Shown here piece after piece: positions 1 through 52,816 of a DNA stretch of 52,816 bases (the first letter of the stretch is position 1; each line of letters begins with the position of its first letter). Position numbers and translations under genes: made by a program. The notes beneath the pieces are model-generated. The model was given only the letters and a program-made list of their open reading frames with translations. It was not told where the DNA came from and did no database searches. The DNA comes from Candidatus Poribacteria bacterium (GTDB lineage Bacteria; Poribacteria; WGA-4E; WGA-3G). The stretch covers positions 1 through 52,816 of the forward strand of contig JAJEIP010000110.1 of NCBI GenBank assembly GCA_022827885.1, in the 5' to 3' direction.

Positions 1-1
1 C

Positions 2-30
2 TTGACAGTTTAAGCGTTTTTTGTTAATAT
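2..30 (+). promoter_or_regulatory. Second, weaker promoter-like sequence
   Basis: TTGACA at 2-7 followed after 17 nt by TAATAT (25-30). The -10 matches 4 of 6 positions. It could be an upstream promoter of the same gene or chance in AT-rich DNA. Confidence 0.3.
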
Positions 31-105
31 GTCAAATAGATTGTGGATTTCTACGAAAATAGCCAGAAATCTCCATGAAAATTTGAAATTTTGATTTGAC
101 ATATT
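26..105. repeat. 12-bp perfect inverted repeat around the promoter
   Basis: aatatgtcaaat at 26-37 is the exact reverse complement of atttgacatatt at 94-105. The arms are separated by 56 nt. The right arm covers the -35 hexamer of the promoter at 96-124 and the left arm covers the -10 of the upstream candidate. This placement would suit a repressor or looping operator, but no regulator gene is nearby. Confidence 0.5.
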
Positions 106-124
106 TTAAGAGTTGTGGTATCAT
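96..124 (+). promoter_or_regulatory. Sigma70-like promoter for the large secreted protein
   Basis: TTGACA at 96-101, a 17-nt spacer, and TATCAT at 119-124. The -35 is perfect and the -10 differs from TATAAT at one position. It faces the gene starting at 564, about 435 nt downstream. The same TTGACA-N17-TATCAT arrangement occurs at 32938. Confidence 0.65.
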
Positions 125-563
125 TATATAGGCGGACTGCAATTTAATCGATGATATACCGATGCGGCGGGAACAAATTTTTACCGATTGCACAAAACAT
201 CACGTAACTGCAGGACGATTTTGTTTACCGGTTTACCGGTGTAACGTAATCTCTCTGATACTTAACGATTAAATGTTTGCTTAATTTTGCCACTTTATGT
301 TAAAATAATAAAAAAATTCCCGCAGGGTCAATCACTCAAGTCAGATGCCCGCTTCTCATTCGTTTTTGACCTGTGCCATAGGCTATATTAACGCTATTCC
401 ATGGCTACATCGGTATCGGGAAATTTTAACGCTCGTTGGTAGGATGTTGATTGGATGGGCGGACATCTACCCCAGTCGTCTTTAGTTGTATTCTCGCTTG
501 CCCATCTAAGAAACTCAGTACTTAGTCTTGCGAGCGCGCAGACTTAACGAGGAGGATGAGTTA

Positions 564-3500
564 ATGAAAAAACGAACACTCGTTTGTTTTTTGATTTTTA
601 CATTGTGTGTTCTTTACACTTCAATTCCGAATACTGTTTTCGGGCAAGAAGTTTCTCTCGCCCAACAGGTGGCTGCAAAATACAGCGAGTTGCTTCAACG
701 TGAGGATATTCAGGAAGTCTTGCCAGATGTTCTGAATGCTCTCAAGGATCCAGAATTTCAGCAGAGTCCCCAGATTTTAGCATTTGGCGGTTTGGATGGC
801 GCGTTAGATTTGGTCCTTGCAACCCCTGATCTCGCGGCAGCGATACCCAATGTGGATCCTAAGTTCATAACACTTCTTAAAGAGGATGCAAAGGTCCAAG
901 AATTCCTCAAAGATCCAGACGTTCGGACTTTGCTTAAAGATCCCGCAGCAGTTGACGAACTTGCAGGGTTGTTGAATGTTGGTACACCTGAGCCGACTCC
1001 CGAACCAACGCCGGAACCGACTCCCGAACCAACTCCAGAACCAACGCCTGAGCCAACTCCGGAACCAACACCTGAGCCAACTCCCGAACCAATACCGGTG
1101 CCAACTCCCGAACCTCCACCAACAGAAGAGATGGTACCCGCAGATCCCTTCGCACCGATAATGCCTACAAATGAATCAATTCACGGCAAATCGCGACTCG
1201 GAGGACTCGCTCTAAATACAACTTCTGGAAAGCGGTTTGTAGAGGGGATTGCTGACGCATTAGGGCTGCCTGTTGGAGCAGAAACTATCGTGGATTCAAT
1301 CCTATCATTGGTGCCAAAAGGCTATCTCCCCAAAAAGCAGATCAAGCAGATTCTAACGTCTGAGCGTCAATCTCTTGCTTTCAAGGATGAGGCAAGTCAG
1401 TTGGATCATGAGAACTTCGGAAATGCGATAACCCCGAATTTCGCTGATTTTGCCTACTTAGAGCAAAGCAGCAAATATCTCACCAGCGATAGTTTGCACG
1501 TTTACACGCGTGTGCCATCAGCAAACGTCGGAGGTGTTACATTTAGTCTTTCTGGAGGTAAAACCATTGAGGGTACACAGGTCACGCCAGCGGGGGAATT
1601 TGGGGATACCATCCTTTATACCTTCCGGCTCGACGAAACACTCGCTGCTACCAACCTACCCGCATGGCCCAGTTTAGAAACCGGGTTGTTCTCTGCGGTT
1701 CATCTCCGCTATTCAAAAACTGGTCGGACAGGAGATTATGACCGTCATGCTATGCATTCTGTGCAGGGAAAAAATGGTTTTGTTTGGGAAACAGAGATAG
1801 GCATTCTACCTAATACCGAAATCTACTACTTCTTTGAAGTAGAACTTCATGACCCCGTGGCATTCAAGACGTTGAGTCGTGAAAAACTTGCTGCGATATT
1901 CCAGGATCCGCACACACTGTCTCTTGCAGCGATCCTGAGCGCAACGACAACGCTCGAGATTGAAAGGTGGGCGATGCCTGACCCCCGTAACCTTCAGTTG
2001 GCGGATCGTGGTATTATTGACGCAATATTTACCTCTGATGTACAGGCTGAAATGTTCAGCATTTTGGGGTCACCCCAAGCAGCTGCTATCGTCAGCAAGG
2101 TTCTAAGTGGTCAACAGGTGAACCCAAGTGATATTTTCAGTGTGATAACACCCAAGCAACAACGTAGACTTCAGACGCTGTTGCTCCGCAATACAAACGC
2201 ACTGATGGCAGATTTCGAGAGGGACTTCGATCCGTTGTTGGCTTCTGTCTTCAGAACGCCACGCATTGACAATCCAGAAGCGGAGTCAGTCTGGACCGCC
2301 CGCATTGATAACATTGCTGATAATCACTATTGGTTAGAGGCTTTGGTATACGATGTTGACGGCAATCCGATGGATCAGATCCAAGAGACTTTTACCGTTG
2401 ATACCACCGCACCGGAAGCCGGCATCATGATCACACCCGCAGATACTAATACTGCTGGTTATGAGAATAGCGAAGGTATCTACGTTGCCACCGCTCGCAA
2501 TCCTGGTCCCGTAATGCTCAACATCACAGGTATGCCGAGGGTTGCTAATGTAGGTGCAGGCGAAGGATACCTCTTCTATCAAGAGATTGGACTTGATGCC
2601 CATGGCATGCCGACAAGTACTTGGATGCCACTCACAGTTGAGTCTACCATGCTGTCGTCCAGGATTTGGACATCTGTCCTTGAGCGCAGTGGAGATCAAA
2701 TTGTTCGAACCTTGCGGCAAAACTTCCCACAGGTTGTTGGCGGACTTGACGACGCGTCAATACTCAGTCTCGCTAAGACGACCAATCCTGAGGCGATTGT
2801 AGCACTGATCGAACCAGAGGTCATCCAAACTGGAGCCAATAACTTTTTCAAAAGTTTAGGGCTAAGGAACTTCACACTAACGGATGCCCAAGCTGCAGCA
2901 ATACACCAGGCTTTAGGTGCCTCAATACGCGTTCTTGATCACCTCGTGCCGGTGACAATTGAGTCAGGTGAACACGTCGTAATGCCTATTCCTCAAGGGA
3001 TGTATGGCGACTACGGCATTCGCGCAATGGGGATTGATACCCTCTTCAACGTCGGTTCCTACGCTGAACCCACGAAACTCAGAGTCGTCATGCCAGATCC
3101 TGACATGGCAAGCGTTACAGCCGTCAGTATCGGCGACCGAAACGGTGATGGCGATGCTGATGAACCCTACGAAAGCGGAACCATCTACTCGAACACCACA
3201 GATGGTGTAATGTTGACTGTCACCGTTGATAAGCGCACAGTCCACCCCGCATCTATCACTGTGGAATACATGGACGCAAGCGGTAATTGGCAACCCATCG
3301 GTGAAGCGCGTATGTTCGCTGAAAACGAAGACGTATCGACCTTTGAGGTCAGTTGGGATGTCACTGATTTTGATGCACTCGTAGACGCAGGGGAAGTCAT
3401 GGTCCGTGCCGTGGCAGCCAATGCACTTCAGTTGACGACTATGTCGGAACCATTCTCAATCAACTTGGATGCCGGTGTGCATCCCGTTGATCTTGAAGTT

Positions 3501-6296
3501 TTGGCACTCGTCCTCAATGCTGAGTCTATTACGGAAACCAATGCAGATAGTGGTGCTCCACAAGGCACAGTCGTTATTGATGGATATACGCCACAACGGA
3601 CATATCCAGAGATGGCTTCCCTTAAGCTGATGATCGGCGATGAAGTTGTCGGCACAGCCGATACAGGCGTTCTCGTCACCCCAGAAGAAGGCGCAGCATT
3701 GGCGCAGAATACTGACTTCGTCACGGATCTCGTTGCGGTTGCAGCGCAAGCAACAGCCATGGATGCGCTATCAGGAAAACCGATTCTCTATCCCACCTAC
3801 CTAAAATGGTCGGTTGAGGTGGATACAACGGCTCTGGAAGATACCATCACAGCCGAGAGCGACGCAGCACGCGATGCCTCCAAAGATGACAACCAGTATA
3901 TGGTCAGCGCAACCGCAATCACCAGCGGAGCCGAAGAAGTTCCGGGGCGTCCGGGTGCGAAGACATATCTATCGGTTGATAACGTTGACGATGTCGCCCC
4001 ACTCGGGCCAACAAACATTGTCGCCGTCGCCGATGTTGCTGGGGCTATTGAAGCTGACGCAGATGGCAACTACACAGTCGGTGGAATCGTTGATGAAACA
4101 GTTCCTTCACCGATAGCAACTTATACCGCTGAACCCACTGCCGATCCGAGCACGTTCGCCTCGATTCAGTTAGTTCAAGTCGATGCCGATGGCAACGAAA
4201 CCATGATTGATGGTGAAGCCGGAATGCTGGATGTTACTACCGATGTCGGGATGCTTGGAAATGGGGCTTATATGATCCACGCCCTTGCAGTTGACGAATT
4301 TGGTAATGTCCAAACCGATGAATCTCCACAAATCACGGTAAATGTGCTGAACTTCCGAGTTGAAGATGTCGCTCAGTTGAAAGTTACAGCCGTTGACGGT
4401 GTGGATGTTCTAAGAACACCAACCGAACCAATTCCACTTCGGAGTTCACTGACTTTCGGCTTTAATGTCAGCAACGGTTCCTTAGCTGCTGAAGAACTTA
4501 GCGGTTCTGTTGAGGGTAGTGAAGCGCCAAGCGAAAGTGACGAAAATCCTGAAAATACCTTCTCACTCAAGGTAGATGTTTCAGCGTTATCCGATGGAAT
4601 GTATACACCGCATGCCGTTGTTACCAAACGGAACGGTTCAATTGCCTTCCCATTGAAAGAAATCAATGTGGATAACACCGGTCCGATGGTCGAAATTCAA
4701 ACGCCTTTGGAAGATCATACAGTAGCAAGTTTGCCAACCGTTCACGCAACCTATAACGATGGTGAAGGTAGCGGTACCGACAGTAACGGTCAGGAAGTCT
4801 TATCGTGGGCAACTACGGAACTGGCTGCCGGTCCAACGGTCGGTATAGCACGCATCCACCCCGAAGCAGGGGATGTTGATGTCGAAGTCGATCAGGATGC
4901 TATTGAAACGGATAACGGCACGTTGGTCTATACCCGGACTGATAAACTCGGTGGTGGGGCGTATCGCGTAACCGTGCAAGTTGCCGATATACTCGGAAAC
5001 GTCGGTGAAGCCTCCCGTGAGTTCGCTATCGAAGGGACTCCCGCAGACACAACACCGCCAGTCATCACTGAAGCGGCTCCATCTGGAACCATCAGCGGTG
5101 AAAGTTGGGTAACGATCTCAGCGGTTGTCAACGATGCGGAATCCAAGGTTATAAGTGTGAAGTTCGGTATTAACGACCAACCGCTTCGCTCCATCGCACC
5201 CGCACAGATCGCTGATGGACGACTTCAGGTTGCCGATAGCTTCACAGCAGGAACACATACCGTCAAAGTTATTGCTATTAGCGAAGGCGGTAAAAGAGAA
5301 CATTCATGGACCTTCACACTGGTCGTTGATAACGTCGCGCCTACAATCACCTCGATTACGCCAACCGGAACTATCCGTGCTGGACTCCCGGTCATCTCCG
5401 CGAGTGCCAACGATGCATCAGGCGTTGACGATATGGATATCGTCCTGATGGATAGTAATGGTAAAGAGGTGAAAGGTGACACCGAAGACGATGGCGAAGA
5501 CGATGTTGAGGGTATCACACGCTTGGATTTCATGCCTGAAGAACCTCTCGATGAGGGAACTTACACGATTGAAGTCCGCGCAACCGATACAATCGGCAAC
5601 TCTGCCACAGCAAAGGGTAGTTTTACAATCGACTTTGATACTGCCGCTCCGGTTATCACGATGTCGTCGCCACAAAATGAGGCACGTCTGACTGAACGCC
5701 GTCCGCAGATTTCGATAACCTATGCCGATGCTGAATCTGGTGTAGATGTCGATTCTATCCGCTTCGTTCTCGATGACCGTCTGATTAACCTCAAACCGAA
5801 TCAGAAATCCGCATCACAGGTGCTGTACACACCGGATGTTCAACTCGCTTTCGGACAACATACGGTTAAACTTGAAGTATCTGACATGGCGCATAAAGAG
5901 GGGAACGTTTCTGATAAGAGTAGCGGTGCCCGTGAAGCGAACATGGCAGTTCATGAGTTTACCTTCTTTGTTGAAAGTGAGGAAGGCCCAGTATTGGCAT
6001 CGCGTCCGATTAACGCGCCCAACCCGTTCAAGGACAATACGCGTATTTCCTTCACATTGACTCGACAATCCACAGTGAGCATTATCATTTACGATATGAC
6101 GCTCCGTCCAGTTCGAGTCCTTGTAGATAACGAGGTCTGGGATGCAGGTGAGTACGTTGGCAAAGGCGCTATTGGGTGGGACGGAACAACCACCGCTGGC
6201 GAAGATTTAGCTCGAGGCGTTTACTTCTGTCAAATTATGGTCGCAGACGGTTTCGAGCCAGAATATGTCATTCTCAAACTCGCACTGACGCGCTAA
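564..6296 (+). CDS. Large secreted multi-Ig-domain protein with PTPEP linker and FlgD-like C-terminal domain
   Basis: A 1910-residue secreted or surface protein. I chose the ATG at 564 because GAGGAGG lies just upstream and a signal peptide begins there (MKKRTLVCFLIF..., predicted cleavage near residue 27). Residues about 141-187 are a proline-rich linker of PTPEP repeats. The middle is a string of Ig-like/Big-type beta domains, recognisable from recurring 'VDTTAPEAGI', 'DTTPPVITEA', 'DTAAPVITMSSP' starts and 'GTYTIEVRATD' ends. A DRNGDGDADE stretch (nt about 3139-3170) looks like a calcium-binding loop. The last 100 residues ('NAPNPFKDNTRISFTL', 'IYDMTLRPVRVL', 'GWDGTT', 'ARGVYF') resemble FlgD Ig-like/type IX secretion C-terminal sorting domains. 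The next gene encodes a PorV-like barrel, fitting surface export. The exact role, perhaps adhesion or scaffold, is unknown. Confidence 0.9.
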   Translation: MKKRTLVCFLIFTLCVLYTSIPNTVFGQEVSLAQQVAAKYSELLQREDIQEVLPDVLNALKDPEFQQSPQILAFGGLDGALDLVLATPDLAAAIPNVDPKFITLLKEDAKVQEFLKDPDVRTLLKDPAAVDELAGLLNVGTPEPTPEPTPEPTPEPTPEPTPEPTPEPTPEPTPEPIPVPTPEPPPTEEMVPADPFAPIMPTNESIHGKSRLGGLALNTTSGKRFVEGIADALGLPVGAETIVDSILSLVPKGYLPKKQIKQILTSERQSLAFKDEASQLDHENFGNAITPNFADFAYLEQSSKYLTSDSLHVYTRVPSANVGGVTFSLSGGKTIEGTQVTPAGEFGDTILYTFRLDETLAATNLPAWPSLETGLFSAVHLRYSKTGRTGDYDRHAMHSVQGKNGFVWETEIGILPNTEIYYFFEVELHDPVAFKTLSREKLAAIFQDPHTLSLAAILSATTTLEIERWAMPDPRNLQLADRGIIDAIFTSDVQAEMFSILGSPQAAAIVSKVLSGQQVNPSDIFSVITPKQQRRLQTLLLRNTNALMADFERDFDPLLASVFRTPRIDNPEAESVWTARIDNIADNHYWLEALVYDVDGNPMDQIQETFTVDTTAPEAGIMITPADTNTAGYENSEGIYVATARNPGPVMLNITGMPRVANVGAGEGYLFYQEIGLDAHGMPTSTWMPLTVESTMLSSRIWTSVLERSGDQIVRTLRQNFPQVVGGLDDASILSLAKTTNPEAIVALIEPEVIQTGANNFFKSLGLRNFTLTDAQAAAIHQALGASIRVLDHLVPVTIESGEHVVMPIPQGMYGDYGIRAMGIDTLFNVGSYAEPTKLRVVMPDPDMASVTAVSIGDRNGDGDADEPYESGTIYSNTTDGVMLTVTVDKRTVHPASITVEYMDASGNWQPIGEARMFAENEDVSTFEVSWDVTDFDALVDAGEVMVRAVAANALQLTTMSEPFSINLDAGVHPVDLEVLALVLNAESITETNADSGAPQGTVVIDGYTPQRTYPEMASLKLMIGDEVVGTADTGVLVTPEEGAALAQNTDFVTDLVAVAAQATAMDALSGKPILYPTYLKWSVEVDTTALEDTITAESDAARDASKDDNQYMVSATAITSGAEEVPGRPGAKTYLSVDNVDDVAPLGPTNIVAVADVAGAIEADADGNYTVGGIVDETVPSPIATYTAEPTADPSTFASIQLVQVDADGNETMIDGEAGMLDVTTDVGMLGNGAYMIHALAVDEFGNVQTDESPQITVNVLNFRVEDVAQLKVTAVDGVDVLRTPTEPIPLRSSLTFGFNVSNGSLAAEELSGSVEGSEAPSESDENPENTFSLKVDVSALSDGMYTPHAVVTKRNGSIAFPLKEINVDNTGPMVEIQTPLEDHTVASLPTVHATYNDGEGSGTDSNGQEVLSWATTELAAGPTVGIARIHPEAGDVDVEVDQDAIETDNGTLVYTRTDKLGGGAYRVTVQVADILGNVGEASREFAIEGTPADTTPPVITEAAPSGTISGESWVTISAVVNDAESKVISVKFGINDQPLRSIAPAQIADGRLQVADSFTAGTHTVKVIAISEGGKREHSWTFTLVVDNVAPTITSITPTGTIRAGLPVISASANDASGVDDMDIVLMDSNGKEVKGDTEDDGEDDVEGITRLDFMPEEPLDEGTYTIEVRATDTIGNSATAKGSFTIDFDTAAPVITMSSPQNEARLTERRPQISITYADAESGVDVDSIRFVLDDRLINLKPNQKSASQVLYTPDVQLAFGQHTVKLEVSDMAHKEGNVSDKSSGAREANMAVHEFTFFVESEEGPVLASRPINAPNPFKDNTRISFTLTRQSTVSIIIYDMTLRPVRVLVDNEVWDAGEYVGKGAIGWDGTTTAGEDLARGVYFCQIMVADGFEPEYVILKLALTR
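984..1118 (+). repeat. PTPEP codon repeat
   Basis: An in-frame repeat of about 15 bases (ccNgaNccNacNccN) encodes a run of PTPEP units in the large secreted protein. Third positions vary among copies, so the amino-acid repeat is older than the last nucleotide duplications. Such linkers usually separate a membrane-proximal part from extended surface domains. Confidence 0.9.
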
Positions 6297-6369
6297 GTAT
6301 ACCGCAGTCTGCATATCGGGAATTGGATAGGTTCCAATTCCCGATGTGGACAGTCTTTTGGAGGATATA

Positions 6370-7368
6370 ATGTTAATGACAAAGCACAGTTTTAGATGGG
6401 CTTGCAAACAGGGCCCAAAATTGCTATGCGGTTTAATACCACTTTTCTTTCTTATCCTAGCGGTGTCACCGGTCAGCTTTGCCGGAGTGGATGCCATGCC
6501 ACACCTACGGCTTGGTGCCGGCGCGCGCTCGATCGGCATGGGCGGGGCCTTCACAGCTATCGCCGATGATGCCACCGCAACCGTTTGGAACCCAGCAGGA
6601 CTCGGCTCCGCAGCGGATTTAAGTCTCAATTTTTCAACACAGCAACTCGATCTGGATAGAAGTCATAACTTCATCGCAGTGACGAAAGCGCTCGGGTCAG
6701 CAGGATCTATCGGACTTGCTGTCACAAATGCAGGGGTCAGTGGTATCCAGCAATATGATGCCAAGGAACGCTACGGGGGCACATTTAACTATAGTGCAAA
6801 TGCCTATTCCCTCTCCTACGGAATTGGGTTCGGAAGTTTCGGTGTCGGTCTAACAGGGCGCATGCTGGCGGATAACTTTGGCGCAGAGGGCGTTGAAAGC
6901 CAGAGTGGGTTTGGTGGTGTAGATATCGGACTCATGGGGCATGCCCTGCACATAGATGTGGGTGAAGAAAAAGTCCCGACTTTCCACTACGGACTCGCTG
7001 TGAAATATTTGGGGGCGGCTCTTGGGGAAGATACTGTGCCGATGGTAATTAGCCTCGGGGCAGCCTATAATCTCTATGTCGGGAACGTCGTCACATTTGC
7101 AGCCGATCTCGAGCAAGAGATGGTCAACCTTGACGAGAGCGCGACAAGCCTAAGACTCGGGACTGAATATACCATTGTCACTTACAAGTCCACTGCCCTT
7201 GCCATCCGAGGCGGGATCAGAGCCTCACGCGATACGCAAAACCTCTTCGGAGGGTTTGGCGTAAACATCGGTGGCTTACAGGTTGACTATGCCATTCAAG
7301 ATGGTATGGCAAGTGAAATTAACGGTGTCGGATCGACTCACTTTGCGTCCCTCTCTTATAGATTTTAA
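6370..7368 (+). CDS. PorV/PorQ-like outer-membrane beta-barrel protein
   Basis: A 332-residue outer-membrane protein of the PorV/UPF0164 type. GGAGG at 6360-6364 points to the ATG at 6370; 6376 is an alternative. A signal peptide follows (hydrophobic 'LIPLFFLILAVSPVSFA'). The mature start 'MPHLRLGAGARSIGMGGAF' with 'ATVWNPAGL' is the family signature, and the chain ends in aromatic 'SLSYRF' as expected for a barrel. Alternating hydrophobic/glycine strands fill the rest. In Bacteroidota PorV carries type IX cargo to the sortase. Here it lies 73 nt after a gene with a sorting-like C-terminus and 12 nt before the LysM gene, so the three probably form one envelope operon. Whether a true type IX machinery exists cannot be judged from this window. 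Confidence 0.85.
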   Translation: MLMTKHSFRWACKQGPKLLCGLIPLFFLILAVSPVSFAGVDAMPHLRLGAGARSIGMGGAFTAIADDATATVWNPAGLGSAADLSLNFSTQQLDLDRSHNFIAVTKALGSAGSIGLAVTNAGVSGIQQYDAKERYGGTFNYSANAYSLSYGIGFGSFGVGLTGRMLADNFGAEGVESQSGFGGVDIGLMGHALHIDVGEEKVPTFHYGLAVKYLGAALGEDTVPMVISLGAAYNLYVGNVVTFAADLEQEMVNLDESATSLRLGTEYTIVTYKSTALAIRGGIRASRDTQNLFGGFGVNIGGLQVDYAIQDGMASEINGVGSTHFASLSYRF

Positions 7369-7380
7369 AGGAGATAACTG

Positions 7381-8244
7381 ATGAAAATGATAAGAGGCAC
7401 ACTGAAGTTGGCACTAATTCTGTACATTTGCGCAGCACTCAGTGGCGTTTACGTGTTATCCGCATCTGCGAAAATCACACCCCATGCGGGGGACGACGGC
7501 ACGACGCTCATCACCATTGTAAAAGGGGATACCCTCTGGGATCTCTGCCAAGAGCACCTTAAGGATCCACTCCGGTGGCGCGAACTGAGCAAATATAACG
7601 ACTTCACCAATCCACACCTCATCTATCCGGGTGAAGAATTGCGTATTCCAATCGCTATGATGAAAGAGGTCAAGGAAGTTGCTGAAGAAGAACTTGCCGT
7701 GCAGCAAGCAGAACTGGAAAAACTAAAGGCGGAATTGGCGGAATCCGAAGCAACGCGGGATAAACTCGAAGCAGAAATTAACGGACTCAACAAGAATATG
7801 GACGAACTCAAGGCGCAAATCGAAGCGCTTGAGGCAAGCCTAAAATCACAAGAAAAGTTAATGGCTGCTGTGAGTCAATCCAGTGACGCAGTCTCTTCCA
7901 GTATCAAAGAAGCCTTGGCAGCGAAAAAAGCGGCTATCATTGACAAGATTGCCCACCTTGACGAACGTTTCGCAGGGATCAAGGAGATGATCAAAGAGCA
8001 CAATATGGCAGCGGCAGCAACACACGAACGCATTGAATCCATCGAAGGGGACGTGAAGATGCTGTTGACGAGCGTTGAAGCCAGCCAAAAGGCAATCAAC
8101 GAGGTCAAGATGATACTTGAGGATGCCAAAGGGGTCCACGAGGAACTCTCCTCATCCAAGCGCGCTCTGGTTTTTCTTACAACTGTAGCAGCGGGTGTCG
8201 GTTTGTTTGCTATCAACGCTATCGGTGGACGTAGCGGCGAATAA
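7381..8244 (+). CDS. LysM-domain protein with long coiled coil
   Basis: A 287-residue envelope protein. AAAGGAGA precedes the ATG at 7381. Residues 1-30 form a signal peptide or membrane anchor ending at 'SASA'. Residues about 44-90 are one LysM domain ('IVKGDTLWDLCQEHL', 'NPHLIYPGEELRIP'), which binds peptidoglycan. Two heptad-rich coiled-coil stretches (about 92-165 and 195-255) follow, and a C-terminal hydrophobic stretch at about 263-283 ('ALVFLTTVAAGVGLFAI') may insert in a membrane. The layout suggests a spacer tying cell wall to membrane. It is the last gene of the envelope operon and is followed by a strong terminator. Confidence 0.85.
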   Translation: MKMIRGTLKLALILYICAALSGVYVLSASAKITPHAGDDGTTLITIVKGDTLWDLCQEHLKDPLRWRELSKYNDFTNPHLIYPGEELRIPIAMMKEVKEVAEEELAVQQAELEKLKAELAESEATRDKLEAEINGLNKNMDELKAQIEALEASLKSQEKLMAAVSQSSDAVSSSIKEALAAKKAAIIDKIAHLDERFAGIKEMIKEHNMAAAATHERIESIEGDVKMLLTSVEASQKAINEVKMILEDAKGVHEELSSSKRALVFLTTVAAGVGLFAINAIGGRSGE

Positions 8245-8263
8245 GCGAAATCCATCACCTTTT

Positions 8264-8302
8264 AGGCAGGGAGGGTGTTTCAAGCCCCTCCCTGCCTTTT
8301 TT
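8264..8302 (+). terminator. Rho-independent terminator of the envelope operon
   Basis: A perfect 12-bp stem (aggcagggaggg at 8264-8275 with ccctccctgcct at 8286-8297), 10-nt loop, then a run of T. It lies 20 nt after the LysM gene stop. Confidence 0.92.
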
Positions 8303-8336
8303 ATACAATTCGCTACGTATCAAAGGTCCTGGATAT

Positions 8337-8951
8337 ATGTCATCAAATATCGCTAAATATCCTAAGGGAGATACCCACGCAAAAATGCCTCCCTTTACTC
8401 AGACAATCAAACTTTACGGCGATAGAACGGGGAGTAAGGGGACCTTTAGATTTGCCGGTCTCGCATGGATGCACGACACCAAAGTCATCCTTGTGCAAGG
8501 CGACGCACAAAGCCTGAGCAATGCTGCGGAGTGGCGGTGTTTTCTACGGCTTATAACATTGGCACATCGCCTCAAAAAGCCTATTGTTTTGTGGAATTTG
8601 CCCGTTGTTCATATCGCTACAGTCCAACGTCGGACCTCGTTAGATTGTGCACAGGCAATTCAGAACGCTGAATTGGAACTCCTAAAATTACCATACCCTA
8701 TCATCACAGTTTTCGACGAAGCTTATGACAGCACTTACGCCTATCCAGAACTTATATGGAACGACGGCATTGTACTCGTGACACCACCGGATGCACAATT
8801 TTCTGAACACGAAAAACTGAAGATCGTGCGATACCCAACGGACATTGAATCCGCAATTTTGGAACTCCTCTGTCAAGCGGCACCGATTCCTGCCTCGGAA
8901 TTAATCAAGAATCGGCAAGAATCCTTACGGTTTGCAGTTTGGAATGCGTAG
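8337..8951 (+). CDS. AccA-like crotonase-fold protein, probably catalytically altered
   Basis: A 204-residue protein resembling the carboxyltransferase alpha subunit of acetyl-CoA carboxylase. 'IKLYGDRTGSKGTFRFAGLA' lines up with the AccA 'LHGDR...IVGGLA' region, 'LAHRLKKPIVLWNLP' with the strand-helix before the active site, and 'AQAIQNAELELLKLPYPIIT' with AccA 'SEAIARNLREMSRLKVPVI'. The glycine-rich GEGGSGGA segment that forms the AccA oxyanion site is absent: the equivalent position reads 'VFDEAYDSTYAYPE'. It is also shorter than AccA (about 320 residues). This suggests a non-catalytic or repurposed relative. The Shine-Dalgarno is weak; start 8337 is the first ATG after the terminator, and a later start at the Met of 'AKMPPF' is possible. 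The family call is by motif only. Confidence 0.6.
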   Translation: MSSNIAKYPKGDTHAKMPPFTQTIKLYGDRTGSKGTFRFAGLAWMHDTKVILVQGDAQSLSNAAEWRCFLRLITLAHRLKKPIVLWNLPVVHIATVQRRTSLDCAQAIQNAELELLKLPYPIITVFDEAYDSTYAYPELIWNDGIVLVTPPDAQFSEHEKLKIVRYPTDIESAILELLCQAAPIPASELIKNRQESLRFAVWNA

Positions 8952-8952
8952 G

Positions 8953-8969
8953 GGTTGGGTCACCCAACC
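8953..8969. repeat. Intergenic palindrome
   Basis: ggttggg-tca-cccaacc: a perfect 7-bp stem with a 3-nt loop directly after the AccA-like gene stop. There is no T-run, so it is not a standard terminator. It belongs to the set of palindromes discussed in the findings. Confidence 0.7.
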
Positions 8970-8980
8970 TGTCCAGAAAA

Positions 8981-9146
8981 CGGCTCTACGGAGAAGTCCT
9001 TGGTTTTCGGGACTGACCTGACCGAACCGCAAGGTAAAATTACAAAATAAAGAGCGCGCAGCCTGCAACAACGGCGCAGGCGGTTCTACGGAGAGACACT
9101 TGATTTATCAAACTCGCCTAACCGAACCGCAAGGAATAATTAAAGA
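8981..9146 (+). repeat. Two diverged copies of the CGCAAGG leader repeat
   Basis: Bases 8981-9040 and 9081-9140 are related 60-base copies exactly 100 bases apart. Both begin CGG(C/T)TCTACGGAGA and end ACCGAACCGCAAGG plus an A/T-rich tail. Between them, 9061-9081 is a hairpin (gcctgc-aacaacggc-gcaggc). The second copy runs into the ATG of the following gene, its AAGGA lying 12 nt before the start. Related units sit before the genes at 25408 (minus), 33250, 38033 and 40519 (minus). Confidence 0.75.
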
Positions 9147-9770
9147 ATGTTTGAAGCCAAATTAAAACCCCGACTTGAAATTATCCTGTCTCGCGTCGCA
9201 AATAAGATGGTTGCAATCGGCATTACAGCGAATATGGTGACGCTCTTCGGGTTCGTCGTGAACCTCATCGCGGCCTTTTACTTTGCAACAGGACGTCTCG
9301 TCACCGGGGGGATTCTGATTCTGTTTGGGGGGAGTTTTGATATGATAGACGGGGCAGTGGCACGCGCACAGAGAAATTCACGCGCCTCCGGCGCACTTTT
9401 GGACTCCGTCATTGATCGATACTCGGAAGGATTTCTGCTCCTTGGAGCTCTCATCTACTTTTACAGTTTGGAAAGTCTACTTGGGATAGTGCTCGCGTTC
9501 AGTGCATGGTTCGGTTCAATACTCGTCAGCTATGTGAGAGCAAGGGCGGAAGGTCTTCAGGTTACCTGCAAGGTAGGACTCATGCAACGACCGGAACGCA
9601 TTATTTTGCTCGGAGCTGGGACTGTGCTACAAGGAGCGCTTTTACACAAATTTCCCTACTTCCAAAGTACAGGAATGATTCTTCTTTGTACACTCGGTAT
9701 ACTCACACTCACCTCACACATTACTGCTATCCACCGTCTCATCTTTTCATATCAAGAATTAAGTCGCTAA
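9147..9770 (+). CDS. CDP-alcohol phosphatidyltransferase family protein
   Basis: A 207-residue polytopic membrane enzyme that transfers a phosphatidyl or similar phospho-group from a CDP-alcohol to another alcohol in lipid synthesis. The family signature is complete near residues 70-95: D-x2-D-G-x2-A-R-x8-G-x3-D-x3-D, seen as 'DMIDGAVARA' and 'GALLDSVID'. About five or six hydrophobic segments surround it. 'CKVGLMQRPERIILLG' further on resembles phosphatidylinositol-phosphate or archaetidylinositol-type synthases, but the acceptor cannot be told from sequence. The ribosome binding site is the AAGGA of the repeat element before it. Its stop overlaps the end of the convergent TauE-like gene by 4 bases. 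Confidence 0.88.
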   Translation: MFEAKLKPRLEIILSRVANKMVAIGITANMVTLFGFVVNLIAAFYFATGRLVTGGILILFGGSFDMIDGAVARAQRNSRASGALLDSVIDRYSEGFLLLGALIYFYSLESLLGIVLAFSAWFGSILVSYVRARAEGLQVTCKVGLMQRPERIILLGAGTVLQGALLHKFPYFQSTGMILLCTLGILTLTSHITAIHRLIFSYQELSR

Positions 9771-10561
9771 CCAAGTCCGAGCACCGATATAATATCTAAG
9801 TTAAACGGCTTTAATGCCAGATTCACCGAAAAAACAAGGACTGCTACAACAAGGACGACTTTGATCCATTTTTCCCCTTTTTCAACTGCCCAGTGGCTAC
9901 CAATCCATGCACCCGTAGCGTTCCCTATCGCTAACGTCACACCTAAGGCCCAATCGACCTGCTTTTCCATGATAAAAATACCGAGCGCAACCACGGTATA
10001 AAAGAAAATAACTAAAACTTTAATCGCGTTCGTCCGAACCAGATCCATACCCGTTAAAAGGCGCAAAGCCGTTATGATAAGTAAACCCACGCCCGCTTGG
10101 ATGAATCCACCGTAAATTCCGATAAGAAAGAAGACACCCATTGCGATGATGGTGGAACGTTTGCCACTGTTCTCAATCCTGTCTTTTAGTCGCTCCGTTG
10201 GATTGATCAGTGTTAAAATCAGCATGGTAATCATAACAGCAGCAAGGATTAAGTTGAATGCTGCGTCCTCGATATCCGTTGCGATTATGGCACCTATCAC
10301 AGCACCAATAACCGCAGGGACAGCGAGTAAGATGCCATACCTAAAATTAGAGACCCCCTTACGCCGGAAGCCTATAATCGCACTGACGTTTTGGAAGAAG
10401 ATAGCAATTCGGTTCGTTCCGTTTGCTAATGTTGAATCGGAGGTGAGGAAGATCAGCATTGGGAGTGCCAATAGCGATCCACCAGCAGCAACTGTATTTA
10501 AGAAACCTGCGGCAATACCTGTACCAAAGAGTAAGATGGTGTGCAAAAGATTAAATTCCAT
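9767..10561 (-). CDS. TauE/SafE (TSUP) family anion exporter
   Basis: About 264 residues with 8 predicted membrane segments. I start it at the ATG at 10561, where 'MEFNLLHTILLFGTGIAAGF' opens the first helix and the typical TSUP 'NTVAAGGS' motif follows. The upstream extension is hydrophilic and lies inside the preceding gene. TSUP proteins move sulfite, sulfoacetate or other sulfur- or carbon-containing anions across the inner membrane. It is the last gene of a minus-strand operon; its ATG follows the TAA of the small membrane protein by one base. Sulfur-anion export would fit a genome rich in sulfatases, but the substrate is inferred. Confidence 0.85.
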   Translation of the reverse strand: MEFNLLHTILLFGTGIAAGFLNTVAAGGSLLALPMLIFLTSDSTLANGTNRIAIFFQNVSAIIGFRRKGVSNFRYGILLAVPAVIGAVIGAIIATDIEDAAFNLILAAVMITMLILTLINPTERLKDRIENSGKRSTIIAMGVFFLIGIYGGFIQAGVGLLIITALRLLTGMDLVRTNAIKVLVIFFYTVVALGIFIMEKQVDWALGVTLAIGNATGAWIGSHWAVEKGEKWIKVVLVVAVLVFSVNLALKPFNLDIISVLGLG

Positions 10562-10562
10562 T

Positions 10563-10862
10563 TTAAGGTTTCTCCGTTTCCTGTGACTTCCTTTTTCTCG
10601 AAGGATTGGATAATGTCTGGCGATATTTCGCAAAACCAACAAGAACGAGAGCAACAATGTTGCCGAAAATGATGGCACTTCCAAACCCAGCAATTACCAA
10701 AAAACCGCCGATCCGAAGCATTCCATCTCCAAACGGACACTGCCAGTCAAAAATAAAAATAGCCACGGCAGGAATCAGGGTGCCAAGTATGAATCCTATT
10801 CCGGCAGCAGCACCAGCAACGTTCTGAAATTTTTTTATCATCGGCAGCTGAACTTCAAACAT
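10563..10862 (-). CDS. Small hypothetical membrane protein
   Basis: Ninety-nine residues with two hydrophobic segments (about 17-38 'AAGIGFILGTLIPAVAIFIF' and 50-76 'IGGFLVIAGFGSAIIFGN') and a basic tail ('NPSRKRKSQETEKP'). No family recognised. A start at 10841 (MIKKF) is an alternative to 10862. It lies 22 nt after the methionine-synthase-like gene and is practically joined to the TauE gene, so it may assist that transporter or only share its transcript. Confidence 0.65.
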   Translation of the reverse strand: MFEVQLPMIKKFQNVAGAAAGIGFILGTLIPAVAIFIFDWQCPFGDGMLRIGGFLVIAGFGSAIIFGNIVALVLVGFAKYRQTLSNPSRKRKSQETEKP

Positions 10863-10884
10863 CTGTGTTCTTTCATTCTTCTTG

Positions 10885-11904
10885 TTAGGTAAGTCCTAAA
10901 TACTTATTTCTGCCTTGTACAAGTGCCTCTATCTTTCGATCCACGACAGAACGTTGGAGCATCCAAAAACCACAATCTGGATGCACCCAGCCAATCCGTC
11001 CAGCCCCCAACATCTTTTCCGCTGTTTCGATGCTGGTTGCCACGTCATCCGGAGTCTCAACCGGATTGACCTTTACATCAATCACGCCGATACCGAGGAT
11101 AATATCTGATGTAACCTCCCTGAGTGCCTCAAGGTCTGCCTCGGGACGATGTTTCAGTTCTAAAACTAAGTGATCGCATCGGAGCATGTTCAAGAAGTCC
11201 ACCAGAGCACGCCAGTTCCCTTTTTGGATTACCTGGCCCCCATAGTTGCCAAAGCAGAAGTGCACCGCTTTCTCTCCACTAAACGCATCAAGAACAATAT
11301 TAATCGCTTCGGCAGCACGAGGTCCATCTTCTGGGTTACCCGGTATATTCGCCTCATCAATTTGAAGGCACGCACAATCCAGTTCACGGATCTGTGTCGC
11401 CAACGCTTCTGCCAAAGCGGTGAGCAGCGCATCAAAGTCACCGTAATGTTTGTCCAGCAACGTCCGCGCAAGCATGTAAGGACTCGTTACCGTAAATTTA
11501 ATATCCTTTCCAGATACGCTCACTGCGCGCTCGCAATCAGAAACGAGGTTTAACGTGCCTTCTCCGAGGGCGTTCTCAACAACCCCTGCCGGTTTCGCAC
11601 GGAACGACATCGTCTGCATCTGCCGAAATTCATGCCATTCTTGTCTCCCGACTTCTGCTCTCACACCAGAAAGCGGACGGATGAAATAATCAATCATTCC
11701 GTTGGTATCTGGATGGTTGGCATCAAAGCGGTAAAGTTCGCCATCTGTGGGTAGGTCAATACCGTGTTGCCGCTGGATGTCTACGACAACCCGCGTCGCA
11801 TCGAGCAGCGTTTGCTCTGTTGGCATTGACAGAAGCCAGGCGGGGACAGGATAAGAACCCACGGTTGTCGTTAAAATTTCTGGTTTTGTTGTTGTATTCT
11901 TCAC
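10885..11904 (-). CDS. MetE-like (cobalamin-independent methionine synthase C-terminal domain) methyltransferase
   Basis: A 339-residue TIM-barrel protein matching the catalytic half of MetE. It has the 'TTTVGSYPVP' start, a 'CLQIDEANIP' strand, 'VHFCFGNYGG', 'LVLELKHRPEADLEAL' and 'GWVHPDCGFWML'. The zinc ligands of MetE can be placed at H215, C217, E249 and C311. It lacks the N-terminal barrel of full MetE, so it belongs to the short MetE-like group. These use a methyl donor other than methyltetrahydropteroyl-triglutamate, or an unknown one. The start is a GTG four bases after the stop of the preceding lipoprotein gene, without a clear Shine-Dalgarno, so translation is probably coupled. The natural methyl acceptor is uncertain. 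Confidence 0.85.
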   Translation of the reverse strand: MKNTTTKPEILTTTVGSYPVPAWLLSMPTEQTLLDATRVVVDIQRQHGIDLPTDGELYRFDANHPDTNGMIDYFIRPLSGVRAEVGRQEWHEFRQMQTMSFRAKPAGVVENALGEGTLNLVSDCERAVSVSGKDIKFTVTSPYMLARTLLDKHYGDFDALLTALAEALATQIRELDCACLQIDEANIPGNPEDGPRAAEAINIVLDAFSGEKAVHFCFGNYGGQVIQKGNWRALVDFLNMLRCDHLVLELKHRPEADLEALREVTSDIILGIGVIDVKVNPVETPDDVATSIETAEKMLGAGRIGWVHPDCGFWMLQRSVVDRKIEALVQGRNKYLGLT

Positions 11905-11908
11905 AGAT

Positions 11909-12913
11909 TTAATTTTCGACTAATTCAAAAGACTCAAGTTCAAAGACCGTGTCAACGGTTACATCGCCCCGAGTCTGTGATTGTGTAAATTTGATAATCC
12001 CGACATCCGGTGCAACCCATTTCTTTACAACGGTGATATCGAGTGGAACATTTTGATTTTCAATATCAAATCCCCACCGAAAGGATTCTTGAACTTGGAA
12101 GACGTGTTCAAAAGTTCCCGCCGGCACGGTTACGGTATCTTCTGAAATCACCTCAAATTCGTCGAGTCCGCCGCCAATCGGAAAGAGTTCAGGAACTAAT
12201 TGTGCCTGAAAATTAACCGCCCACGTCTCACCTGGGATAAGTGGGAATTGGTATAGGGGGAGATACGGCACAAACAAAATGGTATCGCCTGTGCCAGATG
12301 TGGTATTCTGCGCGTGTTGTACAATCGCTGAAACCTCACCCTTTTCATCAAGGCTGGTTCCGAGGTAAGAGTAGTTTACAACGTTCTCTAAACCTTCAGC
12401 CTTACTCGATTTCTGAAGGACAAAACTTTCAATAGTTTCCCCACCTGCGCGTTGGATCTGGATCGTATCCACAATTTCGAAAGTAATCTCAGCACCGCTT
12501 GCGTCGCGATAATGCCAAACATTCCCTACAGCCAACGGATAATAGTCTCCAGGACGGGTACGCCATACTTGGATATCAAGTGTACTTCTCGTAGCATTTT
12601 CCCCATCGCTGACTGTGACTTCAATCTGATATTTCCGTTCGACTTCCGGTGCCCGCCAGAGCGCACCAGAGGCGTTCTCCGTTAACTCACCCCCCGTAAC
12701 CGTCCACGTATATGATAGCGAATGTCCTTCAATATCGCCAGCTTTCAAGCGAATTGGCACCTCTGTCCCTGGTGGCACTATATTCGATTCCGCTTCAAAC
12801 ACCAGAATGTGTGGTGCAACGTTTATGCTGCTGGATTCATCACCACCGCAACCGACCGCAACACCAATAAGCAAGAACCAAAGAATTTTCCAGACATCTG
12901 TTAACTTTTTCAT
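11909..12913 (-). CDS. Hypothetical lipoprotein with Ig/PKD-like domain
   Basis: A 334-residue secreted lipoprotein. The ATG at 12913 overlaps the TGA of the PhyH gene (ATGA), and a lipoprotein signal follows ('WFLLIGVAVGCGG', Cys at about 22). Residues about 30-118 form an Ig/PKD/cadherin-like domain ('VPPGTEVPIRLKAGDIEG', 'TYTWTVTGG'-like pattern, 'VTVSDGENATRSTLDIQV'). Residues from about 120 ('GDYYPLAVGNVWHYRD') to the end form a beta-rich module often found in secreted proteins of unknown role; it includes 'VPAGTFEHVFQVQE' and 'KKWVAPDVGIIKF'. No catalytic motif seen. Confidence 0.8.
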   Translation of the reverse strand: MKKLTDVWKILWFLLIGVAVGCGGDESSSINVAPHILVFEAESNIVPPGTEVPIRLKAGDIEGHSLSYTWTVTGGELTENASGALWRAPEVERKYQIEVTVSDGENATRSTLDIQVWRTRPGDYYPLAVGNVWHYRDASGAEITFEIVDTIQIQRAGGETIESFVLQKSSKAEGLENVVNYSYLGTSLDEKGEVSAIVQHAQNTTSGTGDTILFVPYLPLYQFPLIPGETWAVNFQAQLVPELFPIGGGLDEFEVISEDTVTVPAGTFEHVFQVQESFRWGFDIENQNVPLDITVVKKWVAPDVGIIKFTQSQTRGDVTVDTVFELESFELVEN

Positions 12914-13650
12914 GTGCTGAGAGATTTTCCGCGTAAGACTTCCCGACATTGGGTCTCACCGTTTCCAGTTACATTGTAAGCGAATGTATTCATCAGCCGA
13001 TCGTCCGTCGAATTGTTGGGGGCAGATCCATGAATAATCAGGGCATTAAAAAAGACCCCGTCTCCGGGTTCCATCTCGACAGCAACAGCGTCTTCTCGTT
13101 CTTGATAGTGTCCGGGTAAAAACACGCCGAACGTCTGATGTTTCCGTTCATGTTCCTGTAAACCCCAGTTATGGCTACCGGGGACAAACTGAATGCACCC
13201 ATTCTCAAGATTCGCCTCGCTGATCGCCAGTTGACAATTAATCATAACCGGCTTGTTCTGATCATTTTTCCAATAGGCGTAGTCCTGATGCCAGGGGATA
13301 GCCGTCCCATCGCCGCCCGCTTTTGGAAGTAATTTGCTATGATAGAGCGATATATTTTTACCCATCAACATTTCCAGTATGTCCAAAACTGCATCAGAAC
13401 GAAGCAGACGATTCAGCGTCGGGCTCACTACCTCACTGTGCATCAGTTGTTTGATACGTGGCGGGTGATCCTCTGTATCGTAGACTTCCCAAGAAATCCC
13501 AACGCCGTCAGCAGGTTGTGCTGCCATACGGTTGTGTATATCTTCAACCTCCGCCTGAATTCGCGCAATATCTTCTGAAGAGACAAGTCCCTTTTTCAGA
13601 AGATAGCCGTTTTCTATGTAAAACTGCTGTTCTTTGTTCGTAAGTCCCAT
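12910..13650 (-). CDS. Phytanoyl-CoA dioxygenase (PhyH) family Fe(II)/2-oxoglutarate oxygenase
   Basis: A 246-residue cytoplasmic oxygenase. AGGAGGG precedes the ATG at 13650. The iron triad is visible: H121-x-D123 in 'WHQDYAYW' and distal H207 in 'ALIIHGSAPN'. 'GCIQFVPGSHNWG' is the usual PhyH strand between them, and an Arg after the distal His ('DDRLMNTF') would bind 2-oxoglutarate. PhyH-like proteins hydroxylate many small molecules; the substrate is unknown. It is the first gene of the operon running down to the TauE gene and has its own promoter at 13682-13710. Confidence 0.9.
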   Translation of the reverse strand: MGLTNKEQQFYIENGYLLKKGLVSSEDIARIQAEVEDIHNRMAAQPADGVGISWEVYDTEDHPPRIKQLMHSEVVSPTLNRLLRSDAVLDILEMLMGKNISLYHSKLLPKAGGDGTAIPWHQDYAYWKNDQNKPVMINCQLAISEANLENGCIQFVPGSHNWGLQEHERKHQTFGVFLPGHYQEREDAVAVEMEPGDGVFFNALIIHGSAPNNSTDDRLMNTFAYNVTGNGETQCREVLRGKSLST

Positions 13651-13681
13651 ACAGTCCCTCCTGAATAAATGGTGCTATTAA

Positions 13682-13710
13682 AGTATACACCAAGCGTTCG
13701 GAAAAATCAA
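13682..13710 (-). promoter_or_regulatory. Sigma70-like promoter of the PhyH-TauE operon
   Basis: On the minus strand TTGATT (13710-13705), 17-nt spacer, TATACT (13687-13682). It lies about 32 nt before the PhyH start. Confidence 0.7.
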
Positions 13711-13751
13711 GAGTTTTCACTGTTTGGTTAAACACACCTGCAGAAAAAAGG

Positions 13752-13780
13752 TTTACTTCTGTTATAAATCTTGTTAAAAT
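13752..13780 (+). promoter_or_regulatory. Possible promoter of the MazG gene
   Basis: TTTACT (13752-13757), 17-nt spacer, TAAAAT (13775-13780), facing the gene at 13896. The -35 matches 4 of 6 positions. Confidence 0.4.
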
Positions 13781-13895
13781 ATTAAAAGTTGAATTTACGC
13801 GTAGCCACTTTGAAGGCACTACCATAGTCTTCGAGGCATGTTATCGCGCGCCTCTTAAGTCGTGAGTACAGAATACCAATGGAGCCAAAACTGAT

Positions 13896-14249
13896 ATGGA
13901 CTATACGCTTGAAAATTGTCAAAAACTTGTGGACGACTGGGTGTGCACCTTTGGCGTTCGCTATTTTTCAGAGTTAACCAATACCACCATCCTTATGGAA
14001 GAAGTCGGCGAATTAGCACGGATTATGGCGCGCCGGTACGGAGAACAGAGTTTTAAGGAAAATGAGAAAGACTTGGACCTTGGTGAAGAGATGGCGGATA
14101 TCCTGTTCGTACTTATCTGCCTCGCCAATCAAACAGGCATCAAACTTGAGGACGCATTTGAAAAGTCAATGGAAAAAAAGACACGCCGAGATAAAGAACG
14201 GCACAGCAAAAACCCTAAACTTTTGATAGACCCCGAATCGGATACTTAA
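13896..14249 (+). CDS. MazG-like nucleotide pyrophosphohydrolase
   Basis: A 117-residue single-domain all-alpha pyrophosphohydrolase. The metal-binding motifs are present: E35-E36-x2-E39 in 'MEEVGEL' and E64/E65-x2-D68 in 'GEEMADILF'. Such short MazG or dCTPase-like enzymes hydrolyse (d)NTPs to monophosphate and pyrophosphate, cleaning the nucleotide pool. GGAG about 11 nt upstream may serve as ribosome binding site. The TPR/transglutaminase gene follows after 19 nt on the same strand. The nucleotide specificity cannot be read from the sequence. Confidence 0.85.
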   Translation: MDYTLENCQKLVDDWVCTFGVRYFSELTNTTILMEEVGELARIMARRYGEQSFKENEKDLDLGEEMADILFVLICLANQTGIKLEDAFEKSMEKKTRRDKERHSKNPKLLIDPESDT

Positions 14250-14268
14250 CCGCCGAAGGAGACAGACA

Positions 14269-16992
14269 ATGAGGCGCCAGAGAGACAGCGTACTTTTAGT
14301 CTTAATCCTGCTTTTTATCAGCCATGGATGTGCAATTTTCCAAAAAAGTCCATCAACACCGTTGATAGTGGATCCACTCGTCGAACGGAATCGCGAGTGG
14401 CGCGAGCAGGTTGAAATTGGCAATACAGAACTACAACGCAAAAACTGGCGCGCCGCGCTGACCGCTTACGAAGCCGCCGTTGCAATTCGTCCAGACGCAA
14501 GTGATGTCCAACGCAAAATCGCTGAGATATATTTCCAACTACAAGAGTATGAAAACGCGCGAGACGCATTTGTAGCATTTTTAGCCCTGGAACCGAAAAA
14601 TATCACGGCTCTAAACTACACTGGGTACATCTCTGAAAAATTGCAGGATTATGCGGCAGCCGCTGAATACTACGAGCGGGTCCTTGACGTTTCAGTGGAT
14701 AACCTCTACGCCTTGAATCACCTCGGTTTAGCCTACAAACAGTTACAGCGTTTCGACGAAGCGATTCAGGTACTCTACACGGCATTGTCTGTCGATCCGA
14801 GATGTGAACAACCCGAAAGCGAAAATTTACACAACTACTTGGGGTTAATTTACTTAGAGCTCGGTGAAATAGGTGAAGCCATCGCAGAACTACGGGAATC
14901 AATTCGATTATTTCCAAACGAAATCTGGGCAAGGGAGCAACTCGCCACACTTTATGAGAACCAGGAACGTTATTTTGAAGCGCAGCTCCAATACCAGCAG
15001 ATTTTAGAAATTGCTCCAGACAACCTCCTATCTTTAACGCGGCTCCAAGCACTCGCTCAACAGAACTTCGGTCCAACGGGACTTGTCGAGGTGCCCCCGG
15101 TTACCCTTCTCAATCCAGATGTTGAGCACATTATCGCGAATGCCCCAGACGCCAGCGATTATCCCGATGCCGATACTTTAGTTCTCTTCAACCATTTCAG
15201 CCACGATATCCTACGGACGGGACAGTCTCGCTATACAACGCATCAAGTCGTTAAGATTCTCACCGAGAGAGGCATCCAAAAATACGGCGATATTGCCATT
15301 CCTTATCAACCTACGGCGCAAAACATCGGTGTGAATATTGCAAGAACAATTACGGCGGACGGCACGGTGCTGTATCCGCCCGATGAAGCCTTTAACGATG
15401 CAACACCACCTGGGTTATTGTCCCAAAATCTCTATTCCGACGCAATGTGGAAAGTCATTTCCATGGTCGGTCTCGCCCCCGGAGTATGCATTGAATATCA
15501 GATAACACTTGAGGATAAAGTACCTGGAGGTGAGACCTGGATCACAGGCGCATACAATTTCCAAGCGACAGAGGCTACACTTGAGACGAGTTACGCCCTT
15601 CAAATACCCGAGGCGTGGCATCTTCGGTGGAAAATTGCGAACGATACCCCAAACGCACGGGAGCCTGAGGTGTCCTACACAGGAAACGACACCGTTGTGT
15701 ATATTTGGAAATACGGTGAAACACCCGCGCTGACAATAGAGGAAGGCATGCCCCATATTAATGACGTCGTGCCACGCTTACGTTATTCCTCAATTACCGA
15801 CTGGAACCAGGTCTACTTATGGTATAAAGAACTCGCGAAAGGGAGATATACACCCAACGCTAATATTGAGGAAAAAGTCCAACAATTAACCGAAAATCTG
15901 GCAACAGAAGCGGAAAAAATACGAGCCATCTACCATTTTGTCAGCACAAATATTCGTTACGTTGGTATTGAACTTGGGCAGAGTGCTTATCAACCCTCAT
16001 CTGCCGCTGAAGTCTTTCAAGTGCAATACGGCGACTGTAAGGATAAAACAACACTTTTGATTTCAATGTTAGATTTGGTGGGGATCAAGGCTTATCCGGT
16101 TTTGATTAGCATCGCACCCTACGAGCAGGTCGATGCGACACTCCCCGCACTCAGCCAATTTAATCACATGATCGCCGCTATCCCGACTGGCGCAAATACC
16201 TATATTTGGTTAGATCCGTCCTCGACGACCTGTAGTTACGGAGACCTCCCTTATAACACACAAGGACGTACAGGATTTCTCATTGCCGACACACACGGTC
16301 AATTCGTGAAAACGCCTGTTTTCCCAGCCGATTCCAATAGGCTTGTGAGCATCACGGATATGACCCTAAACAATCAGGGGACTGTAGAAGGAACACTCCA
16401 CATTCGGACAAGTGGGCAATATGACCTAAATACGCGGTGGGCATATCAACAGATACAGCCTCGGGCAATGAAAGCCACTTTGGCGACTGAACTCAGTCAA
16501 CAATTTCCCGGTATTCAGATAGTATGGCATGAGATGTCAGACCTCAATGAATTTAATGTACCAGTGGAAATTAAGCTCGGCTTTCGCGTTGAGAATTACG
16601 CAACACCTTTAAGCAAAAACATGTTGATGCCTTTACCAATTGATGAATTTGGGGAGTATGCTGAAGCGTTTGCTGACGACCAACGCGTCTATTCATTGGA
16701 CTTCGGTTATCCAACGCAAGTGGAGAAAACGATTCGTATTCAAGTGCCAGACGGGTGGAGTGCCGCGCTACCAGAGGATAGCCATCATACCATAGAGAGC
16801 GCGGAATTTACGCGACAGTATCGGCAGGTTGATAATATCATTACCTACCGACTTCTGTTTACGCTGAAAAATAAGGTACTCCCAGCGATTGCATATCCGG
16901 CGGCAAAATTGCTTTTTACTTCGCTTGCGAGTGAAGATGGCAGTCATTTGCTGCTAAATATGGGGAGTTACAGTCGCATGTCAAAACGATAA
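14269..16992 (+). CDS. TPR-DUF3857-transglutaminase lipoprotein
   Basis: A 907-residue exported protein. AAGGAGA precedes the ATG at 14269. A lipoprotein signal ends at 'ISHGC' (Cys21). Residues about 37-270 are tandem TPR helices ('AAEYYERVLDVSVDNLYALN', 'LGLIYLELGEIGEAIAELRE'). Residues about 300-470 match DUF3857 ('SRYTTHQVVKILTERGIQKY', 'TITADGTVLYPP'). Residues about 550-660 are a transglutaminase/protease-like core with a complete triad C590 ('YGDCKDKTTLL'), H633 ('FNHMIA') and D649 ('YIWLDPSS'). The remainder is beta-rich. DUF3857-transglutaminase pairs are periplasmic or surface proteins of unknown substrate; the TPR part probably binds a partner. Fusion of all three in one lipoprotein is notable. 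Confidence 0.88.
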   Translation: MRRQRDSVLLVLILLFISHGCAIFQKSPSTPLIVDPLVERNREWREQVEIGNTELQRKNWRAALTAYEAAVAIRPDASDVQRKIAEIYFQLQEYENARDAFVAFLALEPKNITALNYTGYISEKLQDYAAAAEYYERVLDVSVDNLYALNHLGLAYKQLQRFDEAIQVLYTALSVDPRCEQPESENLHNYLGLIYLELGEIGEAIAELRESIRLFPNEIWAREQLATLYENQERYFEAQLQYQQILEIAPDNLLSLTRLQALAQQNFGPTGLVEVPPVTLLNPDVEHIIANAPDASDYPDADTLVLFNHFSHDILRTGQSRYTTHQVVKILTERGIQKYGDIAIPYQPTAQNIGVNIARTITADGTVLYPPDEAFNDATPPGLLSQNLYSDAMWKVISMVGLAPGVCIEYQITLEDKVPGGETWITGAYNFQATEATLETSYALQIPEAWHLRWKIANDTPNAREPEVSYTGNDTVVYIWKYGETPALTIEEGMPHINDVVPRLRYSSITDWNQVYLWYKELAKGRYTPNANIEEKVQQLTENLATEAEKIRAIYHFVSTNIRYVGIELGQSAYQPSSAAEVFQVQYGDCKDKTTLLISMLDLVGIKAYPVLISIAPYEQVDATLPALSQFNHMIAAIPTGANTYIWLDPSSTTCSYGDLPYNTQGRTGFLIADTHGQFVKTPVFPADSNRLVSITDMTLNNQGTVEGTLHIRTSGQYDLNTRWAYQQIQPRAMKATLATELSQQFPGIQIVWHEMSDLNEFNVPVEIKLGFRVENYATPLSKNMLMPLPIDEFGEYAEAFADDQRVYSLDFGYPTQVEKTIRIQVPDGWSAALPEDSHHTIESAEFTRQYRQVDNIITYRLLFTLKNKVLPAIAYPAAKLLFTSLASEDGSHLLLNMGSYSRMSKR

Positions 16993-17020
16993 CAACTCTC
17001 TGGTCATCACCAGTCCCGAT

Positions 17021-17043
17021 AGGTGCGGTTTCTAACCGCACCT
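17021..17043. repeat. Palindrome between convergent genes
   Basis: aggtgcggtt-tct-aaccgcacct, a perfect 10-bp stem with a 3-nt loop. It may act as a bidirectional terminator but has no T-run on either side. The same aggtgcgg / ccgcacct words flank the 72-bp repeat at 31042. Confidence 0.7.
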
Positions 17044-17058
17044 GATCGCCAGAAAGGG

Positions 17059-17661
17059 TTAACCCTTGACGTATTTCCAGCCATCGACCAAAACGGGAAG
17101 CCCGCGGATTAGGCACATGGCAACAACCACGGAAGATAGGATCACGCCTGCTAATTCCAGTCCAATGACCAATTCAGGAAAGGTACCTGAGTTTTTGAAT
17201 GCAATGACACCACCGAGATAAAGGAAGGCGAGGGTTTTCGTGATACCATAGACACTACGGCTTGTTCGTGAACTCGTGAGCGCACGCGTCCATTTGGAGG
17301 CCATCATCGTGTTTTCACCAAAGGCGGTTTTGCCTTGCGCAAACGCCGCACTCCGCAAACCATCTGTGAAGAAACCCCGAGCAATCACGATAACCGGAAT
17401 CCAGAACGGAATTAATCCAACAACGGCGAAGTAGACCCAGAAGATACATTCGACAATCCGATCGCCAACTATGTCGAATAACGCACCGAAATCAGAAGCC
17501 TGATTCAGACGTCGAGCGACGTAACCGTCAACTGCATCGAGAAACAGGATTAAACCTATAACTCCCACGAGCAGAATGTCTAAATAAACATGAACACCAA
17601 AGAGGGAGATCACAGCAAAAACCAATATCAGACGGAAGAGGGTAATCAAATTTGCAATCAT
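17059..17661 (-). CDS. CDP-alcohol phosphatidyltransferase family protein (PgsA-like)
   Basis: A 200-residue membrane enzyme with the full CDP-alcohol phosphotransferase signature near residues 42-67 ('DAVDGYVARRL', 'GALFDIVGDRIVE'), giving D-x2-D-G-x2-A-R-x8-G-x3-D-x3-D. The start 'MIANLITLFRLILVFAVI' resembles phosphatidylglycerophosphate synthases ('NLITLFRI'), which make the precursor of phosphatidylglycerol. The exact product is not certain. GGAGGT lies 6 nt before the ATG at 17661. It is the second such enzyme in the window and only distantly like the one at 9147. Confidence 0.87.
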   Translation of the reverse strand: MIANLITLFRLILVFAVISLFGVHVYLDILLVGVIGLILFLDAVDGYVARRLNQASDFGALFDIVGDRIVECIFWVYFAVVGLIPFWIPVIVIARGFFTDGLRSAAFAQGKTAFGENTMMASKWTRALTSSRTSRSVYGITKTLAFLYLGGVIAFKNSGTFPELVIGLELAGVILSSVVVAMCLIRGLPVLVDGWKYVKG

Positions 17662-17814
17662 TTTTTACCTCCGGAAATCTGTGGGCATTTATGAGTCTCT
17701 GTGCTTTTCAGGTTAAGTATATTTTTTAAGGGACACTCCTTTCATTAATTAATAGTAACATACTGTATTACCAAAAACAACACTAATTTTACGAACGAAA
17801 GGGATACTAATTTC
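17662..17814. other. Divergent intergenic region
   Basis: AT-rich 153-bp region between the CDP-alcohol transferase (leftward) and the first sulfatase (rightward). It contains a short palindromic attaattaat core but no promoter close to consensus that I could place on either strand. Confidence 0.4.
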
Positions 17815-19413
17815 ATGGATAAAAATAGAAAACCGAACATCGTCCTCATCCTGAACGATGATATGGGCTTTTCTGACTTAGGTTGCTATGGCGGTGAAGT
17901 TCATACCCCGAATCTGGATCGGCTTGCCGCAGGCGGGCTGCGGTTCACACAATTTTACAACACCGCCCGTTGTTGTCCATCCCGTGCTTCCATGCTTACT
18001 GGGCTACACCCGCACCAAACTGGGGTCGGGCACATGATGGGCGATGATGGATTAGAGGGGTACCGTGGCGACCTGAACGATCGCTGTATCACCATTGCTG
18101 ATGCCGTCCGTTCAGAGGGTTACGGCACCTATATGAGCGGAAAATGGCATATCTCTCGGCATACCAGTGGTGATGGACCTAAGCATAGTTGGCCGTGCCA
18201 GCGTGGATTTGACCAATATTACGGTATTATCACCGGTGCTGCAAATTTTTGGAAACCGAACACGCTGACGCGCAATAACACGCGTATCCAACACGACGAA
18301 CTCCCTGAAGGGTACTTCCTCACAGATGCTATCAGCGACGAAGCAACGACCTTTATCCGCAATCACACTGAAAAGAGCCCCGATAGTCCGTTTTTCACCT
18401 ACGTCGCTTACACGGCACCGCATTGGCCCCTGCACGCCCACGAAGAAGACATCGCCTACTACAATGGACGTTTCGCTGCGGGATGGGATGAACTCCGAGA
18501 GGAAAGGCTCTCACGGATGCGGGAAATGAAGATTTTAGATAAGGCGTGGCAACTCACGGCGCGCGATCCTTCACAGCCACCTTGGAGCGATGCGCAATAC
18601 AAGGAATGGAATCAACGCCGGATGGAGGTTTACGCAGCGCAAATCACACGCATGGATGCAGGTATCGGAAGAATTATCAATACGTTGGAAGAAACGGGCG
18701 AACTTGATAACACGCTCATCCTGTTTTTAGCAGATAACGGTGGGTGTGCTGAAGAACTCGGGGGACCCCCCGCAATACGCGACAGTGATTCACTCATCAG
18801 TACTGAGACAACCTCTGACGGGCAACCCATCTATCGTGGCAACGATCCGAGCATCATGCCCGGTCCCGAAACCACCTATCAAAGCTACGGGGTGCCGTGG
18901 GCAAATCTCTCGAATACGCCGTTCCGAGAATACAAACACTGGGTGCATGAAGGCGGTATCGCTACGCCACTGATCGCACATTGGCCAGACGCTATAAAAT
19001 CGGCAGGAGAGTTGCGCCATCAACCCGGACAATTGCCGGATATCATGGCGACATGCCTTGAAGTCTCAGGGACAACCTATCCTGAAGAACACAACGGGAA
19101 ACCGATCTTGCCGTTAGAGGGAACCAGTTTAGTACCGATTTTCGATGGGAAGGATAACGGTAAAGAGGTGCTTTATTGGGAACACGAAGGCAATTGTGCA
19201 GTCCGTCAAGATAAATGGAAACTGGTCCGCAAGTTCCCCGGTGATTGGGAACTCTACGACGTGGAAGCCGAACGGACAGAAATCAACGATCTCGCGACGC
19301 AGCATCCGCAAAAACTAAATGAGCTTGTTGGGCTTTACCGAAACTGGGCAGATCGCTGTTTCATCTATCCGTGGGATCGACTCCAAGAGAAACGCAGACA
19401 GCAACGGCAATAG
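17815..19413 (+). CDS. S1-family sulfatase
   Basis: A 532-residue arylsulfatase-type hydrolase of sulfate esters. The formylglycine motif C-x-P-S-R is C53-C-P-S-R, with metal ligands D15/D16 in 'NDDMGF', the 'SGKWHIS' Lys/His pair near 120 and 'LADNGG' near 305. It needs a formylglycine-generating enzyme, which is not in this window. There is no signal peptide: the catalytic domain starts at residue 6 ('KPNIVLIL'), so the enzyme is predicted to be cytoplasmic unless exported otherwise. The Shine-Dalgarno (AAAGGG) is weak and about 12 nt away. Likely substrate: sulfated polysaccharide or its oligosaccharides. Confidence 0.92.
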   Translation: MDKNRKPNIVLILNDDMGFSDLGCYGGEVHTPNLDRLAAGGLRFTQFYNTARCCPSRASMLTGLHPHQTGVGHMMGDDGLEGYRGDLNDRCITIADAVRSEGYGTYMSGKWHISRHTSGDGPKHSWPCQRGFDQYYGIITGAANFWKPNTLTRNNTRIQHDELPEGYFLTDAISDEATTFIRNHTEKSPDSPFFTYVAYTAPHWPLHAHEEDIAYYNGRFAAGWDELREERLSRMREMKILDKAWQLTARDPSQPPWSDAQYKEWNQRRMEVYAAQITRMDAGIGRIINTLEETGELDNTLILFLADNGGCAEELGGPPAIRDSDSLISTETTSDGQPIYRGNDPSIMPGPETTYQSYGVPWANLSNTPFREYKHWVHEGGIATPLIAHWPDAIKSAGELRHQPGQLPDIMATCLEVSGTTYPEEHNGKPILPLEGTSLVPIFDGKDNGKEVLYWEHEGNCAVRQDKWKLVRKFPGDWELYDVEAERTEINDLATQHPQKLNELVGLYRNWADRCFIYPWDRLQEKRRQQRQ

Positions 19414-19434
19414 CTTAAAAACTGTGTTCATGTT

Positions 19435-19458
19435 CGGGCGGGTTTCTATACCCGCCCG
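19435..19458. repeat. Palindrome between convergent genes
   Basis: cgggcgggt-ttctat-acccgcccg, perfect 9-bp stem. It lies between the convergent sulfatase and lactonase genes and may stop transcription from both sides, although no T-run follows. Confidence 0.65.
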
Positions 19459-19470
19459 TCGTTGTAAAAA

Positions 19471-20565
19471 CTAAGCGCACGGTAGCAGCTTCAAGCAGAC
19501 AGGGGTCGGGACCTCTGCTACGGCGCCTGTCGCATTTAATTCACCCGTTTCGGCGTCAATCGCGAACGTAACAACCGTGTCAGTCTGTTGATTAGCGGCA
19601 AAGAGGAAGGTCCCTTCCGGATTCAACCCGAAATTTCGCGGTGTTTGCCCTTGCGTTGATTCATACCCGATGGGACTCAGCATCCCCGTCTCTGAATCAA
19701 TCGTACAAATCGCGATGCTATCATGACCCCGGTTCGACCCATACAAGAATTTCCCAGAGGGATGAACGTGGATATCGGCACAATGACTGGTGCCATCGAA
19801 ATCGTCAGGAAGCGTTGAGACTGTCTGGAATTCAGCCAGCGTTCCCGCGCTCGCGTCGTATCGGAAAGCAGTGAAAGTAGAATCTATCTCGTTAATCACG
19901 TATGCGTACTGTCCGTTTGGATGGAAATCGAAATGCCGCGGTCCCGCTCCCGGTTGCACGCGGACCCACGGTTGCGTATTAGGCGTGAGTGTCCCGTTTT
20001 CTGCATCCAATTGATAGATAAGAACTTTGTCAAGTCCCAAATCAGGTGAGAAAGCATACCGATTGCCCGGATCGATCATAATCGCATGGGCGTGAGGTTC
20101 CATCTGCCGTTGCGGATTGATGCTGGATCCCTCATGCTGCACGAAATCAGAGGCTTCACCGAGCCTGCCATCCGACCCTATGGGGAAAGCAGTAACACTT
20201 CCACCGCCGTAATTCGCCACGAGTAGGCATTTACCGGTGGCATCCACACTCAGGTGACACGGGGCACCCCCGCCAGTAGCACGTTGATTGAGGTAACTAA
20301 TCTCCCCAGTCTCTTTATGAATGTAAAACGCCGTAACCGCCCCACTATCTTCACCCTCAAACTCGCCCACCTCGTTGACAGCAAAGAGATACTGTCCACT
20401 GGGGTGTATCTCCAAGAACGACGGATTCTCAACGCCTGTCATTTTGCTGCTGTATTCCAAGGCACCCGTCGCGCCGTCTAAGCGATAGACGTAAATCCCT
20501 TCGCTATCTCCTTGTGTATAGGTCCCGACATAAACGAAATAGTCTTGGCTGTTCTGTTGCGCCAT
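19471..20565 (-). CDS. Lactonase family (7-bladed propeller) protein, 6-phosphogluconolactonase-like
   Basis: A 364-residue beta-propeller of the YbhE/carboxymuconate-cyclase type that hydrolyses sugar lactones. 'YFVYVGTYTQGDSEGIYVY' is the typical first blade, and 'NPSFLEIHPSGQYLFAVNEV', 'PCHLSVDATGKCLLVANYGG', 'GPRHFDFHPNGQYAYVINE' and 'TPRNFGLNPEGTFLFAANQ' are successive blades. AAGGAG lies about 10 nt before the ATG at 20565. An upstream ATG at 20604 overlaps the sulfatase stop as ATGA and could give 13 extra residues by coupling. It is the third gene after PhyH and sulfatase on the same strand. It would open lactones formed by sugar dehydrogenases such as the Gfo/Idh/MocA enzymes nearby. 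Confidence 0.9.
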   Translation of the reverse strand: MAQQNSQDYFVYVGTYTQGDSEGIYVYRLDGATGALEYSSKMTGVENPSFLEIHPSGQYLFAVNEVGEFEGEDSGAVTAFYIHKETGEISYLNQRATGGGAPCHLSVDATGKCLLVANYGGGSVTAFPIGSDGRLGEASDFVQHEGSSINPQRQMEPHAHAIMIDPGNRYAFSPDLGLDKVLIYQLDAENGTLTPNTQPWVRVQPGAGPRHFDFHPNGQYAYVINEIDSTFTAFRYDASAGTLAEFQTVSTLPDDFDGTSHCADIHVHPSGKFLYGSNRGHDSIAICTIDSETGMLSPIGYESTQGQTPRNFGLNPEGTFLFAANQQTDTVVTFAIDAETGELNATGAVAEVPTPVCLKLLPCA

Positions 20566-20600
20566 TATCCAAAATCTCCTTATTGAATAAATTAAAAAAC

Positions 20601-22211
20601 TCATGTAATTTTGAGATGAATTGTTTTCTCTTCACTTTCACGATAGCCGATGCGGATCGCTTTTGCACGCACGGTGGTTTCGCCTTTTGATAGATGCAGG
20701 GGTTCGGTATACAGTTTCCAACGTGCGTCATCTCCCTGCTCGGTTGTATAAGCAATTGATGCCCCTTGCGTCGAACAGTGAAGTTGCAGAACGAGAGGTG
20801 CTGCCCACTCGCCAGCCTCGTGTACCACCTCCATACCCGGATGTTCAGCATTAATCGGGATAAAAATCGGAGCCGCCGTTTGCGGTTGTGTGCCATCAGG
20901 ATACCACTTCGCAACCATCTGCTCCTCGGATATATCTCCCATATCCCCGAATTCGGATTGCCACTGTGTCAGTGCCCCGCGCATCCTTTCCAGAACGTCA
21001 TGATGCCCAGCGTCGCCCGCCAAATTGTTGAGTTCATACCTGTCATTTTCCACATCGTAGAGTTCTTCAGTAGGACGCGGATGACGGAACATAACCGCCT
21101 GATCGCCTTCCAACTCGCCTGCGGCGTACAACCGCCACATCTCCTGCATGATCGGGTGCCGATTGCGATACGGAATCCAGAGCAGATACGGTTTTTCAGG
21201 ATAATAATTTCTGATGTATTTATACCGCTTGTCACGCACAGCACGGATCATATCGTAAGATTCGTCGTAGCGATCACGGGTCGCGAAAATATACTCGCGT
21301 TCCATCTTCTCCGGTCCGAGGAAGGGTTGACCCTGTAAATGTTCCGGTGCTTGCACCCCACAAAGTGAGAGCACCGTTGGACCGAGATCAATTAAACTCA
21401 CGAGTTGCTCACTAACACTATCAGCAGTCAGTGAATCGTGTCCGCGCACAATCAACGGGATACGGATACCGGCGTCATAGGGCCATCGTTTGCCGCGAGG
21501 CAGTCCTTCGCCGTGGTCACTCCAGAGAAAGACGATCGTATTCTCCGCAAGTCCATCCGCTTCCAACTGATCAAGCAGTTCACCGACCCGGGCATCCGCA
21601 GTGGCGAGATTATCGTATTGACGCGCCAACGCCTGCCGTGCTTTCGGTGTATCCGGCAGATACGGCGGTAACTGCACATCATCTGGATTCGTAGTCGTAG
21701 TCAACGGGCGATCCTCCCGTTCCCACATACCGCTCTCATGTGTAACGGTCGGATTGAAGACTGAAAAGAAGGGTTGATCCGCTTCACGATTTCGCCAATG
21801 TGCGGTATTGTTACACTCGTCCCAAGACGTGATTGGCGGTGTGAACTGATAATCGGTTTTGCTGTTGTTCGTGCAGTAATAGCCCGCGCCTCTGAGATAT
21901 TCGGTGAAGGTTTTCACGTAAGGAGGTGGGACCGCGGAATATGGGGTCGGCATGTCGGGCGTGTTTTCGTTCGTGTGCGCCGTGCGCATGTGATGCGTCC
22001 CAATGGAGGTCTGGTACATACCGGTTATAATGGCAGAGCGACTCGGTGCGCAAACACCGGCAGTTGAAAACGCGTTCGGGAACCGGCAACCGCCTGCAGC
22101 CAGTCGGTCGATATTCGGGGTCCTCGCGACTGTATCCCCGTAACAACCAAAACGCGGGGTCGTATCTTCTATAGAGATCCAAAGAATGTTCGGACGATCT
22201 GATGTGCTCAT
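20601..22211 (-). CDS. S1-family sulfatase with C-terminal chitobiase-like domain
   Basis: A 536-residue sulfatase of the heparan-N-sulfatase-like group ('RPNILWISIEDTTPRFGCYG'). The ATG at 22211 has AGGAGTG just upstream. The formylglycine motif is C54-A-P-S-R, and 'SDHGEGLPRGK' carries the distal metal ligands. The last 60 residues ('QGASIAYTTEQGD', 'WKLYTEPLHLSKGETTVRA', 'IRIGYRESE') look like a CHB_HEX_C_1 domain, a beta-sandwich attached to glycan enzymes. No signal peptide is seen. It lies between PhyH (131 nt upstream) and the lactonase, suggesting a shared transcript for breakdown of a sulfated aminosugar or similar, which is inferred. Confidence 0.92.
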   Translation of the reverse strand: MSTSDRPNILWISIEDTTPRFGCYGDTVARTPNIDRLAAGGCRFPNAFSTAGVCAPSRSAIITGMYQTSIGTHHMRTAHTNENTPDMPTPYSAVPPPYVKTFTEYLRGAGYYCTNNSKTDYQFTPPITSWDECNNTAHWRNREADQPFFSVFNPTVTHESGMWEREDRPLTTTTNPDDVQLPPYLPDTPKARQALARQYDNLATADARVGELLDQLEADGLAENTIVFLWSDHGEGLPRGKRWPYDAGIRIPLIVRGHDSLTADSVSEQLVSLIDLGPTVLSLCGVQAPEHLQGQPFLGPEKMEREYIFATRDRYDESYDMIRAVRDKRYKYIRNYYPEKPYLLWIPYRNRHPIMQEMWRLYAAGELEGDQAVMFRHPRPTEELYDVENDRYELNNLAGDAGHHDVLERMRGALTQWQSEFGDMGDISEEQMVAKWYPDGTQPQTAAPIFIPINAEHPGMEVVHEAGEWAAPLVLQLHCSTQGASIAYTTEQGDDARWKLYTEPLHLSKGETTVRAKAIRIGYRESEEKTIHLKIT

Positions 22212-22310
22212 TTTCACTCCTGTTTTTGGCAACGATTCTACCGCAAACAGTGATTTAAGTCAATAGGATCGCCAAAGCCACTCAGGGCTATTTAGTTTTC
22301 TCTCTTGTAG

Positions 22311-22329
22311 CGCAAACTGTTAGTTTGCG
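22311..22329. repeat. Intergenic palindrome
   Basis: cgcaaact-gtt-agtttgcg, perfect 8-bp stem, between the PhyH stop and the downstream sulfatase start. A partly similar sequence (agggctatt ... gcaaac) occurs at about 29182-29211. Confidence 0.65.
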
Positions 22330-22342
22330 ACCCACACACGCA

Positions 22343-23179
22343 TCACTTCCAACACCCTTCCGTATACGCCTCACGAGTAAATAACTTCTGACGGAACGGT
22401 GTCGCACTCGCCATCCATTCCTCAGGAATCTCCTGCGTATAGCGGTGTGGTGGTCCCGCTTCCTTGAAGATGTCAATAGCGAAGATACGATACAGCTGCG
22501 CGGAATCCACGGGTTTCGCCTCTACCGCGTGGAAGATGCGAGCGTTGATATAGACCATACTTCCCGGTGGCAATTCCAGCCGTTTCTCTTGTAGTTTGCG
22601 TCCAGCTTCTCCGTCGAAATCGCCTGCGAGCATCCGTTCAGGTGTCGCCGCTTTCGTCGGTGCGACCTTATGGCTCCCCGGTATAACTTTCAGGTTCCGA
22701 TCCCCGCGTGTGAAACCGTTCGGATAGTACAAAATCTGTATATAGTAGTTATCACGCTCGGCGAGGTTAACGGGGTTCTCATGTTTCCAATGGTGATGAT
22801 CCTGATGGTATCCAAGTGGACCGATCCCGCGGGGAGCGATATTGAGTGCAGAGTGGCAAAAATGGTATGCGTCACCGATAGTTGCGCGTATCAGTGTCGT
22901 AATGAAAGGATCGTCGATGAGTCTATCGCTGTATTCACCGCGATCGTTCCATGGACGCGTAAAATAGGAGCGTGCTTGTTCCTCGCCGTTATGCAACGCC
23001 TCAATGAACTCGCGCGCCGGTTCAAAACGCTGTGTGATTTCCTCAATCAACCCTTCTCTACCGTCGTCCGTGAATACATCTGGATACACGATGTAGCCAT
23101 CGTTATGAAAGGAATCGATATCCGCCTGAGATGGACCCGATAATCGGAAAAGCGAATCAAGTGTTGTCGTTGTGTCCAT
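22343..23179 (-). CDS. Phytanoyl-CoA dioxygenase (PhyH) family protein
   Basis: A 278-residue Fe(II)/2-oxoglutarate oxygenase. AAGGAG lies 8 nt before the ATG at 23179, which is better spaced than the ATG at 23185. Iron ligands are H125 and D127 in 'YHQDHHHW' and H217 in 'ARIFHAVEA'. 'LKVIPGSHKVAP' and 'LELPPGSMVYINARIFH' are typical strands, and R231 may bind 2-oxoglutarate. The substrate is unknown; association with sulfatases suggests sugar or ether-linked glycan chemistry, but this is inference. Divergent from the toxin-antitoxin pair at 23327. Confidence 0.9.
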   Translation of the reverse strand: MDTTTTLDSLFRLSGPSQADIDSFHNDGYIVYPDVFTDDGREGLIEEITQRFEPAREFIEALHNGEEQARSYFTRPWNDRGEYSDRLIDDPFITTLIRATIGDAYHFCHSALNIAPRGIGPLGYHQDHHHWKHENPVNLAERDNYYIQILYYPNGFTRGDRNLKVIPGSHKVAPTKAATPERMLAGDFDGEAGRKLQEKRLELPPGSMVYINARIFHAVEAKPVDSAQLYRIFAIDIFKEAGPPHRYTQEIPEEWMASATPFRQKLFTREAYTEGCWK

Positions 23180-23225
23180 AGCCATAACTCCTTATACAAT
23201 TCGTAATTGCATTCCCTAAGTTTGG

Positions 23226-23254
23226 TTGACTTTTGGTCGATTTGAAAGTATAAT
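23226..23254 (+). promoter_or_regulatory. Near-consensus sigma70 promoter of the toxin-antitoxin pair
   Basis: TTGACT (23226-23231), 17-nt spacer, TATAAT (23249-23254). It lies 72 nt before the antitoxin start. Confidence 0.8.
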
Positions 23255-23326
23255 TCTACTATTCTTTGGGTTTCTGACGCTGTAAACCCTGAGTGTCTTA
23301 TGTCAGATCAATAGGAGCAAAAAAAA

Positions 23327-23569
23327 ATGCAAAAACTCGACCGTATAACATTTAATCCAAACGTAATGGGAGGTAAGCCTTGTATCCGCGGCATGCGGGT
23401 CACTGTCGGAACACTCGTCGGTCTGGTTGCTAGCGGCAATTCCGTCGAAGACATCCTGAAAGCCTACCCTTATGTAGAAGAAGAGGACATCCGTCAAGCT
23501 CTTACTTATGCTGCCTGGCGTGTTGAAGAAATTGACTTGCCCCTAGATATCTATGAAAATACTGATTGA
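23327..23569 (+). CDS. DUF433 antitoxin-like protein
   Basis: An 80-residue protein of the DUF433 family: 'ITFNPNVMGGKPCIRGMRVT' is the defining N-terminal motif, followed by a helix-turn-helix-like part ('VEDILKAYPYVEEEDIRQAL'). DUF433 proteins are VapB-type DNA-binding antitoxins paired with DUF5615 PIN-like toxins. AGGAG about 11 nt upstream serves as ribosome binding site. The gene overlaps the toxin gene by 17 bases in another frame, which supports translational coupling. It probably represses the promoter at 23226. Confidence 0.9.
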   Translation: MQKLDRITFNPNVMGGKPCIRGMRVTVGTLVGLVASGNSVEDILKAYPYVEEEDIRQALTYAAWRVEEIDLPLDIYENTD

Positions 23570-23930
23570 TATGAACCTTTCTCTTGACTGGGTCAGCATT
23601 TTTGAACAACACGGGTGGCATGCGGTTCACTGGCAAGAGATTGGTGATCCACGCGCGCCAGATAGCACCATTATGGATTGGGCACGGGCAAATAACTATG
23701 TTGTGTTTACACGTGATCTTGACTTTGGAAAATTTCTGGCAACTACCCGTGTTCAAGGTCCAAGTGTAATTCAGGTTCGGAGACCGAACACGCTTCCTCA
23801 CAATTTTGAAGATTGGTTCGTCAATATCCTTCATCGGCACGAAGCCGCCTTAGAACGTGGTGCTTTACTTACCGTGGACGAGGGGCGGGGAAGAATACGT
23901 CTTTTACCCTTTCCAGCAGTAGGTTTATAG
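23553..23930 (+). CDS. DUF5615 PIN-like toxin
   Basis: A 125-residue PIN-like ribonuclease-fold protein. The acidic pattern is conserved: D6 in 'ILIDMNLS', D37 in 'APDSTIM' and D55/D57 in 'VFTRDLDFGKFL'. DUF5615 proteins are the toxin partners of DUF433 and are thought to cleave RNA, by analogy with PIN/VapC. No Shine-Dalgarno of its own is evident, because the start lies within the antitoxin gene. It ends 5 nt before the end of the convergent sulfatase. Confidence 0.88.
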   Translation: MKILIDMNLSLDWVSIFEQHGWHAVHWQEIGDPRAPDSTIMDWARANNYVVFTRDLDFGKFLATTRVQGPSVIQVRRPNTLPHNFEDWFVNILHRHEAALERGALLTVDEGRGRIRLLPFPAVGL

Positions 23931-23935
23931 TCTCC

Positions 23936-25408
23936 TCATATCCGACTGTGTCCCTCACGTTTAAATCTCTCCAACAATCCCGTCAGACGTTCCACAATCT
24001 CTGGGTGTTTGTCCCACAGATTGTTTGTTTCGGCTGGATCCTCGTAAATCTGATACAGTTGCCCTGGCACATCCGATTTCGGACCCCCATCCCGCGGCGG
24101 AGGCCAGCCACCTGAACCCTGTGTCCCCAATATTAACTTCCACTCGCCGTGACGGATAGAAAAAACACCCGTGCTGGAGTGATGCACGATAGCCTCCCGT
24201 AACGGACGCTCTATCCCTTCACCTAACAGCGCAGGCAAAACATTACAACTGTCCTGTCCTGCATCGTCGGGGACTTCTGTTCCAACGATAGCCGCACACG
24301 TCGCCATCAGGTCGGTAAGACAGGTTAACGCGTCGGTTTGCGTATTGGGTGCAATAACACCCGGCCAGCGGGCAATCAGAGGTTCACGATGTCCACCCTC
24401 CCAGATATGTGCCTTATAGCCGCGCCAGTCGCCGCATGACTTATGATCATAGAGGTGATACGGCATCGGGCTGTTGTCCCCTTGAATTCGGTCACCCGGC
24501 AATGCCCCATTATCGCTCGTAACGAAGATGAGCGTCTCATCGGTTTTGCCAGTCCGCGCTAACGCATCCATCACCTCACCGACCATCCAATCGACAAGCC
24601 ACACCAAATCCCCCCGCGGACCCGCACTGCTTTTGCCACGTGCGAAATCTGGGACGACTGCCTCTGTACAAGGTTCATGCGGTGCGGAAGGCGTTAGATA
24701 GAGAAAAAAGGGAGCATCCGCATCGGCGTGTCCCTCAATATATTCAACCGCCTTCTGCGCAATAATCGGATCGGCATCTTTGTGCTCCCATCCGGGGACC
24801 ATCATCCCGCGGCGACTCGTAAACTCTGGCACGTCATGATAGACGTTCGGGATCTCGACAAACGTATCGTTCTCAATGAAGCCGTAAGGAGGTTGACAAG
24901 TCGGACAACCGGCGTTTCCATAAAAATAGTCGAAGCCGAGGTCTGTTGGACCTCCGGTGAGCGGTGCCGTGAAGTCGATATGTTCTTCCAATTCGCGTTC
25001 TGCATTCTGCCACGGGAGCGGCGCGTGGAAATCGAAATCGTATCCCGGGACGGTCGAAAATTCGAGACCCAGATGCCATTTACCGACGCACGCAGTATTG
25101 TAACCCGCATCTTTCAGCAATCCAGGGACCGTTAGACGTTCGGGTTCGATAAGCGGAGGTTCGTACCCGTAAAGCACACTGTATTTGAGACGACTTCGCC
25201 AGCAGTACCGTCCCGTTAAGACCCCGTATCGCGTCGGTGTACAGACTGCGGAAGGGGAGTGCGCATCGGTGAAGCGGATTCCCTCCTGCGCGAGTTTATC
25301 CATATTCGGGGTCGGAATCCTTGAATCGGGGTTATAGCAGCCGACATCACCATATCCCATATCGTCTGCCATGATAAAGACAATGTTTGGAGACCTGTGT
25401 GTATCCAT
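23936..25408 (-). CDS. S1-family sulfatase, arylsulfatase A type
   Basis: A 490-residue sulfatase. 'PNIVFIMADDMGYGDVGCY' holds D15/D16, C56-T-P-T-R is the formylglycine motif (a Thr variant of C-x-P-S-R), 'VGKWHLG' carries Lys/His near 112, and 'VTSDNGALPG' the distal Asp/Asn. The C-terminal 'RHGEWKLILGTQGSGGW' and 'GQLYQIYEDPAETNNLW' blocks are typical of arylsulfatase A-like enzymes. No signal peptide. Translation starts at the ATG at 25408 right after a CGCAAGG/AATTAAAAA leader element, which is the only ribosome binding site visible. Confidence 0.93.
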   Translation of the reverse strand: MDTHRSPNIVFIMADDMGYGDVGCYNPDSRIPTPNMDKLAQEGIRFTDAHSPSAVCTPTRYGVLTGRYCWRSRLKYSVLYGYEPPLIEPERLTVPGLLKDAGYNTACVGKWHLGLEFSTVPGYDFDFHAPLPWQNAERELEEHIDFTAPLTGGPTDLGFDYFYGNAGCPTCQPPYGFIENDTFVEIPNVYHDVPEFTSRRGMMVPGWEHKDADPIIAQKAVEYIEGHADADAPFFLYLTPSAPHEPCTEAVVPDFARGKSSAGPRGDLVWLVDWMVGEVMDALARTGKTDETLIFVTSDNGALPGDRIQGDNSPMPYHLYDHKSCGDWRGYKAHIWEGGHREPLIARWPGVIAPNTQTDALTCLTDLMATCAAIVGTEVPDDAGQDSCNVLPALLGEGIERPLREAIVHHSSTGVFSIRHGEWKLILGTQGSGGWPPPRDGGPKSDVPGQLYQIYEDPAETNNLWDKHPEIVERLTGLLERFKREGHSRI

Positions 25409-25456
25409 TTTTTAATTTACCTTGCGGTTCGGTCAGTTGCGTTAGATACCTAACGC
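25409..25456 (-). repeat. CGCAAGG leader element and palindrome before the sulfatase
   Basis: Minus-strand ccgaaccgcaaggtaaatta then a run of A directly before the ATG; CCGAACCGCAAGG is identical to the copies at 9023 and 9123. Behind it is a palindrome gcgttag-atac-ctaacgc (25439-25456). Confidence 0.75.
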
Positions 25457-25477
25457 GCCTCTCCGTTATAGGCACGC

Positions 25478-26593
25478 CTATTGTAATTTCGCCTTTAATT
25501 CAGCGAGGTCTTTGTCAAGCGATGCCTCTTCAGCGTAGCTCGAAAATTCACGCTCTAATTTCGCATCCTGATATGCGACGTCCACCTCAGCCGCTGTTTT
25601 CGCCAAAGTGGCTGCCTCTGTCGCGTCCTGATCCATCTTCGCAAGCGTTTCAAACGCCTTATTGTCCTGTATCTCTTTCAGCATCTCGCGAAGGTGTGCC
25701 TCGGCATCAACATTTCTGTGCTTCGCCACGACGGTTGTCTTTTTCCCCTCTGCTTCCATCATTTTCTGCTGAAGATGCTCAAGGAGATCGTTGAGATCCC
25801 GGACGACCTGTTTCTGTTCTTCCCATCGCGTTTTGTATTGATCCGCTAACCGTCGATACTCATTCCGTTTTTCCAGATCTTCACGCGCCAGATCCTCGCG
25901 ACCGGCTTTGAGAGCAATAAGCGCGCGTTCCTGCCACTGTTCTGTTTGGGCAACCGCGCCTTCATAAGCGTCCTGAAACTGTTTTTCGACCCCGATAGAG
26001 GCGGCAACCTTCTCCTGCGCCTCTGAAAGCCGGTTTTTCATCGCAACGATAACACGCTCTAAAACCTGCTCCGGGTCTTCAGTTTCAACCTCGGTCTGTT
26101 CCAATTCCGGCGCATATTGCACAACAACTGTCTCTGCAAACTTATCCCCGAGTCGTTGCTGTTTCTGCCCGAGGAACCAGAGTAAATCAAGGGGTTGAAA
26201 GATACCTGCACATCGGCGAACGAAAGCATCTTTGAAAGTACACGGTTTGCCATCCTTCAAACGCAGTACTTGTAGCGACAACAATTTTTTCCCTATGCCT
26301 TGACCTTTTCTGAAGCCGTCGATAAAAAACAGACCGAATATCCACAAGGCAGCACTGGACAAAGAAGCAAAGACGCTGAGTCCAACAACACCAGACATCA
26401 CTTTCCCGAATATATTGAAGGGACTATCTCCGAGGAAGCTATCTCCGATGAACAGAATCATGGCAACCGACAAAAGAAGTCCCAAAACGGATTGCACGGC
26501 ACCTAAGATCGCAATATCTATAAAAAGCGCGTATAATCGTGCCATTCTGGATGCCAATTTGAATTTCCGCCCTGCGATTTTAATAGATGCCAT
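25478..26593 (-). CDS. RDD membrane domain fused to PspA/IM30-like coiled coil (copy 1)
   Basis: A 371-residue protein. Residues 1-145 are an RDD domain: 'ASRMARLYALFIDIAI' with the conserved Arg and Asp, three or four membrane helices, and 'RKGQGIGKKLLSLQVLRLKDG'. Residues about 165-371 are almost wholly helical and match PspA/IM30 features: 'DPEQVLERVIVAMKNRLSEA', 'EKQFQDAYEGAVAQTEQWQE', 'AREDLEKRNEYRRLADQYKT'. PspA proteins form membrane-bound scaffolds that repair membrane stress; here the scaffold would be tethered by the RDD helices. AGGAG precedes the ATG. The neighbouring copy 52 nt upstream is a tandem paralogue. Confidence 0.85.
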   Translation of the reverse strand: MASIKIAGRKFKLASRMARLYALFIDIAILGAVQSVLGLLLSVAMILFIGDSFLGDSPFNIFGKVMSGVVGLSVFASLSSAALWIFGLFFIDGFRKGQGIGKKLLSLQVLRLKDGKPCTFKDAFVRRCAGIFQPLDLLWFLGQKQQRLGDKFAETVVVQYAPELEQTEVETEDPEQVLERVIVAMKNRLSEAQEKVAASIGVEKQFQDAYEGAVAQTEQWQERALIALKAGREDLAREDLEKRNEYRRLADQYKTRWEEQKQVVRDLNDLLEHLQQKMMEAEGKKTTVVAKHRNVDAEAHLREMLKEIQDNKAFETLAKMDQDATEAATLAKTAAEVDVAYQDAKLEREFSSYAEEASLDKDLAELKAKLQ

Positions 26594-26645
26594 CTTCAGC
26601 TCCTAAAAACCTCTTTGTGTTTGTATTATGCACATCCGATGAATT

Positions 26646-27824
26646 TTACTTCTGTAATTTCGCCTTTAATTCAGCGAGGTCCTTGTCAAGCGATGCTTCT
26701 TCAGCATAACTCGAAAATTCACGCTCTAATTTCATATCTTGATATGCGACATCTACCTCAGCTGCTACTTTCGCCAAAGTGGCCGCCTCGGTCGCATCCT
26801 GTTCCGTTTTGGCAAGTGCGTCGGATGCTTTGCTGTCCTGTATCTCTTTTAGCATCTCGCGTAGATGCGCTTCAGCATCGATGTTTCTGTGTTGTGCGAT
26901 GACAACGGCTTTTTTCCCTTCTGCCTCCATCGTCTTCTGCTGCAGATGTTCAAGGAGATCGTTGAGATTCCCGACCATCTGTTTCTGATCTTCCAACTGG
27001 TTTTTATATTGATCTGCTAACCGTCGATATTCGTTCCGTTTTTCCAGGTCTTCACGCGCCAGATCTTCACGTCCGGCTTCAAGAGAGATAATCGCGCGTT
27101 CTTGCCACCGTTCCGCTTGGGAAACAGCGTTTTCATAAGCATCCTGAAACTGTTTTTCAACACCGATAGAAGCATTAACCTTCTCGCGTGCTTCCACAAG
27201 CCGGTCTTTCATCTCGGCGATAACACCTTCTAAAACCCGCTCTGGGTCTTCAGTTTCAACCCCAGTCTGTTCCGATTCCGATTCCGGTTCAAACTTCACA
27301 ACAACTGTCTCTGCGAATTTATCTCCCATCCGCTGCCGTTTTTTTCCAAGTGTCCAGAGGGAATCCAAGGGTTGGAAAACGCTTGTGAGTCGGCGAATGA
27401 AAGAATCTTTGAAAGTACACGGTTTACCATCTTTCAATCTCAGCACCTGTAAGGACATCAGTTTCTTGCCAAGTCCCTGTCCGTTTTTGAAACCGTCCAT
27501 GAGAGACATACCGACTGCCCACAAAGCGATACCGCTCAAGGCTAAAGTATCCGGATTATTATTTGCCAACGGTCCGAAAAGAAAAACTAAAAGCACTTGC
27601 GTGACAACCAACACGCGTTTTGGCAGTTTCGTTTTCGGTCCTAATATCCACAATAATGCACTGAGCAAGCCAATCAGAAGGGGACCAGAACCCACTGCTT
27701 GCAAGAGAAGAAACGGAATCAATAGAATACCCGTTAAGAGCATTCCATCTATCAAGAACGCGAACAACCGCGCAAATCGGGACCCTAATCTGAATTTTTT
27801 ACCCGTAATTTCAACAATCTTCAT
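26646..27824 (-). CDS. RDD membrane domain fused to PspA/IM30-like coiled coil (copy 2)
   Basis: A 392-residue paralogue of the next gene. The ATG at 27824 ('MKIVEITGKKFRLGSRFARL') is preferred over a GTG at 27842; GAGG lies 9 nt upstream. The RDD part has extra hydrophobic segments ('LIPFLLLQAVGSGPLLIGLL', 'VLVVTQVLLVFLFGPL'). The PspA-like part is nearly the same as in copy 1 ('DLAREDLEKRNEYRRLADQY', 'LDKDLAELKAKLQK'), while the membrane part has diverged strongly. This points to gene duplication with relaxed or divergent selection on the membrane half. Likely role: membrane-stress scaffold. Confidence 0.85.
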   Translation of the reverse strand: MKIVEITGKKFRLGSRFARLFAFLIDGMLLTGILLIPFLLLQAVGSGPLLIGLLSALLWILGPKTKLPKRVLVVTQVLLVFLFGPLANNNPDTLALSGIALWAVGMSLMDGFKNGQGLGKKLMSLQVLRLKDGKPCTFKDSFIRRLTSVFQPLDSLWTLGKKRQRMGDKFAETVVVKFEPESESEQTGVETEDPERVLEGVIAEMKDRLVEAREKVNASIGVEKQFQDAYENAVSQAERWQERAIISLEAGREDLAREDLEKRNEYRRLADQYKNQLEDQKQMVGNLNDLLEHLQQKTMEAEGKKAVVIAQHRNIDAEAHLREMLKEIQDSKASDALAKTEQDATEAATLAKVAAEVDVAYQDMKLEREFSSYAEEASLDKDLAELKAKLQK

Positions 27825-28039
27825 CCTGAAACGCCTCTGCACTTTCTATGAGAACGCGTGTTACAGTGAAAGGGACAAACTCACAGTGCTCCGCGCCGAA
27901 GCGGGGATCTCGGTTGAACACCGGTTTTGTAAATCCAACAGCGTTCTGTATATATTGTATAGAGTCTATGAGGGTGAAAAAAGATAGTAAAACAAACACC
28001 AGAAACGAAGGGCGAGGTATAGAGCCTCGCCTTACAATA
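27825..28039. other. Intergenic region with a palindrome
   Basis: Lies between two minus-strand genes. It contains ggcgagg-tatagag-cctcgcc (28011-28031), part of the palindrome set, and an AT-rich stretch (27950-27990) that may hold the promoter of the RDD-PspA pair. No gene is visible. Confidence 0.5.
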
Positions 28040-29098
28040 TTACAAAGTCGGCACTGTCACTGCGACTTCACGTCCACCCGCATTTGAGGAGTCGATAACC
28101 CCTTGGATAATAACATTTGTGAGCATCACACCGTAGGGATCGATCGGTGAAGGTTTCCCTTCACGGACAGCGTCAATAAATGCCGTATCTTCCTCATGGA
28201 ATACGCTCACTGATTCAAATTCCGTGAATTCTTGGTCAAAAATTTCACCGTCTTTGTCGCCATAAACGCGCACCCCCTCTTCCGGTCCGCGGACCTCGCC
28301 AATACCAAGGCGTAACCCCGCTTTTTTACCGAGGAAAATCGTCCCACCGAGCGAATCCATGTTCATACACCAGCACGTTTTGAAAACCATACGCGCACCG
28401 TTCTCGAAAACTACCCAACCGACACCGAAATCTTCAACTTCGGTCTCTTTAAGCGCAGGGTTCCACGTGTTGTGGTGGCTCAGGTAGTTAGAGGTAATAC
28501 CGGAGACTGCTACAGGTGTCGGATGCCCCATCAGATAGAGAGCGGTATCCAAGGCGTAGACACCGATGTCAGCAGACGCACCTAAACCCGCTGTCGCTTT
28601 GCGGATGAAACTGCCACCCGGATTCCCGCGCCGTCTATCTGCAACCGTTTCAACGTAGTAAATATCGCCAAGGGTCCCAGCGTCAACAATCTCTTTTGCT
28701 TTAATGACCTCTGGTGAATATCGGAGTTTCAAACCGACCATGAGGATTTTATCGTTCTCTTTTGCAGCACGCCACATTGAAGCGGCAGCGTCCAACGTGG
28801 CTTCCATCGGTTTCTCGCAGAAAACGTGTTTGCCGGCGTTCAGCGCGGCGACAGTCGGTGCTGCATGCACACCTGTCGGCGTACAGACGTACACCGCCTC
28901 AATCTCGTCCATTTTAAGCATTTCATTGTAATCGGTGAACGTGCGCTTGATGCCCCACTGTTCTGTCGCACGCTCCAGGTTTGCAGGGACAAGGTCGGCA
29001 GCAGCGATAATTTCAGCACCTTCAATCTCAGCAAGTGTTCTGCAGTGCGCTCCTGAGATACCGCCCGCCCCAATCAAGCCCAATTTAATTGTTCGCAT
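28040..29098 (-). CDS. Gfo/Idh/MocA family oxidoreductase
   Basis: A 352-residue NAD(P)-dependent sugar or polyol dehydrogenase. AAGGAG lies 6 nt before the ATG at 29098. The Rossmann motif is 'GLIGAGGISGAHCRTLAEIE', followed by 'VYVCTPTGVHAAPTVAAL' and the catalytic/binding motif 'GKHVFCEKPME'. The C-terminal half ('LRYSPEVIKAKEIVDAGTLG', 'GASADIGVYALDTALYLMGH') is the usual substrate-binding sheet. It is divergent from the zinc alcohol dehydrogenase/ThuA pair with facing promoters in between. The sugar substrate is not identifiable. Confidence 0.92.
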   Translation of the reverse strand: MRTIKLGLIGAGGISGAHCRTLAEIEGAEIIAAADLVPANLERATEQWGIKRTFTDYNEMLKMDEIEAVYVCTPTGVHAAPTVAALNAGKHVFCEKPMEATLDAAASMWRAAKENDKILMVGLKLRYSPEVIKAKEIVDAGTLGDIYYVETVADRRRGNPGGSFIRKATAGLGASADIGVYALDTALYLMGHPTPVAVSGITSNYLSHHNTWNPALKETEVEDFGVGWVVFENGARMVFKTCWCMNMDSLGGTIFLGKKAGLRLGIGEVRGPEEGVRVYGDKDGEIFDQEFTEFESVSVFHEEDTAFIDAVREGKPSPIDPYGVMLTNVIIQGVIDSSNAGGREVAVTVPTL

Positions 29099-29130
29099 TT
29101 CCATCTCCTTATTCGTATAATGTCTCCTTG

Positions 29131-29160
29131 ATTTTAACGCATCTCTGACGCAGAAGTCAA
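29131..29160 (-). promoter_or_regulatory. Promoter of the Gfo/Idh/MocA gene
   Basis: Minus strand TTGACT (29160-29155), 18-nt spacer, TAAAAT (29136-29131), about 32 nt before the ATG at 29098. Confidence 0.65.
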
Positions 29161-29265
29161 GCGAAATTCTACACATTTTAGGGCTATTCAGCGCTTCTGT
29201 AAGAGCAAACACCGATTCCCGACTCCTGACTCCTGATGACTGAATGCCGGCTGCCCAAACTCGTA

Positions 29266-29294
29266 TTGACACAATTCCGATCCTATGCTATATT
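29266..29294 (+). promoter_or_regulatory. Promoter of the ADH-ThuA operon
   Basis: TTGACA (29266-29271), 17-nt spacer, TATATT (29289-29294). It lies 34 nt before the GTG start at 29328, which rules out upstream in-frame ATG codons as the start. Confidence 0.8.
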
Positions 29295-29327
29295 TCAAAC
29301 ACACTCTTAGCATTTGAGGAGAATATT

Positions 29328-30359
29328 GTGAAAGCCGCACAATTTTACGGAGGAAAAGACATAAGGGTCGAAACCGTCCCTGATCCAACACCCGAAGAGG
29401 GACAGGTGCTGGTCCAAGTGGAAGCAGCAGGGATCTGTGGAAGTGATCTGCACGGCTACCATCATCAACCCGAGAAACCCCTATCACCACGTATTGGTGG
29501 ACATGAATTGACCGGAGAAGTTATTGACATAGGCAAAGGCGTTACAGGGCATGAGAAAGGCGCGCGCGTAGCGGTTGAACCGATCACGCCGTGTAACAAC
29601 TGTCCCGAATGCTTCAACGGCTACTACAATATCTGCGGCAACCTGCGGCACGGGGGCGGCGGCTTTGCGGAGTTCATGGTTGCCCGCACGCCAAACGTGT
29701 ACACATTGCCGGAGAGTGTCTCGGCGGAAGGCGGGGCATTGGCAGAGGTTTACGCAGTCGCCGTCCATGCCGTCAACAGAGCAATGGTATCCCCGGGAGA
29801 CCGCGTCGCTATTATCGGAAGTGGTCCCGTTGGATTGACGATCGCTCAAGTGGCAGATGCCGCAGGTGCGACCTCTATCGCTATGCTCGGCAAACCAGAC
29901 GGTCCCATACAGATCGCCCACGAGGCAGTCGGTGCCGTGCCTATCAACGTAGATAAGACGGACGCTGTCGAGGCTATCAAGGACTGGAGTGACGGCAGAG
30001 GAGCGGATGTCGTTTTTGAGGCGGTTGGTGGGAGCGCGAATACGCTGGAACAAGCAACAGAGATCGCCGCGAAACGCGGACGCGTCTGTATGGTAGGTGG
30101 GCATCGGACCCCGCTCTCCTTTTCGGAACGGTTCGCACGGAGTCGAGAGCTCACGGTCATCTGGTCGTTCTGCTACGGCAGACGCGGTGGGAAAACGGAG
30201 TTCCAAATCGCCATCGACTTACTCGCTGCTGGTAAACTCGACCCGAATCCACTGATTACACATCGGTTCGACTTAGACGACGTTGCACAAGCCTTCGCAG
30301 TCGCCGCTGGACGTGATGAACACGGATCGGTCAAAGTTCTCGTGTTGCCGAATAATTAA
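29328..30359 (+). CDS. Zinc-dependent alcohol dehydrogenase (sorbitol/threonine dehydrogenase-like)
   Basis: A 343-residue medium-chain dehydrogenase. The start is a GTG at 29328 preceded by GAGGAG with 6-nt spacing. Catalytic zinc ligands are C37, H59 and E60 ('CGSDLHGY', 'GGHELTGEV'); structural zinc cysteines are C89, C92, C95 and C103 ('CNNCPECFNGYYNIC'). The nucleotide fold begins 'VAIIGSGPVGLTIAQ'. It oxidises a secondary hydroxyl of a sugar or polyol with NAD(P). The ThuA gene follows after 10 nt, and a Gfo/Idh/MocA gene is divergent, a common set in inositol or trehalose-derivative catabolism. Confidence 0.92.
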   Translation: MKAAQFYGGKDIRVETVPDPTPEEGQVLVQVEAAGICGSDLHGYHHQPEKPLSPRIGGHELTGEVIDIGKGVTGHEKGARVAVEPITPCNNCPECFNGYYNICGNLRHGGGGFAEFMVARTPNVYTLPESVSAEGGALAEVYAVAVHAVNRAMVSPGDRVAIIGSGPVGLTIAQVADAAGATSIAMLGKPDGPIQIAHEAVGAVPINVDKTDAVEAIKDWSDGRGADVVFEAVGGSANTLEQATEIAAKRGRVCMVGGHRTPLSFSERFARSRELTVIWSFCYGRRGGKTEFQIAIDLLAAGKLDPNPLITHRFDLDDVAQAFAVAAGRDEHGSVKVLVLPNN

Positions 30360-30369
30360 CGGAGGTAAG

Positions 30370-31005
30370 ATGGAGACTCTTAAACTGCTTATATTTGTCG
30401 GAACAGAAGGGATTTACCACGATCACGCCGGGAACGGACAGTTCTTGACAGCGATGCTCAACGATACCGATAATATTGAAGCCGAGTTCTCGCAAGACTA
30501 CAACCAACTTGCGAATGGACTTGACAAATACGATACCGTACTCTTCTACACCGATGTCGGAGAACTCACGGAGGCGCAAGAAACCGGTCTACTCACCTAT
30601 ATCCAAAGGGGTGGCGGATTTTTTGGACTCCACACCGCAGCCGCTTCGTTTAGAGAAGCCGAAGGCTACCACGGGATGCTCAACGGATTTTTTGACGGGC
30701 ACAGTCCCTACATGGATTTCACCGTCACTGTAAGCGACGCTGGACATCCGATTACCGAGGGATTAACCGATTTTGAGGCGACGGACGAACTCTATTATCT
30801 AAAGCACAATCCCGATGCTTCACACCATCTCATGCACGCCTATGACGAGACAAAAGATGAGACGCATGTCATGGCGTTTCACCATACCTATGGCGAAGGC
30901 AGAGTGTTCTACTTTGCCCTTGGGCACGATATGGCAGTGCTTGAGAACCCGAGTTTTCAGAGGGTTATCTGCCGTGGCGCGTTATGGGCTGGAAACCGCC
31001 TTTGA
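30370..31005 (+). CDS. ThuA domain protein
   Basis: A 211-residue protein of the ThuA (trehalose utilisation) family with a class-I glutamine-amidotransferase-like fold. GGAGGT at 30361-30366 sets the ATG at 30370. Signature pieces: 'VGTEGIYHDHAGNGQFL', 'YDTVLFYTDVGELT', 'QRGGGFFGLHTAAASF', 'GMLNGFFDGHSPYMDFTV', 'MAFHHTYGEGRVFYFALGHD'. ThuA-like proteins act with Gfo/Idh/MocA dehydrogenases in disaccharide and keto-sugar metabolism; the precise reaction is unsettled. It is the second gene of the operon starting at 29328. Confidence 0.9.
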   Translation: METLKLLIFVGTEGIYHDHAGNGQFLTAMLNDTDNIEAEFSQDYNQLANGLDKYDTVLFYTDVGELTEAQETGLLTYIQRGGGFFGLHTAAASFREAEGYHGMLNGFFDGHSPYMDFTVTVSDAGHPITEGLTDFEATDELYYLKHNPDASHHLMHAYDETKDETHVMAFHHTYGEGRVFYFALGHDMAVLENPSFQRVICRGALWAGNRL

Positions 31006-31029
31006 AGGCAAATAATGTTGCCCCAGGTC

Positions 31030-31145
31030 CGGTAGGTGCGGAATGTAATACATTGTCCCGAAAGTCCACACGCGACTCGCGCTATGGATTTCGTCTATTC
31101 CCAGACGAAATCCCGCAACCGCACCTGCCTTATCGCAAGGTATAA
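31030..31145 (+). repeat. Repeat block with 72-bp triple-hairpin element and CGCAAGG tail
   Basis: The core 31042-31113 is 68/72 identical to 33063-33134. It holds three inverted repeats: aatgta-a-tacatt, a central imperfect one around cgcgactcgcg, and ggatttcgtct-attccc-agacgaaatcc (perfect 11-bp stem). It is flanked by ggtaggtgcgg (31030-31040) and ccgcacctgcc, an inverted repeat with one mismatch. A cgcaaggtataattaaaa tail follows and abuts the stop codon of the convergent sulfatase. Confidence 0.8.
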
Positions 31146-32477
31146 TTAAAAGATCATATCGCGTGCTGGATAATGCGTATCCCCTGGGGATATATCCCTC
31201 GGATCGTTGGATACAGCTGTCTCCGGTGGCACCATAATCTGATTTTCGCTCACCGGATCATCGGTTTCCGTCCGCCACTGCTCCAAACGGTCTCGCATTT
31301 CCGTTAAAACGTCTGCGTAATCGGGATTCCCCGCGAGATTATGTGCTTCTGACGAATCAAACACAACATCGTATAACCGTTCCGATTCAACCGGATCATC
31401 ACCCCAACCGTGCTCCATCATAAAGGTTTTGCTAATGCTGTCATCACAGTTCGGCAACGCCCATTTTTCCGCAGTGTCATAACGGCGGATATATTTCCAT
31501 CTTTTGGTCCGGATGGCGCGTTGCGGTTCATAACAACAGTGATAGTTAACTTCAGCGAAAATCGCATCACGCACATCTTCTGCTTCACCACGAACCAACG
31601 GGAGCACAGAATTCCCCTGTAACCACGCCGGTGCTTCAATCCCCGCCAATTCGCAAATCGTCGGGAAAAGGTCAATCTGGCTCACCAACCCGTCCACAAC
31701 TTGTCCACCACTGAAACCCCCCGGACCGCGGACAATCAGCATTATCCCGATGCCGTGGTCGCTGAGATGGCACTTCATACGCGGGAAGGCAAGTCCGTGA
31801 TCCGTCGTGCATATCACGAGCGTGTTCTCGGCAAGTCCGTTTTCCTCCAGCGCGTCGAAAACCACACCCATTTTCCTATCCAGTGTCCGAGCCGCGTCTA
31901 TGTATTCCGCCATATCCTGTCGAGTGACAGGAGTATCGGGGAACGGTGCAGGCGGTTTCACATAGCGTGGATCGGTTTTCGGTTCTCCATCCGGCGGCGG
32001 ATCGAATCCTTTCGCACGGCGATGCGTTTCGCCGAACCCGACATCTAAGAAAAATGGCGCGTCATGCTTCTCCGAGATGAAATCGCGTGCGCGTTCCTCT
32101 GCACCTGCTCGCACAGTACCTTCGGATAAAAGTCGTTGGTATCCTGTCTCCTTCAGATCTCGGACGACATGCTGGAATCCTGCCAAGGCAGTGGTATATC
32201 CGGCCGCATTCAGAGTATAGGTGATGAGATGCTCTGGCACTGGAAGGCTCCACCCCCGATTTGCCAAACCGCCCATACCGCAACTATGTGCCCATTGTCC
32301 GGTGAGGAGTGCAGCACGGGAGGGTGAACACGTTGGATTGGCACAGAATGCGTTTCGGAAGACAGCACCGTCCTCTGCAAGTTTCTGGATATTCGGAGTC
32401 GGGATTGCATGCCCATAAGGTTGCACATACCGACCTGTATCGTGTGAATGAATATAGACTATATTTGGTTTGTTCAT
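31146..32477 (-). CDS. S1-family sulfatase (short form)
   Basis: A 443-residue sulfatase of the heparan-N-sulfatase-like group. 'PNIVYIHSHDTGRYVQPYG' carries H12/D13 at the metal site, C50-S-P-S-R is the formylglycine motif, and 'ICTTDHGLAFPRMKC' the distal ligands. 'EVNYHCCYEPQRAIRTKRWK' and 'ERLYDVVFDSSEAHNLAGN' are conserved C-terminal blocks. No signal peptide is present. The Shine-Dalgarno is weak (AAGGGT, 6 nt before the ATG). A small antitoxin-like gene lies upstream on the same strand. Confidence 0.92.
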   Translation of the reverse strand: MNKPNIVYIHSHDTGRYVQPYGHAIPTPNIQKLAEDGAVFRNAFCANPTCSPSRAALLTGQWAHSCGMGGLANRGWSLPVPEHLITYTLNAAGYTTALAGFQHVVRDLKETGYQRLLSEGTVRAGAEERARDFISEKHDAPFFLDVGFGETHRRAKGFDPPPDGEPKTDPRYVKPPAPFPDTPVTRQDMAEYIDAARTLDRKMGVVFDALEENGLAENTLVICTTDHGLAFPRMKCHLSDHGIGIMLIVRGPGGFSGGQVVDGLVSQIDLFPTICELAGIEAPAWLQGNSVLPLVRGEAEDVRDAIFAEVNYHCCYEPQRAIRTKRWKYIRRYDTAEKWALPNCDDSISKTFMMEHGWGDDPVESERLYDVVFDSSEAHNLAGNPDYADVLTEMRDRLEQWRTETDDPVSENQIMVPPETAVSNDPRDISPGDTHYPARDMIF

Positions 32478-32500
32478 GCAGTAACCCTTAATATAAAGTA

Positions 32501-32521
32501 GGCGCGCTTCGTAAGCGCGCC
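32501..32521. repeat. Intergenic palindrome
   Basis: ggcgcgctt-cgt-aagcgcgcc, perfect 9-bp stem and 3-nt loop between the sulfatase start and the small gene end. Confidence 0.7.
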
Positions 32522-32575
32522 AATTTTGAAAAAGACTTCTTTATTTACCGAGAACTCTTGTGCATAAGCCGGGAG

Positions 32576-32788
32576 TTACTCCGGCTGGAGGTGTGCCCGG
32601 GCAGCATCTTCCTCCGAAAGGTGCCAGTCTTGCGTAAGCGCGAATTCACTTAGCAAGGCAATTTCAGGAACTCGGAGTTCCTCGCTGAAAATTGTCGCAA
32701 ATGCTCGTTTGATTTTTGGTAATCGATGGGGGCGAGTTAATTCCGTAGTGCGCTGTGCATCGATTGTCGTTTCAACAATTTTTGACAT
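32576..32788 (-). CDS. Small antitoxin-like protein without visible partner
   Basis: Seventy residues starting 'MSKIVETTIDAQRTTELTRP'. AGGAGGT 4-5 nt before the ATG at 32788 and a consensus promoter further up show that it is a real gene. The end 'LLSEFALTQDWHLSEEDAARAHL' resembles the C-termini of small antitoxin-like proteins often encoded with PIN or RelE toxins. No toxin gene is next to it; the sulfatase follows instead. It could be an orphan antitoxin or a regulator. The family call is tentative. Confidence 0.6.
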   Translation of the reverse strand: MSKIVETTIDAQRTTELTRPHRLPKIKRAFATIFSEELRVPEIALLSEFALTQDWHLSEEDAARAHLQPE

Positions 32789-32874
32789 GGTACACCTCCT
32801 ATGAACGTCCGCCCCACCAAAACTGAGAGCGGATAGGAAAGCCAATGCATATTTGGTTAATGTTGTATAACCCC

Positions 32875-32903
32875 AGTATACTTTAAATTCGCAAAAATGT
32901 CAA
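32875..32903 (-). promoter_or_regulatory. Promoter of the small gene and perhaps the sulfatase
   Basis: Minus strand TTGACA (32903-32898), 17-nt spacer, TATACT (32880-32875). Confidence 0.8.
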
Positions 32904-32937
32904 GGATTTTTTTTTGCAAAATATTTTGTACATTCTG

Positions 32938-32966
32938 TTGACAGTAAATTGCGACTATCGTATCAT
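32938..32966 (+). promoter_or_regulatory. Promoter facing the CmcJ-like gene
   Basis: TTGACA (32938-32943), 17-nt spacer, TATCAT (32961-32966), about 284 nt before the start codon. This implies a long, repeat-filled leader. Confidence 0.65.
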
Positions 32967-33062
32967 GTCAGAAAATGCGTTTGGCGTATCTCTTGAAGGT
33001 TAGTATCAAAAACGTAGCACGCAACAATACGCAGAAATACCCCGCTGAATGCCACACGCGCA

Positions 33063-33134
33063 AATGTAATACATTGTCCCGCAAGTCCACACGCGACTTG
33101 CGCTACGGATTTCGTCTATTCCCAGACTAAATCC
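33063..33134 (+). repeat. Second copy of the 72-bp triple-hairpin repeat
   Basis: Matches 31042-31113 at 68 of 72 positions. In this copy the central stem is perfect (cgcaagtc-cacacgc-gacttgcg), while the last stem has one mismatch; in the other copy it is the reverse. It sits inside a larger repeat related to 37924-38032. Confidence 0.85.
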
Positions 33135-33249
33135 AGCGTTGATTCGCAAAAACACGCGGGTGGATACTCTGAAAAAACCGTTAAATCTCCAATCGCATCG
33201 TTCTTCCGCAAGGTCCAATTAAAAACTTCCAACACAAAGGGGAACACCA

Positions 33250-34188
33250 ATGGCACAACAAGGAACACTACCCTTCGTGGAATCGACTGGTAGTTTTGCG
33301 AACGCAAGATACCGAGGCACCCGCATGCCGCCACCAGAATGGGTTGAAAATCCCGATGAACGGAAAAGTATGTATGTGCGGGAATCGATCAAGGTCTACA
33401 ATGCCCGTCTATTGCAGCCACCTCCGAACCTTGAAGCGAACGGATTCCAGTTAGTGGATGCCGATACGCAGGTGAGAAATCTGCACGATCAGGATACCGT
33501 AACGACGCACTTCTATCAGGAGTGTGCTGACCTCATCACGGCAATTACAGGATGCAGCGACACACACGTGATGCAACACCAATATCGGAATGGGTTCGGC
33601 GGACTGCCGGAGGGGCATCCACGTGGCAATAAACCCACAGCGAATGGAAGTGAAGGCACCTATGGCGGCATCCATTCCGATGTGAGTCCGTATTCCGAAG
33701 ACGGGTTTGAAAAAATCGCCAACGGAAAGCACTTTCAGATGTACAATGTGTGGCGGAGCACCGATCTGGAGAGAGACATTTACGTCATGCCACTCGCTAT
33801 TTGCGACATGGCAACCGTTGCGAGAGAGGATATAATTGCCGCCGATGCTTGGTCTCAGACGGAAACCCCGAGGCGACTCGTCAGTTTACGGCTCGTGCAT
33901 AGCCCGAACCAGCGTTGGTATTATTTCCCACGCATGACACCCCAGGAAACGCTAATTTTCAAGCAGTACGACACACGTCAAGAGAAATCCAACATGCGCA
34001 CAGCCTTCCACGGTGCGATAGACGATCCGACGACCCCGGAAGACGCGCCACTTCGCAAAACCATTGAAGTGCGCTTGCTCGCTCTGTTCGATGAGGATGC
34101 TGAGCGGGAAGCGAGAAAGGCGAGATTTCAAGCCGAGGTCCCCGAGACCCACACTGACGGCAAAATTTCTGATTGGGTGGAGAAATAA
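33250..34188 (+). CDS. CmcJ/NvfI-like Fe(II)/2-oxoglutarate oxygenase
   Basis: A 312-residue oxygenase of the CmcJ/AsaB/GA4-desaturase-like group. AAGGGG lies 6 nt before the ATG. H142 and D144 in 'GIHSDVSP' are iron ligands and H254 in 'TAFHGAIDDP' is the likely distal His. 'YNVWRSTDLERDIYVMPLAI' and 'RWYYFPRMTPQETLIFKQYD' are hallmark blocks. Members act in cephamycin, meroterpenoid and other secondary pathways as hydroxylases or isomerases. Here no biosynthetic cluster surrounds it; the neighbours are sugar enzymes, so the substrate is unknown. Confidence 0.87.
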   Translation: MAQQGTLPFVESTGSFANARYRGTRMPPPEWVENPDERKSMYVRESIKVYNARLLQPPPNLEANGFQLVDADTQVRNLHDQDTVTTHFYQECADLITAITGCSDTHVMQHQYRNGFGGLPEGHPRGNKPTANGSEGTYGGIHSDVSPYSEDGFEKIANGKHFQMYNVWRSTDLERDIYVMPLAICDMATVAREDIIAADAWSQTETPRRLVSLRLVHSPNQRWYYFPRMTPQETLIFKQYDTRQEKSNMRTAFHGAIDDPTTPEDAPLRKTIEVRLLALFDEDAEREARKARFQAEVPETHTDGKISDWVEK

Positions 34189-35229
34189 TCAGGTGCCCGC
34201 CGCTTGTTTCGCCTTGTTGATCTCCGTCAACACGTTCATGGCGTGTAATGATTCCGCTTTGTCGTATTGTGGACACTGACGCAAACCCGCAGCAAGGCAC
34301 CGGTGGACCGCTTCGGCTTGATAGAGAAATCCGTGTTGATTCGGAGAGGATCTCGCCATCGCGACAGACCCCGGCAACGGATACTCAAAATAATGCAGCG
34401 GTGCAGGGGCGTTTCGGGTCCTGTATTGAGAAGGCACGCCATTCGGGGGTGGGATTCGGATAGAGATACGCGTCGGGCAATGTCCGGGTCGCTCAAGCGT
34501 GATGCGTCCCTCTGTCCCAACGAGTTCCGTCACCTCTGCGAGCTCAGAGGCGCGCGGCGGAAATGTAAATACGGCGTATTTGTCATCACCGTAATCAACA
34601 ATCGCACCACCGGCTCTATCCCCCAAGGCGGTGATTGCTACAGGCACAGCCGACGCACCAAAGGCAAGCGGTGCTGCTTGGATGGTATAGATCGGGTCGA
34701 AAAAATCAGATTGTGTGAGCACAACTTCCCCAATCATACCTGCCTCAATAGCGGCGCGAGCATGCTCCACCGCAGGAAAGAAACGCGTCCACATGCCGTC
34801 CTGCATCATTACATCTTTCTCCTCGGCTGCCGCGTACATCTCTTCGGCATCGGAGAGGGTCTCCGTGAGCGGTTTCTCACAAAGCACATGCTTGCCTCCC
34901 TCAATTGCGAGAAGGGTATGTGCCTTATGCAGGCGGTTGATCGTCCCGATGTATACAATATCTACGTCATCCGCTGCCACCATTTCTCTATAGTCCCCGT
35001 AAGCAGTCGCAACGCCATACTGCCGCGCGAATGCTTGCGCTCGGTCAATCTCCCGTGCCGCTACAGCGGTTAGGGTCGCGCCTTCACAGGCGTGTAGAGC
35101 CTCTACCCACTGCGCTGAAATGTTACCAGCACCGAGAATACCCCAACGCAATGGAAAAGCAACATCTGTGGTACTTGTAAGCCCGCGGCGAATGTCCAAT
35201 GGTGTTGAGAGAGGTATGTTGTTTGTCAT
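34189..35229 (-). CDS. Gfo/Idh/MocA family oxidoreductase
   Basis: A 346-residue NAD(P)-dependent dehydrogenase. GGAG lies 6 nt before the ATG at 35229. The Rossmann segment is 'RWGILGAGNISAQWVEALHA', then 'VDIVYIGTINRLHKAHTLLA' and 'GKHVLCEKPLTETL'. The pattern resembles trans-dihydrodiol/xylose dehydrogenase-type members ('MMQDGMWTRFFPAVEHARAA'). It is the third gene of a minus-strand operon after the MFS transporter and a zinc alcohol dehydrogenase (52-nt gap). Probably oxidises the transported sugar. Confidence 0.92.
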   Translation of the reverse strand: MTNNIPLSTPLDIRRGLTSTTDVAFPLRWGILGAGNISAQWVEALHACEGATLTAVAAREIDRAQAFARQYGVATAYGDYREMVAADDVDIVYIGTINRLHKAHTLLAIEGGKHVLCEKPLTETLSDAEEMYAAAEEKDVMMQDGMWTRFFPAVEHARAAIEAGMIGEVVLTQSDFFDPIYTIQAAPLAFGASAVPVAITALGDRAGGAIVDYGDDKYAVFTFPPRASELAEVTELVGTEGRITLERPGHCPTRISIRIPPPNGVPSQYRTRNAPAPLHYFEYPLPGSVAMARSSPNQHGFLYQAEAVHRCLAAGLRQCPQYDKAESLHAMNVLTEINKAKQAAGT

Positions 35230-35281
35230 AGAAATCTCCGTTCGTCGAAGCATACTTGGTGAGTCTATCCGGTGTTCGCTG

Positions 35282-36295
35282 TTACGCCCATGCGTCAAGG
35301 ACGACTTTCCCACAGTCATGTGTGCACTGCAATGCCCACGCCTCCTGAATCTGGCGCATCGGGAAGGTATGTGTAATGAATGTATCCAACGGATCCTTCA
35401 CTTCTGCAATCATCCGCATCATAGCAGGTGTGTCTGCGAGATTGTAATGCCGCGTGCCGTGTAATATCAACCCTTTGTTGATAATACCGCTTCCCTGAAT
35501 TTCCACGTCACCAATTCCACCAATCAACGCAATGTGTCCTTTCGGGCGTGTTACGTCAATCAAGAGTCGGACCGCTGCGGAAGCCGCTGAGCACTCCACG
35601 CCTTTGTCTACACCTTTACCATCCGTCAAATCCTGAATCTGATCGGCGACATCCTCGTCTTGTGGGTTAACGACTGCTGCTGCACCGAGTTTCTTCGCCA
35701 GGTCCGCCCGATACGGATGGCTTTCAACCGCAATGACGCGCGCACCTCTATACACCGCGTTAATCACACCCCCAAGCCCGATGGGTCCCATCCCCGTAAT
35801 CAGAACGGTATCAAACGCGTTGACATTCATCAACCGCATGGCATTAGATGTTGATCCGAGTCCACAACATGCCATTCCAGCGTGATCATACGAGATCCCA
35901 TCCGGAATCGGCACCAGTAACCAGTCCTGCTTAAGGATGTACTGCGCGAAGGTCGCCGTCACACCCGTCTGCTCGGTGGTGTGTAGGATCTTGTTGTCGT
36001 CCGGGCAGTGGGCATATTCGCCTGTTAAGCAGAGATGACACTTCCCACAAGGATAGTGTGGCATTACCACAACGCGGTCGCCTACCTTCACAGTGCCTTC
36101 CTGTGCGATTTCTACCACTTCACCCGCGGCTTCATGACCGAAACTGTCGCCTTTATGTTCACTTTTGAAACCTTTGTATTCCGTACACATCGGGACCGAA
36201 TGAATTTTGACAACAACGAACTCACCTTTAGCAACTGGGTCGGGTTTATCTATTAAACCCGCACTTTCAGTACCGAATTTTGCAACAACTTTCAT
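35282..36295 (-). CDS. Zinc-dependent alcohol dehydrogenase
   Basis: A 337-residue medium-chain dehydrogenase. GGGAG precedes the ATG at 36295. Catalytic zinc ligands C37, H54, E55 ('VPMCTEYKG', 'FGHEAAGEV'); structural cysteines C83, C86, C89, C97 ('CGKCHLCLTGEYAHC'). The nucleotide site is 'VLITGMGPIGLGG'. A Cys-Cys pair ('GMACCGLGSTSNAM') lies near the active site. It starts 19 nt after the MFS transporter stop, so the two are surely co-transcribed. The substrate is probably a sugar alcohol or inositol-like polyol. Confidence 0.92.
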   Translation of the reverse strand: MKVVAKFGTESAGLIDKPDPVAKGEFVVVKIHSVPMCTEYKGFKSEHKGDSFGHEAAGEVVEIAQEGTVKVGDRVVVMPHYPCGKCHLCLTGEYAHCPDDNKILHTTEQTGVTATFAQYILKQDWLLVPIPDGISYDHAGMACCGLGSTSNAMRLMNVNAFDTVLITGMGPIGLGGVINAVYRGARVIAVESHPYRADLAKKLGAAAVVNPQDEDVADQIQDLTDGKGVDKGVECSAASAAVRLLIDVTRPKGHIALIGGIGDVEIQGSGIINKGLILHGTRHYNLADTPAMMRMIAEVKDPLDTFITHTFPMRQIQEAWALQCTHDCGKVVLDAWA

Positions 36296-36314
36296 GCAAA
36301 TCTCCCTTCTACAT

Positions 36315-37685
36315 TTACGCGTCGGTGTCCTCTCCTATCTCATCTTCGTGCATAATTTCCTTTAATTTCAATCCAATCCAGAAAGCCGCGATACAGATAC
36401 CTACCGATATAGCGAACAACCACCGATAACCGATGTAAGGCGCGAGAAACCCCCCAAGAAGCGGCGCGCAACTCACAGGCATAAGGAGCGTGTTCATAAA
36501 ACCGATGTAACTCGGGCGGTTCCGCGGCGGCGCAATGTTTAACATGTATGCCATGAAACCTACCATCATACCGTTCGCCAAAATACCCCCAACGATGAAG
36601 ATTAAGAAAAAGGCAGGCATTTGTAAGGAGGTCGGCAATATGCCGGACAAAAAGGCGAGGGCAGGCGGGATACCCATCAGTGCTGCCGTGATAATCAACA
36701 ACCATCGAACACCATACTTTTCCCCGATAGGTCCCCACAACGCGTTTGAAACCACACCACTCAACGCAGAACAAACGATGAAAAATCCCATCGTCGCTTC
36801 TGAAAACCCGAGTTCATTCAGGGCGTAAGGCATATAAAAAGGCGATGCCATGCCAGAGAAATGTGCAAAAACGCGGAAGAAAATGAAACGCCGATAATTC
36901 TCGTCTGTCCGGAGGAAGTAGGCACCGTGTTTCAAGTGTTGCCACATCGGTTGACGCCTCGGATGAACAGGGTGAATCGGCTCGCGCACCCCTAAAAAAC
37001 TCACGAAAGAGAAGAACGCTGCCGCCACCGAGCAAACGAAAAGAAAAGCATAGTTATACGGGAACCCAAGATCGGTATCCAGATTACAGATGGAACCGAT
37101 AAAATACATCGTGACCGTCTTGAAGGTCTGTGTGATACTCCCCAATATACCCGTAAATTCGGATTCATCCCCGAGCACCGCACGAACCAAGAACCCAACC
37201 CAGATCGCGAAAAAGCCACCATAGAGTTGTCGTAGGCTAAAGAAACGGGCGCGCTGCTGCGGGGCTATCGCTTTAGAAACGATGTCCATATACGGAAGGG
37301 TCGAAACACCCATGGCGGAGGAGGATATGAAGTAAAGAGACAGAAAGGAAGCCGCGAGCAACATTGGGTTTCGCTCACCAATTGTAATAGTGCAGAAAAA
37401 GACAGCGAGCCATGCTAAGACCCGAACGCTCATACCCAGCGCGTAGAACGGCATTTTTCTCGGACGGTGTTCAAGCAGGTTGGACATTAGCAGTTGGGGC
37501 CACATCCACCCTGCCGTCATCATTGAACCCGTTAAACCCACCAGAATGTCGGAACCGCTTAATTTATGAATAAAAGCAGGCAGCACCGTCGATGAATCCG
37601 CAAACGCTAAATTAATGCGCATAAAGGTGCCTTGGAGCAGCGCAAATCGGAAGTTTCGCCGTTGGTCACCTACTTTTTTAGGCAT
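36315..37685 (-). CDS. Major facilitator superfamily transporter
   Basis: A 456-residue inner-membrane transporter with about 12 hydrophobic segments and a central cytoplasmic loop ('VREPIHPVHPRRQPMWQHL'). The MFS loop 2-3 motif is degenerate ('LEHRPRKMPFYALG'), and 'AFLSGILPTSLQMPAFFLIF' and 'FMAYMLNIAPPRNRPSYIGF' are later helices. The N-terminal 'MPKKVGDQRRNFRFALLQGT' is cytoplasmic. The Shine-Dalgarno is poor (AAGAGA just before the ATG). It leads an operon with an alcohol dehydrogenase and a Gfo/Idh/MocA enzyme, so it likely imports the sugar or polyol they oxidise. Confidence 0.9.
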   Translation of the reverse strand: MPKKVGDQRRNFRFALLQGTFMRINLAFADSSTVLPAFIHKLSGSDILVGLTGSMMTAGWMWPQLLMSNLLEHRPRKMPFYALGMSVRVLAWLAVFFCTITIGERNPMLLAASFLSLYFISSSAMGVSTLPYMDIVSKAIAPQQRARFFSLRQLYGGFFAIWVGFLVRAVLGDESEFTGILGSITQTFKTVTMYFIGSICNLDTDLGFPYNYAFLFVCSVAAAFFSFVSFLGVREPIHPVHPRRQPMWQHLKHGAYFLRTDENYRRFIFFRVFAHFSGMASPFYMPYALNELGFSEATMGFFIVCSALSGVVSNALWGPIGEKYGVRWLLIITAALMGIPPALAFLSGILPTSLQMPAFFLIFIVGGILANGMMVGFMAYMLNIAPPRNRPSYIGFMNTLLMPVSCAPLLGGFLAPYIGYRWLFAISVGICIAAFWIGLKLKEIMHEDEIGEDTDA

Positions 37686-37824
37686 TCTCTTTTTTTATTC
37701 CTATCCAAACTTTTTGTATTATAACGGCAGTGATCGGAAATCCTGCACTTTATATTTTGACATAATTTTCGCAATTAGGTTGAATTGAAATTTCCATCGT
37801 TTATCCGACTCTCGAAAAAAATCC

Positions 37825-37853
37825 TTTACAGCAACCTACGGTTGTGCTAAAGT
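37825..37853 (+). promoter_or_regulatory. Possible promoter of the 38033 gene
   Basis: TTTACA (37825-37830), 17-nt spacer, TAAAGT (37848-37853). Confidence 0.5.
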
Positions 37854-37923
37854 TCATATAAACTTTTTTCACTATCAGTGTTTTTTAAGTGTTCTGGACA
37901 TCCTTTTTAGAATCGGGTTGCAA

Positions 37924-38032
37924 GCCTGCAACAATACGCAGAAATACCCAAGCAAAAACACGCAGGCGACTCTGGAGAAGGATGTATCAAAGTTCTAACC
38001 TACGTCGTTCTCCCGCAAGGAAAAATTAAAAA
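37924..38032 (+). repeat. CGCAAGG leader repeat before the Gfo/Idh/MocA gene
   Basis: Arms gcctgc (37924-37929) and gcaggc (37962-37967) could pair around a 32-nt loop. A 46-nt spacer then leads to CGCAAGG (38014-38020) and an A-rich tail ending at the ATG. Its loop contains 'gcaacaatacgcagaaatacc' and 'gcaaaaacacgc', both also found at 33019-33160. Confidence 0.75.
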
Positions 38033-38986
38033 ATGGAACCTCTTCGGATTGGATTTCTCGGTGCCGGCGGTTTCGCAAGGCACACCATTTATCCCGCACT
38101 ACATCTTGCCCCTGTCGCATTGCAAGCCGTTTGCGACGCCGACGAAAATCGTGCAAAGGACGCTGCCAGCAAATTCGGCACAGGTAGATATTACACCGAT
38201 CGGCACGAAATGTTTGCAAAGGAAGACTTGGAAGCCGTCATCATCTGCATGGGACCCGACCCGAGGCAATCCCTCGTGCTTGAAACGCTTGCAGAAGGTT
38301 ATCATGTCTTCGTCCCCAAACCCCCCGCACCATCGCTCGCGGAAACACTCACACTGGCGGAAACCGCAGAACAGCACAATAGGACATTGATGGTGAACTT
38401 CCAGCGTCGGTTCAGCCTCGGTGTGCGCGAGGCACGGGAAATCATGCAAACCGAATCCTTCGGGCAACTCACACAACTCTTCTGCTCGTTCTGTAGTGGA
38501 AAGTACCCAACGGTCAAAAGTTACCTGCTCGATTTCGCTATCCACCACTTCGATTTGGCGCGACACATCGCTGGCGCGGATGTGAAAGAACTCAGCGTTT
38601 TTCACAATGAAGTTGACGGACAAGGTGCCTTCGCTGTCGCCGTAGAATATACAAACGGCGCCGTCGGAAGTTTACAGTTGACCAGCCAACGCTTATGGCA
38701 GCGCAACTATGACTACATCGAGATTACCGGACAACACGAATACATCGTTTTAGACGGATTGTGGGGCGCGCAACACTTCACCGAAGCCGGGAACACCTTC
38801 ACCTCAAACTTCTCCGATCAGCGCAACGGCGAGCTAACAGGGGATGGCATCAGTCTCACCGAGTTCGTCAACGCCATTCGTGAAGATCGAGAGCCAATAT
38901 CCAGCATACACGATTGTGTTGGCACGATGCGGTTCTACGATGCTGTCCTTCAACGCAAAAAAGGCGTTATCTCCTTAGTTGATTAG
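38033..38986 (+). CDS. Gfo/Idh/MocA family oxidoreductase with altered EKP motif
   Basis: A 317-residue dehydrogenase, short for the family. The Rossmann motif is 'RIGFLGAGGFARHTIYPALH'. The motif that normally reads E-K-P reads 'HVFVPKPPAPSL', so the Lys is kept but the preceding Glu is replaced. 'LMVNFQRRFSLGVREAREIM' and 'LLDFAIHHFDLARHIAG' give the substrate-side residues, including a His pair usual for catalysis. AAGGA from the leader repeat lies 11 nt before the ATG. It is transcribed alone. Substrate unknown. Confidence 0.9.
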   Translation: MEPLRIGFLGAGGFARHTIYPALHLAPVALQAVCDADENRAKDAASKFGTGRYYTDRHEMFAKEDLEAVIICMGPDPRQSLVLETLAEGYHVFVPKPPAPSLAETLTLAETAEQHNRTLMVNFQRRFSLGVREAREIMQTESFGQLTQLFCSFCSGKYPTVKSYLLDFAIHHFDLARHIAGADVKELSVFHNEVDGQGAFAVAVEYTNGAVGSLQLTSQRLWQRNYDYIEITGQHEYIVLDGLWGAQHFTEAGNTFTSNFSDQRNGELTGDGISLTEFVNAIREDREPISSIHDCVGTMRFYDAVLQRKKGVISLVD

Positions 38987-39017
38987 CCTGACCGATACCC
39001 TTACCTTCGATTCGATG

Positions 39018-39038
39018 GGCGAGGTTCCCAACCTCGCC
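39018..39038. repeat. Palindrome between convergent genes
   Basis: ggcgaggtt-ccc-aacctcgcc, perfect 9-bp stem between the Gfo/Idh/MocA stop and the mannitol-dehydrogenase-like stop. Confidence 0.7.
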
Positions 39039-39055
39039 AACCCTCCAGTATACAC

Positions 39056-40519
39056 TTATGACCCCTGTTCGCTATTGATACGTCCCAAAACCGCGAGACA
39101 CGTCTCTCCATTCACCAACCGATGATAATATCCGCTGACACGTTCCATAAAGTCCCGGTTCCCGTCCAAACCGCTCGGTGTCGCAGCACCAGCAGGCGAC
39201 CACAACGCCGCATTTGAGAGAATCGTCGCGATCCGTTCCGCTGCCTCTGATGCGCTAACCCCAAACGCGCCCTCCAGAATATCCTGTATCGTCCGATCAG
39301 GGTCACGGATTTCGTATACCTCACCTGTATCGGTAATACCTTTATAGTCGTCAGGAGACGAGATTGTGTGCGGTGTCAGAAACCGAAGTACCGTTGCGAA
39401 GGAATACGCGAAATCGGATTTGAAGAGTTCTGTGCTCGCATCATAGTTCGGTGAACGCACAATGTCGGCGGCGCGTTCCCGAAGTTTCACTGTTTCAATG
39501 ATGTTAATCCGGGCATTGTCATCTTTGACGCGACGGATGCGAGCGACGAATTCCAATGAATATGCCCGCGCGCTTTTTCCAGCTATCGGGATGTCCGCTT
39601 CCACGATCTTAGCGTATCCATCCATTAAACGTTCGAGGTGCGGGGCAAATGTTGGGTGTGCTGCTGCTTCGTTGACATATTCAATACCGGAGAGTGTTCC
39701 TTTGTGCGTAATCCCAGGCACATGCACGGAATTCACCAGAAGCAATTTCCAGTCATGATACGGTTCAATACTCTCGCGACTGACAACAACGCCGGCATCT
39801 TGAAGTTTACCAAACGGCACACGCAACACGTCGTCCAAATCCTCCAAAATAAGCGGTGTCGCTGGCATTGCCTCGGCGTAGGTTATCAATTCATCTTGAC
39901 GTTCGATGCGTGCACGCGCCTCCTCTTGAATCTCATCAGGCACGGCATAGACCTGCGGCACAAGTCGGTCCCCCATTTCGTTGAGAAACCCCACGTTTGT
40001 TTCCAACCACGCCGCGTAATCATCACCCCGTTTCGGATACGCGTTGCAGAGAATATCGCGAATAATATCTCCGTTATTTCGGAGGTTATCCGTGTTGATC
40101 ACACAAAGCGTCGCCTCCGCGCCGTGATGACAGAAATAACGATAGAGCGTCTCTTCCAACACATCCATCGCCAGTTCACCCTTGGCGATCCCGGCTTCAG
40201 TTACACCGATAAGGAGGAGATCCAACGGATGTTCTGTCTGGGCATAGAACTGCTCGCGTCCTGCCGCTGTTGCGAGTGTCGTCGCACCAACGACGCTTGA
40301 GACCTGTCGGATGTCATGAACACCACGCATATCGAACGTGACAACATGGTATACCCCGCCTTGTTGGTTGAAGGCATCGGCTTTCTCAGTGCCACGCGGC
40401 TGACCCACGAATATACCACCATCATAGAGGTTCCGTTGATTGAGAATATGAACAAATTCATGGGTTAAGGCGCGTTGTAAACCGCCCGCGCCGATCGCAA
40501 GTATTTTGGTTGGCAGCAT
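39056..40519 (-). CDS. Mannitol dehydrogenase/tagaturonate reductase family protein
   Basis: A 487-residue member of the polyol-specific long-chain dehydrogenases (mannitol, altronate, fructuronate). The N-terminal nucleotide site is 'LAIGAGGLQRALTHEF'; the catalytic pattern K-x4-N-x2-H is K258, N263, H266 in 'KLLLVNSVHV'. Such enzymes interconvert a keto-sugar or keto-uronate and the matching polyol or aldonate with NAD(P)H. The length fits UxaB (about 480). The ATG at 40519 is directly preceded by the CGCAAGGTATAATTAAAA leader element, whose AAGG is the only ribosome binding site seen. Confidence 0.88.
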   Translation of the reverse strand: MLPTKILAIGAGGLQRALTHEFVHILNQRNLYDGGIFVGQPRGTEKADAFNQQGGVYHVVTFDMRGVHDIRQVSSVVGATTLATAAGREQFYAQTEHPLDLLLIGVTEAGIAKGELAMDVLEETLYRYFCHHGAEATLCVINTDNLRNNGDIIRDILCNAYPKRGDDYAAWLETNVGFLNEMGDRLVPQVYAVPDEIQEEARARIERQDELITYAEAMPATPLILEDLDDVLRVPFGKLQDAGVVVSRESIEPYHDWKLLLVNSVHVPGITHKGTLSGIEYVNEAAAHPTFAPHLERLMDGYAKIVEADIPIAGKSARAYSLEFVARIRRVKDDNARINIIETVKLRERAADIVRSPNYDASTELFKSDFAYSFATVLRFLTPHTISSPDDYKGITDTGEVYEIRDPDRTIQDILEGAFGVSASEAAERIATILSNAALWSPAGAATPSGLDGNRDFMERVSGYYHRLVNGETCLAVLGRINSEQGS

Positions 40520-40643
40520 TTTTAATTATACCTTGCGGATAAGTTATAGTCTCCGCGAATTTAACGGCTTCTGTGTTTGAGTTGCCCGCGCCGTTGTTGC
40601 GGGCTTGGGTTTGGTTAAAATCTACTTTTCATTATACCTTGCG
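40520..40643 (-). repeat. Tandem CGCAAGG leader units around the glycosyltransferase/mannitol-dehydrogenase junction
   Basis: On the minus strand CGCAAGG occurs at 40643-40637 (as ACGCAAGG variant) and 40539-40533, 104 bases apart. Between them is a hairpin (gcccgc-aacaacggc-gcgggc, 40604-40584) whose 9-nt loop equals that of the hairpin at 9061-9081 while the stem differs in compensating fashion. The spacing from hairpin to CGCAAGG is 44 nt, against 46 nt at 9061. The first copy encodes the last codons of the glycosyltransferase. Confidence 0.75.
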
Positions 40644-41812
40644 TAAATGTCATCATAAAGGGCTAAATAGGCGTCTGCGATGTGTTTCCAATCGTAGGGC
40701 TTAACCCGTTCAACACTCGCTTTCCCCATCTCAAGGCGACCTTCACCGGCGTTAATCAGTTTGACAAGCGCGTGTGCAAGTCCATCAACATCACCCGCGT
40801 CGAACAGCGCACCGTTGATGTCCTCCACCACGAGTTCATCAATCCCTTGAACGCGGCTGGCAACGATCGGCAACCCCGTCCCCATCGCCTCCAAAACAAC
40901 AAGCGGCATCCCTTCCGCGAGCGAGGGCAAAATGAAAACGTCAGCATCACGATACTTTTGTGGCAATTCCGAATACGGTACTGAACCCGCAAATCGGATA
41001 TGTGACGCTACGCCGAGATCTGCTGACAATTTCAAGAGTTCCCCCTGATAGGGGCCATCGCCGACAATTTCGATTTCAAAGTCGTGGGTTTCCGCATTTT
41101 CAATGATTTGGGGAAGCGCGCGAATCAGAAATTGGAAACCTTTGCGCGGGATAAGCCTCCCAATTGTGAGCACTCGGACCTTTTCTGGACAGGCATCGCG
41201 TTGAACCGGTTCAAAACGTCCTAAATCCAAGCCATCAGGGATCACATCTATCTTTACATCCGCATCCGTCTCTCGCGCCAGTTCTCGTAAACCCTCACTA
41301 CACGCCACAACCGCTGAGGCGTTGCCCCAAATCGCTCGGAGGATCGGTTTCAGCAGTAGATATAACCACCGATAATAGGGCGGATCCGGATTGCGACTCG
41401 GCACATCACGTCCCCCTAAAAACACGACGTATGGCACCCCGCGGCGTTTCTGCAGAAGATACGCACCACCCCCCGCGGGGATACCAAAAAAGACCTGAAC
41501 GATGTCCGGTTGGAACTGCTTCGCAAACCGCAATCCGTAGAGGCTTGAACTCACCGCGTAAGTCAGCATTTCGTGGACCGCACACACATCACGGTTTTTC
41601 CGAAGGGCACGCACACGATGCACGTGAAAACCCTCCACTTTCTCATCTATCGGACACTCACGAAACTGGGAGGTAATCAGATGCACTTCATGTCCTGCCG
41701 CCGCGAAGTGTTTACCTAAGAAATAGCTGACCCAACCACCACCCCCACCAATCGGTGGGAATTCGTGATTGAACATCAAAATTCTTTTCTTTTTAATTTT
41801 ACCTGTATTCAT
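40622..41812 (-). CDS. GT4-family glycosyltransferase
   Basis: A 396-residue GT-B glycosyltransferase. The N-terminal glycine loop 'NHEFPPIGGGGGWVSYFLGK' binds the nucleotide-sugar side and acceptor. 'VLTIGRLIPRKGFQFLI' opens the C-terminal domain and the E-x7-E motif is in 'SLAEGMPLVVLEAMGTG'. It transfers a sugar from a nucleotide donor to a lipid or polysaccharide acceptor in the cytoplasm. Its ATG overlaps the RimK-like stop (ATGA), so the two are translationally coupled. The last codons (ARYNEK) come from a leader-repeat copy, suggesting that the original end was replaced. Confidence 0.92.
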   Translation of the reverse strand: MNTGKIKKKRILMFNHEFPPIGGGGGWVSYFLGKHFAAAGHEVHLITSQFRECPIDEKVEGFHVHRVRALRKNRDVCAVHEMLTYAVSSSLYGLRFAKQFQPDIVQVFFGIPAGGGAYLLQKRRGVPYVVFLGGRDVPSRNPDPPYYRWLYLLLKPILRAIWGNASAVVACSEGLRELARETDADVKIDVIPDGLDLGRFEPVQRDACPEKVRVLTIGRLIPRKGFQFLIRALPQIIENAETHDFEIEIVGDGPYQGELLKLSADLGVASHIRFAGSVPYSELPQKYRDADVFILPSLAEGMPLVVLEAMGTGLPIVASRVQGIDELVVEDINGALFDAGDVDGLAHALVKLINAGEGRLEMGKASVERVKPYDWKHIADAYLALYDDIYARYNEK

Positions 41813-42687
41813 GGCATCACAAACGACGTTACAAATTCAATAATCACACCAGCGATATCGATACCTGTAACCGACTCCAACTCCTCAAATCCCGGCGATG
41901 GATTGACTTCCAGAACAACGGGTCCCTCGTTTGTCTGGAGCAGATCGACCCCGGCTATCTCCAATTCCAGTGCTGCTGCTGCTGCTATAGCCAAGCGAGT
42001 GTATTCGTCTGTCGGTGCTATAGCCTCTCCAGATGCCCCTTTGTGAATATTCGCTCGGAATTCACCGGGGGGGGCGCGCCTTTTCATTGCCGCAACGACT
42101 TCACCGCCTACAACAAGAATACGGATATCAACGCCACCGGCTTCGGCAATAAACGGCTGGATGACATAGTCCTGATGCAGATCACACAGCGCATCTACAG
42201 CCGACGTGAGCGATGTCGGTGTATCTAACAACATAACACCCGTGCCGTGTGTGCCGTGAAACGGTTTTAAAATAAAGGGATACGGCCCGACTTCCGCCGC
42301 AGCGTCCTCTAAAAACGCGGCGGAACCGACGGTGAGACTCGGAGGGACAGGTAAGCCGTGTTGCGCAAGGATACGTAGGGAGTGGAATTTGTGGCGTGCC
42401 GCCGCAATCGCTTTTGCCCGATTCACCACAGGCGTGCCGATCCATTCAAAATGCGCCAAGACCTCTTCGCCGTATTGCGCTGTTGTCCGGCTGAGTCGTG
42501 GCACAATGACATCAAAGTCTTCTGCCGGTTTCCCGTGATAGGTCATACGGTTACCGGTGCCACCGATGTGGAGATAGAAACCGAAGGGATCTAAAATTTC
42601 TGCGGCGTGTCCTGCAGTAAGGGCAGTTTCGCTAAGCCTGCGTGTGGAGTGGTTCTGAGGTCCCCGTGAGAGGATACCGATTTTCAT
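41809..42687 (-). CDS. rimK: RimK-like ATP-grasp ligase
   Basis: A 292-residue ATP-grasp enzyme closely matching RimK along its length: 'MKIGILSRGPQNHSTRRLSE', 'DVIVPRLSRTTAQYGEEVL', 'VVNRAKAIAAARHKFHSL', 'HGTHGTGVMLLDT', 'DIRILVVGGEVVAAMKRRA', 'EVNPSPGFEELESVTGIDIA'. RimK adds glutamate to the C-terminus of ribosomal protein S6; relatives make other amide bonds such as beta-citrylglutamate or tetrahydromethanopterin side chains. I start at 42687 to match RimK; an ATG at 42702 is possible and neither has a clear Shine-Dalgarno. Coupling to a glycosyltransferase is unusual and may mean a different substrate. Confidence 0.85.
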   Translation of the reverse strand: MKIGILSRGPQNHSTRRLSETALTAGHAAEILDPFGFYLHIGGTGNRMTYHGKPAEDFDVIVPRLSRTTAQYGEEVLAHFEWIGTPVVNRAKAIAAARHKFHSLRILAQHGLPVPPSLTVGSAAFLEDAAAEVGPYPFILKPFHGTHGTGVMLLDTPTSLTSAVDALCDLHQDYVIQPFIAEAGGVDIRILVVGGEVVAAMKRRAPPGEFRANIHKGASGEAIAPTDEYTRLAIAAAAALELEIAGVDLLQTNEGPVVLEVNPSPGFEELESVTGIDIAGVIIEFVTSFVMP

Positions 42688-42719
42688 AGTATTATGGGAC
42701 ATCGCATCAAAGTACTGTG

Positions 42720-43253
42720 CTATTTCTGTGCCGGTGAAGACCCGCCGACAAGCAGCTCCAAGGGCTCCGTTGATTCTCGCAAAAGTTTTAGTGCCGCCTC
42801 TCCCTGACAACGATGTTCGTTTTGAAGTTCAGATACGCGTGTTCTGAAAAGCAGCATCGTCTCGGAAACCCCGGGTTCCGTAACAGCACCAGCGAGCACG
42901 CCTCGAATAATCAATTGGACATTTTTGAGCGCGGGATTTTGTTGAACAGAAAGCGTTGCGCACTCGTGAATCAGAGAGCGATACTCGTTTAGCAAGTCCG
43001 GTCCTACAAGTGCATTGCTCTCTGTAACCAATGACTCAGCGTCCAAGACAAAACCGAAAGTTTGATCCTTTCCGTTCTCGTCAAAGATACTGTAGCGATC
43101 ATTGACAAACATAAAAATGTACTGGTGATCACCAGCTAAAAAATCCTCGATGCAAAACCTTTTACCATACCAATCTTTTGCCGGAACAATAGTGCCCTTC
43201 TCAAGACACTCATTGTAATGAGATTCGTCAGTCGTGTAATATGCATCAGCCAT
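42720..43253 (-). CDS. Hypothetical protein
   Basis: A 177-residue soluble protein with no signal or membrane segment. AAAGGTT 5 nt before the ATG supports the start. The N-terminal half is acidic and aromatic ('CLEKGTIVPAKDWYGKRFCI', 'QYIFMFVNDRYSIFDENG'); the middle is helical ('LVGPDLLNEYRSLIHECATL'); the tail is glycine/serine-rich ('LLVGGSSPAQK'). No family recognised. It lies 32 nt before the RimK-like gene on the same strand, so it may be a partner of that pathway. Confidence 0.65.
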   Translation of the reverse strand: MADAYYTTDESHYNECLEKGTIVPAKDWYGKRFCIEDFLAGDHQYIFMFVNDRYSIFDENGKDQTFGFVLDAESLVTESNALVGPDLLNEYRSLIHECATLSVQQNPALKNVQLIIRGVLAGAVTEPGVSETMLLFRTRVSELQNEHRCQGEAALKLLRESTEPLELLVGGSSPAQK

Positions 43254-43318
43254 AAGATAACCTTTCTGTAACTATAACCCAAGTTGTTACTAACAAATTT
43301 TGATATTTTGCTTGAGTA

Positions 43319-43351
43319 TTTCTACAGATTTCTTCAATATATCTGTAGAAA
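43319..43351 (-). terminator. Hairpin after the PIN module
   Basis: tttctacagat / atctgtagaaa, a perfect 11-bp stem with an 11-nt loop, just 7 nt past the stop of the small partner gene. It has no clear T-run, so it is a possible weak terminator or mRNA-end stabiliser. Confidence 0.5.
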
Positions 43352-43358
43352 ACTCATG

Positions 43359-43604
43359 TTATTGTATTAGAGTTTTAAGAGTTTTGGCAACACACTCAGA
43401 ATCGTTTTCAGCTTGTTGGATCTGTTTAACGAGCGTTTCAACATCGGATATGCCTACCCATTGCCGCCGTTCTTCGGTATAATCACCTGTGCCAGCTTGA
43501 AATTGATGGATAAAACGTACCATTCCAACAGGTCCGAGTTTGTCAACTAATGCCTTAAAACCGAGTTCCAAAATTTGTTCATCTGTCATGAGACGTACAT
43601 CCAT
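43359..43604 (-). CDS. Small partner (putative antitoxin) of the PIN protein
   Basis: Eighty-one residues ('MDVRLMTDEQILELGFKALV', 'QFQAGTGDYTEERRQWVG'). AAGGAGG lies 9 nt before the ATG at 43604, overlapping the end of the PIN gene. A toxin-antitoxin pairing is likely from position and size. The N-terminal half is probably helical and the 'ERRQW' part resembles small proteins often found next to PIN-domain genes. No DNA-binding motif can be named with confidence. Confidence 0.65.
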   Translation of the reverse strand: MDVRLMTDEQILELGFKALVDKLGPVGMVRFIHQFQAGTGDYTEERRQWVGISDVETLVKQIQQAENDSECVAKTLKTLIQ

Positions 43605-43606
43605 TT

Positions 43607-44080
43607 TCAATTGCCTCCTTTACCACGCGTATGTTCTTGTAACCATGTATTTGGATCTTCGACTCGGACGCGAAGTTGAGATCTCAAACGTTTTGCCCTC
43701 CTAATCAAAGCATCATCTGTAGTGAGGAAAACATCTGCTTTACCGGTTTCAGCGCAAGCGATATGCAAAGCATCGTACTCTTTAAATCCCAATGCTTCAA
43801 GCTGCTTACCTCTGAAAGTCTCTGACACACCAACAGAAACGAAAATAGCCTGAGGTATGGAAGTGAAAAGTGCTTTTACGAAAGAACGCTTCGTTGAATC
43901 AGAAATTTGGTTAATCTCAAACTGTAAAACCTTGCTGGTAATTGACTGCCATTCTCCGTTCCAGAAGCGAGAGATAATCTGCATGATCGCTGTAGTTTCA
44001 GACTTAATTCTATTTTGCATCTGATTATCGTAAGGACGACTTACACAACAACTATCAAAATAGATTTTATAGGTTTTCAT
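43607..44080 (-). CDS. PIN-domain protein (VapC-like)
   Basis: A 157-residue PIN-fold ribonuclease. The acidic residues are in the expected order: D9 ('IYFDSCC'), E55 ('LQFEINQ'), D103 ('EYDALHIACAE') and D122/D123 ('LTTDDALIRRAK'). Such proteins cut RNA with metal ions, often as toxins. Its ATG overlaps the TGA of the DUF262 gene (ATGA) and the small gene follows after 2 nt, so three genes are expressed as one coupled unit. Confidence 0.85.
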   Translation of the reverse strand: MKTYKIYFDSCCVSRPYDNQMQNRIKSETTAIMQIISRFWNGEWQSITSKVLQFEINQISDSTKRSFVKALFTSIPQAIFVSVGVSETFRGKQLEALGFKEYDALHIACAETGKADVFLTTDDALIRRAKRLRSQLRVRVEDPNTWLQEHTRGKGGN

Positions 44081-45744
44081 TCCGGACTAATCCAAATTTT
44101 GAGTGCTTTCTCCGCGAGTTCATCTATCCTTGCCAGGATAGCATTTTTGTTCCATCGTTCCGCTTGCGCAATGCTCCGATTTAACCGCAAAGGACTATCG
44201 CGGAACCCACCGACTATGCATTGTTTTTTTTCAAAGGGACGGTCACTTAACTTTGGATTGTATCCAGTAAGAGTAAGGTTACCAATCGTGTGAAGGTATT
44301 TACCTTGTATCTCTTGAAAGTTTTCCCCTAATTCTTGCTGCCATGCTTCAGACAGGTTGGGGTTTTGCGGCATTACGTGTTCGATCGTGTAATCCTCAAT
44401 GCTGATTGGTTCTCTGCGTTCATAGTTTTCCAGTTTGCGCAGTAGATAATTGCGCCTATTAAAGTTATAAACGTCTTTGAGCTTGAATGCACGTTTGAAC
44501 TCGTCATCTTGTGGATAACGTCCTCTGTAGGGAAGCCGCGAGAAAGTACTTTTCAGACTCTCCATATAATTACTTTTGTCAACCTTCATCATCAATGAAG
44601 CGAAGATCTTATTCAAAATGTTTGTTGGGATACTACAGATAGACCGCCGGAAGACATAACTCTCTACCAATCGAAGGATTTCGATCATCTCTGCTTTTTC
44701 AATTTGTCCGTTCGCATGGTCTTCATAAACTTCGAGTAAAAATGGACGTGCAACTCCAGCACCCAGTTCATCAATATCTTCAAAGCACTCCCGCAACTCC
44801 AAATCCTCTTCTTGGAGTAAAACGAATTTAACATAGTGTTTTGAATAACGAGCAATGCCTGCGATAATCATCTCCAACTTTTCCACATCCGCTGTGCTGG
44901 AAATATGCGCTTTGAATTTTTCGTAAACTCTCTTAATATTCGGGATTTGCCTTGTCTCTAGCGTTAGGTAGTCACGGATAAACCAGTCAAACCATTTCGC
45001 GTATTCATCACCAAAACGTTGTTCCATAGGGAACCAGTAATCTTTATAGAGTTTGTTCTGTTGATCAGAAGGCTGGCCCATGAGTATATAGTTGCGAATC
45101 AGATCCGCTTCGGAAAGTTCAAGGCCGGTGGAGTTGAGGCTTTCATAAATCAGTTGGGGGTTATCGTAACGGTGATCTAGGGCAATGTCTACAATCATTA
45201 GTTTTTGGATTCCAGTGTAGACTGCTTGCAGATCGGCATGTTTAAGTTTAGCTTCAAAAAATTCAAAATTTTCCACCAAGCGGCGAGACGCGTCATCAGA
45301 GTATTCTCTGTTTTCTAACAACTGGATCAACGTCTCCTTATCATAACCTGTGAGTAATAGCTTGTAGTGCAATTCACCGTCTGTTTTGTCATTAAAAAGA
45401 TAAAAACTTGAAAGTTGGTCTAAAGTTATGCCGATTTCATTGTTTTGCTCTTCAATAGCTTTGCCTAGTGCCAAAATTAAGAGGGATAAAGTCGTTAACC
45501 GCTGTTGACCATCAATAACAAGCAATCGAGATACCGAGGCAACACTCTGTACCCCATCAGCCATGTAGACAATTGAACCCAAAAAATGAGATGGAATATC
45601 ACTATTTTGCCCAATACGCAGTACATCATCCCAAAGTTGTTCGCATTGACGCTTCCGCCAACTGTATCTGCGTTGAAAAATTGGAATGAAAAATTGGTTT
45701 CGAGGCTCTAAGAATCTCAGAAAATTTGTTTCATACGCTTGCAT
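44077..45744 (-). CDS. DUF262/DUF1524 (GmrSD-like) restriction-type protein
   Basis: A 555-residue protein with the two domains of the GmrSD type IV restriction system. DUF262 is at the N-terminus: 'FFIPIFQRRYSWRKRQCEQL' and 'LLVIDGQQRLTTLSLLI' (ParB-like nucleotide-binding D-G-Q-Q-R at 79-83). DUF1524, an HNH-type nuclease, is at the C-terminus: 'YTIEHVMPQNPNL', 'GNLTLTGYNPKLSDRPF'. GmrSD cuts glucosylated hydroxymethylcytosine phage DNA using nucleotide hydrolysis, so an antiphage role is probable. AAGGT lies 9 nt before the ATG. Its fusion into one operon with a PIN protein is discussed in the findings. Confidence 0.88.
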   Translation of the reverse strand: MQAYETNFLRFLEPRNQFFIPIFQRRYSWRKRQCEQLWDDVLRIGQNSDIPSHFLGSIVYMADGVQSVASVSRLLVIDGQQRLTTLSLLILALGKAIEEQNNEIGITLDQLSSFYLFNDKTDGELHYKLLLTGYDKETLIQLLENREYSDDASRRLVENFEFFEAKLKHADLQAVYTGIQKLMIVDIALDHRYDNPQLIYESLNSTGLELSEADLIRNYILMGQPSDQQNKLYKDYWFPMEQRFGDEYAKWFDWFIRDYLTLETRQIPNIKRVYEKFKAHISSTADVEKLEMIIAGIARYSKHYVKFVLLQEEDLELRECFEDIDELGAGVARPFLLEVYEDHANGQIEKAEMIEILRLVESYVFRRSICSIPTNILNKIFASLMMKVDKSNYMESLKSTFSRLPYRGRYPQDDEFKRAFKLKDVYNFNRRNYLLRKLENYERREPISIEDYTIEHVMPQNPNLSEAWQQELGENFQEIQGKYLHTIGNLTLTGYNPKLSDRPFEKKQCIVGGFRDSPLRLNRSIAQAERWNKNAILARIDELAEKALKIWISPE

Positions 45745-45858
45745 AAGCTTATACCTTCATATTAGTAAAATAAGTACATCAATATCGGATGTAAGGGCAG
45801 TAATTATGTGCTGTAGGTTAGAATTTATCAAACGGAATCTCACGAAGGGACCAAGCAT

Positions 45859-46881
45859 TTAGCCTGCATCCGTCTTATAGGTCATAATCAAGAAATCCGC
45901 CAACTCCTCAAACGTATCAAAAATCCGATCACACAAATTCTCGAAAAAGATACTCCGGGTTCCAGGATAAACCGCATATACAGGCTTGTTATGACGGGAA
46001 GCGTAATTCATCTCGCTGAGAACACCCGGCGATAACTTATCCGTCGGATAAATCACAACCACGAAATCGCTCTGGTGAACGAACTGATAATCCCGTGAGA
46101 TTGTTCGGGTTTGAATCTGTTCAATCACGTCTTCACCCATTTCACTCACGCGTGGGGCATCAGCACTTTCGTCTTTCGTGAGAGTAACAAGCTCCATATC
46201 CTTAATCGTGAGCGGATCGAAGACAATGAAGGAACGACTCAGTTTTTCTCCGATCTCGCGGATCTTCTCAATTTCCTTGGGCGTATCCCGCAGGAGCGTG
46301 ATGGGGTAACTGAGGTAAAATTTCGGTTTCGGTGAGAAGAGGAGTTCATAAAAATTTTCGAGCGTGTGTTGTCTCGCAACGGTATAATGGGGTTTCTCCG
46401 TGAAATGTGCGAGTTGCCGCGTCAGGAACTCTTCTTCATCCAACCAGACGTTGAGTGCCGCTTTTCCCATCCCTTCCCATTGGGACGTATTTTCCATTCG
46501 TTCCGATATATCGGTGATGTTGTCAACAACGTTAATGAGCAGATCCGGTAGAAGAATATCGATATCTTTAAAAGAAAATCCCTCAATAAGGCTCCCACGC
46601 CACCGGAAACAGGCGTGTAATCCAATGATAGCATGCTCATAGTCCTCGGCGCGCCGAGCGATTTCATAGAAAGCCGTGCGCCGTGCCAATGATAAAACCG
46701 CAGGATCCGAATCAAGCACTTTGTCCGTAAAATGGACACGCGCCTCTGCAGCAACACGGTGCATCACATCGCCGACATTGAAGAAACCGATGTTCAACTT
46801 CCGTTTCATGCACAGTATCTTAAAATTCGCCATCAGCTCCTTACGCCCCGAACAACTGATACCCGTACAAATAATTTTCAT
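45859..46881 (-). CDS. Fusion of adenylate-kinase-like P-loop domain with deoxyribosyltransferase-like domain
   Basis: A 340-residue soluble protein. Residues 1-130 resemble archaeal adenylate kinase (AdkA): 'IICTGISCSGRKEL' at the P-loop, 'FFNVGDVMHRVAAEA', 'LARRTAFYEIARRAED' and 'HACFRWRGSLIEGF' followed by 'LLINVVDNITDISER'. The P-loop is off-pattern (G-x4-G-R-K rather than G-x4-G-K-S/T). Residues about 185-320 look like a nucleoside 2-deoxyribosyltransferase/TIR-related fold: 'FYLSYPITLLRD', 'SDFVVVIYP' and 'PGVLSEMNYASRHNKPVYAV' with E290 in the place of the catalytic Glu. I start at 46881; the Shine-Dalgarno is weak. The combination hints at nucleotide-signalling or defence, but this is inferred. 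Confidence 0.75.
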   Translation of the reverse strand: MKIICTGISCSGRKELMANFKILCMKRKLNIGFFNVGDVMHRVAAEARVHFTDKVLDSDPAVLSLARRTAFYEIARRAEDYEHAIIGLHACFRWRGSLIEGFSFKDIDILLPDLLINVVDNITDISERMENTSQWEGMGKAALNVWLDEEEFLTRQLAHFTEKPHYTVARQHTLENFYELLFSPKPKFYLSYPITLLRDTPKEIEKIREIGEKLSRSFIVFDPLTIKDMELVTLTKDESADAPRVSEMGEDVIEQIQTRTISRDYQFVHQSDFVVVIYPTDKLSPGVLSEMNYASRHNKPVYAVYPGTRSIFFENLCDRIFDTFEELADFLIMTYKTDAG

Positions 46882-47027
46882 TTTTTTTAACCATGTACTC
46901 CTGGGCGATGCATCTGTTATCAGTGTCGATCTCAAATTTGTTAAAAAACCTGCTTTAGGGTATCAATGGTTTGTCAACAATTAGAAATCTGCAAGGACAA
47001 CGGACGCAGCAGCTCATATTTAATAGT

Positions 47028-47810
47028 TTAAAGATTCGCGAGTGCCTTTTGTTCTTCCTTTTGCCATGGACGATGCGCCGGTGTATCCAGTTTCTTAGGG
47101 GGGGCACCGAAGACGAGAATATACGCTCTACGCGCTTCCGGTGTCCGGTTCGGCGCAGAGTAGTGTAATGTCCGACAGTGATGGAAAGTCGCACCCCCTG
47201 CCGGTATCGGGCATGCGACTGCCTCTGATACCTCAACATCATCTGTCACCAACCCGTGCACGAGCGGATCGTTATCGATGTGCCGATGCCAACGCACCGC
47301 GCCTTTGTGAGATTTCGGGATGAATTGGAGACACCCACTCTCAACTGTCGCCTTATCAAGCGGCAGCCAAACACTCAGACTGTGCGGTAGCACTTCTGGA
47401 TTCCAATACGCCTCATCTTGATGCCATGGCGTTTCATTGCCGTAATGTGCAGGCTTCAAAATCATGTGTCCACCGCCGCTTACCTTGTCAGTCGCGACAC
47501 GCAGCAACTTCGCGGCGAGCCGTTGCGCGTTTCGGAAATAGACAGTCTCACGGAGTTCCGGGAATCGCGCCTCTGGACCTAACACCTGCGGCAACGTCTC
47601 TCGTCCGGTATGTGCCCGTGGACCCGCAAGATCGAAATACCGTCCCTCCGCTTCGCCAGTCCGTTCCGTGAAAAGTTCATCGTAGATACCTTTAAGCCAC
47701 TCAACCTCTGCATCTGTCGTGATGCGTGGAATGCTTAGGTATCCGTTCTCTTGAAAGAAGGCGATCTGTTCGTCAGTTACATCAACGTGCAAATTGTCGT
47801 TAGATTGCAT
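47028..47810 (-). CDS. Phytanoyl-CoA dioxygenase (PhyH) family protein
   Basis: A 260-residue Fe(II)/2-oxoglutarate oxygenase. Iron ligands are H130 and D132 in 'PWHQDEAYWNPE' and H216 in 'CRTLHYSAPN'; 'GCLQFIPKSHKGAVRWH' is the conserved middle block. R222 or R227 may bind 2-oxoglutarate. Its start is 3 nt after the SppA gene stop, with only a weak GGTGA before it, so it is probably translated by coupling. The substrate is unknown. Confidence 0.9.
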   Translation of the reverse strand: MQSNDNLHVDVTDEQIAFFQENGYLSIPRITTDAEVEWLKGIYDELFTERTGEAEGRYFDLAGPRAHTGRETLPQVLGPEARFPELRETVYFRNAQRLAAKLLRVATDKVSGGGHMILKPAHYGNETPWHQDEAYWNPEVLPHSLSVWLPLDKATVESGCLQFIPKSHKGAVRWHRHIDNDPLVHGLVTDDVEVSEAVACPIPAGGATFHHCRTLHYSAPNRTPEARRAYILVFGAPPKKLDTPAHRPWQKEEQKALANL

Positions 47811-47813
47811 AGT

Positions 47814-49631
47814 TCACCGAATTAAAACGTCATAAGGTAAAATTGTTACCACTTGTGTCCCATCTTCAAAACCAAACAGACTCAACCACGTGACGACATG
47901 CTGCCACCGATTACCGAATACGGACAAGGCAGGATGACTCGTTGTCAATTCGAGGGGTAACTGAACCGAACCCTCCATATCCTCGATCATCCGTTCCATG
48001 AGTTGCTCAAAAAAGGGTTTCTGCTTCGGTAACACGATAAGGTTAACTTCCTCATCATCGGCAAAACCCGCCTGCGCTTTAGCGATAGACAGTGCAGTCT
48101 CAAGCCCGCCGAGTTCATCAACGAGTCCAAGTGCTTTCGCTTGTTTACCTGTCCAAACACGTCCTTGCGCGATCTCATCGACTTCATCGAAGGATTTGCT
48201 TCTGCCTTCCGCCGCCTTACTCACAAAATCCTTATACACCGTTTTCATCATCTTTTCGACGCGTTCCCGTTCGGTCGGTGTAAAGCCGCCGTAGTCCGAA
48301 TAAAGGGTCGCGTTCTGACCGTGTGCGATGATCTCTTTCGTCAAACCGATTTTGTTATAAAATCCCTTCATGTTCAGCTTACCACCGAACACACCGATTG
48401 AACCCGTCAGTGTGCTTGGGTGTGCGACGATGGTCCCAGCCGCCATTGCAATATAATAGCCACCCGATGCTGCGACATCTCCCATAGAAACGACAACCGG
48501 CTTTTCGCGTTGTGTGAGCATCACTTCCCGCCAAATCAGATCCGAGGCGAGCGCAGAACCTCCCGGACTGTCTATGCGTAGCACAACTGCCCGAACGGTA
48601 TCATCGGTGCGCGCTTTCTCGAACGCCTCCTTCAGTGTACTCGGCATAATCACTGACGTTGAAGGAAATAGCTGATCGATATCCGGTAAAATGGGTCCAT
48701 CCGCATAAATAAGTGCGATCTGATTTTCCGCCGTGCTTTTTGCCCGTTGCGGTGGATTTAACAGACTGAGCAGCTGCATGAGTCCGGCGAAACTGTTCAT
48801 ATCCGGCACTTTTCGCTTACGCTCGTAATCCGGCTTGACAACCTGAACATCTTCGAATGGAGACGCTGTCTTTAGGGTATCAAGGAGTTCGTCGTAGTAT
48901 TGCAACGCATCAACCAATTGCTTCTGATGTGCTTCTTCCGCAGTGAACGGACCGCTATTTATTAAAGCCGACACCTCCTCAGCAGTAATACCGTCTCGGC
49001 TCTCAGCGATGTGCGCCAGCAATTGGGCGTATAAATCGTCCAGTAGCGCGGTCATCGACTCACGAAACGCATCAGACATGCCGTCCCGCATATAGGGTTC
49101 AACACCCGACTTGTATTTTCCCATCGCCAACATATCGGCTTCGATGTCCAACTTGTCCAGTAGTCCCTTATAGAAAAGCACTTCGGCGCGTAAGCCCGTT
49201 AAATTGAGACTTCCGGCAGGCATCAGGATAACGCGCTCCATCGCAGCGGCCAGGAGGTATTCGGTATTACCACCGCTTTCCAGATACCCGATCGTCTCTT
49301 TTTCGGTTTCCCGGAATTCGTGAAGTTTATTGCGAATTTCTTGGAGCGTTGCCCACCCGACGCTGACATTCTCTATTTTGAAGACAATCCCAGCAATTTC
49401 ATCATCTGTTTTGAGTGTATCCAATTTTTTAAAGAGCCCGCGTAGCGTTTTCGTCGAGGAGGTTCCAAAGGTGTTGACTGTTTTGGTATCGGTGTAGGTG
49501 CCCCCCAATGTGAACGCAACATATTTTTTAACGGAGGGAACGATTTCTACCATCGCCTGTTCCTCAGCAAATATGGGTGAAACGAGAACAAGCAACGCCA
49601 AGAGAAACGCGCATTTTTGTAAGAATCTCAT
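47814..49631 (-). CDS. sppA: Signal peptide peptidase SppA, 67K type
   Basis: A 605-residue membrane serine protease with two related ClpP/crotonase-fold halves that degrade cleaved signal peptides and other membrane-bound peptides. GAGAGGA precedes the ATG at 49631 and residues 1-22 are a signal/anchor segment. The Ser-Lys dyad is K174 ('GKYKSGVEPYMRDGMSD') in the first half and S389 ('SMGDVAASGGYYIA') in the second, corresponding to K209/S409 of E. coli SppA. 'TLTGSIGVFGGK' is the strand after the Ser. The length matches the tetrameric E. coli type. It has its own promoter at 49671-49698. Confidence 0.92.
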   Translation of the reverse strand: MRFLQKCAFLLALLVLVSPIFAEEQAMVEIVPSVKKYVAFTLGGTYTDTKTVNTFGTSSTKTLRGLFKKLDTLKTDDEIAGIVFKIENVSVGWATLQEIRNKLHEFRETEKETIGYLESGGNTEYLLAAAMERVILMPAGSLNLTGLRAEVLFYKGLLDKLDIEADMLAMGKYKSGVEPYMRDGMSDAFRESMTALLDDLYAQLLAHIAESRDGITAEEVSALINSGPFTAEEAHQKQLVDALQYYDELLDTLKTASPFEDVQVVKPDYERKRKVPDMNSFAGLMQLLSLLNPPQRAKSTAENQIALIYADGPILPDIDQLFPSTSVIMPSTLKEAFEKARTDDTVRAVVLRIDSPGGSALASDLIWREVMLTQREKPVVVSMGDVAASGGYYIAMAAGTIVAHPSTLTGSIGVFGGKLNMKGFYNKIGLTKEIIAHGQNATLYSDYGGFTPTERERVEKMMKTVYKDFVSKAAEGRSKSFDEVDEIAQGRVWTGKQAKALGLVDELGGLETALSIAKAQAGFADDEEVNLIVLPKQKPFFEQLMERMIEDMEGSVQLPLELTTSHPALSVFGNRWQHVVTWLSLFGFEDGTQVVTILPYDVLIR

Positions 49632-49670
49632 TAATTTTCCTCTCTTTTAGCATCCAATTTGACTTCATCA

Positions 49671-49698
49671 TTCTACCATAAAACGGCAGGTGTGTCAA
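49671..49698 (-). promoter_or_regulatory. Promoter of the sppA-PhyH pair
   Basis: Minus strand TTGACA (49698-49693), a spacer of about 16-17 nt, and TAGAAT (49676-49671), about 40 nt before the SppA start. Confidence 0.75.
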
Positions 49699-49720
49699 GT
49701 GGCAAATCCTTTGCCCCTTT

Positions 49721-51010
49721 TCATTCTCCAATCTGCCGTGCAATGAGCGTCAGGTCCAAAATATTGACGATCCCGTCCCCGTTGAGGTCCGGTGAATCCT
49801 GCCCAAAACGCGAGGCAACAAACGTCAGATCCAAAATATTGACAACACCGTCGGCGTTGACATCAGCAGGCTCTTGCCGACTTTCCTCAAAACGCTCAGC
49901 GATAAACGTTAAATCTAAGGTATTGATGACCCCATCACCGTTAGCATCCCAGGGAATCTGTGCTGGTTCGGATGCAAGTTCCCACAGCAGAATTGTGCCA
50001 TCCCAACTTCCACTCGCAAGCGTTTCACTATCGGGTGAAAAGGTCAGCTGTGTTATATCTTTTGTATGCCCTTTGAGAATAGCCGTAGGCAATTCTTGCG
50101 GTTCGTCCGTCCGGAAGGTAGATGCATCCCAGAGTAAAATAGTGCCGTTCCAACTCCCACTCGCAAGCGTCCCCCCGTCTGGCGAGAATGCTAACGCACC
50201 CACCTCGCCTGTGTGCCCTCTGAGCGTCGAAAGCCGCTCAGCAGTGTCGGCATCCCATAGCTGGATCGGTCCGTAAGTTCCGCTACTTGCTAAGGTTTTA
50301 CTATCCGGGGAGAACGCCAATCCAAAGACATCATCCCTACGTCCGCCGACCAAGTCCTGTTTACCAAGCGTCGCGCGATGTTGTCCTGAAGCGACATCCC
50401 ACAAAAGAACCGCTTTGTCACCACCACCACTTGCCAACGTCTTGCCATCCGGCGAAAACGCCAACTCAAAAATCCAGTGTATATGTCCTTCAAGGGTGGC
50501 TTGGCGTTCTCCAGTTGCTAAATCCCACAGAAGGATCACATCGTTTTCACTCGTACTCGCGAGGGTGCTACCGTCTGGAGAAAACGCCGCTGTCCCGAAG
50601 AAATCTGGCAACGTGAGGAGTGTCCGTGCACCACCCGTTGCATGCCAGAGATGAACCATGCCTTCAGAATTTGCCCTATTGATATAAGCTACACCATCCG
50701 GTAAAAACGCCGCAGCTCTAATCCAACGGTTATGTCCGGTAAAGATGGATTCCTGCTCTTCTGCTGTTTCTACGTTCCATAGACGGAGGATACCATCCTC
50801 ACTTCCATTCATAAGCATGCTGCCATCTGGAGAAAAGTCAAGTGTCGTAACAACCCCTGAGTATGCATGGAGAACGGCCTTCGGTTGAATATCAACAGGG
50901 TTTGGTGGGGTCTGCAGGGTATCAAGGCTCCACAAGTGAACCGTATTATCATCACCTACAAAAATGAATAGTAGAAAAAGAATAAAAAAGAGAATCTTCG
51001 GCTTTCGCAT
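49721..51010 (-). CDS. WD40-repeat protein with C-terminal dockerin-like repeats
   Basis: A 429-residue protein. A hydrophobic N-terminus ('MRKPKILFFILFLLFIFVG') leads at once into WD blades. About eight blades follow, each with a 'LAFSPDGKTLASGS...ILLWD' pattern, enough for a 7- or 8-bladed propeller. The last 75-80 residues are three dockerin-like calcium loops ('DANGDGVINTLDLT', 'DVNADGVVNILDLT', 'DLNGDGIVNILDLT'). Dockerin-like modules hold proteins to cohesins or other surface partners. The signal sequence joins a blade without its usual start, so the first blade may be partly lost. GGAG inside the previous gene's end serves as ribosome binding site; the gap is 3 nt. Confidence 0.85.
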   Translation of the reverse strand: MRKPKILFFILFLLFIFVGDDNTVHLWSLDTLQTPPNPVDIQPKAVLHAYSGVVTTLDFSPDGSMLMNGSEDGILRLWNVETAEEQESIFTGHNRWIRAAAFLPDGVAYINRANSEGMVHLWHATGGARTLLTLPDFFGTAAFSPDGSTLASTSENDVILLWDLATGERQATLEGHIHWIFELAFSPDGKTLASGGGDKAVLLWDVASGQHRATLGKQDLVGGRRDDVFGLAFSPDSKTLASSGTYGPIQLWDADTAERLSTLRGHTGEVGALAFSPDGGTLASGSWNGTILLWDASTFRTDEPQELPTAILKGHTKDITQLTFSPDSETLASGSWDGTILLWELASEPAQIPWDANGDGVINTLDLTFIAERFEESRQEPADVNADGVVNILDLTFVASRFGQDSPDLNGDGIVNILDLTLIARQIGE

Positions 51011-51013
51011 TTT

Positions 51014-52801
51014 CTACTCCACCTCCGCAGAAAGATGACTCGCCACGGATGTCAAATCCAAAATATTGACGACCCCGTCACCATTGACATCCGCCGGTGC
51101 TTGCGCCAAACGCGAGGCAACCAGCGTCAAATCCAGGATATTGACGACCCCATCGCCGTTGACATCGGGTGAATCCTGTCCGAAACTATTGGCAACCAGT
51201 GTCAAGTCTTGGACATTGATGACCCCATCATCGTTGACATCCCACGGCGTTTGTGAAACCGGCACTAACGACGACGCACGCTCGCCAGGCGCGAGATCCC
51301 ACAGAAGAATTGTCCCATCCCAACTCCCGCTGACGAGCGTCCCACCATCTGATGTAAACGCTAAGGCAACGATACCCTGCGTATGTCCTTCAAAAGCACG
51401 CTGGTAGTTACCCGTAGCGACATCCCAGAGGATAACAGTCCTGTCATTACCACCACTCGCAAGCGTCTTACCATCCGGTGAGAACGCCAGGGAATAGACA
51501 TCATCCGTATGCCCACCACTGAACGTGAAGAGAAGGCTACCCGTGTTTGCATTCCACAATTGAAGCCCATAATAGTCCGAACAACTGGCAAGGATTTCCC
51601 CGTTTGGTGAGAAAGTGACAGTTCTAACCCGATGTCCTGAACGAGAAATCTCTCTAAGTAGCGTCTTCGGTTTCCCAGTCTCTGCGTTCCATAACCGAAT
51701 CACACCGTCCCAACTACCACTGGCAAGGGTGCTGCCATCTGGTGAAAACGCCATGGAATAAATGGTTTCTGCCGATGCTTCAAAGACTGTTTGTTGTTGA
51801 CCCGTGTGAGCATCCCATAACCGAATCGGATCTGTTCCACCCCCGCTGGCGAGGGTGCTGCCATCTGGGGAAAATGCCAACGCAAGGACTTCGTCAGTGT
51901 GCGCTGTAAGAATCGCCTGTGGTTGGAAATCCATAACGAAGGGTGATTGCTCGGTATTTACGTCCCACAACCGAATTGTCTTATCGTCGCTTGCACTGGC
52001 GAAGATTTTCCCATTCGGAGAGAACACTAAGGCATTCACCTGCCTTGTATGCCCTTTTAACACTGTTTCTGATCGTTGTGTATCTATATCCCGCAACAAA
52101 ATCGGGGCTTCCCAATCTCCATTGGCAAGTCTGTGACCGTAAGTTCCACTCGCAAGCGTCTGACTGTCTGGAGAGAGTGCCATAGTAGTAAGATGATCCG
52201 TATGACCTTTCAGGTTGATTTCTTGGAGTTGCACACCACTGGCATCCCACGCTCGAATTGTCCCATCGCGATTCGCACTATTGAAAGTCGTGCCGTTCGA
52301 GGAAAATACAATATCAGCAACTTCAGTCGGATGCGCACTGAGTACCCTGATGTGTTGTCCAGTGCTCGCGTCCCATAAACCGACTTCACCGCGTCGACTG
52401 CCACTGATAAGGGTTTTTCCATCTGGCGAAAACGCAACCGATGTGAGCCAATCCGAACTCCCCATCAAAGTTGAGAGTTGGCTTTTAGTGCGTATATCCC
52501 ACGAACGAATTGTTCGGTCCCAACTCGCACTGACGAGTGTTTTTCCATCTGGCGAAAACGCAACCGCTTCGATCTCAGACGTGTGTCCTTCAAGCATCCC
52601 GAGGTGTTGGCTCGTAACGACATCCCACAGCTGAACTATATAATTGAGGCTGGTGCATAAATAAAGTTGTGAAGTATCAGGATAATGGGTATGCTTTAAT
52701 GAAATCACCCATATAAGGCATACCCAATGTATTATCCTGACGCAAAAGAGTATATCACATTTGTATTTTCTTTGCTTGATGAGTTTGCTGAAAAAAAACA
52801 A
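51014..52801 (-). CDS. WD40-repeat protein with dockerin-like repeats (5' end uncertain, at window edge)
   Basis: About 595 residues visible. Some ten or eleven WD blades ('VAFSPDGKTLVSASWDRTIR', 'LAFSPDGSTLASGGGTDPIR') and then three dockerin-like loops ('DVNDDGVINVQDLT', 'DVNGDGVVNILDLT' twice) ending 'SHLSAEVE'. The first 60 residues ('LFCVRIIHWVCLIWVISLKH') do not look like a normal signal peptide, lack an ATG and have only TTG/GTG starts. The frame is open to the end of the window, so the true start may lie outside or the 5' end may be rearranged. It is followed by its paralogue after 3 nt. Confidence 0.75.
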   Translation of the reverse strand: MFFFSKLIKQRKYKCDILFCVRIIHWVCLIWVISLKHTHYPDTSQLYLCTSLNYIVQLWDVVTSQHLGMLEGHTSEIEAVAFSPDGKTLVSASWDRTIRSWDIRTKSQLSTLMGSSDWLTSVAFSPDGKTLISGSRRGEVGLWDASTGQHIRVLSAHPTEVADIVFSSNGTTFNSANRDGTIRAWDASGVQLQEINLKGHTDHLTTMALSPDSQTLASGTYGHRLANGDWEAPILLRDIDTQRSETVLKGHTRQVNALVFSPNGKIFASASDDKTIRLWDVNTEQSPFVMDFQPQAILTAHTDEVLALAFSPDGSTLASGGGTDPIRLWDAHTGQQQTVFEASAETIYSMAFSPDGSTLASGSWDGVIRLWNAETGKPKTLLREISRSGHRVRTVTFSPNGEILASCSDYYGLQLWNANTGSLLFTFSGGHTDDVYSLAFSPDGKTLASGGNDRTVILWDVATGNYQRAFEGHTQGIVALAFTSDGGTLVSGSWDGTILLWDLAPGERASSLVPVSQTPWDVNDDGVINVQDLTLVANSFGQDSPDVNGDGVVNILDLTLVASRLAQAPADVNGDGVVNILDLTSVASHLSAEVE

Positions 52802-52816
52802 ACGCTTATCAGTAGA

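Follow-up and report, generated by a model that had tools for sequence, protein, structure and literature searches.

The 72-bp repeat that occurs twice in the window, the 52,816-nt stretch of a Candidatus Poribacteria genome analysed here, is by all comparisons a nested composite and not a single element. Filled and empty sites show its component B in the position of a trinucleotide, usually TTN; the target is not duplicated and the net gain is 42 nt. We consider it probable (roughly 0.8) that B belongs, with the further elements C, D and F, to a set of non-autonomous miniature hairpin elements which replace a triplet (five nucleotides in the case of C), nest in one another and depend on an enzyme provided in trans.

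Architecture of the two copies

The copies at 31042–31113 and 33063–33134 differ at 4 of 72 positions, in agreement with the 68 identities that a previous sequence-only reading had counted; the ungapped repeat between them measures 75 nt with 93% identity. A 28-nt hairpin matches the window twice as compared to no match in 100 shuffles. As that reading also held, neither copy is covered by any ORF of at least 80 aa in the ORF listing, and copy 1 is bounded by GGTAGGTGCGG (31031–31041) and CCGCACCTGCC (31119–31129). Side-by-side comparison of the copies resolves an outer palindrome, A, and the elements B and C. Copy 1 has the architecture A[B[C]], A being a GTAG-type REP, and copy 2 is a different GTAG-REP containing D[F[B[C]]] (Table 1).

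The terminal inverted repeat previously ascribed to the 72-bp unit dissolves accordingly: the arms belong to the host REP, and the 72 bp are C inside B. One of the three inverted repeats proposed earlier, aatgta-a-tacatt, is merely the junction of two nested elements and not a unit. The description as MITE- or REP-like has to be divided as well. The term REP-like suits the arms that enclose copy 1 (GTAG followed by a palindrome, clustered around RAYT-type transposase genes), and the unit is indeed mobile and repetitive, but it is not a MITE with terminal inverted repeats. A single MITE with such ends and a target duplication was rejected, the ends of B (AATGTA.. and ..AAATCC) not being inverted repeats and 3 nt being lost; a search for target-site duplications found none, and a missing trinucleotide instead.

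A BLAST search of the window's own genome (5.13 Mb, 148 contigs) with window positions 31010–31130 as query returned 45 matches at E≤1, which fall apart into modules. Eight of them span the 72-nt unit and lie on 7 contigs, so that the repeat is not just a pair of copies within one segmental duplication. An Rfam search of the whole window gave no match.

Table 1. Parts of the two nested repeats and two reference sites in the window.
Part	Position	Strand	Supporting observation
REP A left arm (GGTAGGTGCGG)	31031..31041	+	empty ortholog GGTAGGTGCGG-TTT-TCCAACCGCGCC in G017 (L293)
REP A right arm	31114..31129	+	empty ortholog in G017
Element B 5' part (AATGTAATACA), copy 1	31042..31052	+	97 distinct insertions of B lacking C
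Element C (32 nt) inside B, copy 1	31053..31084	+	C found on its own in repeat E
Element B hairpin part, copy 1	31085..31113	+	stem covariation
Base GTAG-REP left arm (GTAGCACGCAACAA), copy 2	33014..33027	+	empty in G017, G047, G040, G050
Base REP right arm, copy 2	33155..33163	+	sequence comparison
Element D first part	33028..33041	+	
Element D last part	33146..33154	+	
Element F first part, replacing CAA of D	33042..33062	+	
Element F last part	33135..33145	+	
Element B 5' part, copy 2, replacing TTC of F	33063..33073	+	
Element C, copy 2	33074..33105	+	
Element B hairpin part, copy 2	33106..33134	+	
Base REP with D alone (CAA of D intact)	37923..37968	+	empty reference for F or B
Base REP without D (CGG intact)	9059..9084	+	empty reference for D

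Element B and its distribution

Element B has the 45-nt consensus AATGTAATACAAGGAAYGGATTTnGTCTATTCCCAGACnAAATCC. Across 33 distinct oriented hairpins, 341 of the 363 pair cells of its stem are Watson-Crick, a number reached by none of 2000 shuffles (maximum 328; the shuffles ignore relatedness), and 4 of 11 pairs occur in more than one Watson-Crick type. Judged by this alignment the stem shows compensatory changes; a tnpB copy (L153) has matched double changes. The wobble pairs of the stem (3 G-T versus 6 A-C cells) revealed no RNA strand bias.

The 5' part of B is present in all 24 genomes of the window's genus, with 1–36 copies each, and in none of 16 genomes of other genera; the reversed pattern was absent from all 40. 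A scan of bacterial and archaeal genomes for the B hairpin yielded at least 106 stretches, every record listed being titled Poribacteria, and viral contigs contained none. B also occurs within B, three deep at L100 and likewise self-nested at L223 in the window's own genome. A long autonomous element bounded by the two halves of B was not found among the loci searched, which held only apparent remnants. Because each host class tends toward its own variant of B, independent insertions are far fewer than copies.

Replacement of a trinucleotide

A strict search for empty sites, which permitted 0–9 nt at the position of B, found a match for 40 of 97 distinct B insertions (57 had none), and all 40 show exactly 3 nt. 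The triplet is TTT at 32 sites, TTC at 14, TTG at 3, TGG at 2 and TCT at 1, some sites having more than one; two of these kinds, TGG and TCT, are not TTN. In a looser search, 94 of 108 outer B insertions had some match, which included a 3-nt empty in 80 cases and none in 14. Filled minus empty amounts to 42 nt, or to 42 nt plus whole nested elements, across the tabulated hosts (Table 2), where the 2-nt gaps in REP A are due to its shorter-loop variant. GTAGGGG-type hosts, whose orientation is unsure because they are self-complementary, yielded no short empty with the patterns of the host table and 3-nt empties (TTA, TTC and others) in the looser search. The 3-nt rule covers unrelated hosts, namely tnpB, REPs, D, H, F, B itself and an AMP-binding ORF.

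Table 2. Filled and empty sites of element B by host.
Host	Filled	Empty	Empty sequence
tnpB	12	17	TTC or TTT
A'	19	11	TTT
D	10	6	TTG, one TGG
H1	4	2	TTC
H2	4	5	TTC
F	3	1	TTC
B itself	4	41	TTT, TTC
A	10		6 TTT, 8 TT

Both window sites were also found without inserts in relatives, and one genome (G017) lacks the inserts at both, in flanks that are 92–95% identical. At the site of copy 1 it has the plain REP, GGTAGGTGCGG-TTT-TCCAACCGCGCC, with 95% identical flanks; G008 has the filled form and many other relatives have no REP. At the site of copy 2, G017, G047, G040 and G050 have the base REP free of all four inserts. Empty sites in most relatives and in outgroup tnpB genes, for example L148 from another family, show that B was evidently gained rather than lost.

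Elements C, D and F

Element F measures 35 nt, C (TTGTCCCGCAAGTCCACACGCGACTTGCGCTA) 32 nt and D 26 nt, as compared to 45 nt for B. D replaces CGG of the base REP, of which all eight distinct empty versions have 3 nt, and F replaces CAA of D, which is TTG on the opposite strand. C replaces five nucleotides, TTCNT, in two hosts: TTCCT of B read backwards and TTCAT of repeat E. Inserts in the base REP have lengths of 26 nt for D, 68 nt for D[B] (+42), 110 nt for D[B[B]] (+42+42) and 127 nt for D[F[B[C]]], and the parts of copy 2 add up exactly (26+32+42+27 = 127 nt). A few other lengths, 36, 54, 67, 85 and 103 nt, were found once each. The block D[F[B[C]]] recurs in the window's own genome (C128), in G041 and in G047; hence the stack also travels as a block.

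At position 5936 of L062, a different 54-nt hairpin replaces the triplet of the base REP, and further elements of this kind may therefore exist. Moreover, C, F and a third form (L091/L045) share the loop CACACGC on different stems (GCAAGTC-CACACGC-GACTTGC, GAATGC-CACACGC-GCATTC, GGATGC-CACACGC-GCATCC), stems seemingly having been exchanged around a fixed loop.

Element B inside protein-coding genes

Among the 106 B-hairpin matches listed, 16 loci carry B in frame in a tnpB gene, as identified by Pfam. There B replaces the Phe codon following the RuvC-I aspartate of TnpB (VGAD-F-GMKDA versus VGAD-NVIQGMDLVYSQTKS-GMKDA); one genome has tnpB both with and without B, at 91% identity (GCAGAC-[B]-GGTATG versus GCAGAC-TTC-GGTATG). 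This aspartate corresponds in alignment to the GxDxG motif of solved TnpB-type nucleases, and all 27 aligned copies have it whether or not they carry B. A tree of 42 TnpB proteins of at least 230 aa (exact duplicates excluded; 15 carry B) has 10 changes of the B label, and at least 8 of these changes are forced by well-supported branches. All 15 B copies are one variant or its decayed form, so that repeated insertion and spread by short conversion or transfer are equally likely. Models of TnpB with and without the B peptide, built from 27-row alignments, have low confidence around RuvC-I (mean pLDDT 61.4 and 64.7; pLDDT below 50 at 181–223 and 182–209, respectively). B as the end of a tnpB-bearing insertion sequence was rejected on comparison of the ends, which are unrelated: tnpB elements have the left tag TTATC and ends unlike B.

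The cleanest case of B insertion is, in our reading of the alignments, the single-copy AMP-binding ORF. Among 30 aligned genomes (loci of 30 of 38 were taken in), 26 are empty, two hold B (G013 and the window's own genome) and two hold B in B (G046 and G010). The empty triplet is TTG in 18 of the 26 and not TTN in 7. The position of B is a linker, and the open frame of each of the four filled loci exceeds 1,100 codons.

Outer REPs and Y1 transposase genes

REP A has the form GTAG-GTGCGGTT-TCT-AACCGCAC, that is, GTAG followed by a short palindrome, as in the REP/RAYT criteria given in the available text of PMC2817692 and PMC8266576, which also names cleavage at CT or CA. Copies of A or of A', a variant of it, lie at 12 of 24 Y1 transposase loci examined, mostly several per locus, and at L032 a PF01797 gene has A on the + strand upstream and two on the − strand downstream, the inverted flanking arrangement of RAYT genes. 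On these features A is a GTAG-type REP of RAYT transposases. Repeat H, another host of B, surrounds one RAYT-type gene, and a third REP family surrounds two. At L033 and L279, a second RAYT-type gene is encircled by a different repeat family, TTGTGGGAGGGCTTTGTAAGCCCGA.

At the 24 Y1 loci B and C occur only inside A or H, which indicates that B is not itself the REP of a RAYT; it has no GTAG tag and does not flank a RAYT gene on its own. A Y1 hit was obtained in 37 of 40 genomes. B is present in G013, which has no Y1 hit, and one 89%-complete genome has 16 B and no Y1 hit. Copy number of B follows neither the number of Y1 genes nor that of tnpB genes (Spearman 0.12 and 0.09; n = 24).

Related repeats were also observed. 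The window contains a GTAG-tagged hairpin at 32498–32522 (GTAGGCGCGCTTCGTAAGCGCGCC) and, at 8948–8969, GTAG-GGGTTGGG-TCA-CCCAACC, the empty version of a host type that holds B elsewhere. In L031 (G000:C59, 501–1350), an IS200-type tnpA is flanked by long inverted ends (AACCAAGTCGCTACTT..AGGTAGCGACTTGG), and palindromes CACTCCGTAGGAGTG lie inside. At L044, L056, L098, L108, L124 and L128, A' with B is part of a longer repeat with ends like inverted TATAGTA..TACTATA, which was found again in isolate SB0670_bin_33 and resembles a MITE that carries the stack.

Proposed mechanism and alternatives

Precise replacement, nesting and joint movement of stacks with their hosts are evident from the site comparisons. 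They show B standing in for a trinucleotide, mostly TTN, D and F for three nucleotides and C for five (TTCNT), no target duplication being formed. An element can enter another element or, at its own TTT, a copy of itself, which lets a stack grow from inside; the stack then moves or is copied jointly with its outer host, be it a REP, D or a tnpB gene. We propose a mechanism in which a putative enzyme would move B in trans, acting on the folded single strand and exchanging it for the target triplet. Since the swap adds 42 nt (27 nt for C), the reading frame is kept, and insertions in genes would survive as peptide inserts.

Resident Y1 (HUH) transposases of the RAYT or IS200 type could in principle carry B, C, D and F as single-strand passengers, which we regard as rather improbable. 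Several features would suit this explanation: the hosts A, A' and H are REPs that gather around RAYT-type genes, both B and C are hairpins, the sequence of C with its flank is (R)TAG followed by a palindrome, and Y1 is widespread. It is at odds, however, with the lack of a GTAG tag on B and its confinement to A or H at the Y1 loci, with the presence of B in G013, with the uncorrelated gene counts, and with Y1 chemistry, which in the part of PMC8266576 available (a guide tetranucleotide, with cleavage at CT or CA) would not lead one to expect a loss of 3 nt. Movement via an RNA intermediate, with structured RNA being written into a nicked or single-stranded target, is unlikely too: compensated stems, very small size, self-nesting and replacement instead of duplication would fit it, whereas the wobble asymmetry toward one strand is absent.

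More doubtful again is that B does not transpose at all and that a few ancient composites were spread by gene conversion over short tracts or by template switching. Such a process would account for the host-specific variants of B, for the single variant in tnpB despite its repeated changes of presence on the TnpB tree, and for the recurrence of D[F[B[C]]] as a block; yet the hosts have no junction homology while following the same 3-nt rule, and a single-copy gene acquired B and then B in B. Although most genomes are MAGs, assembly artefacts or chance palindromes have a negligible probability and are refuted by the same structures in the single-contig chromosomes G010/OX639992, G005 and G022, in the three-contig G018 and in intact ORFs.

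It is tempting, if still tentative, to speculate about a separate class of mobile elements: hairpins of 26–45 nt that a predicted dedicated enzyme would swap for a TTN-type triplet, with a set length gain and stacks up to five deep, and that would tag catalytic motifs of other elements' nucleases. The insertion of B in RuvC-I of tnpB is a case of one parasite having invaded another at its catalytic motif. The way in which the smallest repeats of bacteria are mobilised is a long-standing question. Exact junctions, additive lengths and many matched empty sites, some of them in a single-copy gene or at orthologous positions of the window copies, mean that models based on a single-strand DNA transposase, an RNA copy or repair give distinct testable predictions.

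Comparison with known systems

Literature searches on nested palindromic insertions in bacterial genomes produced no match, and among the matches listed for palindromic repeats in Poribacteria none concerned these elements by title or beginning of the abstract. The closest known kind appears to be the nested small dispersed repeats of Nostoc punctiforme (SDR1, SDR4 and others), together with REPs and Rickettsia palindromic elements. Elhai et al. 2008 reportedly described the Nostoc repeats as tiny (21–27 nt), mobile and nested, sharing a folded structure with compensatory changes, inserting into themselves and being confined to one lineage; an RNA intermediate has reportedly been suggested, and we know of no mobilising agent for them. 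Nested self-insertion (here L100 and L223) and a compensated stem (here with 4 of 11 pairs in alternative Watson-Crick types) would be common to both. By contrast, only D falls within the size range of the Nostoc repeats, B, F and C being longer, and the Poribacteria elements belong to another phylum, follow a triplet-replacement rule and insert in tnpB and other ORFs.

Insertion into a REP palindrome, as seen here, is also reported for IS1397-type insertion sequences. These are full insertion sequences with a transposase, whereas B codes for nothing. Miniature elements derived from IS200/IS605 insert 3' of a short tag with no target bases lost; B differs in losing a triplet.

GTAG-type REPs and REPINs with their RAYTs (Nunvar 2010; Bertels and Rainey 2011; Di Nocera 2013) resemble A of copy 1, A', H and REP68, all of them palindromes grouped in both orientations around RAYT-type genes; B and D, in contrast, have no GTAG tag and are not the flanking repeat of any RAYT at the 24 loci. 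Some REPs are inserted in other palindromes and in ORFs according to the accessible portion of PMC3733652, which does not mention triplet replacement for them. Rickettsia palindromic elements are described in excerpts of PMC3733652 and PMC10969869 as hairpin repeats kept in frame in protein genes, and palindromes in frame occur here in tnpB and the AMP-binding ORF. With about 150 bp (PMC10969869, in the excerpt) they are larger than the 45-nt B, which lies mostly outside genes, nests in itself and replaces triplets. We rate the Poribacteria elements as an extension of the very small nested mobile hairpins by a triplet-replacement rule.

Follow-up and report, generated by a model that had tools for sequence, protein, structure and literature searches.

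A Poribacterial two-domain protein that joins an AdkA-like fold, probably a pseudokinase, to a predicted nucleotide N-glycosidase

A gene in a 52,816-nucleotide stretch of Poribacterial DNA (the window; source genome, 5.1 Mb in 148 contigs) encodes a protein whose halves resemble an archaeal adenylate kinase (AdkA) and a nucleoside deoxyribosyltransferase (NDT), and it adjoins a gene for a GmrSD-like protein. What does such a fusion do, and is it a defence protein or a metabolic enzyme? The first-pass annotation proposed that one half phosphorylates or binds a nucleotide and the other cuts or exchanges its base, as in nucleotide-depleting immunity. We find this interpretation to be partly supported: both fold assignments, the off-pattern P-loop GISCSGRKE and a catalytic Glu290 stand, immunity is not supported, phosphorylation is unlikely, and nucleotide binding with base cutting is kept here as the predicted function. 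A search of the open-access literature returned no description of an AdkA-like/NDT-like fusion; the two-domain family is real and undescribed there, and its function is predicted below.

A conserved gene with two predicted folds

The minus-strand open reading frame is a real gene (Table 1). Stop codons close the plus strand over these coordinates, and a TTG at 46935, in frame and 54 nt upstream of the ATG, is a possible start, but the alignment of homologues begins at the ATG at 46881. A scan for promoters and terminators gave no more sites than shuffled sequence.

The gene is present in 70 of 85 Poribacterial genomes and in 37/38 genomes of the genus to which the window belongs, at 62-99% identity, and nearly all matches are full length; near-identical loci (up to 99%) recur in Poribacterial metagenome-assembled genomes. 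Outside the phylum it is carried by 14 genomes of four other groups, and few carriers turned up in samples of ~390 genomes apiece, drawn across Bacteria with mostly a single genome per family. Searches by phylum found it in 6/7 genomes of f108 (the phylum of G182), 2/4 of f107 (G181) and 4/54 of f23 (G097), and in f253 it is present in G470 and G521. Searches of plasmids, phages and viral contigs for relatives were empty. Several genomes of one genus also carry fragments of the first ~40 residues, lying ~0.4-0.7 kb upstream of the intact gene, which are perhaps remnants of tandem duplication.

Single-sequence searches with the window protein gave no NCBIfam match and one chance PDB match. Pfam places AAA_17 at residues 6-131 (E 1.8e-6, above the cut-off) and Nuc_deoxyrib_tr (PF05014) at residues 250-311 at 24.4 bits, below the cut-off of 28.8; the latter model matches 9 of 11 diverse family members at E ≤ 0.1, with a best value of 3.8e-6. 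A family profile built from 46 homologues of five phylum-level groups was then compared with known structures, and its significant matches are all archaeal AdkA proteins, at E-values from 3e-7 to 1.5e-3 (6pjw, 3e-7; 6ln3, 9e-7; 1ki9, 2.3e-6; 3h86, 3.8e-6). The AlphaFold model from the cross-phylum alignment has a mean pLDDT of 89.5 and a pTM of 0.86, and that from a Poribacteria-only alignment is weaker (pLDDT 73.7). In VIA-align comparisons, residues 1-182 of the better model superpose on AMP-bound AdkA of Methanococcus igneus (6pjw), and residues 183-335 on the NDT 7o62 (Z 17.3, rmsd 1.9 over 130 residues) and on DNPH1 (Z about 14-15). Foldseek and VIA-align assigned the same folds to an earlier model built on another alignment, with Z 19.4 to AdkA and about 14 to MilB. 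The prediction of an AdkA fold in the N-terminal half and an NDT/DNPH1/MilB fold in the C-terminal half is well supported. A viral structure library held NDT-like and kinase-like proteins separately, with no credible full-length match to the two-domain arrangement, and a PHROGs search gave weak matches only.

Table 1 Features of the two-domain gene and its surroundings (coordinates in the window unless a genome and contig are named)
Feature	Position	Strand	Basis
Two-domain protein gene	45859..46881	minus	340 aa + stop; ATG at 46881, stop ends 45859
AdkA-fold N-terminal domain, probable pseudokinase, residues 1-182	46336..46881	minus	VIA Z 22.8 to 6pjw, rmsd 2.2, 181 residues aligned; profile E 3e-7
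Degenerate P-loop GISCSGRKE, residues 7-15	46837..46863	minus	positions 10 and 12-15 unconserved over five phylum-level groups; 14 never Ser/Thr
NDT-superfamily C-terminal domain, residues 183-340	45862..46335	minus	VIA Z 17.3 to NDT 7o62, 14.5 to DNPH1; Pfam PF05014 E 3.4e-5
Glu290, predicted nucleophile (DNPH1 E104, LlNDT E98)	46012..46014	minus	45/46 homologues; alignments with 7o62 and DNPH1/LlNDT
Ser284, phosphate-type serine (DNPH1 S98, MilB S97), replaces NDT Asp92	46030..46032	minus	46/46; Asp opposite in 7o62; DNPH1/LlNDT alignment
Asp264 (DNPH1 D80, LlNDT D72)	46090..46092	minus	46/46; alignments with 7o62 and DNPH1/LlNDT
Tyr189 (DNPH1 Y24; MilB F17 position, deoxyribose-type residue)	46315..46317	minus	46/46; DNPH1/LlNDT alignment
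RimK-family ATP-grasp ligase, conserved downstream neighbour in Poribacteria	41809..42696	minus	TIGR00768 3.8e-68; PF08443 5.4e-49
GmrSD-like protein, between two-domain gene and rimK, outside the unit	44077..45744	minus	PF03235 5.7e-36; PF07510 3.1e-24
N-terminal fragments of ~40 residues	G071:C144:23304-23429; G080:C9:55374-55496; G078:C103:37922-38041		

A degenerate kinase loop and a conserved glycosidase-type site

The likeness of the N-domain to archaeal AdkA (M. igneus 6pjw, A. pernix 6ln3) extends over the whole fold, is detected at the level of sequence, and includes the Gly40, His and Gly motifs of the AMP side; the differences lie in an unconserved Walker A and unconserved R138 and R140, in a glycosidase-like fusion partner and in bacterial hosts. 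The P-loop reads GISCSGR[KR]E in Poribacteria and GISCSEKGI, GISCSSSKE, GISKTGRAP, GISKIDKVP or GISGIQKLK elsewhere, such that only G7-(I/V)-S9 is constant among the 46 homologues; positions 10 and 12-15 differ from group to group, the Walker Ser/Thr position (14) is never Ser or Thr, and the loop departs throughout the family from the functional AdkA pattern GxPGxG[KG]TT. The absence of the Walker lysine alone proves little, because the methanococcal AdkA loop GVPGVGGTT has Gly at that position and the enzyme is active. In AdkA, R138 and R140 are the arginines that act on the transferred phosphate (PMC10883716); in the profile alignment the former corresponds to Gln/Lys134 and the latter to the variable position 136, and neither LID arginine is conserved. 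Phosphorylation by this half, as first proposed, is unlikely because both the loop for the ATP phosphates and the two catalytic arginines are unconserved, and the N-domain is probably a pseudokinase that has lost its kinase chemistry. The AMP-side positions are kept (AdkA Gly40 in 44/46 homologues, the His of the DTH motif, His89, and the Gly of LxGLP, Gly101, in 46/46) where the phosphate loop and the arginines are not, suggesting that the domain may still bind a nucleoside monophosphate without phosphoryl transfer.

In the C-domain, the active site of the nucleotide-cutting NDT relatives is retained. Tyr189, Asp264, Ser284 and Gly286 are invariant in the 46 homologues and Glu290 is present in 45; these residues align with Y24, D80, S98, G100 and E104 of DNPH1 and with Y7, D72, D92, G94 and E98 of LlNDT, in an alignment for which the numbering of both reference sequences was verified from residues in the literature. 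Both the catalytic Glu and the base-protonating Asp of the NDT superfamily are represented, as are the phosphate Ser with its Gly that mark the DNPH1/MilB enzymes and the deoxyribose-type Tyr at the Y24/F17 position. DNPH1 uses E104 as nucleophile and D80 as acid, and its S98 binds the phosphate; in MilB, S97 takes the role of S98, and the Phe (F17) that stands there instead of Tyr is associated with ribose (PMC10603095; PMC4081090). The Asp92 that binds the 5'-OH in nucleoside-type (class I/II) NDTs is replaced throughout the family, 7o62 too has an Asp opposite Ser284, and we read this exchange as a 5'-OH versus 5'-phosphate switch; the invariant Ser284 thus points to 5'-phosphorylated substrates, i.e., nucleotides rather than nucleosides, and Tyr189 to deoxyribose. 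The second phosphate Ser of DNPH1, S128, falls opposite E314 and its water-activating E55 opposite R216 in an ambiguous region of the alignment, where S310 and D222 are the alternatives. Some genomes hold second copies of the gene: one in G031 (L085, 5589-6626) carries Glu290 to Lys and Arg263 to Trp and has likely lost catalysis, and two others (L084 and L086) lie at another shared location.

Several known enzymes bracket this arrangement. DNPH1 (Rcl), a 2'-deoxynucleoside 5'-phosphate N-hydrolase, shares the fold of residues 183-335 (Z 14.5) and all five aligned residues, but is a small single-domain dimer, whereas here an AdkA-fold domain precedes and the S128 and E55 equivalents are uncertain. 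The MilB-type CMP N-glycosidases share the fold (Z about 14) and the Ser97 phosphate position, but where MilB has the ribose-associated Phe17 and Arg23, the present proteins carry Tyr189 and, at position 195, mostly Thr/Ser. The NDTs (Desulfotalea 7o62, L. leichmannii NDT) give the best fold match to the C-domain and retain the Tyr7, Asp72 and Glu98 equivalents, and differ at Asp92. As for fusions, DmtZ of PurZ0 phages is a DNPH1-like NDT-family enzyme that acts on dNMPs and is sometimes fused to a dUTPase (PMC12884076); it resembles the present protein as an NDT-family nucleotide-enzyme fusion, but its partner and host differ and we found no close sequence relation. In Zobellia, an HGPRT fused to an adenylate kinase, which is reported to be a bifunctional catalyst (PMC7326950), likewise pairs a salvage enzyme with an adenylate-kinase-type domain, the partner there being a phosphoribosyltransferase.

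Gene neighbourhoods within and outside Poribacteria

In Poribacteria, the constant neighbour is rimK, found downstream on the same strand in 33/42 loci and within 150 nt in 17 of these; among the five phylum-level groups the link is seen in Poribacteria only. The GmrSD-like gene does adjoin the two-domain gene in the window, but what the first-pass annotation called a GmrSD-like operon is a lineage-specific insertion, with GmrSD present in 3 of the 42 loci compared. The GmrSD-like protein carries both GmrSD_N and GmrSD_C, and its gene is followed by a PIN-like ORF (43607-44080, minus). Related genomes (e.g., L004, L010 and L089) have other insertions in the gap between the two-domain gene and rimK, and the gap therefore looks like an insertion hotspot. 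Further along the window (49721-52801, minus) lie two long proteins of WD40 repeats, both of which end in dockerin-like 'DVNGDGVVNILDLT' repeats; genes of this type recur beside the locus in Poribacteria.

Two of the other groups are informative. In f108, the gene follows deoC (deoxyribose-phosphate aldolase) in 5/5 readable loci within a nucleoside-salvage cluster, with a small gene between them in some; at L141 the order is deoA/PyNP, HPRT, deoC, lipoprotein, the two-domain gene, btpA and deoB, with udk, tdk, rpiB, ada and PNP nearby, and L123, L124, L142 and L143 are arranged similarly. In f253 (L148 and L159; 2/2), it heads an operon in which genes for a deoxynucleotide monophosphate kinase (DNMK, PF21448) and a dCMP-deaminase-family protein come next, within about 45 nt. 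The neighbourhoods in f23 (after a sigma-factor-like gene and a small gene) and f107 (after a homospermidine-biosynthesis-like gene) carry little functional information. Relatives in deoxynucleotide-salvage operons make the gene look like housekeeping metabolism rather than immunity, and such placement in both informative groups is the outcome that the first-pass annotation itself had named as telling against its proposal. A universal partnership with deoC was considered and rejected: only 6/85 Poribacterial genomes have deoC, so that a catabolic route cannot be general, and only three carriers of the gene in the phylum have both (G036, G038 and G039). The phylum search found no deoC in the window's own genome, which leaves free deoxyribose 5-phosphate there without an obvious consumer.

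Predicted reaction and competing explanations

We favour, at somewhat better than even confidence, a 2'-deoxynucleoside 5'-monophosphate N-glycosidase of the NDT/DNPH1 superfamily with an AdkA-derived N-terminal domain that lacks kinase chemistry; the reaction, substrate class and N-domain role are predicted from modelled folds, conserved residues, P-loop decay and gene neighbourhoods. A (d)NMP would bind in the C-domain, where Ser284 and the turn at Gly286 would hold its 5'-phosphate. Asp264 would protonate the leaving base, and Glu290 would attack C1' to form a deoxyribosyl-phosphate ester, from which water, activated by an acidic residue, would release deoxyribose 5-phosphate along with the free base. 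Nucleotide binding on the former AMP side is the most likely activity of the N-domain, which may either tune the glycosidase by sensing the pool or build an oligomer. Where the genes are linked, the products would feed salvage, with DeoC taking the sugar phosphate and HPRT the purine bases; in Poribacteria, pool clean-up may be the role. This account explains the linkage to deoC and HPRT in f108 and to dNMP kinase and deaminase genes in f253, and leaves unexplained the scarcity of deoC in Poribacteria and the link to RimK, a ligase with no known tie to dNMPs. In Poribacteria, pool clean-up, DmtZ-like base transfer or some other sugar-phosphate sink may be at work.

Most Poribacteria have no deoC, and a better fit to them would be a reaction without release of deoxyribose 5-phosphate. 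The C-domain might mainly be a phosphodeoxyribosyltransferase that exchanges bases, for which DmtZ of Z-DNA phages is a precedent within the superfamily (PMC12884076), or a ribonucleotide hydrolase akin to AMP nucleosidase or MilB that yields ribose 5-phosphate, with the AdkA-derived domain as a natural AMP binder. We regard these options as rather unlikely, given that ribo-specific MilB has Phe in place of the invariant Tyr189 (PMC10603095), that the f253 neighbours act on deoxynucleotides and that deoC is adjacent in f108. A bifunctional enzyme, with an N-domain that remains able to phosphorylate a nucleoside or nucleotide through its unusual loop and a C-domain that cuts or exchanges the base, would account for the invariance of G7, S9, His89 and Gly101 and has an active counterpart without the Walker lysine in methanococcal AdkA; free change at positions 10 and 12-15 between groups, a position 14 that is never Ser/Thr, Gln/Lys at the R138 position and the loss of R140 make it improbable.

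The tight rimK linkage across Poribacterial families (33/42 loci), together with E290K and R263W in the L085 paralogue, would suit a non-enzymatic regulator whose C-domain binds nucleotides without cutting them and acts, for example, on the adjacent RimK ligase, but the catalytic set is otherwise invariant over five phylum-level groups and rimK is a neighbour in one of them, so we consider this quite improbable. An immune effector that depletes nucleotides or NAD is the reading to which we give least credence, and we hold it very improbable: one of 11 family members matches the PADLOC ThsB (TIR-like) model weakly (E 0.032) and the window protein does not, while near-universality in the lineage, fixed synteny with genes other than defence genes and the salvage context in other groups all disfavour it. 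The distribution is not the patchy or mobile one of genes in defence neighbourhoods (37/38 in the genus, no plasmid or phage relatives). Immunity by association with the GmrSD neighbour was rejected, GmrSD being an insertion at 3/42 loci.

A bolder extension of the N-glycosidase reading, which we put forward only tentatively, is an undescribed family of enzymes that use a retired adenylate kinase of archaeal type as the nucleotide sensor of a deoxynucleotide glycosidase, such that the (d)NMP pool would set the rate of dNMP destruction. The analysis removes a false lead on immunity and names E290, D264, S284 and H89 as candidate residues for testing. If true, the family would form a two-domain and possibly regulated branch of the DNPH1/MilB/DmtZ nucleotide N-glycosidases, enzymes of nucleotide pools and modified-base removal, and a clear case of a kinase fold retained after its chemistry was lost, in sponge symbionts, about whose nucleotide metabolism there is little knowledge.
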